Assembly: GCA_009733715.1 (NCBI GenBank)
Contig: WMKJ01000047.1
Span: 33,999 to 97,998, forward strand
Origin: Herpomyces periplanetae
Taxonomy: Eukaryota; Ascomycota; Laboulbeniomycetes; Herpomycetales; Herpomycetaceae
DNA: 64,000 nucleotides
Direction: 5' to 3'
Shown here: positions 1 to 64,000 of the stretch, one piece after another
Layout of the letters: every line of letters begins with the position of its first letter
How positions within the stretch are numbered: position 1 is the stretch's first letter
Notes under the pieces: model-generated
Databases searched by the model: none
Told to the model about the DNA's origin: nothing
The model's input: only the letters and a program-made list of their open reading frames with translations
Program-made: the position numbers and the translations under genes

Positions 1-949
1 GTGCAATAATAATTTTATCATATATTTGCTCCATGTTGGATAAATTGCACTAGTCACAAGCTTGTTACATCCTGAAGCATTTGAAGGCGGGCTCTCAATT
101 TTTATTTTTCTCGTACACAAAGGGATCTAATAACAGATCATTAACTTAGTCAAGTTACTGAGAGGCATGCTTCGCTTTGTGCAATGACATGAGAATATCT
201 ATATTCCTCTAAATGTTTTAGCTGGATTGCTCTACAACCGCAGGACAAAATAGCAAGCAGCAGTTTAATACCACACTAAAATGTAAAACTAAATACATTG
301 AATCAGTTACAAACAAACAAAAATTGTCCAGTTTAGATAAGCGTTTAATGAACCTAGCATATAACTTCATTCAATAACTATTTTGTGATATTATCAAAGC
401 TCTTAAGATTACCAGAAACCGAAAATCAACGATTGATTCAAACACAATATCGTGTCTTTCCACTTTATTGGAAAGAAATTAAAGAAAAATACTTTGAGAT
501 TCCAAATTTAGTACCGCTGATTTCTATACTGAAGAACTATCAAAAATTCATTATGCCAAACTAACGCATATAAATCAGCATTACTATTGAGAGGAATTGT
601 TGAAATGATATAATAGCGAACAGATTATTTCATCATGTTTGCAGTATGCTTAAGTTCACGAAAAATACTTAAATCATCAAAATATGTTTAGAATTAGTGA
701 TATTTTAGCAGTTACTAATAAAAAAAATACAAATCAACTATTTTCAGCTTTCATTTATTTTCGTCTGGGATACTACACGCCTTAAGTGAATTTTTACCAT
801 ATACAACGGTTGACATTCAATAGTACTAGCTCACTATTTTTGTGGGATTACTGTACTAATACATGTTATCCTGATTGACTTGCCACAAACATTTGTAAAT
901 AGTTTTTTTTAACTTGGCTTCAATTTATTTGTATTAAGATAACCTGTCT

Positions 950-1160
950 GTTGTATTTTAGTTCTAGTTAAAGTTTCTTCTCTCCTGTTCTGTATTATAT
1001 TCCTTGGTTTCATGCGTTTTGCCTTTGTGCTTTCTATCTTGTGCTTACAAAATATCTTTATTGGTTCAATATTAGTGAATAGTTGGTAATATTTTTCGTA
1101 TAGCTAACATAAACAGATAGGGATTCATACACAATTTTCAAGATGCACAGCATTTTAAGT
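950..1160 (+). repeat. Repeat family copy D1 (partial)
   Basis: A short, diverged match to the box found in copies D2, D3 and D5. A TTCATGCG-type start is followed by a T-rich CTTGTGCTTACAAAATAT-like stretch, then a GCTAACATAAACAGATA-like stretch near 1,100 that strongly resembles GCTAATACAAACAGATAA in copy D2. Only the inner part is clear. Confidence 0.4.
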
Positions 1161-2789
1161 TAAGCTAAAGTTGGTCATGCGCATACGTAGTTATTCTTTA
1201 TCTTAAAAGCATGATAAACTTCCCGATCAAGACACTATAGTTTTGCTATTCTTTTAATGAAACTAAGGGGTACTATTCAATTTGCCTGAAGTTCTAGGCT
1301 AATTTCTGGTTTGGGTCGCTAATTCTTTTGCTCCCTTTTATTCAATAATTGAGCATAATGTAAGGACTATAATTCTCCTTAAGCAAACTTGTCAATAATT
1401 GTTGTAATCACACTAGAGTTTTTTGCCTCAACAAAGATAGAGATATAAATCTCAACGTCAAGAACGAGGAAAACAGCGATTTGCTATAAGCTTTTGAAGT
1501 GATGGAAAGGTAAAGCACAGTAACTAAATGTACATACAATAACAAAATAACAGAAACGGCTATGTAATAGTAATTTCAAGATGATTATAAAAATCTTCTA
1601 TACTGTATGCAGATATAATCCATGAATTTATTAATAAACAAAATATAGGCAGCCCAACTTATTATACACTGAATTTTTTTTGTATCAGAGACTTCAATCT
1701 ACCTTTAGAATAGCTTTTTAAATTTCTTTCAGCTGATGGCGAACATATTTCCGGGAACAAACTGACAGAATGACTTTTCTCATAGTACATACCATATCAA
1801 TTTTGGCCCAATACTGTTTTCCTTAAATTTTTATTGCGTCCAGCTCTACAGGCTCAAATCAGAAGTGATTTGAAACACTCCAATTTGGCCATGGGTTCTC
1901 AAGCATTGAAAATTTTGCCCAGTGAAAATTACTACGCACATACATATTTTGATCGTAAATATAAATGTAAAATTCAGCGAACATCTTTAGAGATAGGGAA
2001 GATGTTTACCGATAAGAACCTCTAAAATGCTGTTCTTTAGCTCATATTAATACGCTAAGACAATGAACTAATAGTATTTCTACTTTAATGTAACTAGTAT
2101 ACTACAAAACGTAATAGAATAAAGCACACAGAACTAGGTCTACTGAAATTCATAAAATTGATTTATAGCAGTGATTTTTAGTTGAATTTGTTGGAAGCCA
2201 AGTCAAATTATTCCTCAAACTTTTCCAAAATTATTAAATTAATAATTGCATCCATGGAGGTGCACAAGATTAACCAAAAAAAATTACGAAATGATATATA
2301 CAGTTGTTCATGGCCAGAAAGGTGCAATAAAAGGTGTATCTTACGGAAGTTCTACATATATTTTAACTAGAAAGTCTCTAAACGTTTTGCCCCTGCCATG
2401 GAACGGTTTTGGGCTAAATAATCCTGAACAAGAAGGTTACAGAATTAGAGAGAACATGATCTTGGAGAATATAGAAGGTTTTAATTATTTTACGTCGTAT
2501 TTATTATGCTTTTATAATACTTTTAATTGGGGAATGGTCGCATCTGCCTGTATTTTCGGATCTGTGAGGGAAGGATAAATCCAGCATCATTGTCCAGTCC
2601 AATAAGTTTTGAATAGTAAGGACCCATTAAAAACAGGCAAATTCTAATAAGGATGATGATAAAATATTTGCAAAAAAAAATATCAAAAGTCATAATCCGT
2701 TGGCCAAATATGTTCTTAACACCAGAAGTAGTTGTATGCAATCCTGGATTGAACTGATCATACGGTATTGCAGCTACAACATTATATTA

Positions 2790-3690
2790 ATGCCATTTAT
2801 CTGATTAAGTTGACAGTACGTGATATATTACGGTCAAATTTCTAATAGAGAACTAATGACATTGTTATGCAGTAACATGATAAAAAGCAGAGGAAAAGTT
2901 CAAATTGATAGAATATACAATGGAGCGGAAGAGAGTATGTATAATAAATAAAAACCGGGATAATACATGCAAATAATATAAATACGAATAGATTGTAGCT
3001 AAATTAATACTATTTGCAGACATACGATACAAGCCAATTTGAATAGCACATGTGGGTTCAAGAGCTCTTCATAGAAAGTATACTAATGCAATATAATACC
3101 AAGTCTTGTATTAGTTAAAAAATATAAAATAACGTAAGAACCAGGCAAGCAAGAATTGGAATATATCAGACAAAACACATACAAAAGATCAAGAAAAAAA
3201 CTGGTTAATAATAATTAATCCAAAATTAGGTTACTTTTGTGGACAAAATTTCAGACCGCGAATAGTAAGTTTTGTCTACCAAAAGCTACAAAAAATGTAA
3301 AATTGGACAAAGTGTTGAAATGAAGTAATATGGAGTGTAACGGCCGGTTTCCTTAGATCAAAATAGTAAAAATTAAGCGAGATATTTTGTAAAAAGATTT
3401 TAAGCATGATATTGGTAAATTAAAAAACTCTTTACGCACACACATACTCAAACATTTATTACTTAATCAATAGAATTTCAATGAATCTGCGCACAGTAAA
3501 AATATTATCATCATTAAATGACTGATTAAAAATATTATTCCTAATTTATGTCTTGTGTGTGCTAAGCAAAAATATTTATGTATTGAAAAGTAAATTCATG
3601 ATACATTCCCAATTCTTCACCAATTGAGATTGTTCCAGTGTCATTCGTGAACATTCAATAATAAAGAGCATGATGGTCAATTCATGTGCT
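2790..3690 (-). repeat. Repeat family copy C1
   Basis: One of the best-preserved copies. In order it carries ATTACGGTCAAATT near 2,830, GAGAACTAATGACATTG near 2,845, GTGGGTTCAAGAGCTCTTC near 3,053, AATCAATAGAATTT near 3,465, and GTGTGTGCTAAGC near 3,556. The same boxes recur in the same order and at similar spacing at about 9.5-10.4 kb and 27.65-28.6 kb. Reverse complements recur at about 4.6-5.4 kb and 24.6-25.5 kb. There is no coding content. The strand label is relative only, with D copies called plus. Confidence 0.6.
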
Positions 3691-4599
3691 TGCTCGCGTA
3701 TTCTTTAAGTCAGATATATTAATGAATGATATCACGAAACTTAAGGACTAAACTGTAGAGAGTAAAGGATACGAAAAATAATTTAAAAATACATATCAAA
3801 AATAAGCGCGCGTCTTGCATGGAAAACACATGATGTAACATAAAACAAAAGTTGGGGGCCCACCAAAGTATTGATTCATGAACAATCAGCAAAAAGAAAC
3901 AAAAAACAATATTGAGAGGAATGTAAATTGCAGGAGACCATTGAAAATGTGTACAAGGCATGTTAGACGCGAATGATGCCTTTGCTACAGTGAAACAAAA
4001 TAATATTGGAGAGAAAACATGCGAGACGATCTATAACAAAATTACTACTACACAGTCTTAGTTGCAGTGTGACACTGACAGATAGAAAGATGCTTTAGTT
4101 GGTGATCCTAAATACCGAAAACAAGTTATAAAATTATGCGGAAATATTATTCCAGATAATATTTTAGAAATAACTTGGTCATTGATTTATTTACCCAATT
4201 AATAAATTGTATGTAATCACCTACTTGGTAGAGCTAACGTCAGAAATGAAGGTCTGTACAGATTCTTCATTTACATGTTTTATCCAAAATTTATGAAAAA
4301 AAATTTCCATCTGCAGATTTTCACGTTTGTTCTTCATGCTCTATGTTAATATCTAAATTTCCAATTCGCTAGGTATTGCTTAGCGATTTTCCTTATGTTG
4401 ATTGATCAGTAAGTCGGTGCTATCAAACAATAAGTTATTACATATTTTGTGGCACTCTATGGTTCCAAAAAAATATAATTACTGTAGTTATATAATAAAT
4501 TGAAACAATGCGCTATCAAACAGATAATTATACCACGGTGTTCGTCGTAAGCAAAAGTCCAAAAGTGGCACGTGAAATATTTTAATGCAAAACTGGGAA

Positions 4600-5440
4600 T
4601 GATAAAACAGATACTATTCAAAAAACAAGCATATCTCCTTTAAGAACAAGACATGAATTATTTATTAATCGTACAAATTCAGCCTCACATTGATGTCAAT
4701 TTTTATCTGTTGTGCGTAGAGTTATCTAAATTCTATTGATTATTTTATGTAAATTTGGAGTATTTATGTGTACATCTAGCTTTCCCTGAACTAAAAAAAT
4801 AAAGATCTTTCTTAAGATCTCTCTTAATTTTATATCTCAATCTATAAAAGTTGCATTACTTACAATTGCTTACATCCCTTTGTCTACTTTTACTTTTTTC
4901 CTAAGCAAGACTACTAGTGAATAAAACATTATAATAACAGCTTAGATATTAATCTGTAAAAGAGAGTTTCCCTTTTGCTCTGGATCAAATGGAATCAACT
5001 AAAAACATCTTTATCTTTTTTCGTTGCTTTTAAACATATTGTCTGAAATTTCGCACGATTTGTCTATTTAATATATACTTGTTCTTTACATAATTATATA
5101 CAAAGCTTGTTATCAAGTGGTACTGATTAACACCCTTGAAATTTTGTATCCACGTGCGGCAGCCTGATTAAAATGGAATAAACATCTGTATATGCTTGCT
5201 TGAATTTTGCTACGATCCTTTTGCCTAACTTGCCTATTCAAAGTTTGTATTTAGCATTTTTCTCTCTTCCGTCATGTACTAGTTTTAAGATTCACGGGTT
5301 ATATCTCTGTGCTTTTTGTCCAATGCTTGCATAATATCATTGCTGGTCCTTTATTATCAATTACATTAAAATGTTTTACATATAGCTAATACAAACAGAT
5401 AAATGATACTTACATAACTCTGTAAACACACAGAAGTATA
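4600..5440 (+). repeat. Repeat family copy D2
   Basis: Reverse complement of the C copies. AAGACATGAATTA near 4,650 matches the inverse of the AAGACATAAATTAG box of C1. GAAATTTTGTATCCACG near 5,138 is the inverse of the GTGGGTTCAAGAG-type box. GATTCACGGGTTATATC near 5,290 and GCTAATACAAACAGATAA near 5,385 match D1, D3 and D5. The first to third boxes lie about 650 nt apart, as in other copies. Confidence 0.55.
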
Positions 5441-6469
5441 TGGCAGTCAATAGTTTGCATTTTATACTAGTAGGTACGTCGGTTTCTAAAACTTTATTTT
5501 ACCAATGAATTAACACTATTTGATTATCTTTTCTGTCATTTTACATCAACAAAATTTCGCTAGTTTACAATTGGCATAAGAATACTCAATTTGTTTGGCC
5601 AAGCATCACAATCTGGGTGATATTAATAACAATAGAAGGGCAATGATATTTCCATAAATATAATAATTTTATTGTATATTGAAGAGAAAATAAAACCAGT
5701 TGTAAATCCAAATTTCTTTCAGTTATTGAAATGTTATGATTTGCAAAAATCTAATAAATAGAAATACAAAAGAATATTGCGAGCGTCACCATATACATGA
5801 GGTTATAAAATGCAATCGGGACTCTTGACCGCAACAACCGTAACTACAGTTTAGTATAACAAGGTTGTATACCTAATTACTTAGTTTACAAAAAATATCT
5901 TAGTATTTATGATACATGCAATATTATAAGTTATTATCCGCATGAAGTTAGGAATTAAATAAAAAAGAGTATAGACACAGAGATGAGTCAATGCAAGTAC
6001 TGTTCGTGCTAAAAAAACTTATTAAATATGAAAATAAGCACATGGGAATTAGAATGATATACAATTATTATTGCCTAACCACACCTTAAATAAGGGAGAT
6101 CATAGCTTGAACTATTAAATACTATTAACTAGCTGTTAGAAAATCGGGAAAAAACTCTGGCATAATTTTCAAAGTTTTGCAACTTTGTATTAATAAATGA
6201 AGTAAATAGCTCTCAAAAGCAAAATTTTTTTAGTAGTAAAATATATGCAATTTGTGAACTTGGATGGCCATTCACTTTTGCACAATGCCTTTGTTTGAGA
6301 CTATATCTTATAAAAGCCGTCTGTGTGTGCAACGCTACGGATAAGTGCTAGGTATGTGTGAAAGTATACCGGAGGTTGAGTTTAGTAGTTATTAAAAGAA
6401 TAGCCAAAAGAATCAAGATATTAAAATGTACAATTTAAATGTTTTGAAAATATACGTATCTACTAGTAT

Positions 6470-6900
6470 GAAATTCAAGCTTTAAATCATCATGAAACGC
6501 TGTGTTTACAGTATTATTTGGGTGCAATCTATCGGTTTTCATTATCTGTATGTGGAACATTACGATCTAGATTCTAACTGAGAACTAGTAACAATATTGA
6601 GCGGACAGAAGATAGATAGCGCAAAGGTAAGACGCATAGATCCAAGAGCGATAAGAGAGACGGAGAAGAGAAGTATACAAAATTCAAATTTAGAGCATAA
6701 AAATTTACGCTACACAAATAGATCATAGCGAAGTTAAAGAAGATATGTACAAACCTACATGATAAGTCAATCCGAATGTGTGCATGGGTACAAAATTTTA
6801 CGGGGGTGATAAACAATATTGTTAGGTATCAAGTCTAGTATATAATAAATATTTCGACAGTGAACGAGTGTGAACTACGTTGGCAATGCGTATAATATCT
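6470..6900 (-). repeat. Repeat family copy C2 (partial)
   Basis: Shares AATCATCATGAAACGCTGTG with CTCATCATGAAGTGCTGT of copy C5. Shares CATTACGATCTAGATTC and GAGAACTAGTAACAATATTG with C1 and C3. Shares a GTGTGCATGGGTACAAAATT-like box near 6,777. The outer half (the GTGTGCTAAGC box) is not recognisable. Confidence 0.5.
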
Positions 6901-9489
6901 TGGACAATAAATTGATAATAAACGAAAAAAGAAATTAAAAAATATTTTGTTAATTATCTGATCCACGGTTGGAAGTCTCATTTGTATGTGAGATTCTAAT
7001 CCTTAATTGTAAACATTTTTTACCAAGGGTCCTATAAAATATGTAATTGAACAAAGTAAAGTAAAGATATTTTAAAATATAACACTTGCCTTTCAATAAT
7101 GAAAATACGGAATAATTGAGATGTCGGTAAATATTCATATCTTAGTCTATTAAGCCGAATTTCGGTATGCTCAAATACTCAAAATTCAAATAATTCAGTA
7201 AATTTGATTAAATAATGCATAATAGACAAAGTATATTATTAATAATAGACCAAATAAGATTAAAAAATTAGTAATTCAGGTATTTTATACCTTAGGCAAA
7301 ATATATGTATTTTTGTGTCATTGTACTCCTAATATTTTTAATTTTGCATAAAGTGATATGCTACTCGTATCATTCATATACTTTAATTTAGAACAATCGT
7401 TACTTTGAAATTATCTACTTAGTGTCATGTTAATTTAATTTGAAGTTTCATTTAATGATATACTCGAAACAAATAAAATTGATATTTTAATTAATTTATA
7501 TTAAATTAGCATCGCGCAACTATTTAATCTAACAAAATTAAGGGTAGGTTTTAACAGAATAGTCTGTTTGATTTTACCAACCTTTACCAATGCAGAGTAT
7601 TCTCCAATGTAATATTACACATTAATATGATATTCCTCTACAAATAGATTAAAGAAGCAAACTGTAGATTGGGATTAAAGCAATCTCTACGTGCTAACAT
7701 TTCGAGTGTAAATATTTTCAACTTATTTCCTTTCTTCCTGTTCTTATTTCAAATGCTGGAAATTTCATTCCTATATTATGTTTTTTTTCATACTTGAAAT
7801 ACTCCATTGTTGTTAGCATTATGTCATCGTCACTACTCTTTTTAAAATATTTTACATAAATATTAGACAAAACTATTCTTTCAAATAAAGATAAGTCTGA
7901 AATATATATAATGTGCTGAAATGAAAATAATGACAAGTCAAATATAAATAAGATTGCACAATTATGTAGCTAAAAATAAACGATAACCACAGAAAAGGAC
8001 GATAATACATTCCTACACAAGATGAGAGTATTAGAATGGAGAATATGGCTATAGTAACCGCATGATGCTGATATATTAAAATATGAAACAATATATCGAG
8101 ATAAAACCGGCTTATTAAGGTAACCATTTGATGTTTTAGGATGAATAAACCATCTATAGAGAGCCGAATTGATTTACAAATGCCATTATTTCGTGTTTAC
8201 GTCTTCATGTGTATAGGTGATAGTTATATACATTGGTGTTAAACTTAAAAAAATTAGGTGTTCACATTTGGAGATATTATTTTTACTCTCTTGTGCTTTT
8301 GTCCACATAAAATGGTTTTCCTTTAAACTGGTATGGAATTTTTGATTATGATTGAGTTCTTTAGTTTACTAAAATATATTCTCTTTACATTTTATTGTAT
8401 TTGTCTTGGAAGAATTTAATAAAATCGTATACTGTGTGAACGGAATTATTGATTACATTTTTTTCTAAAATCCCCTGACCACAATAGTCATATTTTGATT
8501 TATCATTTGTTTTGCGACTTCAAATATCTCTATTTTAACAATTATCTTTCCGGTTAAACTTGTACTGTGATAATCACATTTTTATCGAATCAAATTTACC
8601 TACCTACAAAACGTTTGGGTATCTATTTTGATTCGTACCTTAATTTTATTAATAAATTTCCTTATTAAATTCAAACAGCTTTTCTAAGTTTACCAACTCT
8701 TTTGCATTTCTTCACTTGCTCGTACTTCTGTTTGAAATAGGTTATTCACCATAAAATTTTTTTTCGAGTCATTTAATTTTCTGCAAACAGGGAGGCTATT
8801 TGTTTATAATATGACTGTTTTACCTATGCACATATATAGTTAACCAAAAATTAAATATCACTTTAGAATAAAGTACAATGAAGAGCCTCATTAAGATTTT
8901 CTGGAAGAATTTTAAAAACTTAAAATTAAACTATTTCTTCATCAGCCCATATATTATTTATTTTCTAACATACACAACAATATTTTCTATTCGAGCTAGG
9001 ACTCCATCCTTATTACCTTATTCCTTTAGGTCATATTCGTGATTCTATGCCACTGTAATTCGACTAGTTTTGACTTTATAGTGATATTTGCTAAACTAAT
9101 TTCAGCAGGAAAACTTTCATTTTTGCCGTGTCTGGTCGACTTCAAAAAAACAAATCTTATACTCTATTTGAAAGATTGTTTTCTCGTACCAATTCTTTAG
9201 AAATAGGACAAGAAATTTGATATTTTAATTTCATCAGCAAATTTTACATAATCTTGCAGCTGGTTCTTTCAATTATATTACTTTATATCTTAGGGAAAGC
9301 GTAACACTAAGAAATAGAACTAAGTAAAAAAATAAAAAAAAGCACAATGAATTCGTGATATACGGAGACTTCATTCACTATATAACATTATAACAAAATT
9401 TACCTTGAAAAATTCCTAAAAGTATACCCAAAATATACAAGATCTATGATTTAGGCTAAAAGGTTTATTAGGACTAGTGCAGCCATTAG

Positions 9490-10410
9490 TGGGAAATCAT
9501 AATTTCTGCTTAACATAAAATGCTGTGCGCCTACAAGGTTATTATATGTTTTATTTTGTTTGAATTAGCTATACATTAAAATATTACGATCAAATTGCTT
9601 AAAAAGACTTAGTAATATTTTGCACAAGCACAGGACAAAACACACAAAAAAATGACGTATAAATTCCAAAAATGTCAAGCAGGACGGATGTCACAATGAT
9701 ATTAAATACGATGTTAAATCTCAGGAAATTTTCTTAAACATAAATAGATCGTAATCAACGTAAAATAGTGTACAGATATACGTTGAAAGCTAATCAGAAT
9801 ATTACGCGTGGGTTCAAGAGTTCTACAAGATAGTAAATTATAATTTAAGGGACCAAGCTTTGTATACGGTAAATGGCATAAACGTGGGGTAGGCAAGTGC
9901 TTGATAGGCAAAGCACGTATTATCTCAGAAAATAAAGTAAGATAAACCAAGGAAGAACAAAAAAATGGGTAGTTAACTCAATTTTATTCAGAACTGGAGG
10001 AAAGATTTGATTTAGATGAAATACAAACTAAAATTTGTAAATGTTTCTAATCAAAAAATAACAAAGAAAATAAAACTTGAACAAAGGAATGCAATGATAT
10101 AGCAGGAAATGTAATATCAGTTTCTTTAAACAGGAACAAAAATATGAATGAGATCTCAGTAGAAGTTCCAATTCCATCTATCTTGCAGAAACTTCACTTA
10201 CAAATACCTAAAAATCAAACATTAAAACAATAAAATTAAAATAGCGTAGCGCACAGTATTCAAAATTGGTTTTTAATTGGGGATGGAAAATGCATAATTA
10301 TTAAAAAATCTTGTTTTGTGTATGCTAAGCGAGAAATATTTTTACTCATCAATAAATTCATTAAAATTTCTAATTATGCAATAGTAAATAAGTTTAAACT
10401 GTCCAATTTA
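9490..10410 (-). repeat. Repeat family copy C3
   Basis: ATTACGATCAAATTGCTTA near 9,585 is close to C1. It is followed by a TTTTGCACAAGCACAGGACA stretch, the inverse of the TGTCC..TGCTTG box of D2. GCGTGGGTTCAAGAGTTCTAC lies near 9,818, GCGTAGCGCACAGTA near 10,242, and TTGTGTATGCTAAGCGAGAA near 10,314. Order and spacing match C1. Confidence 0.6.
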
Positions 10411-11499
10411 CAATTTGGTTCATAACAGCAACAATAGTGAAGACATTTACCATATATTGCATCGTTTCAGCCTGTTATTTAAATTAGAAGTGGTCACTAT
10501 AACAAAATATACTAACATGGAGATACGCCTAGAGGATTGGTATGAAAGAAAAAAGATTATCGGTTTATAAATGATGAAATAGAAACGGATGGACGCTTCA
10601 CCTTAATAAAGCTGATATTTTGGAGGTCTGCGATCGTAAACATACATGTTTTGTTCTTCAAAACTGTCAAAGTACAAATTATATAGGATGGAAGCATTAA
10701 GTCGTGGAAACACGCACTTCTCAAATTTCGCGCGGTATTTCGCCACCAAGAATAATGATGACACTATAAAGAATGTTCCACCAGCCACTACCAATTATTT
10801 TCTATTGTATGAAGGATCAAATGAAACTAGTTTTTACAGGATCATTGATACCGGACTAGCATAATCCTACAAAAAATGGGAAACCACTGTTATTTTGTTT
10901 TGATTAGTAATAAACACGCACTCGAGCCATCGGTCAATAAAAACTGATAACTCTAAAGAGGAACTAATTAAAGAACACATCCATATATGTGCGATATTCT
11001 TAAAAAGTATAGTTACTAATCAAATATATATGCTTTTTTAATTTTAAATTTATGATCAATTTTATGTAATTTGCATTGAATTATTGAGTTTCTATTGATT
11101 ATATGAGACAATTTAGAAGTGTTTGTGGGCGTTAAGTTTTTTTTTCTAAATCTACTCAAATATATAATTTACCGAAATCTCATTATAAATTCTTAATTTT
11201 GGAATATCTCTTACATTATTTTTAATTTCGCACTAAGGCTGGATGCTACATTCAATAATATTTCTTTGCAACTATATATTTTCTTTTAAATTCTCCGCGA
11301 TTTTCTGTAAACAAAGATTATCAATTGTGGTTCAAATTTCCTTCTATAATAGAGACCCTTTTAGGGCTTTGGATATAGTATAATCAACAAAAACGTAATC
11401 ACCTTTACATATATTGTTTTAAGCACTACATGCTTTATCTATGCAGTACTTACCCATCTCTTCTCTATATTATTGAATATATAGTTTGGCACCTTAAAG

Positions 11500-11820
11500 T
11501 ATTAGCTTAATCCCTTTTGAGCCCACACGTGGTCTTCTGATTGGTTTGTAGCATACGTCTGTATAAAGTATTTTTTATTTGATTACAATATAAATATATC
11601 TAGTGATTTTGGTTGGTATAACTAAGTTTGTATATATCAAAATCTTTACTCCTGTAATTCTCTACAGTTCTTGGATTCATGCATTATTTTCTGCGCTTTT
11701 TGTCTTCTGTTTGTAATACATTGTTACTAGTCTTTTATTTGCAATTGGACCATAATATTAACAATACAGAAAATAGAGAAATAAAAAGAGCTTATAAATA
11801 ATTTTGTAGTCACGTAGCAA
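11500..11820 (+). repeat. Repeat family copy D3 (partial)
   Basis: CCCTTTTGAGCCCACACGTG near 11,512 and TTGGATTCATGCATTATTTT near 11,673 match boxes of D2 and D5 in the same order and at about 160 nt spacing. TTTTGTCTTCTGTTTGTAAT and ACCATAATATTAAC follow. The upstream part is too diverged to place. Confidence 0.5.
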
Positions 11821-14800
11821 CACAAAATCTGCTGTATCTAAGATAGTATACAAATATTTACACCCAGAATCAACAGTGTATACTATCGACAGATCAACGC
11901 TTTTTGCTGTAATATTTTTCATTTTTAATCAACACAGCATACTGAGAAATGATCATTAATCAAACATATATTGACTATATAACCATTTCCCGATTGATTG
12001 CATTATAAAATTCTATTTTTGATGATTTAACCAATTATCATTTTAGATATTTGAAAAAATTAGCAAATACTACTAAAATTGGAAAGTGAGACACATCTTA
12101 CGCAACTTCCATTTACGAAGCGAGGTAGCCAGAAGTTTTATAATATTTTAATTTATCTACTACTCAAAGAATTTTACCGCGTCTTTGTGGAAGACATCTT
12201 TTTCGTTCATGATATATAATATCCATTTCAAAATATATCATTTTCGATATTTAGTGAGACTTAGCAATCTAAACTTTATTTTTTACATGTAAAATATACA
12301 ATTTTTGAAATGTTAATATTGTAGCAAAATACACTAAACTTTCGTAGATTTTTTAAAATTATCTTTAATATGCCTATACTCCTAAAAAAAAAAATTTTTT
12401 TAAATTTATTTTTCTTTGTATACAGTTAATGCTCTCGTAACTTTTAGTCAATTACCCAACATACTTGATTATTGTAGTTTGAATTCTACACCAGCCTAAA
12501 CATCTTATTCGACCCTACTTAAAATTAGAATCATCTATTTCACATCAAAATTGTATTTATATTTTAAACACTTAAGTCTTTTAACAATATATTATCAATT
12601 TTATGAACTGATGTTGGGTAATATTATATTAGTAGAGGGGAACTATTATAAAAAACCAAAAATGTAAAACAATAGTATGCAAATGCTTTTTACAAGGAAA
12701 TTACTTGTAACACGAAATATGAAAACCACTTAGTTAAAAGTTAAACCTATCTATTTAGAGAACACGTTTCATTTCATGCCACATGATAGGAACAAGCAAC
12801 TACCAGGTAAATAAGCAAAGTATAAAACTGCATAGGATCCTTAAATGTAGTTAGAACTCATCACATGATATGCACGGATCGTCACGTTTCTCTCGAAAAC
12901 TTAGTTAAGTTACGCGATACACATATAGGACAAGCAAATATCATTTTAATTTTCATGATTCAATGGCTTATTACATCATCCCGAAAATTGCAGGAAGCAA
13001 TGCCGTAATATTTTGAGCATTCGTTGAAATGTGCTTTTTGCACAAGTAATGAATGTCGAATTACTCAAGCACATTTGTGGCAATATCTGAACATTGACTG
13101 AAATCATGATTGCAGCTGCCATTTGTATTACAATGACATGATATGAAAATTTGGTGGAACAACATAACAAAGTGTACACCTGAAGATGGCCATGATGAAT
13201 CAGACTCGAATGAATTTGATTTGTTTATTTCGTGTATTTATGGTGTCTAAAATTTTAGTGAGGATTTAGATCTCGAGGGTTCATTTTTATGTTTCTATTT
13301 GTTTTTTTGTTCAGTTACTGATAAGGCATAGACTACTTTTTCATGTGTGGGGCTATTTCCTCGTAAACAGAGTGTTTTTGATTAGTAATAATATTAGAAT
13401 TGTTACCGTGCCTGATATGTTATCGCTCTGTCTACTTATCCAAGTAAACTTTATAGAAAGTATTATTTGAAGTAGATGTGGCTTATCCAAAAATCATAAT
13501 TGTATTGCCAAATTCTAAGTGAATTATCATACTTCAAATAAGCTCGTATTACAATATTGAGAGACAGATGATTTCGGTGCAGAAAAGAATAAGGCTATAT
13601 TGGGAAAGCCTTTCTTCAATTTATCGTCAACTCATTGTACAAAAGTTTATAAAATCTCAAAACATTTTCAGCTGTGTAAAACCTTAAATCCGTATCCTTT
13701 CATTGGTAGACGCTATTGTTTATAAAAAGTATATTTATGATACTGATAGAAACTCTTTGCTTTTAGTGGAATTAGGAAAAAAAAGGTAAAATGCGTAAGA
13801 GAGGAGAAAAATATACTCAAGAAAAAGAACAACAATGGTAGGAAAGGAATTACATTAAATTATATAGTTTAAACGAACTTGAGCAATAATGAAAAGAAAA
13901 ATGAAAACAACTATCAAGAAGAGTAGAAATACATCACTCAATAAAGGGGATTGTAAAAATGGAAAAATCTCATAAAGAGTTTAGTTAATGAAACAACAAT
14001 TTAACAAAGGAGTGTTTAATTTATATAAAAATGAGAAAATTATTGTACCAACTTGAAAAATAGATGGTAAGATAAAGAAATGGTGTTCTTTTATAGTTAG
14101 CAGTTTAAATCAACATAACTCGAAATACCGTTAATTTCTTATAATTTTTGAGGTGGGGTATGAGGTTATTGCGAAGTTGTTTATTAACTATGCGCTTGTT
14201 ATGTGAGACTGATAGTAACACGAAATCGATACTAACGAAGGGCAAGAATAAGCAATAACATACGGTAACCAGCGGATACAATTAAAGACGCTGGTGTACC
14301 GCTCTCCAAAAGAGGAAAATGCAATGCAAGATAAGCCTGGGTAAATAGTGCTTTCTAGAGAAAATATAAAGAATAATATAGTGGCATTAAAAAGGTAAGA
14401 TGTTTACTGTGACTCGGAAATGTATCAATTGTGTAAAAGTCATGATATAATACATGTGCATCTTCTAGTCACATTAATATCTTATCTATAGTAAGTTCGA
14501 GTGTAAATTAACAAAACTGTCATAATTTATTCAATTATTTTAGAATTGAGATGAAAGAAAGACCATAAAGACCAGAACGACCAGAACGACCTATAATATT
14601 TGTTGGTATTAGTATTTTAAGGAATTGGAGTCTGTAAGCGAGTAAAATTACAATGTCTTTCAGACAACATATACATTTTAGTGCGTAGTGACATCTCCAT
14701 TGAGCAACAATTTGAAGTGAAAATTGAAATTAAACGTTCAAGCATATATAATAGTTTATGTGATTTCAAAATCACAGCTTTATCATTCAGATGTTAAGCA

Positions 14801-17800
14801 ATTCTAAAGCTTACGAAATTATTTATAATCCTGAAGCCGGAAAAACTACTTTTGAAGAATTCATGCGTTTGATCGTCCTAAATTATATTTCATGAATCTT
14901 GACATACTGAAATTATCTGAAAACAAAATCCAAAAGCAAAAATATATGATATATTGCATAGTATATGAATGTATGAAGAATCTGAAAAGTGCATTATAAA
15001 AAAACAAACATGCTGTAGCACAATTATCACCACATTAAGGTGAAAACAAGAAATATTTTGTTATATGTTCAATTGCCTGTAAATTTTAGTATCGTTGAAT
15101 AACAGCTAAGAAGTCTGCCTGCAAATTTTATTGCAATCAGACTCCTGTAATGGGTAGAAATATGTGATTATCTCTACAATTTGTAACAACTATGTCTGAC
15201 TTAATGAAAGTTAATCGATTTAGTTAGTAGCCTCTAACTGAAAGCCATTACAGCGGTATACATACAAAACAAGTTTTCCTGCTATAGAATTTTGAACAAA
15301 GACACCTATTAAAATAATTAAGAACTATATGCCAATATGCTCATATATCCTAACATTTGATAATATATAATTAATATGTGTTTCGAAGTAATAATGTGGA
15401 GCTAGTAGAAAATAAATTATCTGGGAATATTTAACTTTTTCGTAGATTATACTTCATTTAAATAAATATTTATTTAAATGATTGAAATTCAAATTTTCAC
15501 GAATTCTAATAGGTGTACTTCCCTGAAATGGAGGAAGTTACGCCCGAATCTGATAAACTTTAATCTGAGCAGACTCAAAAACTCGAAAGCAGAAACAAGT
15601 CCCGAAGCTGCACACCAATTTTTAAATTGAATAGTTGCACTTTAATACTAAAATCCAAAGATCAACATGAACATGGCTGCAAGATTATCAACATACAAAC
15701 TTAGTAAGCTCGTCCCCTTAGGGCTAGCGGATCAGAAAATTTCAGAAGTGACAACCTGACTATGACTTAAATGGCAAAATATATCTGAAGGCTCTCAAAA
15801 CTGTTTTAAAAAGCGTGTTATGAAATTATAGCTCTCAAATAAAGATCGAAATAACCATATCACTCTGTAAATTCACAACGGAGCAAGACTACAATGTAAC
15901 TTCAAGTAATAAACACAACTAAATTTAGCAAATACGAGCCAATAATATACCATGAACTCAATTACTATAATCGAAGAATAAATTTAACAGTTGTGTCAAA
16001 TATGAAGATACTCAGAGATTAGATTAAAATCGGATTTGACGAATGTATAAAATCAAGTGCAATTGCAATTATAACTTTCTTGACCATAAATTGATCTAAT
16101 GGCACAAGGGATCTAACAAATTCATGAAGATGATAATGGGAAGAACATTTTTCGGTTTTCCATTTATAATTTTCACAGGTAGCGATCTTAGCTAAATTTT
16201 TTGTAAACATCAGAAGTAAAATGTAAAAGCTGCATTTCTGCACCGAAATTTGCGGGAATAAAATTTTCATGAAACTTCTTTATGGTTACAGTAATCGTGT
16301 GTTAAAGCTGAGAGTTATACTTATGACTTTTAATAGTCAGGACAGCACTGGCATCTAAATGTTTGTGATTAAAAGACACGGCTTCAAAGGTTAAGATCAT
16401 ATTCCGTTAATGTATTAACATACTAGAAAGCAACTCTAAATTGCCTTAAATACGAATGTTATTGTGGTTTATAGTGCATTTCAGAGAACAACGGCCATGA
16501 ATCATTATAGACGGAAGAGAGGTTTTGATGTCTTTGAGTTGTGTAACATTAGCTGACGTTTAGATATTAAAGTAATCTATCAGATACTTGTATTACACAT
16601 ATACAAATCGCCTATATTAGCTCAGTCTTTAAACCTTTTTGCTCCAAGACTTGCAACGAATCTACCTTTCACAGGATCTTAATCACACGCTAGAGACTAC
16701 ATTTAGGACTCTGAAATATCAGTCTAAAGCAATGCACTAGCACGCATAAAAATATATTATCCTATTTACCATATACAAAAGGCTACCAGTGACGCTCGAA
16801 TTATACTTAGTAGTACAGAATTGGGAAGTTGATAGCAGTTTTAAATCAATGAATAAATATTTTCCATTTAACACAATAAAAGTTGTTTATTAGTCGATCT
16901 TATTCGTTTTTTTATTGATACTTACTTTTTATATTGTACACTGACACATCAAAATTTTAATAATAAATTAAAATTTGCATATATATGTATGTACTGAGGT
17001 TTTGTTAATTTTACCATAATATGAAAACTTACCGAAATCTCACTTAATTTATCTTATTTTAACCTAAGGAGGTAAGATGTTTCTTTTTCCTTATCATTAT
17101 AGTCTTATGTTTCCTTTTGCATTCTCCATAGCTATTGCTAATTAAGTCTTAAATTTTGTCTAAAATTGGGACTTTTCCTTCAGCTCTAAATATGGAAAAA
17201 TCTTCAAAAAACAATTTTCTTTTTTTCACCTTCCATAAATTTATTGTCCGAGGCACTACATAGCTGTTTTATATATTACCGCATTAAAGATTTTATACCT
17301 AGAATTACTATATTACCACCGTTGTAGAACTTTTGTACCCACGAGCGATAGCTTGATTGGGTTATCATATACGAATACGCAGACAAATAATGAACATGTA
17401 TGTAATCTTGTTACTGAACGGCACTTTGCGATGAGCTGCAGTTTGACTTACAGAAAAATGGCTATTCGTGATGTAAAAAATATTTTAGAGCTGCGGGCAA
17501 AGTAATTTAATTTTTAAGCTAAGCTGTTGATATTGTCCCTATAAAACCCACTAATCTCTTTACCTCATCAATCGTATATTGTAAAAAAGGTTTGGTAACT
17601 GAAAATCCTTATATTCGAGTATTATAGTGCTTAAAATCATAAAAATATTGACATATATTTAATTTCTACTACAGTTGTATTCAGCATTGATATTGGTGTG
17701 ATAATGTGCCTTCAATAAATGCCTATTACATTTTGTTGATAAAATAATAGCAAGACTTAAATGTTTTTATCCAAATGTCAAATATGTCCTTATGATCTAA

Positions 17801-17889
17801 CAAAACTACTTGTGCATAATTTTAACTACAACTCATTGTGTAGTGCTCACAATTCATGGTTGTGTATGTACCCTTTTTATATTCCTGTT

Positions 17890-18770
17890 ATCTCTTGAAA
17901 ATTTTTAATCTTAATGCTAACAGAGAACCATTGAAACTTTTAGGCAAGCATGGGTCAAAAATCACATACGTAAGAAGCGTGATTTCAAAGACTGAGATAC
18001 AACAGGAGAGATAGATTCACTAAATGCAAACTGAGATTTCACAGATAAATTATCCAAATATAACAGACCGTGCCCAGGTATAAGAAATTAAATACAAATT
18101 GAAGTCAAACGAGAGTTCGCATACCAACCGTGAGTATATAGGTTCTACAAAAGTAATATGTTGGTGCAACTAGGCACTTGGTCTTGTACAAGAATATTAG
18201 TATACATTAGAGACATGTAAGTGTTCGATACACAATATGTATAGTATCTCATGCAGTAAGTATATAAAAGTGATGCATGTTGGTAATTTTATTAGTTACA
18301 AAGCTGTGTTGAGAGTCCGTATATTTAAAACATTTTTTTATCCTTGCAATCTATGTTTACTAAGAGTTGTGGCGAATTAAAAAGTTGACAACCACAAGCA
18401 ATGATGAATTAAAAGCACAATACAAGGCCTCCTTATATCTAAATTAGAAAAAATACGCGAGATTTCCTTCGGAATACAACAATGCATGAGAGAGCTTGGT
18501 AAATATTTTGTACTAATGTAGTTTAAGCAAACATCTTCATGCACGCGCACAAACGCAAACTCAAATTTCATAATCTAAAGAATTTCAATGAAGCGTTCCA
18601 CAATAGCAAAAATATTTATCATCAATAGGAAACTGAAAAGACGTTTTTGAATCATATTGTTTGCTTTATAAACCCTAAGGAATATTATTTCAATATTAAT
18701 AACTGCTATAACTTCATATCTTTTTCAATAGGAATAGTTCAAATATTGTGATTTTTACTAAGAGGGAACA
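17890..18770 (-). repeat. Repeat family copy C4 (diverged)
   Basis: Shows AACAGAGAACCATTGAAACT near 17,918, an ACCGTGAGTATATAGGTTCT box near 18,127, AAAGAATTTCAATGAAGCG near 18,577, and TGTTTGCTTTATAAACCCTAAGG near 18,658. Box order and spacing (about 735 nt from first to last) follow C1, C3 and C5 with lower identity. Confidence 0.4.
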
Positions 18771-21700
18771 AAATGGTATAGGTATCTTCTTGCCAATTCA
18801 ACGTTTCAGTTCGATATTTCAATGTGTTTTTTCAAAATGCGGTAATTTTTGTCTTCTTAAACGGAAATAACTGTCAGTTTTCTAGTTATTCAGTTTTTTC
18901 TAATGATACAGTTTCTCAAAAATATACCTATATATATTAAAATTAAAAAATTTAAGCCTAAAATACACTGTCAATTGTCAATAAGTAACGTACTGATATC
19001 TCCTTACAAGGTTTAGTTTGATTTATAAATTTTTATAATTTTTATTTCTAGAACAAAAGACTAATTCATTCTAAGAACTTTCATTTATTACTCAATATCA
19101 AGCTGATACAAATACTCCAATTTTTCGCTTAATATGATAAAATCTTACTGAATAATTATTACACATGGTTTCAATAGTAGTTAATGGTCTTGAAGATAAT
19201 ACAAATATCGCCAATCACGATAGATGTGTTTTCACATTACCCGAAAGCAGATACATCTTCCACACATTGGAATAAACCATATTTTTTCAACCTAAGCTTT
19301 TTTATCTGCAGTTCGATCTTGATTTTATACACGCAGTACGGTGCCACTGCGAAAATCTCACATAAGCATGATATAGCCAGCACCTTTATGTTAATGCAAT
19401 CTTCTTTGCTATGCCCGTCCTTGTATTCTAATTACTGTACTAAAACAGTAAATTTGTATTTAAAATATGAGCCTATAGCATCAACGATCCTACGAACATT
19501 GTCTATTGTGTGCTCTTCAAATAATCAGCAACAATTTAAATTCGTGATGGGCACTAGTTATTATTTAAACATACAAATAATTACTCTGATTAATAAAATG
19601 GTTTCGCGGATATTTCTTGCAATAGCACTATTATTTTGTGATCCAAATAATAGCTAAAGTATATCCTTCAAATCAACAAGATTTCGCAATATCAACGGCA
19701 TGCTACAATAGAAAGAAAAATCGATCTCATTGTCATTTAATATTGAATTGACACTATGAAGTGACGTAGTTGAACAGGAATTTACAATAGCGTGATATTA
19801 AACAGTTTATTTATTCTGTCACTCCTTCCAGAAGTGCTATTGAGCGAATAGCAAAAGATTAGCGTTGTGAGTTTTCTCAACAAACCACTACTCTTTACGG
19901 AATCCATCCGCCAGCTGGCTAAGAGGACATTAGTAAAAAATAATTTAATACAATACTTCTAGATTTTAAAATTATTGACAATGTAAGAACATAATATTCT
20001 TTTCATCATTCCTTCACGTCTCTTTTATTTTGATCTTTACAATACTTCTTTGCTATTAGTATAATGTTTTATCGTAGCAATCTCTGCCTAATGTATTGAT
20101 TTTACTCTTGTAGTTTATTGTACAATTCTTTTTACTATGCTCTTTAAAATAAAACATAAGCCTAAATAGCTTTCTTTAGTCTGCTTATTTACTCTTTTGC
20201 TTTCTGGTATAGAACATCCTTTCCAATTTTCATTTTTAAATGACATCCACAACAAGCAGGCACAATAACTTCCTTTTAGGACACTTAAACAAGGCATTAG
20301 GAAAAAATAGTTAGTGATAGTTGCGAGTGAACAGGACTGGATTTGAAATGTCCAGAGAGGTACCCCGATATTGAAAGAATGTAATACTAGAGATACCATT
20401 GACTGCACCAGAATTTGAAAATTATGGCAATACATTTAAGATTGCGCTACTAAAAAAATTTTTGGCGAAGGAAATTTTTATTTGCCGCCAAAAAATATCA
20501 TCTACGAAGTGATTAGTGTCAACGTATGCTTTGAGGTTTGAGTGATAGTGATTTGTGGCAGTAAGGAGTTATGACTTGAAGAAGTGCATATTTGCATAGT
20601 TATCAACGAAGAAAGGTCTATAGCATTGCAAAAACAGGTTTTTAAGACTCGATACCAGTGTGTAACCAAGGTTAAATTTCCAAATTGTATAACTCATATC
20701 TTTTGCACGTTCCAAAAGTCTGATTGTACTGAAATTTGTAGATATACATCCTATATATTCACTCGCAATTTTTCAAACAGTTGCAAAGTTTATATAATAC
20801 TTAATATCTTCGCTATAATTGAATGTAGTCATTTTACAGCTTATTGCTTAATATAACATGCAATATTTAAGTTCTTCATGTATTGATGTGCTACGATTTG
20901 AGTAAAATTTTTTAACTTCTGAATGTAACTAGAGGCCGTTTATATAAAAATTCATTTATTAAATTTTGAGCAAAATATGGTGCACAAAGTTAATATATGA
21001 AAATTTCCAGGATCGAAATTTAAGTAACTAAATTTGTTATAGTTGTTAAATTTCTGTCTGAAGAAATTTTGTTTTCTGCATATGATCAACATTTATCAAA
21101 TTTTGGGTATTAAATTTTGATTTATATTTTCATTTACCAATAAATGGGGCTGACATTAACTTAGAATAGTATTTCTGAGTTGGAAAGTTTAATGTTTTAC
21201 TCCTTGGAGAACCTTAACTCCTAACATAAATGTACTAACTGAAATTACAGTTCGCAGTGATACTAATAGTCACCTTTTCGATTCAGTACAGTAATTATTG
21301 AATGAACAATTATTATTCCAAGTATCAATACCTATACTACCCACAGACACAATATCAGTATTAAGTTAATGCCACTGAGTAACGCTGCGATCGGAATACT
21401 ATATTGTTATGATTGTTACCATATTACTATTATCAGCTATGATTTATAACCTTTTTTTGTACTTAAATAACTTCACGTACATAGTACATTTATAGCAAGG
21501 CTTATGCACTGATTGTCGAATGAGAACTAACTAACGATCTGGCTTATCCAACACCAGTACCATTTTTGCCGAGTATATGTAAACACTGGATCGTGGAACA
21601 TTGCCTTCGGAGTGCTACATGGATGAAGTCCGAGCGTCCCCCATCTAAAGCAGTTAACTTTAAAATAGTTACACTGAGTTTATAGTCAGGTCGAAGGATT

Positions 21701-24639
21701 GGTAGTCTTCCAGTAATTCAAAATAGAAATTGCTAAATGGCAAATAGTTGATTACCCAACGGTAATAAAAGGTAACTTCGCAAGATAAATGTTTACCATT
21801 TTGGCAGGGTCATATATTGCTATTACCTGACAATGCTCTCCGTGAGATCGTGTTGTCATAGCTTTTGAATATTGCTCAAACTATACCAAATGTGCTGCAA
21901 GCAATACTTAAGGATAATCAACTCATGATTGTTCCGCATTTTGAGATAACAAAGGCATTTATGCTGTTCACATGTTTAAAGTCTGAGCATCTTTGGCTGT
22001 GAAGCTGAAGCTACAGTTTATAGTTCATAGGCTAATTCAGAGGAAGACGAAGGAGTTCAGATTGAGAATGTAAAGTACGGACTTGGTCGAATCCTTCAAC
22101 TTGTTGCTTTAGTATTTAAAGAGTCCTAAATATTCTTAATGTTTGTACATCCGGGAATCAATATTGTTTTACATGTCTCATTAATTTATTTTATTTACTT
22201 ATAGCTAGTCTATAATAGTTGAGCTACCTTTTATTTTGTGTCTGGTCGAATTTGGCAATAGTGTTTTGTGGATGTTTGAATTATTGTCGTCCTTGCTCTG
22301 ATCAAGACAAGTAGTTTAAATTTGTACTTGTAATGACACTTTCTTATTTACATTTTTGTGCCTTGTTATACAACGTAAACTATGCCAAATTTCAAAGTAG
22401 ATCCTAACATAAAGAATGAACGCGTGTTTCTTCACGAATGTTAAGCGATATGCATCATCCAAAGGTATATAATGAACGGCTTGCCTATTCTAAATCGGAT
22501 GGTATTTTTCCTTTTATTTTGCTCTAAAGTGTTGTTTACCTTCAATTTTTTCTTGGTCCACTGTTCGCATCTTTCTATTTTCAACGTAATATAGTCTCTT
22601 TTTCGGCTAATTCCTTCAGAAAAGTCATGTTATTGTCTTTCCTTACCATTCATTCGTATTTGGCCTGTTTTGTTGTCTGTCTCATGGTTAGCGCAATCTC
22701 CAATCCTCTGAAAGTTTCATAATAATGGTTTAACTCTGTAGGACTCATCTGATTAATGCTTGCTTATTATTACAAATAAACTGTTCATTTTAATTGTGTT
22801 TCCCTTTCGTTGTCGATTTTCATAGCTTTATGCTCCAATAAATCAATTAAAGGGGCGTGGCTAGCAGTCATTTAAAAACTATTCTTTTTATCCTTACATA
22901 TTTGAGAAAAAACTGGAATTCGTGGTGTTTCAATTTAAGTAAATCCGTGCTTTTAAAAATTAAAAATTATTGTTACCTTCATATATTTGTATTTTCATCA
23001 AGCAGAAAATCATCCTGTTTTTTGTTACAAATTAGCATTTCTTTGCTTACTGTATCTATTTGCAAAGATTACAGTTTTGTCAAGCTCTATATCTTTGCAT
23101 ATATTGATAAAATAATAGCATTAGATTTTGAATCTCCGTTTGTAGGTCAAATATGTCATTGGGATCAGATAAAGTTACGTACAATCTTGTTTCTACTCAC
23201 CTTGAAGTATTGCGGAGCTACAAGATTATGTACGCACTATATATTTGTCTATGCTAGCCTAAAGTAAAATATTACAATCTTATTACTAAAAAAGGTTTGG
23301 CAACAATATGGTGCAGACACATAACATAAATGAAAATACATGCCGCCTAAATTCAACGAGTATACAGCAATGCATAAGATAGAGTATGCTAATTTTAAAC
23401 TGATATAAAATAAAATTAGTTGTCGCATCATAAACAATGATTTTTTGAAATAACAGGAAATATAAAAGAAAGATTTTGATTCTATTTGATTTGAAGCTGG
23501 GAAAATTGCTCCTTTAATACAAACTTCCAATCGACACTTAATAAGCTTGTTTACAAAAGGCCTAAGAAAATATAAAAGTAAATAAGATGTAAAAATAATA
23601 TAAGAAATGTTAGTCATTTCCCATAGGCAAAAACTGGAGATATTTTAAGACATATTTGGGGAATGTAAATATAAACAAGATATCATAAAGGTTTATATAA
23701 CTTAGTCAATAAAGCAAAACCTCGACGCACATAGAAGTTCCTCGTATTCAAATTACATTATCAACTGACAAGTTATAAATTAATGAGTTTTATTAAAAAA
23801 AATGATTAGTAATTTATATCTAGTGTGTGAAACGAATAACAATGCTTCTTGGAGTAGATACCACCATAACTTCCTAAATTCAGAAACAATTGACGTTTTG
23901 ATTTTCACTCGCAAATTTTGCTAACATCAGACACGACGATAAATTTATCTGCCTGTTAAAGCATTATTTTAATTCAAAAATTTAAAATTATAAACACTCA
24001 TATTGTATGAAGATATTCCGTCTTAAACGTAAATACGCTTTTCTTCTCTTTTATATTTTTTGCTGCTTATGTTCTGTCTTAAGATTAAAATAATATTTAA
24101 AGTTTATCATTTTCACTTATCTCTCTATTAACTATTTGTTTCTTTATTTTGGATTATACTCTCTTCTTGACAATCTTTCTTTCGTTTCCCATTTAACTGT
24201 ACTTAAAGGATGATATTATGACTGTAGCGTTTACATACGGATAACTTCTACTTATAATAGGAAACTTCTGTAAGATATAACACATTGGATTGTCTCTTAA
24301 AATTTGGATAAGAAAGTCCGAACAAAGAACTGACGGTGAGTTGAGAGTGTTTTTTCAAACTAACCGTCCCTATTTCTTTTTATTAAAACCCCTTCTCTTG
24401 ATGTTTACACCTTACACCATTCCTGTTCCCCTTTCCAACTCTTAATTGAAAGGTGTTATTCGATCTGATAAGGGTAGAAAATCTTGCCTTATCTAGTTGG
24501 GTGGCTTGTTTCAGGGCAATAACCATTGCGATATCGACTGAGAAAATATTCTAACAATTATTTAATTTTACTATTGTGATTAATGCCAACAAAAGTCTAC
24601 AAATGACATTTGAACCAATTCAATTTGTTCATAATTAAA

Positions 24640-25490
24640 ATGTGTATAAAGGTTACTAATCGATAAATTTGATTCTCTTAGCAGACACAAGACGCAAATT
24701 AGTAGTCAATCATATTTAGCCTTTCATTAATGGCCTAATTTTTTCTATTGTGAAATGACTTGTCGAGATAATAATAATTAGGTAATTAAAAATTTCGTAC
24801 GTGCGTGTATGCAGAATTTATGTTAAATTTACCTTAAGTATAATATTTATCAATATCTCAATAAAACTACCATATTTGGAAATATATCTCGTGTAATATT
24901 TTATTTCGGTCAAAAAGGGCTGTAACATTTCTTCACTTCTCATATTATCACTTTGTCCACTTTTATATTCTAAAAATCATTTGGTAGACAAAGTATACTA
25001 ATTGTAACTTAGAAATGTGTCTGCATATGAAATTTCTCCAACTTCTACGGTAAATGTAATCAACTACGTTTCTTTTCATTATTTATATAATTTTTATATA
25101 TTTTCCGACCAACATAGAATACGCTATGTCAAGCCAACACTTACTAGTTCTTTGTCTAATTTATTCATTTTGTACAAGGATTGCTACCTAATTGTACTAG
25201 CCTGACCCTTAACGAATTCTGGTTTTCACGCTTGCCTCAACTATCATGTCACATACGCCCGTATATAGTACTTTAAATACAACGTGATCTTTGGACCTAG
25301 AAAATTTTGTTGTCTTATTTTGTTTGTATATTGTTTACTTTTATTCAAAGTTATGTCATTACTTCTTGGATTCACGCATCTTACCTTTGCATTTTGTCCT
25401 CTCTACGTAACATTGTCACCAGTCTTCTGCTACCAATTACACCATAATATTTTACGGAAGTCAAACACATACATAACTTTGTAGCCGTAT
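24640..25490 (+). repeat. Repeat family copy D5
   Basis: CTTAGCAGACACAAGAC near 24,678 is the inverse of the GTCTTGTGTGTGCTAAG box of C1. The neighbouring CAAATTAG and TCAATCAT stretches also match. CTTGGATTCACGCATCTTACC near 25,360, ACCAATTACACCATAATATT near 25,431 and ACATACATAACTTTGTAG near 25,469 match D2 and D3. About 680 nt separate the first and second boxes, as in the C copies. Confidence 0.6.
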
Positions 25491-27649
25491 ATCACCTTAT
25501 AGTGAGCTGAATTAGTAATCTTACACAAGTAGCAACGTTCGATTATAAAAGAAAATTTGACTGACGAGTCCAGACTTAATTTGTTTTATCCATCAACCGA
25601 CAATGATGTACTTGAGGGTATCCTATCGTATGTTAATGATGCCGATAGGGCATTTAATTATTTCATCAATAGTGGTATTTAAGATATTGGTTATTTTTGT
25701 TTGTTCTTAGCATACTGGAGAGAAAAGGTGATTATTAAGCTTAGGTTGGTTCAGGTTACCAATTAGTAAGTGTGAGCCTCGAGTTTTGGGATTTTAAAAT
25801 ATTTTAGTCCAAACTTAAAAAGTTCAAAAAAGTCTCATAAGCATAATTCCAATATTATTTTATTGTTAGTAATGAAATAATACAAGATGGAAATTCAAAC
25901 TTTTGATATTGAAAGATCAGGCATTGGAAAGTTTATATTCTTAATCAGAGCTTGGACATCGTAATATCTGATGAAAATATACATTTTCAGTACCAAAAAT
26001 TTACTTAAAAAAATATTAGGCTGTATCATGTTGGAAATCATGTGCAAAACTGGAAACATTCGGAAAAATGATATTTACAAAGATTTACAACGAATTATAT
26101 ACATTGGGATAACAAGAAACAAATCAAAATATTTTGCATTCGGTAATGTAATGATGCAAAATGGTTATCACAAGACATTTGGAAATACAAAATAGATTCA
26201 ATGTAAGTTACCTAATTTCTCCTAAATTTTGGATATACATATTCAGACATATTTGGAGAATGTATACAAAATTTGGGGCAATCCAACATGTGAAAATTAT
26301 AGGACAAAAGGTTTTGATGGCTTTTGTTGGAGCTACATATGGACAAAGCTAATCAACACGAAGAATTTTTTAGATTAACTTATAGAGCTTAAAATATGGG
26401 ACATGAATGAAAAGCAAATAGAATATTACAACATAAATATACTTCTGTGAAAGGATGAAGAATTCATATATTTTAATACTAGTAAATAAGAGTGAAGTGA
26501 GAATAAAGAGTATTAAAGAAAAGTCCATTAAATATGGTAAAAGATTTTACTAGCTAGAGCAACGTTTTAAAATAAATAGATAGGTTCCTTAAATGTATTT
26601 TGTGAATTATAATATCTTGGTTAGCACTGAATCCTTTTGTATGAAATTACATTATACTTAGCGTGTTAAACATATTTTTAAATTAATCGATAACCAATTT
26701 TAAATGTTGTTTTCAATTATAAAATGTTAATTAAGAACCATTCACACATATTGATTAAACCTTTAGTCTAAGTAACATGTAGCGAATTAAACTAGTAGTC
26801 CACAAGTGAACTTTATGCATGGCCATATTATGTTTCATTGAAACAATGGCAGGAACGTCTTAGATGATTGAAACTAATGTGACAGTAAATAAAGTGGACA
26901 TCCCCAAATTCCTATGATTTTGCAAATATAGTGGAATTAATTTTATTAGATATACAAAATTTGAAATAGTAATCTCCACGAAGGGACTGTTTACTACTTT
27001 ACAAATTGTTTGTTGCAAAGGCTCCATACGGTGAATAGCAAAAGTGTTTTCCATATAGTTGATCCTTCCACCTCCAGAGCCAAAAGATTTTTCTACGCAT
27101 GTGAATTGTTTGCAAACAAAAGCTAGTCCAGTCTAATAAGTTAACAAAAACGCTTAAATTGTAGTTAGCTGAATGACAAGATTAAATTTATTATTATAAC
27201 TCATCCTCACTTGGAAGCGTTCAAAGATTTATACGCCTAATGCAACTATAAAAACATTACTACTTTCAGCATCAACTAGCTAGAGTACTCGTATTTTTAC
27301 TACTATTGCAAAATATATCTATAGTAACACATGAGATCATCCAAGTTCCAAATTTGCACTATTTAATTAATAATAGCTCGTAAATATAAAATAACTAAAT
27401 ATATTTTATAACAAGAACTTGTAGGCACGTAACAAATTATGTGAAGAGTAATACAATTTATATAATATGGAGATTTCGTAAAGCAATGATTTACCAAATA
27501 TACAATTGTATTTACAAAATTTTTGGAGTAGGGTCTATTAACAAAATCATAATATCTCCACTAGATTGAATGATATTTAGGTAAAGGTGCTTTTGTGTAT
27601 ATAAAAAATAACAAAAGGAATCAAAACTCAAAAGGTCAGGTGTGGCTAC

Positions 27650-28600
27650 CTGTCGTGTGATCTGAGATTCAACTCATCATGAAGTGCTGTATGGCCACAA
27701 TGTTGTAAATTAGTTCCTTATTTCAAAGTTAAGCATATATCAAATATTTCAATCTGATTGGGAACAGAGGACTAGCCACAATTTTGTGTAGGTAGAGGAC
27801 AGAAATCAATGGTAAGAGTGAAATCATATGTTAAAGGACAGGACATAAGAGAGATGTATTCCAAATACGAAGTGAGAAAAGTCAGAAGAGTTTACTACGT
27901 ATAAATACACCGTGATTAAGTAGAAGGAACTATATACAAATGTTCGCGATTGGCCAATCACCCTATTACGCATGGATGCAAAATTTCTTAAATTGTGGTA
28001 TATTAGTGCTATTAGGATCTCTAAGCCTTATATTATTCAAACAATATATTTAAGGAGCTATTATAAACTAGTTGAGCAATGCGCGTAGAATATCAAACAA
28101 TATAAAAAACATAAAATTGGCTGATACTACTTAGTCAAAAGCTGGGTAAGTTTCCTTTTGTAGACGAAATTCCAAGCCACAATTGATAAGAATTCACCAA
28201 AAACAGCAAGATTGTGATAGTGGATAAAGTGATACGATAATAATGTATTAAATTTTACAACCAGCCTTCTTACACTGACATAAACAAACTTCGCGGGATC
28301 TCGGTAAATTTCCTTATTTTGGTAAATTAAACGAAAATTAGTAATATTCACACATGCCCAAATTGAAATTAATTAATCAGTAGAATTTAGATGAGTCAGC
28401 ACACAATAAATAAAATTCCTCATTAATCAAAGACTAGATTTGCATAAATGACCAGTAATTTAAATCCGATGTGTGCCAAGGAAAAAGTATTATTTTTTTT
28501 ATCAGTAATTTTTATAACATCCCCAGTTCCGCATCAATTAATATAATTCAAGTGTCAGTTGTGAACTTTCCCTTATTGCAAACACATTTAATATGATATC
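27650..28600 (-). repeat. Repeat family copy C5
   Basis: GGGAACAGAGGACTAGCCAC near 27,760, a CGCATGGATGCAAAATTTCT box near 27,970, AATCAGTAGAATTTAGATGA near 28,375, GATGTGTGCCAAGGAAAAAG near 28,469, and CATCCCCAGTTCCGCATCAA near 28,519 align with C1 over about 0.9 kb. Copies D5 and C5 form a facing inverted pair about 2.2 kb apart. Confidence 0.6.
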
Positions 28601-31135
28601 TGCTTGTTAGTGCGTTATTTCAACACGTTGTCTTAGTAAGCTGGTTATATAACTGTTAAAAACAAGGTTAAATGCCGGTGCTTCAGTCACATTATGAAAT
28701 GACATTAATGTATTTAACGTTAAAACATTACGTTCACGTAATTGTGATTTTAAAAATGACAGCAAATCGCAGTTTTTCAACTCGCAATATTATACACGTA
28801 CATGATCAATGCAAAATGTCGATTATAATATATATCATATGAAATATTTGTGATACATTTCCATAAAATGGCACCTGTTACGACGATAAATTTTTACAAG
28901 CCATGTACATTAATTATTTAGTGAATACGTTATTACATAATTTACTGTATAAACGTTACTCCAAATGTCATATTTTAGAAGCAAATTTGTAACAATTGGA
29001 GAAATATATTTGGCTCATCCTTCTGTTTGGTGAAATTAAGTATCAAAATTGAGTGATTGGCTTCCTCTTCAACATAAATACTATCGCTCCACCGTCAGGA
29101 AAGGGATTCTGGATCTGACATATTGTTGTGTACTTTACAAATGATTACCATCAATCATCACAGAGATACTATATCAAGACACCACACAATGAGGGGTCTC
29201 ATTGAGACTTGGTGAGGATCTTCCCGACAATGAACAGATAGTGTGTTGAAGAACGACATTTTCCTCTTTTCGAATTCACTAGATTACCTTTATCATTTTC
29301 TGAAGCACAAAAATCCTTCTTTCTCCTGTCATAATCTTCCATGAAATATATACGAGATCAGGTGGCAAATCCATGAATTTTACACATTATATATTTTTGT
29401 AATCTTAGGTGATGCTACCAGACAAATTTCACCACACTGATTCAAAATTTGAAGATGGATTCTTTGGCAAAATAAGCTGTATCCACAATTTGTAAAAACA
29501 ATTTGAAAAGTCGGAATGTACAAAAAGTGTGGTTCCCTAAAGTTTTGTAACATGTAGATACATTCATTTTATGTCCATTCTGTTGAAAACATTTGCTTAC
29601 GTCTTTCTTGTTTTTGTCAATATTTTTTTGGCCTACCTACTAAAAGTATATATTATATCAGGTCTGTGTTGATAGCTAATCTGTAACTTTTTCCCATGGT
29701 TACAGTTTACTATCCGAAAGCAATTGAAAAATTCGTCGCCGTTTTGTATTTGTTGAGGTGAGTTACAGCTAGAATCAATTGAATAGTGTGTGGCTTAAAG
29801 CTACAATTAGAGTAGCTGGTTGAATAATTTGTATATAGTTCATATTTCAAGGACTTATTACAAGACCTTTTGTATTTACGAGTCATTCTAGACGAGTTTT
29901 GTAATATTATGAGCGCAGCTTTAGCTCATCAAAACATATATTTCATTTGTCTTTAGATTTATACATTTTATAATCGTTTATATCTTCCGACTAAAATAAT
30001 ATGTTTCGTGAATGGTTTATAACATTATATTTCAAACATATAACTAATTATTGTAAATATTGCCCATGTTTAAATACATTTTTCCTAACTTTTGGACATA
30101 ATTTTTCCCGTTTAATATTTTACTTATATTATTATAACATATCATAATAGTTTGTGGAATATAGGTCTAATAAAAACTAAACATAAAACCAATACTTAAA
30201 TCAACATCGGATAATAGCAAAATATTTTAAGCTATATTACATTCAATTGGCAAAATATATGATTTATGTCCATTTTTCCCGTTGAAGTAAATTCTACTTT
30301 AAACAACATTTTGAATTGTAGGTTGTAATTTAGTAAATAAGTAATCAACAACACTGTATAAGAAGCACTCATAAATGCTACTTCATAGTTATTTCATGGG
30401 GAGACAAAGCACTGTCAAAATTTTATAGTAAAACGCCTTATCTGTGCTTCCCTGTGGTTAAATTGCACTAAATAGTGATAGATGTATTTCTAATATGGCT
30501 AAAAATAAAGCCTCAAATTTTATTGTGATTAGAGTACTTTTTCGAATTTATAGTTTTTACGCTTTCCAGGTAAATCTGTGATAGTCAATATTACAACCTC
30601 ATTATATTACCCAGAAAGGAAATATATGACGTATTTTATTTCATATATGTACTCTTAGTTTTAAAATCTTTAACTTGAGACCCTGTTTCTTATGATCTTT
30701 AGTACTTTTAGATCTGTGTATCAAACTTTGAATGTGTTTAAGCATATGCTCTGAAATTGGTTATTCCAGCGTCGGAAATTTGACTAATCTCGTCACTTCT
30801 GTAGCCCGTCAATTTTTTAAATATACGATGTTTTCATAACCATATCAAGCTGTATAATGTTTTCAAGTATTTAAATAAAAGCACATCAATATTGACAAGA
30901 AATAATGTCATAACGCCTTTTAAAAAGCTGTGATGACTTGAAACAATTTATGTTTTTTCTCATTTTGCAGCTCCAGGCCTCTCAATATGAGATTTTTCAT
31001 TTAATATGACGAATCATGTTGATCCAAAAGGTGTTACTCCTGGCTTTAGACGATAAAACCTGATAAAATAACCAATATTCTGCGTATCAGCACTGGTAAT
31101 GTCTCCGGAGGCATTACTAGTTTTGTCCACTCAAG

Positions 31136-32784
31136 ATGATAAGCCTCTACACACACTCCCTCCTTTCCGAACATACCTCTCATACAGTGCAGCGTGATTG
31201 TATTTCATCGCTCAAGAGCGTCATAGTCACCCCTTCACTCGTGTTTCGTCACCTTGGTACAGTATCATCATTTCCGACGTTAATACGCACAGTATGGCTT
31301 GGTCCCCCGCCTCAGTGCTATAAGTGTTGCACAATCGCTCGTCATATCTATGTTCACTTTAATGAACAGACATGGACATTGGGATAAATGACAAAGTAGC
31401 TACAACTACGTCAAACTGGGCACTGGGTAAGATCTACTCGACTAAGTAGACTGAGTGACGACCCAAAAAGTATAGTAACAATAAAATATCGGTGTTAATA
31501 AGACAAAGATATGGTTCCAAGTTAATACAACCCACAAGCAAAAACGAACGCAGTTGTTCAATGAAAATAACTAAAAAAAAACATATTCATCTTCAAGATC
31601 CCAGATGTTGTGAGGATCTCGCGCATTTTAAATGTACGAGATATCCAAGTAAATTCTTTTTGAGCTCCACTTATCCGTTTCCGCATGTGTATATCTCGAG
31701 TTTAATCCACTGGATTTTATGTCATGGTGATGACATTGAGAAATCAATGTTCCCGTATCATCATGAATATTCTTGAGTACTTAAAAACTCACTGAATGTG
31801 CGAACAGTATATTTCGCGCATGCATGATAAATTTTGGCATTGGCTTTTGCATCATGAAGACCGAAAAGCCACCTGCTATTTCTTCATCTGCATAAGGCAT
31901 TGAACTGAGTGATCTCCAAATCGTGTTATCAGCTAAGATGCAACCCAGCGGGCTAACCAACTCTTTGAGTGTATTATATTACCCCAATGCCTCTAGGATT
32001 TTTCTACGTCTTCGGGAAGGACAAGAGGATCCCTTTGCCTTCTCTTTGGTGGTCACATCCGTATCAATTTCATACAACAGAGGAAATTGAATAGGAAGAG
32101 AAGTCTTTAGTAACAAACCCAACATGTGATATGAATTCACTTATCGATTGTCAGCTTGAAAATAAATCGGAGTAAAACAGAAGGCGTATTCTTTTATAGT
32201 TTGTCTGAAGAGAACTGATGCGACTTTGGGGCACTTTCAAGTCCCATTACTTCCTCCAAGCCGAGCAACAATGGAATGCCGCGAAAGTGAATGTCTGTTT
32301 GAAAGCAGAAAACTGAGTGTTCAACTTTGAATCCATTTAGTGCCGAGGGAAAAGTAGGAAATATCAAACTAATTTCTCAATTAAGTTCTGCGGCCAACTT
32401 TCTATTGAGTCATTGGTTGTAGAACATCAATTGACAAGAGCTGTCTGATAAATTGAATTTGTACAGAGCCTATGATTAGCAAAGACTGCACAAAAATTAG
32501 TGTTGGCGATCTCGTCGGTTTCGCCTTCAGTGTATTTTCTGGACACTAAGATAAAATTCAGGGTGTCCGAAAAAGTCCATCATGGGTCGGACAAGCAGGA
32601 AACTGCGGTTTCTTGTCCCCGCAAAACTATTAACGGCATGAAGCTACCCGAGAAATCACCCAAGCGTCTGGTAATGCAGCACACCTTCAGTTGGAACCAT
32701 TGTCATTTCTGGCCAAACGAGATACATGAAAAAATAGCGGGTGCTAGGCGCTGGATAAGGTCTGTTTGCGGGTGCTCATGGTGA
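31136..32784 (+). mobile_element. Possible decayed non-LTR retrotransposon (ORF1 zinc knuckle plus endonuclease end)
   Basis: This stretch is less AT-rich than its surroundings. The open frame 31,136-31,387 ends with PPPQCYKCCTIARHI, which resembles the PPLQCFKCQRFGH zinc-knuckle stretch of retroelement ORF1/gag proteins, although the last cysteine is missing. About 1.2 kb downstream the frame 32,500-32,784 has SPSVYFLDTKIKFRVS followed by VHHGSDKQE. This resembles the C-terminal S/D and HGSDH motifs of LINE AP-endonucleases. The order and spacing fit ORF1 followed by endonuclease. Both pieces are fragments with stops around them, and chance resemblance is possible. Confidence 0.28.
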
Positions 32785-34389
32785 TTTACAAGCATAGGTG
32801 GCGTCTGATATTGCAGACTGCTGAATTTGTGCCCGTTAATGATGGTCATGATGCACATGTAATAATGCAGTCCCAATGAGGTGAGCATGAGAGGGGAGGA
32901 CGAAATTAAAGGGGTGACATCAATGCATTGATGTGGATGGTATAACGCTTGTTGCATTCAAGTAGAAGTGTCCTTGGGAAAATCACGGGGAAGTGATCAG
33001 CATAACTTGAGCGCATCAGAATAGATAGAAGGGTGCTTATCGTGGCGTGTCTGAAAGTACACCATCACAGTTCGGTGATACCGATAAAGCAAGTGACTTT
33101 CTTCACGGGTCCTAGTACTTGGAGTAATGTTTTCGGTCAGCTGTTGCCGTACTAAATTGAAAAGAGTACCATTTGGACCGAGTTTGTTAAATGTACCAGC
33201 GGTTAAAGTTAGAGTTTCAGGATTTGGAGTCCCAAAAGGTAAAATCTTAACACATTCTGAAACACTTTAGGCCATAAAAAGTAGTTCAGGCATCACTTCA
33301 TGGTTAAAAAACGGTGGGATCCGGGGTGAAATTTCAAAGTCCCTATATGCGTAGGACCCCAAAAACACTCTATTATCAATCAAAAATCGAATAACGTCAA
33401 AACTAACGGAAATACTCGCGTTTCTCAAGGCCCGAAAAATTATTTTCTAAAATACACATGTGTAATCACGTGCAAAGATTTACGTGTAAATGAGATTATT
33501 TTGGTGAAAACAATTTGCAAAAACTAAAAGAAAATACAATGAGTTGATGGTACAAGCAGCGAAACTAAATTTTATTGGACTGAGTATTAAATGAAGCCCG
33601 AAAAGGACTATCTCCATATTGTTTTGCTGAATGCAAAAAAATCTTAATTTTGAAATAGTTTTGCTGTTGTTCCTAAATTTTGAGCATGAAATCAAGGAGA
33701 CTTGGAGGATGGTCATACAATTTGGGCACAATGGGACTATGGGATGGCTCATTAAAATTGTCATCCACTTCATTGATTAATTTCACACATAGAATATTTG
33801 GATTATTACCAATTACTTATGGATTTTCTGTATATGTGTAATTGTTCATCAGACAATCATAAGATCGCAAATTTCTGAAGATTCCGTAAAAATTGAGAGA
33901 TTGTAATGATACAGGAAAAGTAAATGATTATTAACACGAAGTTCGTACGCTATTTGTGTAAGGGGATTAACAAGTAAAAAGATTTTGTATTTAGGCGCAT
34001 ATTCAAAGGTGAAAAGGCAAGACTTAATTGGTTGACGAATTAAAAGTAAAGAATTGGACTTCCTGTAGATTTTAGTTGAAGAAAGTCATATAATTTCCTC
34101 AAGGGCGTAGGGAACAGATGTGGGACCAGACTTGGATGAATTTGTAAGAAAATGAATAAATGTATTAATTCTTTTGGACGAATCATTTGTAAAATTGTTG
34201 ACATATAGAACGACTGGTTAAAGTCTAGAAAGGAAAATTTAAATTCTCTATTAACAGTATTTTCATTAGCCTAATAGTTACAATGCTTTTGGATAATTAT
34301 ATATATGTTTGTTCAAGCGGTCCAGAAGAGTAACGTAAAAAATTAAGCAGCATCTGTCAAATCCACTTGACATAAAGTGGTATATTGAA

Positions 34390-35670
34390 TATTTCTAACC
34401 AAGTTTACTGAAGAATAAATTGGTGATAACCCCAAAACAATATTTTACATTTAATTATTCCATATCGTAGATGGTCGCGACAATCATTAAATGGTTTCTA
34501 TTCAACCATACTGACAAGATGTTTTGGTCATCTGCTATAAGGATTTACACCATATTGTTTTGTGACAAAGCGTTGATACTGTACCAAAGAAGGGTTAAAA
34601 CAAGAATCACTGAGCAATTTAGAGCAAAGGAGTATATGAAAATGAAAAAAATTGCAACAAAAGCATAGATTGTCTACATATTTTTTGTCCTATGACGTCA
34701 CTATACATTTATCCACAAGGTAAGTCACGTGGCGCCATCTAGGTGCCGACTGTGCTCAAGTTAATTCATAACATGAACTAAGTAAAGAGAAATATCAAAA
34801 ATGGTGATATGAAAAGAATTGTTGGCACGGATGGACGTTGAAAACAGAAATTAGGAGAGCTTAAATAGTCAGTTTTATATTCCTCAAAGTACAAAAATGG
34901 TTAATGTCACGACACCTATAGGAAAGTCTAGGTAGAAGTCGGCCAAGCTAAATTGAATTTTCTATGCGATGATGGTAATATCTTAGTTCAAGAGTCGTAA
35001 GATGTTAGGACCACAACGCAATTATCCAGAACAATCAATTATCTTCAGGCATGAGATTATATTGATGCGCGAGGTAAACAAAAATCAATCTTGACCCATA
35101 AGATCTACTGGATTATTTAGGTACATATATTTAAATGCAATATGACAACAGTAACGCAATACATCAAGAAATGAAATATTGGTGAAATTATGTAAAAAAT
35201 ATTTAATGGGAAAATAAGCTGAAGAACGAGTGTGACCGTATCATGTTTACGGACAAGAAATCGACACTGGCAAAAATTGTTCATGGAAAAGTTATGGAGC
35301 TCTTTGGAGAGACTCACTTGTCTGAATCAGAAAAGAAGTTTGGGATTTTACCATTGAATTCCGGGAAAGCGTCCGACAGCCTGTATAACTCGTATATTTA
35401 CCCGGCTTGCCTGGAGGTATAGATGAACCTCAAGAAAAAAAACGTTAAACATCACGAAGGGCAGTTTATAAAGACTTAATTTAACTGCCATAGAAAGGAT
35501 TAATTTATTGTGACATATATAATGACTTAACTAGTAGATAATCAAGAGCTTGTGGAAACTGTACGTGACAAGATTGTGTTCAAGAAGTTTAAGATCCTTG
35601 TGCAAAAAATTAGGGACGAAGTTAGCATCGACTACACCCAAGATTTATCATGTATTTAGTGGTACAAATG
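34390..35670 (+). mobile_element. Decayed Ty1/copia-like polyprotein (integrase end and start of RT)
   Basis: In one frame, ITPKQY (about 34,426) is followed exactly 33 residues later, with one internal stop, by the end of DKMFWSSAIR (34,516-34,545). In copia integrases YTPQQNG precedes the K-FWGEAV motif by the same distance. KALILYQRRVKTRITEQF follows, like the NRSPTKAL..TPYE segment. About 1 kb on, KKFKILVQKIRDEVSIDYTQDL (split here as KKFKILVQKIRDEV then SIDYTQDL, 35,580-35,650) parallels the RYKARLVAKGF..GIDYTETF start of copia reverse transcriptase. The spacing is as expected for the family. Stops and frame breaks show it is dead. No LTRs were found by eye. Confidence 0.5.
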
Positions 35671-36542
35671 CGACAAGTTAACATTGAAAATTTTACCGCT
35701 GTCTAGCTGAGTACCCCTTGAAAATTAAGTATAAGAATCAAAGAAGTCTAGGGAGAGCCATTCACAAAGTGTTCCTGATAGGTACAGTAGATGCCTTTGC
35801 AATTTTTTTAACTTTAATTATATAACTTGGATGGTACAATGGACTTGCGGAATTGTCTTATGGGCTAATACGAGTTCTGACGAATAGGTACATGAAAATA
35901 TTCAGTGCTAAGAAAATTACATGGTAAGATATTTTGGGTAAAAGGTATTCTACAAAAGTTCATTTAAACATGACAGTAGGAATAACTGCGGAATTTAAAT
36001 TCTGCAGTAGTATCTTATGATATTAGGATAAGGGGTAGTTAAGGCATTAGAAAATAACGGAAGACTGACCTAGGCAGATTGTCATGGGATGATACAATAT
36101 TTTTAATTGGTAAATATACAATGCAATTATCCAATTGGATTAATGATGTACTAAATCAATCGATAACTTAGTTTAATAGTAAAATAATAAGAAAAAACAG
36201 GAGAAAAGTCAAAGGTCTAGCGAAAATATTACCGGATTGGGTAATAAATTGGTGATTTTCTCGCGGACTACGGCGCGGGGTGGAAAAACAAGGATCCGGT
36301 AGAGCTGACTAATGAAGGAGTGTGGCGCGGGAAAATTTGAGGGAAAATGGTGATAAAGATAAACGAAATTTTAAACAGGAATCGGTCATTTTGGCTTTGT
36401 CTTTATTGTATTTTGCACGTACTCAATAGATTAAGTTTATCGATGAAAAACATATATATATGTATATATTCTTCGGTTTGAATTCTCTTGGATTTTTGTG
36501 AATTTTACTATTGGTTATACTAAATTTTATGTATGGACTTAT

Positions 36543-38707
36543 ATGATGGATCATTTGGTAAGTGATGCATACCATGAAAATATGAGTATTTACTGATATT
36601 TCGAAAGATATTTAAACCAAAATATGCATGGCATAAATCGGCATGTCGCGACTCAATTGATGATTCTTCGGCAGATATTGTAACCTGTACGGATATCGCA
36701 AAATTATATACAATAGCGAATAATTTGCTTGAGGAAGATACGCAAAATTACGAAAATGAATTCTTAAAGGCACACAAACTGGAAAGTTATTTCGAATCAT
36801 TATTCGCTACAGGAACATTTTCAGACAAAATATCAGCGCTGTGTTTAGTAATTCAAAAATCACCAGTTCACAATCGGAAATGTATTCAGGTTTTAATAAG
36901 TTTAGGGAAATGTAAAAATCGTTCCCATGGATTGTTTGCTCTCACTACATTTGTCGACCTTATTTCGCAAGGAATTATTTTACCTGAAAAAGCCAAGCTT
37001 CGATACTTCAATTCACAACCTGGACTTATCAATTGCTTAGTGGCTAATAATAAGAGAAACGTTGAATTTTTAAAACCGGCGGGTCATAAATATCAAAAGT
37101 ATCGAATATCACGATCATCACTAATTGCCTGGGCTTTTGAGGATTGGCTTAAAAGAGAATATTTGGAATTTATTAATATACTGGAATCACGCTGCAATGA
37201 TACGATTATTCATTCACGGTTACAAGCCTTGAAAATTGTGTATACAGTTTTGCTAAATTCGTCGGAACAGGAAGATAATCTTTTACGGTTATTGATAAGA
37301 AAACTTAGTGATAGCAGTCATAAAGTTTGGGCTTATGCATCGCATTCGATACTTCAGCTAACGCGTGCTTATACATCGTTTAAGGTTCCGGTTATCTCAC
37401 TTGTTGAAGAAGAGCTGTTACTGAATCCACACACTCTTCCACGAACTCAGAGCGTTGGAATACTTGTTCTGAATCAAATTGGATATCATGAAAATGATAT
37501 TGAAGTGGGGGAAAAGCTAGGTTACGTGTATGCATCATTCACGTTAAAGTTAATTAAGGTATACTCTCGGAATTCTTCGATGGCACTGAGTGGTGATGCA
37601 AGAGCTATGAGGAAGAAATGTATCAAGGAGAGAGGCTTGAATGGTAAAAGTACATGTCAAACTGAGAATGGGTCGATTAAACGGTTATTTCATTTAACAT
37701 TATCGGGATTTCATCGAATACTCAGAGTAGCGCAAATTAGAGAAGATTTGTAGGTGGACGTGATTAATGAAAATATGTTTATAGTTACTGCTGACATGAA
37801 CTAGATTGAATAGTCTTAAACTGGATTTAAAGGATGCATTATGTCGGACACAAGTCGACATACGAATTCGCATACTATCAATATTGTATAGAATATCACC
37901 TAGCGAGGATATTTTATCACAAATGGTTCAATTATTAGTTTCATCAATATCACAACCGTATTTATCGCCATCATCGAAAGCTTTATCGCAATTTAATTTA
38001 TTGCAAGGTTTACTTTGGAGCAATAAAGGGTATGGAAGTGTGTGGAATAATGATTTACGACGACTCGAGACGGCGCAACTCTATCAAGAAGCATGTTTGG
38101 CGTACAAGATATCCCGACTTTTGAAAGATTTTCACGATGGGAATTGTAGTTCAACTGGTAAGTGAAAAATATACGATCATTCGAAGTAGTTGACGAGGGC
38201 CAGACTAATCTTCCGATTTTTTTTTCCATCATAAAGGTCGTTATTGGCAAAGTGTAAGTAATTAAAGATGGATATATCAATTGACATGAAAGAGGCACGA
38301 ATTTCATGCTAACAAGTTTTGGTTAGGCTATATTATCGAAGCATTATGCACCACAAATCCAAGAAAATTATAATAGAGAAAGCCAAACTAATCAATTCAG
38401 TGAACTCAACAGATTAAATGAATCCCAAATGGACGCTAAGTATGAGTTTTCCTATACGAGGTTTGTTCATGATGAAAAGTTCAAACTAGAATTCCCCAAG
38501 ACAGAAGATATGGCTAAAGCAACACGAAACAAGCAAGAAATGGAATGGAAAGAGAGTAAACAAGATTATTTCACTACCGAAATGGAAAATGGAGGACTTG
38601 AATGGGATGATGAAAATCAAGCTGAGGAAGAAGAGAGATTTCTAGAAATAAACCATGAATTAAAAAAGAGGAGAAAAAAGGCCAAGTTGTGGAATACACA
38701 TCACTAA
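36543..38707 (+). CDS. MAK21: NOC1/MAK21-type ribosome biogenesis factor (CBF/Mak21 domain), N-terminally short
   Basis: Nuclear/nucleolar factor expected to act in 60S ribosomal subunit assembly (Noc1/Mak21/CEBPZ family). Proposed exons are 36,543-36,557, 36,608-37,749, 37,805-38,157, 38,237-38,253 and 38,327-38,707. They join in phase to give about 635 residues. Family hallmarks are a GTFSDKISAL stretch (residues 74-83), KLRYFNSQPGL (135-145), AFEDWLKREYLEF (from 177) and an NLLRLLIRKLSD repeat block. A W..AILSKHYAPQIQE segment spans the 17-nt microexon and matches the C-terminal LWELLPLLNHYHPSV-like region. The tail is acidic, then lysine-rich. Usual family length is about 1,000 residues. 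The variable N-terminus is missing and homology begins almost at the proposed start, MMDHL. The start is the least certain part, because no other in-frame ATG precedes the domain. It converges on PMR1 with a 91-nt gap. Confidence 0.8.
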
Positions 38708-38798
38708 ATTACATATTTATGTACAAAACACGATGGGATGGATGGAGAAGAAGAAGGGAAGTGAAGATAAGTTGATTAATGAAAGGGAATGAACCATA

Positions 38799-41700
38799 TT
38801 AAACATTAACGCTATAATTTCCATCGTGAGGCGAAGATGAAGGAACAGTGGATTTCCATGATCGCCATATTTTAATAAATTCATCGAGCCAAAATACAGA
38901 ACTGGTTAAGGCTATTAATTTTAACCAATCGAATAAACCAATTGACTGAGTTTCAAAAATGAGTTGTAGAGGAGGAAAATAAATGACGAGACACTGACCC
39001 ATAAGACAGCCCAAGATAGCCCAGTTAAACATTTTATTTGAACGAGATCCAAATAAATGAACTTGACCGAGTAATATACTTTTTGATTTACTTCGACATG
39101 CTAAAGCATTAAACATTCCGAATAAAACGAAACACGTAAAAGTCATGGTTGTATCACGAGCGGTGATGATACTTTTGTCGTGCATTTCATTCAAGTATAT
39201 TATAAAAGTTCCCGTTAATGTTATCAAGGAAGAAATGAAAACCTTTCGAATAATATCATGAGTTAAAACTCTAGCAGTTTTAGAGCGAGGAGGAAGTTTA
39301 AAAACTTCTTTATCCACAGGCTCTACACCCAAGGACTGAGCTGGAGGTCCATCCATGAGAATATTTATCCATAAGATTTGCATTGCATTTAAGGGATTTC
39401 TGTAACCCGCAATGGTACTGACCATCACCAAACCTAAGGCGGCCGCACTCATACTTAATTGAAAGGTTAAAAAGTTCTGAATATTATAAAAGATTCCTTT
39501 ACCTTCTTCGATAGCATGAAGAATAGTTTCGAAATGATCATCAGTTAATATCATATCAGCAGCTTCTTTTGCAACATCGGTAGCATATTTCCCCATACTG
39601 ATTCCAATGTCGGCTTTTTTAAGAGCGGGCGCATCGTTAACGCCATCACCAGTCATGGCGACAACATCACCGCGAGATTGAAACGCTCGAATTATCTTCA
39701 TTTTATGAACCGGATTAGTTCTAGCGAATACACTTGAACATGTCACTGCTTGACGTAGTTCATGATCATTCATGGAATCGATTTGATCACCTCGAAGACA
39801 CTCACCGCCCAAAATATAATTTCGCTTCACGTCACTATCGACAATTCCCAACTTCCGTGCAATAGCCATAGCCGTAATATCAGAATCACCCGTTATCATG
39901 ATAATTCTGATGCCACTTTTCATCAATCTGCTAATTGCTTTATCAACGTTAGGCCGAGGGGGATCTCTCATTCCTACGAGCCCTGCAAATTCTAAATTAT
40001 CGTAGAGATATTCATTATCAACGGACGGTGATATGCTAGCGGTTAATTCATCTTCTTCCGTTAATTTATTCATGACGTTTTTTTTGACTTCATCTTTGCT
40101 ATCTATACCGGAATTATTATTTATATTAACCATTCCACTAGCAAACCCTAAAACCCGGAGTCCCTCTTTTGCCATACTTTCAGCTGCCGATAAAACTTCC
40201 TTTCTGCTGTGCTCATTCATGACCATTTTACGGCCGTTTGTGTCAATATAACCCGAACATCTTGGTAACAATTTTTCAACGGCACCTTTCATATACGCTG
40301 TCGAATGAGCCCGAAAATTACCATTACTCGAATTAATCACACATCCCATCCATTTTCTTTCCGAACGAAAGGGAATTCTGTATAACCTTTCACCGATTCT
40401 GTCTCGTACATCTGTATCGCCAAACGAATCAATCAAGTCTAATAGAGCTACATCAGTTGGATGTCCTGTCCATTTACTTCTAAGTTGTTCATTTCCTCCT
40501 TTATCATGTCGTGAAGTTCTTTCATACGACTCTTGATATCCTCCAACTATTGGCCTTGCATCATTTGCAATATTCCCTATTCTAAGGATAGATTTGGTAG
40601 CAAAGTCAAGCTTTGATGATGAATATGTTGACTCTTGTTTAATCGATACCGGTACAGGTTCAATTGTTGATCCCTCTGGCGAAAAATGCCAAATTTTCGT
40701 TGCCGTCATATGATTAGTTGTTAATGTTCCTAAAACGATAACATCCTTAGCAAATATTTCACCGTGCTTAAAAGCTTGAGTCAATGAAGTGTCATTGGTA
40801 ATTCTTCCATTCATCCTTGACTTATCGACCTAGCGGGAAATTCATTTTATTTAACTTACCAGTTTTGTCGCAACAAATTATATTAACTCCACTCAAAGTT
40901 TCTACACTAGGTAGCTGTCGAATAATTGCCCCTCTTTTGGACATTCTCAGTACCCCCAAAGCTAGAGTAACGGTAACGATAATTGGAAGTCCTTCTGGAA
41001 TAGCCGCAACGGCTAATGATACACCAATCGTAAACATTTCTAAGAATGCCCAACCACGCCAAAGTCCAAGTATCATTATAAAACAGATTATACCAAAAGA
41101 AGCGTAACTGAGATCCTTTCCAAGTCTATCCATTGACAATTGAAGCGGCGTACGAGGTGACTCTATACCCTTTAACCGAGATGATATTACACCAAATTCA
41201 GTATCAAACCCCGTTGCCACAACTATACCAGACCCGTTCCCACTACGTACTAATGTTCCCATAAAGCCAATGTTAGTTTTATCGGAAATCTGAAGATCTG
41301 GAACATTTTTATAGGGAAACCCTTCATTTGGCTGATTTGGCGGTGAATTGTTCAGTATAGTATTTGAATAATTAAGCGTTTTTGTGGTTATTTTCATATT
41401 AGTTTTGACAATAGGTTCGTTTTCCCCTGTCAAATTCGATTCATCAATAGTTAAATCTGTTGCATTAACAATTCGAACGTCCGCTGGTATACGATCACCC
41501 GTACTAAAGATAACCAGATCCCCCGGAACCAAATGGCTTGCCGGTAAACTTACGGCATGAGTCGCATGGTCTTGTTCAACTAGATTTTTACCAATATTAT
41601 TAGAATCATGCTTATGGTTGTTATACCCATTGCAATTTGTGGTATTATGACCTGTATTTGATGGAACTTTATTCGTTACTGAAAATGGTAGAATATACTT

Positions 41701-42337
41701 CTGCTGTACTCCATCCCGTATGGCATGAGCAAAATGCGGAACCAAATTATTCAAAGCTTTTAGACTTCGTTCACTCCGATACTCTTGAACAAAACCAACC
41801 GTTACAACTATAGTAACAGCCACAGCGATACTAATAGCATCATCAAAATTTCCCATAATAAAGCTTACTGAAGCTGAACCAAGCAGTAGCAATATTAGCG
41901 ATTCTTTGAATTGCATAAGAAATCTAACCCACAAAGCTTCGCTATCCTCCTGCAATATTTCATTTGGGCCGCAGGAACGTAATCTTCTGAGTGCCTCACT
42001 TTGACTCAAACCGTGTGTTAAAGAAGTTCCAAGTTTTTGTGCTGTCTCGTCCAACGAAAGTAGGGAGAATTTACTACTTGCACTCTGTAAACACATAAAC
42101 ATCAGCAGTGCTAAATGGGCAAACGTTAACTAGTATGAGTATAAAAAGGGAAAAATCAAAGTAGGAAAACGCAGAACAGCCGAGAAAGGCATGTTTGGAA
42201 GAGTATACCATACGAGTACGAGTGTAAGAATCCGAAGTACGTGATGGTAAGACGGAAGATGAATGAGCCGAGTAGATGATGTGCCCGTCTCTCTGACCGT
42301 TTAAGCAGTAAGACGCTGCAGTGCTACTGTTTGGCAT
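38799..42337 (-). CDS. PMR1: Golgi-type Ca2+/Mn2+ P-type ATPase (SPCA)
   Basis: Secretory-pathway pump moving Ca2+ and Mn2+ into the Golgi. Exons on the minus strand are 42,337-42,209, 42,084-40,860 and 40,729-38,799, giving about 1,094 residues (longer than the usual 900-950). Seen are a [20 protein letters not shown]-region, an A-domain TGEN near residue 262, IPEGLP in M4, and the phosphorylation site DKTGT with Asp449. Also seen are [18 protein letters not shown] in the hinge and an [17 protein letters not shown]6 segment typical of SPCA pumps. Intron 2 (130 nt, GTAAGT) splits the Gly codon of DKTG. Intron 1 (124 nt) uses a GTATAC donor and a TTTACAG acceptor with a TGCTGAT branch site. 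The first 43-residue exon is therefore less certain. Extra length comes from Asn/His-rich insertions (see findings). The gene is divergent from SEC24. Confidence 0.93.
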
Positions 42338-43205
42338 TTTGTATGCGTGATAGTTAGCTCAATTTTGCAAGTACCACGGTAAAAAATGTCAAATCTGTCG
42401 AGTATTCGCAGGTTACGATGCTTTAATATTTAAAATCAACTTTTGAATAACACAAATTGGCTCATGGTGTCGTAGAGAAGGGCAGATAGAGCGTGCGCGT
42501 ACGTGTACGCCAGAGTATGAAAACGTGAAGTTTTAAGTGTATAATAGAAATTTAGTGTAAGAAATTTCACAGAATTCTCCCGGCGCAATAACGTACAAAA
42601 ACGTTAACGTGAAGAAATTCTCAAAATAACAAATAAACAATTTAACTTAGTCTATCGAGATGGTGCGTTAGTATTTAGAGGCAAACGTATTTTTTTTGTT
42701 GAAGATTTAGCCGTATAAATTCTTTTTGACTTCCTACTGGCACGTACACACGCACAAACGCACCCTGACTTGATTGTAAATGGAATAGTTGATTAAACTA
42801 GAGTATAACAAAGTCCACTATCCATCCATCCACCCAACCAACCATCCATTCATACTTCTGCAACAAAATCAATTATCCATCCTTCAGTCAAGTTTTCGTG
42901 TATTCGTTTTCTCTTTTAACCGCCAAAATCGGCTCGCCGTCGATCACCGCTCTTCTCTCACGTGATTGTGCGCATGGTCCCAGTCAAATGTGCCCGAAGA
43001 TAAGCCGAGTAGTTTGTCGAAGCTCAGCGGTGCGGAATGGATCGGTTCGGTAAATATAATTTCCACGTTTCAAAGTGGCTTTCAAGCTTCCCAGACCTTT
43101 TGCATCGTCTCACGTGGTTACCAGCTAGCGTTTGATGTTTGGATTATTAGCTAAGCTAAGGGTATGACGTTGAATTTTAGGAGGAGCCGGATCGGCGTTT
43201 GGAAT

Positions 43206-43259
43206 GTTACTGTTACTGTTGCCGTTGCCGTTGGCGTTACTGTTTCTGTTACTGCTGCC
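43206..43259 (+). repeat. Imperfect GTTACT/GTTGCC hexamer tract
   Basis: About nine imperfect copies of a six-base unit (GTTACT, GTTGCC, GTTGGC, GTTTCT, GCTGCC). It is open in several frames on both strands simply because the unit is six bases long. No neighbouring sequence supports coding use. Confidence 0.6.
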
Positions 43260-44187
43260 ACTGGATTCGCCTCAGTCCTTCTTACAAAATACTTATTCTT
43301 ATCGTCATCTTTACTTTCATTGCTTTGGTTCTTTTTAAACCCTGTCACAATCTGCCCAAAAATAAAGCTTACCTGTCCTCTTGCTCGCGAAAACTTGTTC
43401 CCTATAAAAACCAAGCTAAACGTGTAACCTTGCATTAGCAAATTTTAGGATAAATACTTTTGTATTATGTTGCTAAATCATCCTCGAAACCTGTATGGTA
43501 ACTTGCCAAAACAAACTACGAAAATTAACTACAATTATTTTTCACTACTATTCCCTATTGTTTGACTTTATCCTACAATTCACCCATTTTCCCTTTTCCT
43601 TCGCAAACAATCTATTCTTGCTTGCTATTCTACTTTAAAACTATACTTTAACGCTTCTCCCCTCTTCCTTTTATGCCAAACAATAAAGGAAATCCATTAG
43701 GTTCACGTGATCTTCCCACAATGTTCAATTACTGTATAAATTGCGTACGGCCATATCATTACAATGTACCAAATAGTATACTTGTATATCATAAGTCTAG
43801 CATTTTATAGCTGAGTATATATTGGGTGGATACAGACGTTTATCACCCGTAACAGAAACGATAATTAATTCGAGAAGCCCCGTATCTTTAATTATACTTC
43901 TATATATTTGACGAAGGATTTACTTGAAAATTCCATCGTTTTAATGCCCATACTAACGCTAAATTTTTTATACGTCAGTTATGGAAGATTTTTCAATCTT
44001 AAGTATATGCTGACAACATTTATCCTCTACTGTGCTTTGACAACTATCTTTCGCCATTACCTTCACCCTGCAAGTATATATTGAAACGGAGAAATCCCCT
44101 ACCGTCATTATATCACATATAGTTAACAATGTTACGCAACTTTTATATCGACGTGTCATGTAAATCTCCAAGACACTTTGTTATACC

Positions 44188-44445
44188 TTGAATAAACCTC
44201 TTCTGTGCCATTATTACTCGTTTCAAGATTTTGCAATCCCAAACCTTACGTCCACTCTACTAACCAATTTAACTTCCAACACTCCTTTCTCCACACCAGC
44301 TTCACCTCGTCATTTCGTCATTCGGAAAAAGAATTATCCTTCACGGTATTATATTCCCAACACCCGCGACCCACATACCCGAATTGACGGAATTCCAATG
44401 GCCAAATTAAAAGCTTTTCAGAAATCACATGCGTTAAACCAATAG
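44188..44445 (+). CDS. Possible small gene or exon, unknown
   Basis: The open frame ends ...RKKNYPSRYYIPNTR then DPHTRIDGIPMAKLKAFQK and a stop at 44,445. The last half looks coding-like, with mixed basic and polar residues and little low complexity. There is no in-frame ATG before 44,398, so a real gene would need an upstream spliced exon that I could not place. I do not recognise the family. It lies about 430 nt before the SEC24 start and could equally be chance or 5' leader. Confidence 0.2.
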   Translation: MNKPLLCHYYSFQDFAIPNLTSTLLTNLTSNTPFSTPASPRHFVIRKKNYPSRYYIPNTRDPHTRIDGIPMAKLKAFQKSHALNQ

Positions 44446-44872
44446 ACATTTACCAAATATATGTTATACACAGCCTCATACTGTAGACGAATCAGACGTA
44501 TTATATTCCACTCCTGGAGGAGGCGCTACACAGACTTGCACGTGATTTGCTGCTAGAACTTTTTATTGCAAATTTAAAGTTTACAAGAACTCTAAACTTA
44601 ACACGTTCCTAGCCATTAACACTATGAATTATTTTATCTTTGTTCACTAAAGAAAAATATTTCCCACGCGCAAGCTAATAAAATAAGTTAAATCTCATGA
44701 CTAGGACGTTAATTTGAATATTTTAATTCCGATATTCGGGATTTTTTTTCGTGAATATTTGGTCGAAAAACCAAAAAATTCAGTGGGCTTGCTGTTAACA
44801 TCAGCGTTAATCGCAAATTATATTCCGTCCAAACTAACCTTTGGTAACAGCCAAACGAGTCAGGGAATTTTA

Positions 44873-47673
44873 ATGGATCAAAATCAACCTTCCACTACCG
44901 TTCATAAAAAAAGGCGAGCTTACGCTGCTCAAGCTTACGAATTTGGTGCAAATTCATCGTTAACACCTCTTAACGCTCAACAATTACCTCCCAGTCAGCA
45001 TGGGACCTCCGTGGAGCCACTTCAATCTCAACTCGGGATGATGTCTATAGACTCATCAACCGATGGACAATATTCTAACGTACCCTCGTACCAAAACCCT
45101 GGCGCTCAACCTTACCTTAATCAACCGGTGAGCGGTATCGATTCCCAAATGATTCAACCTGCGCCGATGCCCGTAATTCCTCAATCTCAACCTACTCATC
45201 AACTTAATCAACTATACCCATCGGACTTATCCCAACAACCTTTCAATGCTTATGAGTTAAGCTTACCTCCCCCTCCTATACAGTTACCTCCCAACGTACG
45301 TATGCTCCCTCAATTTTAACTGCTGACCAAGTTAACACTAACTGTTGGTTTTATATGTGTTTACTAACCAAGCATTATATTTATTAACAGTCTAGCGTTA
45401 CGTCGTCCCCGTACGCTGAATGTCCTCCCAAGTACATCCGCTCAACTATCAATGCTGTGCCTACAACAAATTCTTTACTGAAAAAATCTAAACTACCTTT
45501 CGCCCTGGTTATTCAGCCGTACACATCACTTCATGATGTAGAGGATCCAGTCCCGTTGATCACGGATCAAATAATTTCACGATGCCGTCGTTGTCGGTCC
45601 TATATTAACCCGTTTGTGACATTTTTGGATCAGGGTCATCGCTGGCGTTGCAATATGTGCGGATTGATAAACGATGTTTCCCAGGCCTTTGATTGGGACT
45701 CAGCAGCACAAAAGCCTGCGGATCGCTGGCTTCGTGCTGAGTTAAATTACTCTGTAGTAGAGTTTTTAGCACCTCAAGAATATATGGTTCGTGCCCCACA
45801 ACCACTTGTTTATCTGTTCTTGATTGATGTTAGCTTTGCTGCTGTATCGAATGGACTTGTTGCTACTGCGGCCCGATGTATAATGGAAAGTTTGGATCGG
45901 ATTCCTAACGCAGATTCCCGTACCAAATTGGGATTTATTTGCGTGGATAACGCCTTAAACTATTTCGCTATTAGTCGTAATGATAGTGAACAGAGTGGGT
46001 TGCGCATGTTGGTAGTTAATGAACTGGAGGAACTTTTTTTACCACTGCCAAATGATTTGGTAGTATCACTTGCAGAATGTCGGGCTAATATTGTGAGTTT
46101 TTTGGAAAAGCTTCAAGCAATATTTCAAAACTCTCAATCAAGTTCAAACGCTATGGGATCTGCATTGAGAGCAGGATATCGTTTGATTCAACAGACGGGG
46201 GGTAAATTAGTAGTAATTAGCGCGAGCTTACCCAATGTAGGACATGCAAAATTGGAAATGCGAGAAGATAAAAAGTTACTGGGCACATCAAAGGAGATTT
46301 CATTGTTACAAACGGCAAACAATTTTTATAAAAGCTTTGCCGTTGAGTGTTCCAAAAATCAAGTTTCAGTGGATATGTTTCTCTTTTCATCTCAGTATCA
46401 AGATGTAGCATCATTGTCTCAATTACCACGTTTTACAGGTGGACAAACATACTTTTATCCAGGCTGGAATGCTGCTCGACCTGAAGATGCAATTAAATTT
46501 GCGCGAGAATTTAGCGATTATTTATCAGTGGAAATTGGTCTTGAAGCAGTATTGCGAGTGAGGGCTACTAATGGTTTGAGAGTATGTTCGTTCTATGGAA
46601 ATCTGTTCAATAGATCGTCCGATTTATGTGCATTTCCGGCGTTTCCGCGTGACCAAGCGTATGTTGTCGAAGTGTTAATTGAAGAAACGGTGACTCGACC
46701 AGTCGCATGTTTACAAGCAGCAGTTTTACACACTACGTGTAATGGTGAACGTAGAATTCGTGTTATTACACTGGGCTTACCCACGACAGATTCACTTTCT
46801 ACAGTATTCGCTAGTGCAGACCAGGGCGCTATTATAACGTATTTTAGTCATAAAGCCGTTGAAAAAGCATTCAATAGTGGACTGGATGCGGCACGAGACT
46901 CTTTGCAGTCCAAATTAATAGATATTATGCAAACTTATCGTAAAGAGTTGGCCGGAGGTAATATGGGTTTTGGGGGTATACAGTTACCGGCGAATCTTCG
47001 CGGACTACCTGCACTGATACTCGGGTTAATGAAAAATGTAAGTAAGGGCGGGACGTACGTTATAAAAGAATTAATTAACAATGAGATTGTTTAGGTTGCT
47101 TTACGCAAATCAACATTGATACCATCGGATTTGCGGTCAGCCGCATTGTGTTTAATATCGACGCTTCCGGCACCTTTAATGATACAATATATTTATCCTC
47201 ACATTTACTCACTACATGATATGCCGGATGATGCTGGAACACCGGATGAAAAAACGGGAGAAATTATTTTACCAGTGGTAATTAACGCATCATCAGATCG
47301 TTTAGTTCGGCATGGTTTATACCTCTTTGATGACGGACAGAATCAATTCCTTTGGGTTGGTAGTGGGGTTGTTGATGCGTTAGTCTTGGATGTGTTTGGA
47401 GTCTCAGATAAATCAATGATAAGACAAGGGAAAGGAACATTACCTCAACTGGATAACGATTTTAATGAACGAGTTAGAGCAGTGATTGAAAAGTCTGGTT
47501 CACGACGTTGGAAGGCAGTTGGAAGTATTACATTTCCTTCGTTATACATTGTTCGTGAAGATGGCGAACCGAGTTTAAGGTTATGGGCGCAATCTTTGCT
47601 GGTGGAAGATGGAACTGATCAGTCCATGGGCTACTTACAATGGCTAGGCTTTTTAAGAGAAAAAGTAAGTTAG
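44873..47673 (+). CDS. SEC24: COPII coat cargo-adaptor Sec24
   Basis: Inner-coat COPII subunit that binds Sec23 and selects cargo at ER exit sites. Exons are 44,873-45,295, 45,391-47,037 and 47,095-47,673, with introns of 95 and 57 nt, both phase 0. They give 882 residues, normal for the family. The first about 160 residues are Gln/Pro/Ser-rich disorder. [20 protein letters not shown] then opens the conserved part. The zinc finger is Cys206, Cys209, Cys228 and Cys231 (SRCRRC..RCNMC). The trunk ([12 protein letters not shown]), beta-sandwich, helical ([14 protein letters not shown]) and gelsolin-like ([17 protein letters not shown]) domains follow in order. The ATG at 44,873 (MDQNQPS) was chosen over upstream in-frame sequence because that sequence is AT-rich and hydrophobic. 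The C-terminus FLREKVS fits the family end. Confidence 0.95.
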
Positions 47674-48294
47674 TCGTTAGATAGGTAGTCGAATAACTTC
47701 GTTTTACCAGAATGTTGGATAGAAAAGGAGGTGCAGAATGCTAAGTAGAATTCGTGAAAGTTTTCAAGAGCAACGCTTTAACAAGCGTTAAAATAAATAA
47801 TTAAATTTAAAATTGCGTGTAAATGAATACGTATTTTGCGCATATATATTGGTATTGTCACCAAGGACGGGTATATGTACCGGGATAATTTACACAGAGT
47901 ATGGGTAACTTAAGGAAAGCTTTGAAGGTACGAAATGGATGAGATGAGTGCAGAATGGTAAATTTAACATTTGCAAAGAGCAAGAAGTGAAACGCTAATT
48001 TACGTGCAAAGCAACTCTTGCCGCTATAGATGTACAGAGTGGACCATGCATGGGTAAGTATAGAGCGCATTAAGTTAAGGGTGAACGCAAAAGCGCGGTT
48101 AAGTGGTAAAAAGGAAGAGAGAATATGGGTACGATTAACATTTGGGAGGTCAAAGCCGCAAAATATTTTCAAGTTTTGGGCAAACAGTTCATCACGAATT
48201 AAACTGAATAGGACCAAACGCAAGACTTTGGAATCACGATACGGAACGAAAGTAGGGATGGGGATAAGGGTAAGGCGGGAGTTGAAAGGGCGGA
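47674..48294. other. SEC24/RET3 convergent 3' spacer
   Basis: About 620 nt between the stop codons of two convergent genes. It holds only short frames (48,030-48,335 plus and 47,858-48,223 minus) with no recognisable product. Probably two 3' UTRs. Confidence 0.5.
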
Positions 48295-49062
48295 TCAGAT
48301 GCCCTGGCGCAACTTTTCCTGGGCCTTCATTTTAGCGAATTCCCAAGCGTTTAGGAGTCCTTGTTCGGATAGGTCAATTCCCTTGACGCTAGGTGTATCG
48401 GAAGCGGGAGGTTTGCTAACTCGGGCGGCTAGAGCGTTGGGATCAACTTGTAAAATTATTCCATCATCAATTAGTTCATCGATAGCTAAGACCACCATAT
48501 CGTAGTTTTCGAGAATTGATTGTTGGTCGATACCATTTCTAAGGTGAAGGTAAAGAATGGGAGAAGTGACTCAAGGGGTTAGCAGGTAATATGCGGTGTC
48601 AAGCAAATCAAAAAAAGAACAAAAAGAGCGGTTGCAGGGGGAGAAAGAGGATGTGAAGTTTGACCGGGGTGACGTTTATACAGACCTGAGAAGAATGTTT
48701 AAAGCATCGCGTAAACATGTTATAACGGTATCAAGTAATACTTCATTTTCGTCAATATGACCTACTAAGTAAATGAGGACATCTTTTTCGGCTTTAAAGA
48801 GAACAAGGTGATTGTCATAGAGTATAATATCACAATGGTTCTTAGCGGTTTTTTTGTGTAAACCTTTTTCGAAAGCCCTTTGCTCCTTGAGAGAAGGATA
48901 GGGATTCAAACCTAGTTGTTCCAAAGGTGTTAACTTAACACCGCGATCAGCGGCTTTTTGAATGTGAGGAGAAGAGTAATATTTGGCATAGATGCGTTCA
49001 GGTTCATCCATTTTAAGGATAAGAATAGCGTTAACAGCAAAAAGTGTTAAATTTGGTGTCAT
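48295..49062 (-). CDS. RET3: COPI coatomer zeta subunit
   Basis: Small longin-fold subunit of the COPI coat, paired with gamma-COP, acting in Golgi-to-ER retrieval. Exon 1 is 49,062-48,686 and exon 2 is 48,538-48,295, separated by a 147-nt intron. Phase and homology are kept only if the donor is GTCTGT, giving ...NILLR-NGIDQQSILENYDMVV. The protein is 206 residues, the usual size. The N-terminus MTPNLTLFAVNAILILK with RIYAKYYS matches the zeta longin start. VLAIDELIDDGIILQVDPNAL matches the region where human zeta reads FLAVDEIVDGGVILESDP. The C-terminal helix follows. It converges on SEC24, so COPI and COPII coat genes are neighbours. Confidence 0.92.
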
Positions 49063-52032
49063 TTTAACGGTTAATGTATACTTGATAAATTTCGTATTAA
49101 ACTGTTTTGTAATAAACGTTTTACGCTACGATTTGCGCACAAGTGCGAGCGCGAGTCCAGATGCGCGCACGTAGGCGAATGTACTTTTGAAATTCCCTCT
49201 GGGGGAAAATTCGAGTATGACCAAACGAAATAAAATTTGTTTAACCTGATAAGGCCAGATAGCGGCTGGAACTCACGCTGATGAATCTAACCTAGTAGAC
49301 ACGCACTAACCCAAGTATTAATGTGCCAGTGGAAAGGAAAAAAGTCAAATTTTGGAAAAAATCATAATGAAAAAGTTAATTCCCAAACGATATGTCACGT
49401 GGTGAGAGAAGTGCAGTCACGGGGTTTGGGGGGAATTGGAGAAGTGTGGAAAGAAGTTGGACTATGCAGAATGATGCCGTCCCATACTTTGCCATGCCGT
49501 ACTATGCCTTGTTATGCAAGGGATATCCACATTAACCATGGGTGGGAGATTTAACACGTAGGACAAGATGGGAAAATCAGTATTCTCGATATGATGGATA
49601 TATACGGTGGTTAGAGAAATTAAAGTAATTTCCACAATATCCTGCGTACTCAAGCGCACAGACATAGGGGCCACAGGCCACGGGGGATTTAACAGGCTAC
49701 TGCGGGTCAAGTGGGGGAGAAGGAGGGGAAGGTAAGGTGACCAGGTTATGAAAGGCTAAACTCGAGGACGAATCCAGAGCATAGTGTACATATCAATGGG
49801 AACATGTTGAAGGGGAAATAGTGCGATTTAGCTGTGTTTGGTGGGTAAGTAAACTGGGCACTAAACAAAAGTTGATAATGAAGTATGCTTACTAATATCA
49901 ATGACTCGTAAGGATGGGCCATTTTGATGGTAAAATACGTGTTTTCACAAGGCGAGAATCAGGCGAGAGATTTTACAGAGTATTCGACGTGAGGGGTTTT
50001 TATTGAATTGCCGGGTGGTTAGTTAGGTGAAAGTAAAGCGGTAGTTGAATACGTAGGTGGGGTGTATACGGGATGAAGCGGAAGGCAACTTGTGTTGAAA
50101 TTCACTGGTAAGTTTACTAGGAAGGTGAATTTAGTTTACCGGGGAGACAGTGGTAGGGTTGATAGAAGGTGAGGCGTTTTAATTCAGTGGTAAAGGTGAT
50201 TGATTGAGTAGGGATGTGGATACGGTTTGAGTAGATTAATGGGAAGCATACGTGTGCATGTGCATATGCATGTGTGCCGGAGCTAGTGAGAGAATATGTA
50301 GATGGATTTGCATGGGTAGCAGAAAGTTATGAATGACGTTTTATCGTGTTATGACCTGCCGTGTGTTGTTAACTGTTAGTGAGACAGGGGTGAAATCGAT
50401 TTAACGTTGTTAAGCGGTTATTTTGGAGTGTTAGATTAATGGTTCTATTGGCTTAAGTGAAATACGCTATTGCATTAATTATGAGAGCGTACATAGGGAG
50501 ACGTTTGGTTGACGTTAATTAGTGGAGGAGAGAATTGAATGGATTGAGGAGAATATGGTTAAATGAGACAACGTGTAGATGGAGGGGAGTGCCTATACAC
50601 ATAGGCGCATTCGGCTCAACTATACATCCCATTGTTTACACAACCCTATACTCGGGATTCTTTCCACAGAAACTTTCTCCGGTAAATCAACCAATCAAAA
50701 AGACGAGACCAAGTCAACAGGAATTATGATGGAACGATGACGTCAGGGCGGGTTAGAAAAGGCGAAAATCGCAAAAAACGGGAAAAAACTCGTAAAAACA
50801 TTTTCAAAGGTATACGGTTATGGGTAAAAGAAGAATTGTGGGATCAGCATCGAATTGAAATTCTGCTCAAATAATTGCGTTGATGACACGAATAGGGTCG
50901 GGTAAATGAACCCGTAAAACATACCAACGGGAAAATTAATGCGTGTGTATTGGACTTCTAGTTACATGATAAAAGGGATTCTTGGTTAACAAAATCGAAA
51001 TTTTAATTGAAGACGTATTGGTATAGAAAGTATTCACACGATATCGGAACAATGTAAAATTGGAAACGTTTATACTGTGAAATAAAGTGAATTGGTGTGG
51101 GTTTAGTCGAACAATGGAATTTGACATTTTAGTGGGTTAACGGATCTATAGAGTAATGATAGATGGAGATAACTAGGATCTTTCCGTACGGAATAACATG
51201 AAAATGCCCGATATCGCTTAACAGATATTCTCGATCACACTTTGGGCCAAGCTTGAGACATACTCGGAAACTTTTAGAAAATGGGATTCAAGTGTGGGAT
51301 GGCAAACGCGCATATGCACATGCACACTCACATTTGTAAATTTTAATCGAAAGAAAGTCAAGGCTAACAGGTGAATTGGTACTGTTACCAAATTACTGTA
51401 CGAAGCGGAGCATAGCATCCGTTACGGTAACGCGATGGCAATGATGAATCAATTATTTATGTAGGCATGTATAGCAGATGAACACAAAACGAAACTTTTT
51501 GCACTAACAATCCGTAATAGAGGCTTCTCATGACAAGTGGGGCGAGGGCATGACTACGGTTGGACTTGAGTTAATTAGATTAAACTTGGCCAGTGGAACG
51601 TAGCTTGTGATGTAGGTGTGTGAGCATGCCATTAGTTTTGAGTCGTACACGATAATTAGACACGATGTCTAGTAAAGGACGTTCCTGCAGCACGACGGCC
51701 AGTTTGACTACAAGGTCTACAAATTGATCGATTAAAAGCAGCTACTGATAGCTAGCCACCAACTAAATGAGAGCTACGTACCATTGAGTTATCCCATGAT
51801 TATTATAGCTTGATAAATTTAGTTAAATAATTATCAAGGATTTATTGCACTAGTTGCATAAGCTTTGGACAATTTCATCCCCGACATCGCAAAGTTAACA
51901 ATTGCACATGTCGGTGACGACAGTGAAACACGAAAACGATCCCCCAGGCAGTTATCCGACAACATGAAATGAATAAATTGGCAAGTTTCGCTGAAAATAT
52001 ACTCTAGGCTACTAGAGAAAAGTTCGGCAAGT
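49063..52032. other. RET3/FRE divergent intergenic region
   Basis: About 3 kb between two start codons. From about 49.3 to 51 kb the plus strand is strikingly G-rich and purine-rich. It includes CATGTGCATATGCATGTGTG-like alternating steps near 50,255 and 51,310. The only ATG frame of note is 50,535-50,729 (64 codons), which I do not recognise and do not call. One palindromic TGACGTCA site is listed separately. I saw no clear GATA-type iron-repressor site (ATCWGATAA) before FRE. Confidence 0.5.
50738..50745. promoter_or_regulatory. Palindromic CRE (TGACGTCA)
   Basis: A perfect ATF/CREB-type palindrome inside the RET3/FRE divergent region, about 1.3 kb before FRE. The sequence match is exact, but function is inference. 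Further exact copies occur at 34,693-34,700 in decayed DNA and at 54,783-54,790 over the FRE stop. Confidence 0.25.
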
Positions 52033-54785
52033 ATGAAAGGTTTTCTACTTATTTACCTATTAAGTTTAACATTGGGGGGAGCGACTGGAAATGTTGAACA
52101 ATCGATTTGTACGAGTTCTTGCGATGCCATCTTTGATCGAATTAAGTTTACAACTGGACAGGCTAAATCGACGAATAATTCGTCAAAAGTTGGGGTTAAA
52201 TTACCCAAGCGTTTGGCAGCCTTGAAGGTGAAATGTACCAATGAATTGAACGTATTGTCTAGTTTTTCATGTTGGCGTCAGTATTGTGGGAAGTTTGAAG
52301 TGACAGAAGCTTGGAAATTTCGCAATGATAAATGTGAAAGGACATTTGGGAAAAGTTTACCATCAATCGAAAAGCTTCAGTCTAAACTTTTAGCCTTACC
52401 ATCCCAATCAGATTCTCAGTTAACGTTAAAAATGTTACATGACAAAAGTGGTAAAGCTAAGCCTTACAAGACGATAGTTGGGGCGTCCCGGGAAGCTTTT
52501 AACTCCGCTCAAGCAACTTTGGTATGTATATGAATGTCAACTGTGTTCTGTCAAGGGAGTTTTGGGGTTAGCTGATACGTATAAATATGCTATGAACAGA
52601 TTTCGATGAAACGAGTCAAGGCTACTCGAATACGCTATGGGTAAGTAACATTGTCATTGGTTAAACCAATAACCAAGTTGTCAAGTTAACACGAGAGGGG
52701 GATAATGTACCGCAGAATTGCCATGATATACTTTTGGGGTGGGGTGGTGACCGTGGGTATTATTTCACGAATTCTCGGGCTACTTCACGTTTGGTCGATG
52801 GCACCGTTTCAACGAAACTATCAGAATACGAAGTTTGGTCGAATAGTGTCGTGGTTTCGAATTTACATTTCAGTGGGTATATTGACTAGAAAGAGTCGAC
52901 AACGATTGGGATGGTTTACATTTCCCACCATACTTGAAAGTGCAACAATTTTAGCATTTCTCATGATAAACATTTTTCTAAGCTCGATTCATCATGAAGC
53001 TTTGTCTAACAATTTATAGTAAGTTAACAAAACATAACACTACAAGGTTTTGGGCAAAAGTGAAAACAGTGGTAATGACATCCATTTGTACAGTGCACCA
53101 ATCAAGCGAGATCAAATCATACGTCAAATAGCCGATAGAACGGGAGTTTTGGCAATAGCTAATCTACCCATTCTTTGGGTATTTGGTACACGCAATAATT
53201 TTGCACTATGGCTTACGAATTGGAATTTTTCTACGCTGAATGTCTTTCATCGATGGGTTGCACGGATATGTACAATAGAGGCAATTGTACACGCTTTGGG
53301 ATATACGATTGGAGTTATACAGAGTGAGTGCAATTGGGAATTGTTAAGGTTAACGGAAAGACTAGTTAACGGAAAAGCAAACAGGAAAGGGTAGACAAGC
53401 ATATATCATTAACTGGCGCAAAAGATACTGGTGGTGTGGAGGAATGGTTAGTTGAATAGTTGCCAATTTAGGGGAAATTGAAGGAATCTGTATACTGACT
53501 CAATCATTGTGAAGGCATTAGTAGCGATGTGTACAATATGCACAATGTCGATATATCCATTACGAAAACAAAAGTATGAGATATTTCTCATATTGCATAT
53601 TGCGTTGTCGATGATTGTATTACCGGGAATATGGTAGTAAGTCAAAGATTCTGTGAAAATTTGGGAAAAGGCTAGTAGCTAACGTTAAATGGAAATAGTC
53701 ACGTTAAGATATTTGACGGAGAGTATAATGTGTGTATTTTGCCGTGTGTAATTGTTTGGATGGTGGATAGACTCGTACGGGTGATGAGAGTAATGATTGT
53801 GAATTTTACGACACCTTACTCCGTTACGATGTACGATAGCCAGGCCGACGTTATTCGGGTGGATAAAAAGGTAACAAGAATAACAAATGTTAAGCCTGGA
53901 CAATATTATTTTATCCATTTTGTTAATGGAATGGCATGGTGGTGGGAGAATCATCCATTTTCTGTTAGTGGTTGGAGAAGAGGAGGAGAAAAAACCTTGA
54001 GGTTTATTATTCGACCTAGAAATGGCATAACGAAACGAGTGAAGGGTATGATAAATGAAGGAAATGAGGATCAAAGCGAAGCAGCATGGAAATCAGGTAG
54101 TTTGACCAAAAAAATAATAGTGTTATTGGATGGACCTTATTCATTTTCGAATGATCTCTCGAGAAGTGAAGCAATTTTATTTATTGCGAATGGAACTGGA
54201 ATTACACCTATACTTTCACATATGCAATATATATGTGAGAAGGTAACCAAGACAAACGTTAAGTATATTCAAATAGTATGGTGTGTACGTGAAAAGGAAT
54301 TGTATAAGGACGTATTCGAAGAGGAATTTCGTTGGATATTTAGCCAAACGCAATATCGAAGTAGGATTGAAAGTTGTTTGGACGTATATCTTGCAGGAGA
54401 AGGGTATAATAATCAAGAAATGAATGGGATAATAACATCAATTCCCGAGGAAACTATTGAAATGGAATGCCCAGTAGGAGAATATATTGATACAATATCA
54501 TTTTCAAGTTATGAAAAGAATAAATGTTTAACCAATAAACCTAACGAGTATAGTGAGAATGTGAAAAAGGCAAGATTGAGAGTATGGAAGCGCCGCCCTT
54601 CTGTACGAGAAGTCATGAAAAGATCTGTGGAGTCAATAGTTAGGAGATCCGAGAATTATCAGACTATGTCTATAGTCAGTTGTGGATCTGAAGAAATGGT
54701 TAATGAATGTAGGTTGGAAATGGTCGAAATTTATCGAAACCATTTTCACTGGATCGATTTTCGTCCAGAACTAAACCACTGGTGA
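52033..54785 (+). CDS. FRE: Ferric/cupric reductase transmembrane component (FRE family)
   Basis: Plasma-membrane flavohaem protein that moves electrons from NADPH through FAD and two haems to reduce extracellular Fe3+ or Cu2+. Exons are 52,033-52,525, 52,600-52,640, 52,696-53,018, 53,061-53,323, 53,400-53,446, 53,515-53,636 and 53,699-54,785. The sum is divisible by three and gives 791 residues. It has a signal peptide (residues 1 to about 20) and a Cys-rich outer domain (ICTSSC, CWRQYC). The haem histidines are His349/His363 (HRWVAR..HALGY) and His417/His431 (LILH..WYH), each pair 13 residues apart. FAD-binding HPFS is at 515-518, GPYS at 575-578, nucleotide-binding GTGITP at 595-600, and a CGSEEM motif lies near the end. 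The least certain joint is the end of exon 1 (GTATAT preferred over GTATGT for phase). No EF-hand is present, so it is FRE rather than a calcium-type NOX. A deaminase-bearing gene follows on the same strand. Confidence 0.9.
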
Positions 54786-54790
54786 CGTCA
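54783..54790. promoter_or_regulatory. Palindromic CRE (TGACGTCA) over FRE stop
   Basis: An exact ATF/CREB palindrome whose first three bases are the FRE stop codon. It sits at the start of the spacer before the downstream gene. Function is unproven and it may be coincidental. Confidence 0.2.
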
Positions 54791-55890
54791 CAGAGGCGGT
54801 GCAGTGGCGCACGCCGTCTCGTCTCTCCTGCATCGCACTTTCCTTGCGGGATGTTGAGTTGCATCGTCTCGTCTGGATTCCAACGTGCTTACCCTTGGGG
54901 GACAATTTTTTCGAATCGTTTTTGTTGAGAAGCGCGACTTTCGTTTGGAATTTTTTTCGTCTGGTCTCGTAACGGCTCGTCTTGTTTCGAACGTTTTGAC
55001 CAACTGTTTGCGCATCGTATCGCATTGTAGCGCAGCGCTGCGCTTCCTATCATTCTTCTTCGCATCTTTTTCCTTCTTTTAAGTACTCTCTCTTGTACTC
55101 ATAACCTCTTCTCCATGTACTCTCAATCACAAATCAATAAAAGTTTTCCCTTGCTATACTCCTCAATATCTCTCCCTTTATCCTTCTCCCTTCATTATCG
55201 TCTACCATCCCTATCAACTCAAATGTGAAACTAATATTCACCTTCTCTTTTGCTTATTGCACTAATTTTCCTCATAATATCCCTTTTTTCTAGGCTTACC
55301 ACTATCTGGAAATTTTCCTTTTGGTTCAAATTCTCTGTTTGATATATTTTAAACTTCCCCTCCCTTACTCTCCATCTTATACACTTAATCCTAGTCTTGA
55401 AATTTACTTTACACTGGCAAAAAGTACCTACATGTATTTCCATTGCCATCGTCATCTATTCTCACTTGCTCTTCTTTGCCTTTTTGGCTCATTAACCCCA
55501 AACATTTCCAATCCCTCTCATCATATTCGCTTGCTTATCGTCCACCACGCCAAAATATATATATCATCCATCAAGTTATCCTACCATACCCATTCGTCTA
55601 ATTACTTAACCTTTGAATCCTTAGTCTACCCTTTACGCTAACTTATCCCCTTTACTAACCCCTTCCATTTCTCTCGTATTCGCTCGATCCAGTTTTGCGT
55701 TGCAAGTTAACCCGTCCGTTTGTGCATGTGTGCATGTGTTCAAATCACTTCCTCTCCCCCCTCACCTTATTTATGCTCTTCTCTCTCCACCACTCCATCC
55801 CGCCGGATTCTTTAAAACCTTCTTCTCAACTCCTCCGCTCATGTTAATCCCGTTCAACTTCTCCCCAATATCAACTTCTCCATCACGGTC
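54786..55890. other. FRE to STIMATE-deaminase spacer
   Basis: The first about 280 nt contain CGTCTCGTCT twice (54,815-54,824 and 54,865-54,874), many CGTCT-like words and GCGCAGCGCTGCGC (55,030-55,043). From about 55,050 the plus strand becomes a long C/T-rich tract with few purines, as expected for a pyrimidine-rich fungal promoter and leader. Frames here (for example 55,321-55,641) are compositional artefacts. Confidence 0.5.
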
Positions 55891-58012
55891 ATGATAAGTC
55901 TTCAACCACTTGTCTTCGTACCACTACTCCATCGCCTACTCTCATTTATTCACCTCACTAAATCCTTTTCCACAATTCTCTTTTTCTTTTTAGTCCTTTG
56001 TCCCTCTGCCACCTCTTCTCCCTCCCTTCTTCCATATATTCCTTCCGTCACTACCTATTCCACACCACCCTATCCGCCGCATGAATCCCCGTTACTCTAT
56101 CATCAAAATGTCCAAGCTCATACCGTGTCCAGTTTCGCTCGCTTCCAGATCTTTTCCTTATCAAAACGGGGTCTTTCCAATGTTAAATCTACATTCCCTT
56201 CTGCTTCCCCTCCACCCCGATGCCAACTTCTCGGGCACTTTTCCATGCTCGTGCAAGCTGCTTTAGGTATTACTGCTCTACTCTCTCTCGTTTATAAACG
56301 TTGGACTGAACTTCCACAACGCCCCGTTCGCATATGGTTCTTCGATGTATCTAAACAGGTTATCGGTTCTTTCTTATTACACTTTATCAATCTTGCCATG
56401 AGCATATTTAACCCCGGCTTCGATTCTCATGTACTACATAATCAGAATAACTTATCCTCTCCACAACCACCCCCTCCAAATTTCTCTTCCTTTACTCTAG
56501 TCGCCCGTGATCATCCTACAGAACCTAATCCATGCTCATACTACTTGTTAAATCTTTTATTCGACGTACGTACCCTCTTAACTTGCTTTTATCTTGATCA
56601 AACCTTTATTAACGGCTAACCCTTCGCCTACCCTCCTATAGACTACCATCGGTATACCAATACTTATGATATGGTTGCGCATCTTCCACAATTTATTCTT
56701 ATTTACACCACTTGCCCATCCCGAAATATCTATCGCCTCAGGTGTATATAGCCCTCCACCTACTTCCGCAGTCCCATATCCTCGACCCCGTGCATCATGG
56801 TGGTTGAAGCAGTGTTTAATTTACTTTCTCGGCTTAGTCGGCATGAAGTTATGCTCATTAATCTTTTTCAAGTATTGTCCCTGGATAGTATGGTTCGGTG
56901 ATTGGGCCTTGCGATGGACCCAAAATGACTCTACATTACAGATAATCTTTGTTATGTTTATCTTTCCCGTCATACTGAATGCATGTCAGTATTGGATTAT
57001 CGATTCATTTATAAAGACAAATACATCCTATACTACTACACCCGCTACCGTTACCACTACTACTACCCCTACCGCTACCACTGATGCTTTTCATCATGAC
57101 GAAGCAACGGCACTAACAAGACGGCGAAGCTTAACCGATATCTACACACAAACTAGCTCCGGCTCCACTTCACCCCCATTTCCCCGTCGTCCCGATTCTC
57201 CAATTGACGTAAATTGTATCGACGAATCCAGGCGCAGTACTACATCCGAATTTACTCGACTTATCGAACACACTTTGGATCACCCAAGTCGCCTACCTTG
57301 TGCAAATTATTCCAACTCCAAACAGTCTATACAACCTTCATCTCGTACTTCCACTGCCGCCGCCGTCTCCTCCACAACCACCACTTCTGGTTTACTGGGA
57401 TTTTGTAAACCTAACCAACGTTCAAATCAGTCCACCTCCACCGTCGCTGAACTTGACAAAATGAACTCTTTTCCTGATTATGATCGACACGCACGATTTA
57501 TGCGCCTCGCTATAAACGAAGCTCGCAAAGCTCCTGAGGTATCATCCTGTTATCGTGTGGGCTGTATTATCGTAAACCCTTCAACGGATGAAATCCTCTC
57601 TACAGGCTATACTCGTGAACTACACGGTAATACCCACGCTGAACAAAATGCTCTGACCAAACTCTACCAGCGCTTCCACCCCGATTTCACAGTCACTGCC
57701 ACATCTTCCCCTCCATTTCTTAATTTACCCTGCCCCGTTCTACTCTATACCACCTTTGATCCATGTCTTCAACGCTTAAGCGGTCATAAATCCTGCGTCG
57801 ATCGTATACTCGAAGCTCGTCTCCCCTCCCTTACCCGGGACTCTCGTCCTGCCATCTCCCGTATTTACGTCGGCGCTAATGAACCCGACACTTTCATTCC
57901 CTTCAACTCCGGTCGACGTGTTTTAACCCAGTCTGGCATCGAATGGATTCAGTTTCCCGGCTTCGAACGTGAGATTCTCGATATTGCCACATCTGCTCAC
58001 CCTCCATCATAA
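55891..58012 (+). CDS. STIMATE/TMEM110-type membrane protein fused to RIB2-like deaminase
   Basis: Exons are 55,891-56,565 and 56,642-58,012 (76-nt intron, phase 0), giving about 681 residues. Residues 111-350 match the STIMATE (TMEM110, yeast YPL162C-like) family: CQLLGHFSMLVQAALG, RPVRIWFFDVSKQVIGS, NPCSYYLLNLLFDTTIG, SWWLKQCLIYFLGLVGMK, LQIIFVMFIFPVILNACQYW. These proteins lie in ER or vacuolar membrane. Residues 351-498 are a Thr/Ser-rich linker. Residues 499-681 are a zinc deaminase of the RIB2 type: YRVGCIIVNP, NTHAEQNAL (His557, Glu559), then DPCLQRLSGHKSCVDRIL (Cys600, Cys610). That family deaminates a diaminopyrimidine intermediate of riboflavin synthesis. One frame covers linker and deaminase without a stop. 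Met499 (57,461) could instead start a separate gene. The first about 105 residues are uncertain because the region is pyrimidine-rich. Confidence 0.8.
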
Positions 58013-58367
58013 TTTTAACCTACATACGTGTATGTTTGGTGTGTACACTGTCTACATCTTTTCACGTTGTCACTGCACTTGGAAATTTTATTAGTATGTC
58101 AATTTGGTACAACAATACAAAGAACGTGTGCGTGCGTGTGTGCGTACGTCTCAACTAAAGTCTCCCGACGGTCCACCCATCGCATTCGCCACTTAAGAAT
58201 ATGCAGCACAAAAGCCCAAAGTAGTCAGACAAGAATGAATCAATGAACCAACGAACGAATGAGTGAATGAATGTAAGAATAAATACACATAATGGTAAAC
58301 ACAATGTGTAAACCTCATCCAAAATTCAACTACAAAATCTTCTCCAAAACACTTTACAAACCTTCCT
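58013..58367. other. STIMATE-deaminase/RAD21 convergent 3' spacer
   Basis: 355 nt between two stop codons. It holds GTGTGCGTGCGTGTGTGCG near 58,126 and a GAATGAATCAATGAACCAACG run near 58,236. Nothing coding was seen. Confidence 0.5.
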
Positions 58368-60431
58368 TCACGCTAACACAGCATCAAACGTAGCAGCGGG
58401 CTGCTCTCCAAATGTGTTATCATTAATCCAATCCGCCCATAGCGCTCGTTTGGCGTTGATTTGAATCCGTCCGCCTAACTCATTATTATCCTGTTTAACT
58501 TTAACCGCATCCTTCGTTGCCAGCACTAGTATCTCAAAAAACATTTTAGTCGCTTCAATCTTTGTAGTCGTATCTTGGGGTAATAAGTCTTGCAAGTATA
58601 CCGACTCATTTTCACCGCCTGAATAATTTTTAAATACTTCTCGGAGCAAATAAATTGTATTTCTTGTTCCGTGGGCCATTACCCCATCCTCTAACATATG
58701 CCCAGATACTATTACTCCGGGTGTTGATCCTTCACACCCTACGCTTAGCTCACGCTCCGGAGTTAATACCTCATCTGAACTATCCTGTGATGTATCAACT
58801 TCTTCAATAGGCCGAGCCTCATCACTTATTAGCGCTGGAAGCTCAAAGTGTTGGTCCAGATCTGTAACTTCTACCGTATCCCGAACTGTTTGCTCATCAT
58901 AAATATGACCTCCAAAATCTTCCATTGCACTCTCATCGTGAATTTGAACGAGAGGTAAATCGTACGATTCACCCGCTTCTATCATTCGTTTTCGCTTCAA
59001 AGCTCGCGGATTGCAAATTGTATTAATCGAAAATAAATCCCGTAACTCCGGCGCCCATCCTCGTGTACGCTCTTCTCCGAGTACACTAGATACAAATGCC
59101 CCATCTTTTTGCATTTGTGTTAAAGCCACCAGAACTGGATTGCGCGGCAAGAAGCTAACTGGCTTTAGAATCTTTGATCTGTCTTGTTGTTGCTGTCGAA
59201 TTTCCGAATTCGCAATCTCCGTCGTTGCATCAGCAATTAATACCCGAACTTTACGGGCACGTTGCGGTTGTTGAATATTCTCTTCTACTTCATCCGGTAC
59301 TTGTAAAATGTGCGATGAATCTCTGTGAGGATGCAACGTTCTCTCAAGTTCCCGTTCCATGGAACTTCGAACTGATGATAACGGTGACAACGACTCTCGC
59401 GTAAACTCTGCTCTTGTTCCATTGTTTGGTGTATCAGGCAAATCTTCATGTGTAAATTGTCCATGTATTTGCTGAACAGTTTCAATCGCGTTCTCCGATT
59501 CCTTTGCTCCAACCGTTAAGACTGACTCGATATTCGAAGGTGGCTCATCCCCAATATCCAGTTCCAAATCATCGTCATTGTAAAGTACAGGTGGGTCAAT
59601 ATCTTCTGCGTAACTATTCTCAAAATTCGCTTCCATTGATACAGCTCGACGACCTTGTTCGACACTCATTGTAGTATCCTCAGGGTTATCGCCAATATCC
59701 AAGTCTAAATCATCATCATCTAGGGGCATAGATTTTGACGTATCATTAGAATTCTCAATACTTTCTACCAGTAATTGTCCACTTGAATCCCATGAAAGTA
59801 GAGAAGCATTAGCCGGAGCTTGGGTTAACGTATCCATGTTAAACGAAGCATCTGCCAAAAGCAGCTCAGGATCCGGCATGGGAGCAATAAGATCGAGTTC
59901 TGTGAGTGCATCTGGCAAGGTTAACGAAGCTGGATTTGCCGAGTGAGCTTGATTAGCGGGTAGATCCACATTGCCAGGTTTAAATGCCTATATTTATATT
60001 GAAACAGAAAATGTTAGCTAGTTACTATCATAGGGCGATTCGAAGAGATGACTCCACACAATTTGTCCGTGTAGAGTGACATGTATGAACAGTGGAAAAA
60101 AATAGTCACTATACACATTTAAAGATGTGGTTAAAGTGGCTATGCTGAATGAGTTGAATAATACTACCATTTTAATTTTAACTAAAGCTTCGTTACAGTC
60201 ATCCAGTAAATAACGAGCTTTGCGACTGTAAATCCTTACGACGCCTAGCAATAACTGACCGCTAAGGCGAAGAGCCATAGGAGCTTGTCCTTCGTTAACG
60301 ATAGCGTTAACACTTTGTTCTATTCCTGAACTTAATACATCTTTTTTGGTTAACTTGCGTTCAATGTTAGCAGCCAGCCATACTCGAGCCAGTGGCCCGG
60401 TTTTCGATAAGAGTGTTTCCGAGTAAAACAT
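58368..60431 (-). CDS. RAD21: Cohesin kleisin subunit Rad21/Scc1
   Basis: Kleisin that closes the cohesin ring around sister chromatids and is cut by separase at anaphase. Exon 1 is 60,431-60,168 and exon 2 is 59,987-58,368 (180-nt intron, GTAGTA donor, phase 0), giving 627 residues. The N-terminal Smc3-binding domain is clear: [56 protein letters not shown] then [10 protein letters not shown] across the splice. The middle is acidic and disordered, with the separase-type site SVEQGRR at residues 196-202. The C-terminal winged-helix (Smc1-binding) domain is shorter and more diverged ([21 protein letters not shown]) but in the expected place. Rad21 is preferred over the meiotic Rec8 because of the KIKMAFKPG context. 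Confidence 0.93.
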
Positions 60432-60653
60432 GAGAACGGTAAAGCGCGTAACAAGGGGAAAAGCGTAAAGTCGTCAAACTAGGGTACCAAATTTTATGAA
60501 CTGGTCACCGCCGTAGTTGGTGGCTTCGTTTATACAAGTATTTGCAACTCTGTAGGCGTAAAAGACTGATTCACGTAAAATAATCGTATTTAAAATGTTA
60601 AACAAGCCTGAATTTTAATCACCCGCCTGCTGTATATTACGTTCAAGACTGTT

Positions 60654-60679
60654 ATGCGCGCACGCACGCACGCGCGCGC
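60654..60679. repeat. 26-bp alternating purine-pyrimidine tract
   Basis: Strict alternation of purine and pyrimidine built of ATGCGCGCACGCACGCACG-type steps, the kind of sequence that can adopt Z-DNA. It lies about 220 nt upstream of the RAD21 start codon. Confidence 0.7.
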
Positions 60680-63350
60680 CCGCGGGGTTAAGCAGGGCCT
60701 GAACTTGTAGTACTAAAGTATTGAAGCAAGCAAGGATAGCTTGAAGTATGAAGTGTATGTATGCTATCAAAATTTAAATGAGCTCTGTCTTGAAGTCAAA
60801 AGGGTGATTTCTCCAACTGTTCAAATAAAGCTACGTTAAATATTAACGATCAGTGTCCAACACGATAAATTTGAACGGGTAAATGGTAGCGCGATGCTCA
60901 AAATGATCATGATAGCGAGTAAAGATTCGTGTCAGCTGTGGCATACAAAACCTTTTAAAAGACGAAGTTCTTCAAAATGTCTTTTTTTAAATATAACGCT
61001 AATCCAACAAATATTAACGTTTAACTTTATATATAATGAGTAAAATGTATTAAAAAGATGGAAAAATGAAATTTTCATCCGCTGGTTCGCTCGGTTCAAT
61101 TTTTGGGGATTTTTTCGCTCAAAAAACGGCACCGCACCGCCACATCAATACAGAATCACGTGCATTTCGTGGCACAGCAGTCAGGTGATACTTGGGGATT
61201 TCGCCGGAATTTTGCCGATGCACTTTTCCGTTTTGGGAAATAAATTTCGTTTGGTTTCATGATAATTTTGAGATCGACAAGGAGATTAAGATGGAGCGAA
61301 ATAGTTCATGGTAACGTTATATTTCTGCTATTAGTTTATGGTATATTTATTTGGAAAATTCGCGTCTCAAATGAATTTTAGTCATATATATGAAGAGTTG
61401 ATATGCGTATATTATTATTTTAAGCTACCCATATCTGGAATGTTATGTATCATTTATTCTATTATGAAGCTGAAGTAAACGAAGTTGCTATGAGTCTGTC
61501 ACGGGTGGATTTTTTATGTGTTGCAGAGTATAATAGTTGGTAATTTGTCTTGACTTGGTTAAATTCTTAACATCCATAGAAATGTTAAATTGTACTGTCT
61601 AATCGTTCTCATATACAATACACGAGTTAGGTCATTAACATGTATACTAAGAATGGATTCCAGATGTAGGTGCTTATTTGATAGCGTGTTCACACGAAAA
61701 GGGTATATAATGAATTTAAATGTTACCCAGTCTCTTTTTATCAAATGTAATTAGGCGTAACTATACCTTCAATCTTGCTTGAATGGTTACCAAGATACTC
61801 TATATATGTATGGCAAAGTCACTAGTGAATGGATGAGGCTAAATGGAACAACTTATTCAATTAATAGCTAGCTAAAGGTCATGGAAGCAAACATTGTACA
61901 ACACAGTTATATATGGGCATGGGATAATTCATCCATGATGTTGATTGGCGTAGCTATTATACACAAAGAATTTTCTTTCAAGTTATTAAGGTGGCATGAA
62001 GGGGCGCAATGTATATATTTGGACGATGCTGAATTTCAACGTTTAAGCACGACCTTGATAATCGAATAAGTTAGCAAATTTTGGTTAAACACATGGCACG
62101 TCAAGTGAGAATGGAAGATGCATCTGATTAAGTATAGCAACGTAAAGTTTTACCTGCAAAATTAATTGGCAGAGAACAATAGAGGAATGTAACAAGGGGA
62201 TTCTATTCGATATAAGGTTCACTTATCCACCCATTTGTGCGTATGCAGAGGCGGGTTTCAAAGTTTCCCGATGCTGTGAACTTTGACAAACGAGGGGCTG
62301 GGCTACGCTAGACTAGAAGAGTTCACAGGTTCAAGTTACGGAGTAAGTGAAGCAAAGAAACATTTGGCAAAGGAAAAAATAAAATGGGCTCCAGCAACCG
62401 AACGAACGAACGGATTGGGTGGGCTGGCAAGGCAAACAAATCATCATCTCTTGCAAAGGAATATTCTGCATTGCGGGTGATAATATCACGTACAAATGAT
62501 CAGGTGTGTAAGCTATCCCGGTTCAAAGTTTAGCGGTTAATGAATGCTGTAACCGTGAGTAGCAAGCAGGTTTTTGTGTGATGGAATAGATTATGGCTGA
62601 TGGTAGCGTAGTTGGTGGGTATGTATAGAATAGACTCAAGCAAAACAAACTAATCGTTTCCACAAAGGCACCTCGCAGGAATTGGCAAGGCAGTTAGTAC
62701 ATAACGTACCATATAATCATTCTTGGAGGTGCGTTAATCCCCTCGCTTTAGCGAAACTTTAACCGCAATTCCCAGACAGCCAGCTATCCAGCTAGAGAGA
62801 CCATGATTACTCGTATTTGGTAGGATTGACGGCAAAGGAACATGATAAGGGCTATTGTGATTGTAAGTGAAATGATTAGCATGACCTGCGATAATCCGAT
62901 AAGTTAAAAAATCGTGCGTATATCTTGTATGAATGGCGTGATAACGAACCCACAGATGGATTAACCGTGGGTAGCCAGGTTGGATCCATCTGTTAAGCAG
63001 AGAACTAGTGGTAAAAGCATGTTCCATGAACGTTGTTCACAAATGCCGGTCCTTGTTCACTTCCCCGGTTTTCAAGCTCACGGTTTCACGAGCGATGGAA
63101 TTTTCCAATGCAGGGTATTAGAGTTTGCTCATCATAACATTCAGCGTGCTTAACACGACAAATACTATGGAAATTCATGGATATGTGGTTTGATCATAGT
63201 ATTAATGACTCTGGTTGACAATCGTCAAAGATTTACATTAACGCAAGGAGATAAGCCATGACTTTGTGCAAGATTATAAAAGGTTACCAAGGCAAAAGCT
63301 ATATGCGATGCAGCCTGGCTTAGGATCAGATGAGCACGATTATATTGACC

Positions 63351-63411
63351 GACAGGACAGGACAGGTCAGGTCAGGTCAGGTCAAGACTGGTCAGGTCAG
63401 GTCAGGTCAGG
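63351..63411 (+). repeat. CAGGT/CAGGA pentamer microsatellite
   Basis: About twelve five-base units, first CAGGA then mostly CAGGT, with one interruption (CAAGACTGGT) in the middle. A simple tandem repeat with no sign of coding use. Confidence 0.85.
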
Positions 63412-64000
63412 ACACGACACGAGAATACACCTTACGGTGTGATAGAATGTGATGTGACTGAAAGCAAAGGGGATTACACCCGTCCGTGTGATAGTGAGTC
63501 GCAAATAAGATTTAGAGAAGGTATGGAGTGTATTAGATTCCGTTATAACATTGAGATCATCAAACTACAGACTCATTCTTGCTCACTATGCAAAGTATAT
63601 GATTCTGGTCCATACACTCTTCGCGTATTTGAATAGTATTTCACCATGCACGAGATATCGTAACGTAATTCTGCTATCGGTATGAGTTACCCGACCTATG
63701 GGTTCTTTGACAGATGGGAGATAAAAGGAATATAGTGGTAAAAGTGAGAATATCCAACCGCATTTTATTTGCACGTTCACTAAGTTAACTACTTTCATAC
63801 CTACATGTACATACAGATGAATTATGCCGGGGTTAACATACAGTGGGTAAAATGGGGAAAATCCGGAACAATCGAAGGATTGATACGACAAACTTTGGAA
63901 ATTAGGGTAATGCAAATGAAGTGGAAGGAAAAAGGTTCGGTTGATTTTTGTTTGCAGTGGGATAAAGTGTAAAATCTTTCCGGGTGGGACTCGGTTTGTG

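Follow-up and report, generated by a model that had tools for sequence, protein, structure and literature searches.

The window analysed here, a 64,000-nucleotide stretch of DNA, carries on its plus strand what is probably a single gene for a 681-residue protein, in which a STIMATE anchor would hold a cytosol-facing Rib2 deaminase at an internal membrane. One shared reading frame (56,642-58,012) is open for 456 codons and holds STIMATE (PF12400), a linker and the whole deaminase, in that order; the frame upstream, which ends at 56,619, is joined to it in frame by a 76-nt intron (56,566-56,641), giving a spliced protein of 681 aa. ORF and Pfam analyses confirmed the claim of the preliminary description that one uninterrupted frame contains the second half of STIMATE, a 148-residue linker and a complete deaminase. 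At the level of sequence the fused reading frame is real, and from it we infer a transcript and a protein. The gene is made up of the following parts:

55,891-56,565, plus strand: exon 1, drawn from its frame and splice site and from hydropathy, start codon uncertain; it opens with an N-terminal extension, hydrophobic over aa 1-48, and goes on into the membrane region, of which it encodes hydrophobic segments at aa 117-135 and 157-175 and the start of a third (hydropathy)
56,566-56,641, plus strand: intron of 76 nt, GTACGT...CTAAC...TATAG, from splice fit and the gain in STIMATE score
56,642-57,016, plus strand: exon 2, second part of the STIMATE domain (Pfam PF12400, hydropathy); it completes the third hydrophobic segment and adds segments four and five
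57,017-57,460, plus strand: Thr/Ser-rich linker of 148 residues, predicted to be disordered, open and in coding phase
57,461-58,012, plus strand: Rib2-type deaminase, 183 aa plus stop (Pfam, PDB, model and fold search, substrate residues), with THAE and PCx9C zinc motifs and an internal ATG at its start (57,461)

We propose that this one gene would yield a single mRNA and from it a 681-residue protein in which a Thr/Ser-rich linker, predicted to be disordered, connects the STIMATE domain to a complete deaminase of the Rib2 type. Held at an internal membrane (ER or vacuole) but on its cytosolic side, and able to move freely on the linker, the enzyme would turn DARIPP into ARIPP, which in fungi is step three of riboflavin synthesis. 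Any STIMATE mRNA that has no splice or poly(A) site inside the linker would read into the deaminase.

Splicing raises the STIMATE score from 112.3 bits (exon 2 alone, profile 12-123) to 131.6 bits (profile 1-123 of 124), and because the exon junction falls within the STIMATE domain the intron at 56,566-56,641 is well supported. In exon 1's open frame the first ATG lies at 55,891, the putative start, which only that frame supports. Exon 1 by itself matched no Pfam family at E up to 1, the Pfam matches of the spliced protein begin only at residue 215, and exon 1 shows little period-3 signal (z 1.5). Downstream of the fusion gene an AATAAA lies at 58,278. Elsewhere in the window, two probable introns recognised by eye (GTAAGT...TTTAG at 47,038-47,094 and GTACGT...CTAAC...AACAG at 45,296-45,390) are of the same style as the 76-nt intron; in a third, the probable intron of a Rad21 gene, the donor seems by eye to be GTAACT.

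The membrane part is a nearly complete STIMATE domain. Pfam scored PF12400 at 2.6e-32 on the 456-aa frame (profile 12-123 of 124, above the curated cut-off) and at 2.8e-38 on the spliced protein (131.6 bits versus a cut-off of 22). Hydropathy alone marks five hydrophobic segments in this region (aa 117-135, 157-175, 219-237, 283-301 and 322-340), so that the multi-span membrane character of the STIMATE family recurs between aa 117 and 340. Residues 117-214 are judged to be the first part of the STIMATE protein from hydropathy and by comparison with animal STIMATE. In a structural model of exon 2 the membrane part is helical, though unreliable in detail there, as the alignment consisted of 15 bacterial deaminases and the membrane part had no relatives in it; the deaminase blocks reached pLDDT 68-97 except the last, at 50.

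The charge balance in the loops between the five segments argues for a cytosolic C-terminus and hence a cytosolic enzyme: K+R against D+E stands at 5 versus 2 in loop 136-156 and 3 versus 1 in the loop before the fourth segment, and at 1 versus 3 and 1 versus 2 in loops 176-218 and 309-321. The 69-residue stretch ahead of the first STIMATE segment, however, carries net positive charge (K+R 5, D+E 1), which makes an N-terminus on the outside, and with it the proposed orientation, less likely. Glycosylation sequons occur in the predicted lumenal loops (187, 197, 320) and also in the linker (352, 447, 487). By the loop charges the enzyme would lie on the cytosolic side, where riboflavin substrates are expected. 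We take yeast Ypl162c to be a member of the STIMATE family. This protein is placed at the vacuolar rim in a published account (PMC8176713), and animal STIMATE is described as an ER protein with a polybasic C-terminal tail that stabilises ER-plasma membrane junctions (PMC8944985); by analogy, both the tail and the junction role would fit a cytosolic C-terminus. The interpretation given in the preliminary description is partly supported; the tethering to an ER or vacuolar membrane that it suggests draws on what is reported of the STIMATE family in animals (ER, PMC8944985) and yeast (Ypl162c, PMC8176713).

The deaminase part of the frame matched Inv-AAD (PF18785, 6.1e-35) and dCMP_cyt_deam_1 (PF00383, 6.8e-12), both above their curated cut-offs. 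A search of NCBIfam gave no match. Its closest solved structure by sequence is Rib2 of Aspergillus oryzae (AoRib2; E 1.8e-28), which, according to its structural report, deaminates the riboflavin intermediate DARIPP (PMC8256712). The zinc and catalytic motifs fall at H59-A-E61, C102 and C112 of the deaminase. Of the zinc ligands claimed earlier for this enzyme, HAE was found as claimed and PC..C was not: the actual motif is PC-x9-C (PCLQRLSGHKSC), in agreement with the form PCX8-9C given for Rib2 (PMC8256712). That report names H61, C102 and C112 of AoRib2 as zinc ligands, E63 as the catalytic residue, and T53, N59, R105, S107 and E136 as side-chain contacts to DARIPP (PMC8256712). All nine of these side chains (T53, N59, H61, E63, C102, R105, S107, C112, E136) are kept in the window's enzyme, while at F26 and E100 of AoRib2, whose contacts are made by the backbone, it has Y and D. 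R105 and E136 are found in 35 of 35 bacterial rows of the alignment and S107 in 34 of 35, so these three are no marker of the fungal kind, since bacterial rows share them; N59 and T53, by contrast, differ in most of the 35 rows (T replaced by S in 34), and in this alignment they set the window's enzyme with fungal Rib2. Glu51 of AoRib2 is also named as helping proton transfer (PMC8256712); counted along the aligned AoRib2 stretch, position 51 is a glycine.

A model of the deaminase, built with 35 of 80 bacterial relatives (pLDDT 88.4), retrieved AoRib2 entries at ranks 1 to 3 of a PDB fold search (TM 0.69-0.74, rmsd 5.4-5.5), followed at ranks 4 to 13 by nine chains that are RibD or RibG by title (rmsd 2.3-4.1). 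The rmsd is larger to AoRib2 (about 5.5) than to several RibD chains (2.3-2.8), perhaps reflecting the bacterial rows used in model building. The sequence match to AoRib2, the fold ranks and the nine retained side chains together support the earlier assignment to the RIB2 type. We also considered the name of the strongest Pfam match, Inv-AAD, which could suggest an AID/APOBEC-like editing deaminase, and set that reading aside: the same Pfam model scores AoRib2, whose role in riboflavin synthesis has been demonstrated, higher than the window's deaminase (154.4 versus 123.5 bits), so the name is no pointer to editing.

The linker occupies the 148 codons between the end of the STIMATE match and the ATG at 57,461, and 49% of its residues are Ser, Thr, Pro or Asn. 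Its shared frame is free of stops, against 3 and 8 stops in the two remaining forward frames. Chance is an unlikely source of such openness: dinucleotide shuffling left 0.32% of 5,000 sequences open when applied to the linker and 0.76% of 5,000 when applied to the 5' flank, figures that matter because the strand is purine-poor and stops are rarer on it; the plus strand is indeed pyrimidine-rich, and another frame is open for 83 codons over part of the linker. Read in the same phase, the linker and the deaminase agree in third-position composition (A.25, C.32, G.05, T.38 for the former; A.20, C.36, G.07, T.38 for the latter). The linker's phase signal has a z of 13.3 (reached by none of 2,000 shuffles), part of which stems from Thr, Ser, Pro and Ala codons with C at position 2, and a z of 6.0 when the part in a tandem repeat or low-complexity stretch (57,032-57,082) is left out; the two flanks give 0.2 and -0.1. 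Taken separately, the linker halves give 9.2 and 3.1, the second of these values being reached by 23 of 2,000 shuffles. Neither STIMATE piece shows a three-base period clearly (z 1.5 and 0.3).

A positional model built from the STIMATE and deaminase parts of the same gene, with the linker left out, scored the shared frame best in all eight sliding windows that touch the linker (0.00 in the linker versus -0.26 and -0.34 for the other frames) and in 18 of 21 exon windows, the three misses all lying within the STIMATE membrane region. It ranked the shared frame first on both sides of the tandem repeat and up to the end of the deaminase. A codon model derived from the genes nearby, seven coding stretches in all, was negative in all forward frames of the fusion gene and favoured one reverse frame in the linker (0.01 versus -0.36 for the shared frame); this model cannot decide, because a reverse frame also wins in the deaminase itself (-0.03 versus -0.25). 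The linker is predicted to be disordered, with pLDDT 31-39 in 12 of the 14 ten-residue blocks that cover residues 131-270 of exon 2 and 50 and 67 in the others. Our conclusion, on this one sequence, is that the linker has served as protein-coding sequence in the shared frame. The region has a marked strand asymmetry: between 54,750 and 58,249, which takes in the gene and its 5' flank, GC skew runs from -0.22 to -0.64 per 500-base step, and third-position C makes up 26-36% in the gene's four parts versus 9-14% in six of seven neighbouring coding stretches and 24% in the seventh.

The main rival to a single tethered protein is a second, untethered product, whether from the ATG at 57,461 or by way of candidate introns ending at 57,430. 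In the first form, which we consider unlikely, the locus would have two products: a promoter inside the gene, at the STIMATE end or in the linker, would drive a stand-alone soluble Rib2 from the ATG at 57,461, whether or not the long fused form is also made, and the linker would double as coding sequence and promoter. This ATG is in frame and has an A at -3 (GACAAA before ATGA), and it lies about where a stand-alone Rib2 would begin, since the match starts at residue 9 counted from it and at residue 4 of AoRib2, itself reported as a stand-alone mould enzyme (PMC8256712). A TATAAA is present at 57,010, a motif that also turns up in 21% of shuffles of 56,900-57,460, and an AATACA at 57,020 counts against a single product. 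However, two out-of-frame ATGs (57,084 and 57,096, with ORFs of 10 and 6 codons) intervene between the TATAAA and 57,461, and with 24 ATGs from 55,891 to 57,460, start included, ribosomes that scan from the STIMATE start would not get as far as 57,461. A mere upstream region, moreover, does not explain why the linker keeps coding phase throughout. An unspliced STIMATE transcript would still run into the deaminase, and a search of 56,900-57,460 for AATAAA, ATTAAA and AATAAT found none.

Alternative splicing, which we consider highly unlikely, would use an acceptor at 57,430 (CTAAC...TCAG) with a frame-shifting donor such as that at 57,345 to give a STIMATE-only protein, and retention would give the fusion. 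A loose scan from 56,960 on, scoring consensus matches only, listed 23 candidate introns, of which six end at or before 57,430; two of these keep the fusion and four give STIMATE alone. Two of the candidates are:

57,209-57,430, plus strand: candidate extra intron of 222 nt, frame-keeping, which would leave a shorter linker and the fusion intact (consensus match only)
57,345-57,430, plus strand: candidate alternative intron of 86 nt, frame-shifting, which would give a STIMATE-only protein of 465 aa (consensus match only)

The four donors that shift the frame and lose the deaminase (57,216, 57,237, 57,300 and 57,345) share the same short tail, the candidate branch equals that of the supported intron, and the GTACTT at 57,345 is one base off GTACGT; donors do vary here, as the probable Rad21 intron seems by eye to use GTAACT. 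Yet all four (GTATCG, GTACTA, GTGCAA and GTACTT) depart from the GTACGT and GTAAGT of the introns that were read, and the donor GTAAAT at 57,209, paired with the acceptor at 57,430, keeps both frame and fusion, as does the candidate at 56,989-57,156. The coding phase of the second linker half (z 3.1) also argues against its being spliced out. Least credible of all is that the parts come from two neighbouring genes, brought together by a mistake in sequencing or assembly or by sequence that happens to be open: although there is a single sequence, its strand is pyrimidine-rich and errors are likelier in the low-complexity stretch at 57,032-57,082, openness in the shared frame has a shuffle frequency of 0.3-0.8% before agreement of the two frames is even required, and that frame is the top-scoring one before and after the repeat, right through the deaminase.

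The remainder of the window provides the setting of the gene. Its first half (1-32,000) is AT-rich (29-33% GC), and its open frames do not exceed 158 codons; four frames tested from it had no Pfam match at E up to 0.05. A secretory-pathway-type calcium ATPase lies in two frames on the minus strand at 38,802-42,129, the best solved match of its C-terminal frame being the type 2C member 1. A Rad21/Rec8 cohesin gene, also in two frames on the minus strand (58,368-60,473), is convergent with the fusion gene. A CAGGT-type tandem repeat of about 12 copies of 5 bases runs from 63,351 to 63,419, and a yeast cell-wall family was matched weakly, below the cut-off (E 0.012). Together with the short CTAAC introns and the Rib2-type enzyme, this match suggests a fungal source. 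Neither a tRNA scan nor Rfam at gathering scores found anything in the window.

To our knowledge, the enzymes of the riboflavin pathway are regarded as soluble proteins. If one of them carried its own membrane anchor, the site of vitamin B2 synthesis could be tested, and the enzyme fused to STIMATE hints directly at the function of fungal STIMATE proteins. We offer tentatively, and regard as doubtful, the wider idea that this lineage anchors riboflavin synthesis at an internal membrane via STIMATE and that fungal STIMATE works with flavin metabolism more generally; if true, anchored synthesis could feed flavin to ER or vacuolar enzymes.

No report of a STIMATE-deaminase fusion was found among the papers listed in literature searches, which left most subscription journals outside. 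The 456-aa protein had three pattern matches and no relatives in viral contigs, where STIMATE was searched as part of this protein only, and the deaminase alone had 26 pattern matches and no relatives in bacterial and archaeal genome contigs; an alignment search with the deaminase in bacterial and archaeal genome contigs identified 387 relatives among 477 stretches, and a plasmid search returned 45 records, 43 from Streptomyces and 2 from Nocardia. The 80 of the 387 relatives that were retained all carry actinobacterial titles. In 47 of these 80 loci a RibD_C reductase precedes the deaminase on the same strand, no more than 400 bases away, 11 of them with RibD_C and deaminase in one open frame, and none was found within that distance and strand in the other 33. 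Two further loci are annotated only as a deaminase and a dihydrofolate reductase family protein, RibD_C being confirmed in one, and a Nocardia locus (1109-2950) looks by eye like a one-frame reductase-deaminase. Rib2-like deaminases thus join partners readily. The pairing of STIMATE with a Rib2 deaminase combines two known families in an arrangement seen in a single genome and found nowhere else in this analysis, which covered viral, plasmid, bacterial and archaeal collections.

Of the known systems, AoRib2 (PDB 7dry, 7drz, 7ds0, 7ds1; PMC8256712) is the closest by solved sequence and fold and shares the zinc motifs, but is described there as a 222-residue deaminase without a membrane domain, a known stand-alone form of mould Rib2. 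Yeast RIB2, as portrayed in the same report, likewise carries its deaminase at the C-terminus of a larger protein (PMC8256712), but its partner is a pseudouridine synthase, whereas here it is STIMATE; the spliced protein had no Pfam match to a pseudouridine synthase domain at E up to 1, and the contrast with the yeast architecture drawn in the preliminary description therefore holds. In the actinobacterial pairs and fusions a Rib2-like deaminase similarly adjoins a partner or shares an open frame with it, although that partner is a riboflavin-type reductase and not a membrane protein. STIMATE/TMEM110 (PF12400) supplies the other half of the comparison: the domain is nearly full here (1-123 of 124) and has five hydrophobic segments, but where the C-terminus of animal STIMATE is reported to be a polybasic tail (PMC8944985), that of the window's protein would be an enzyme.
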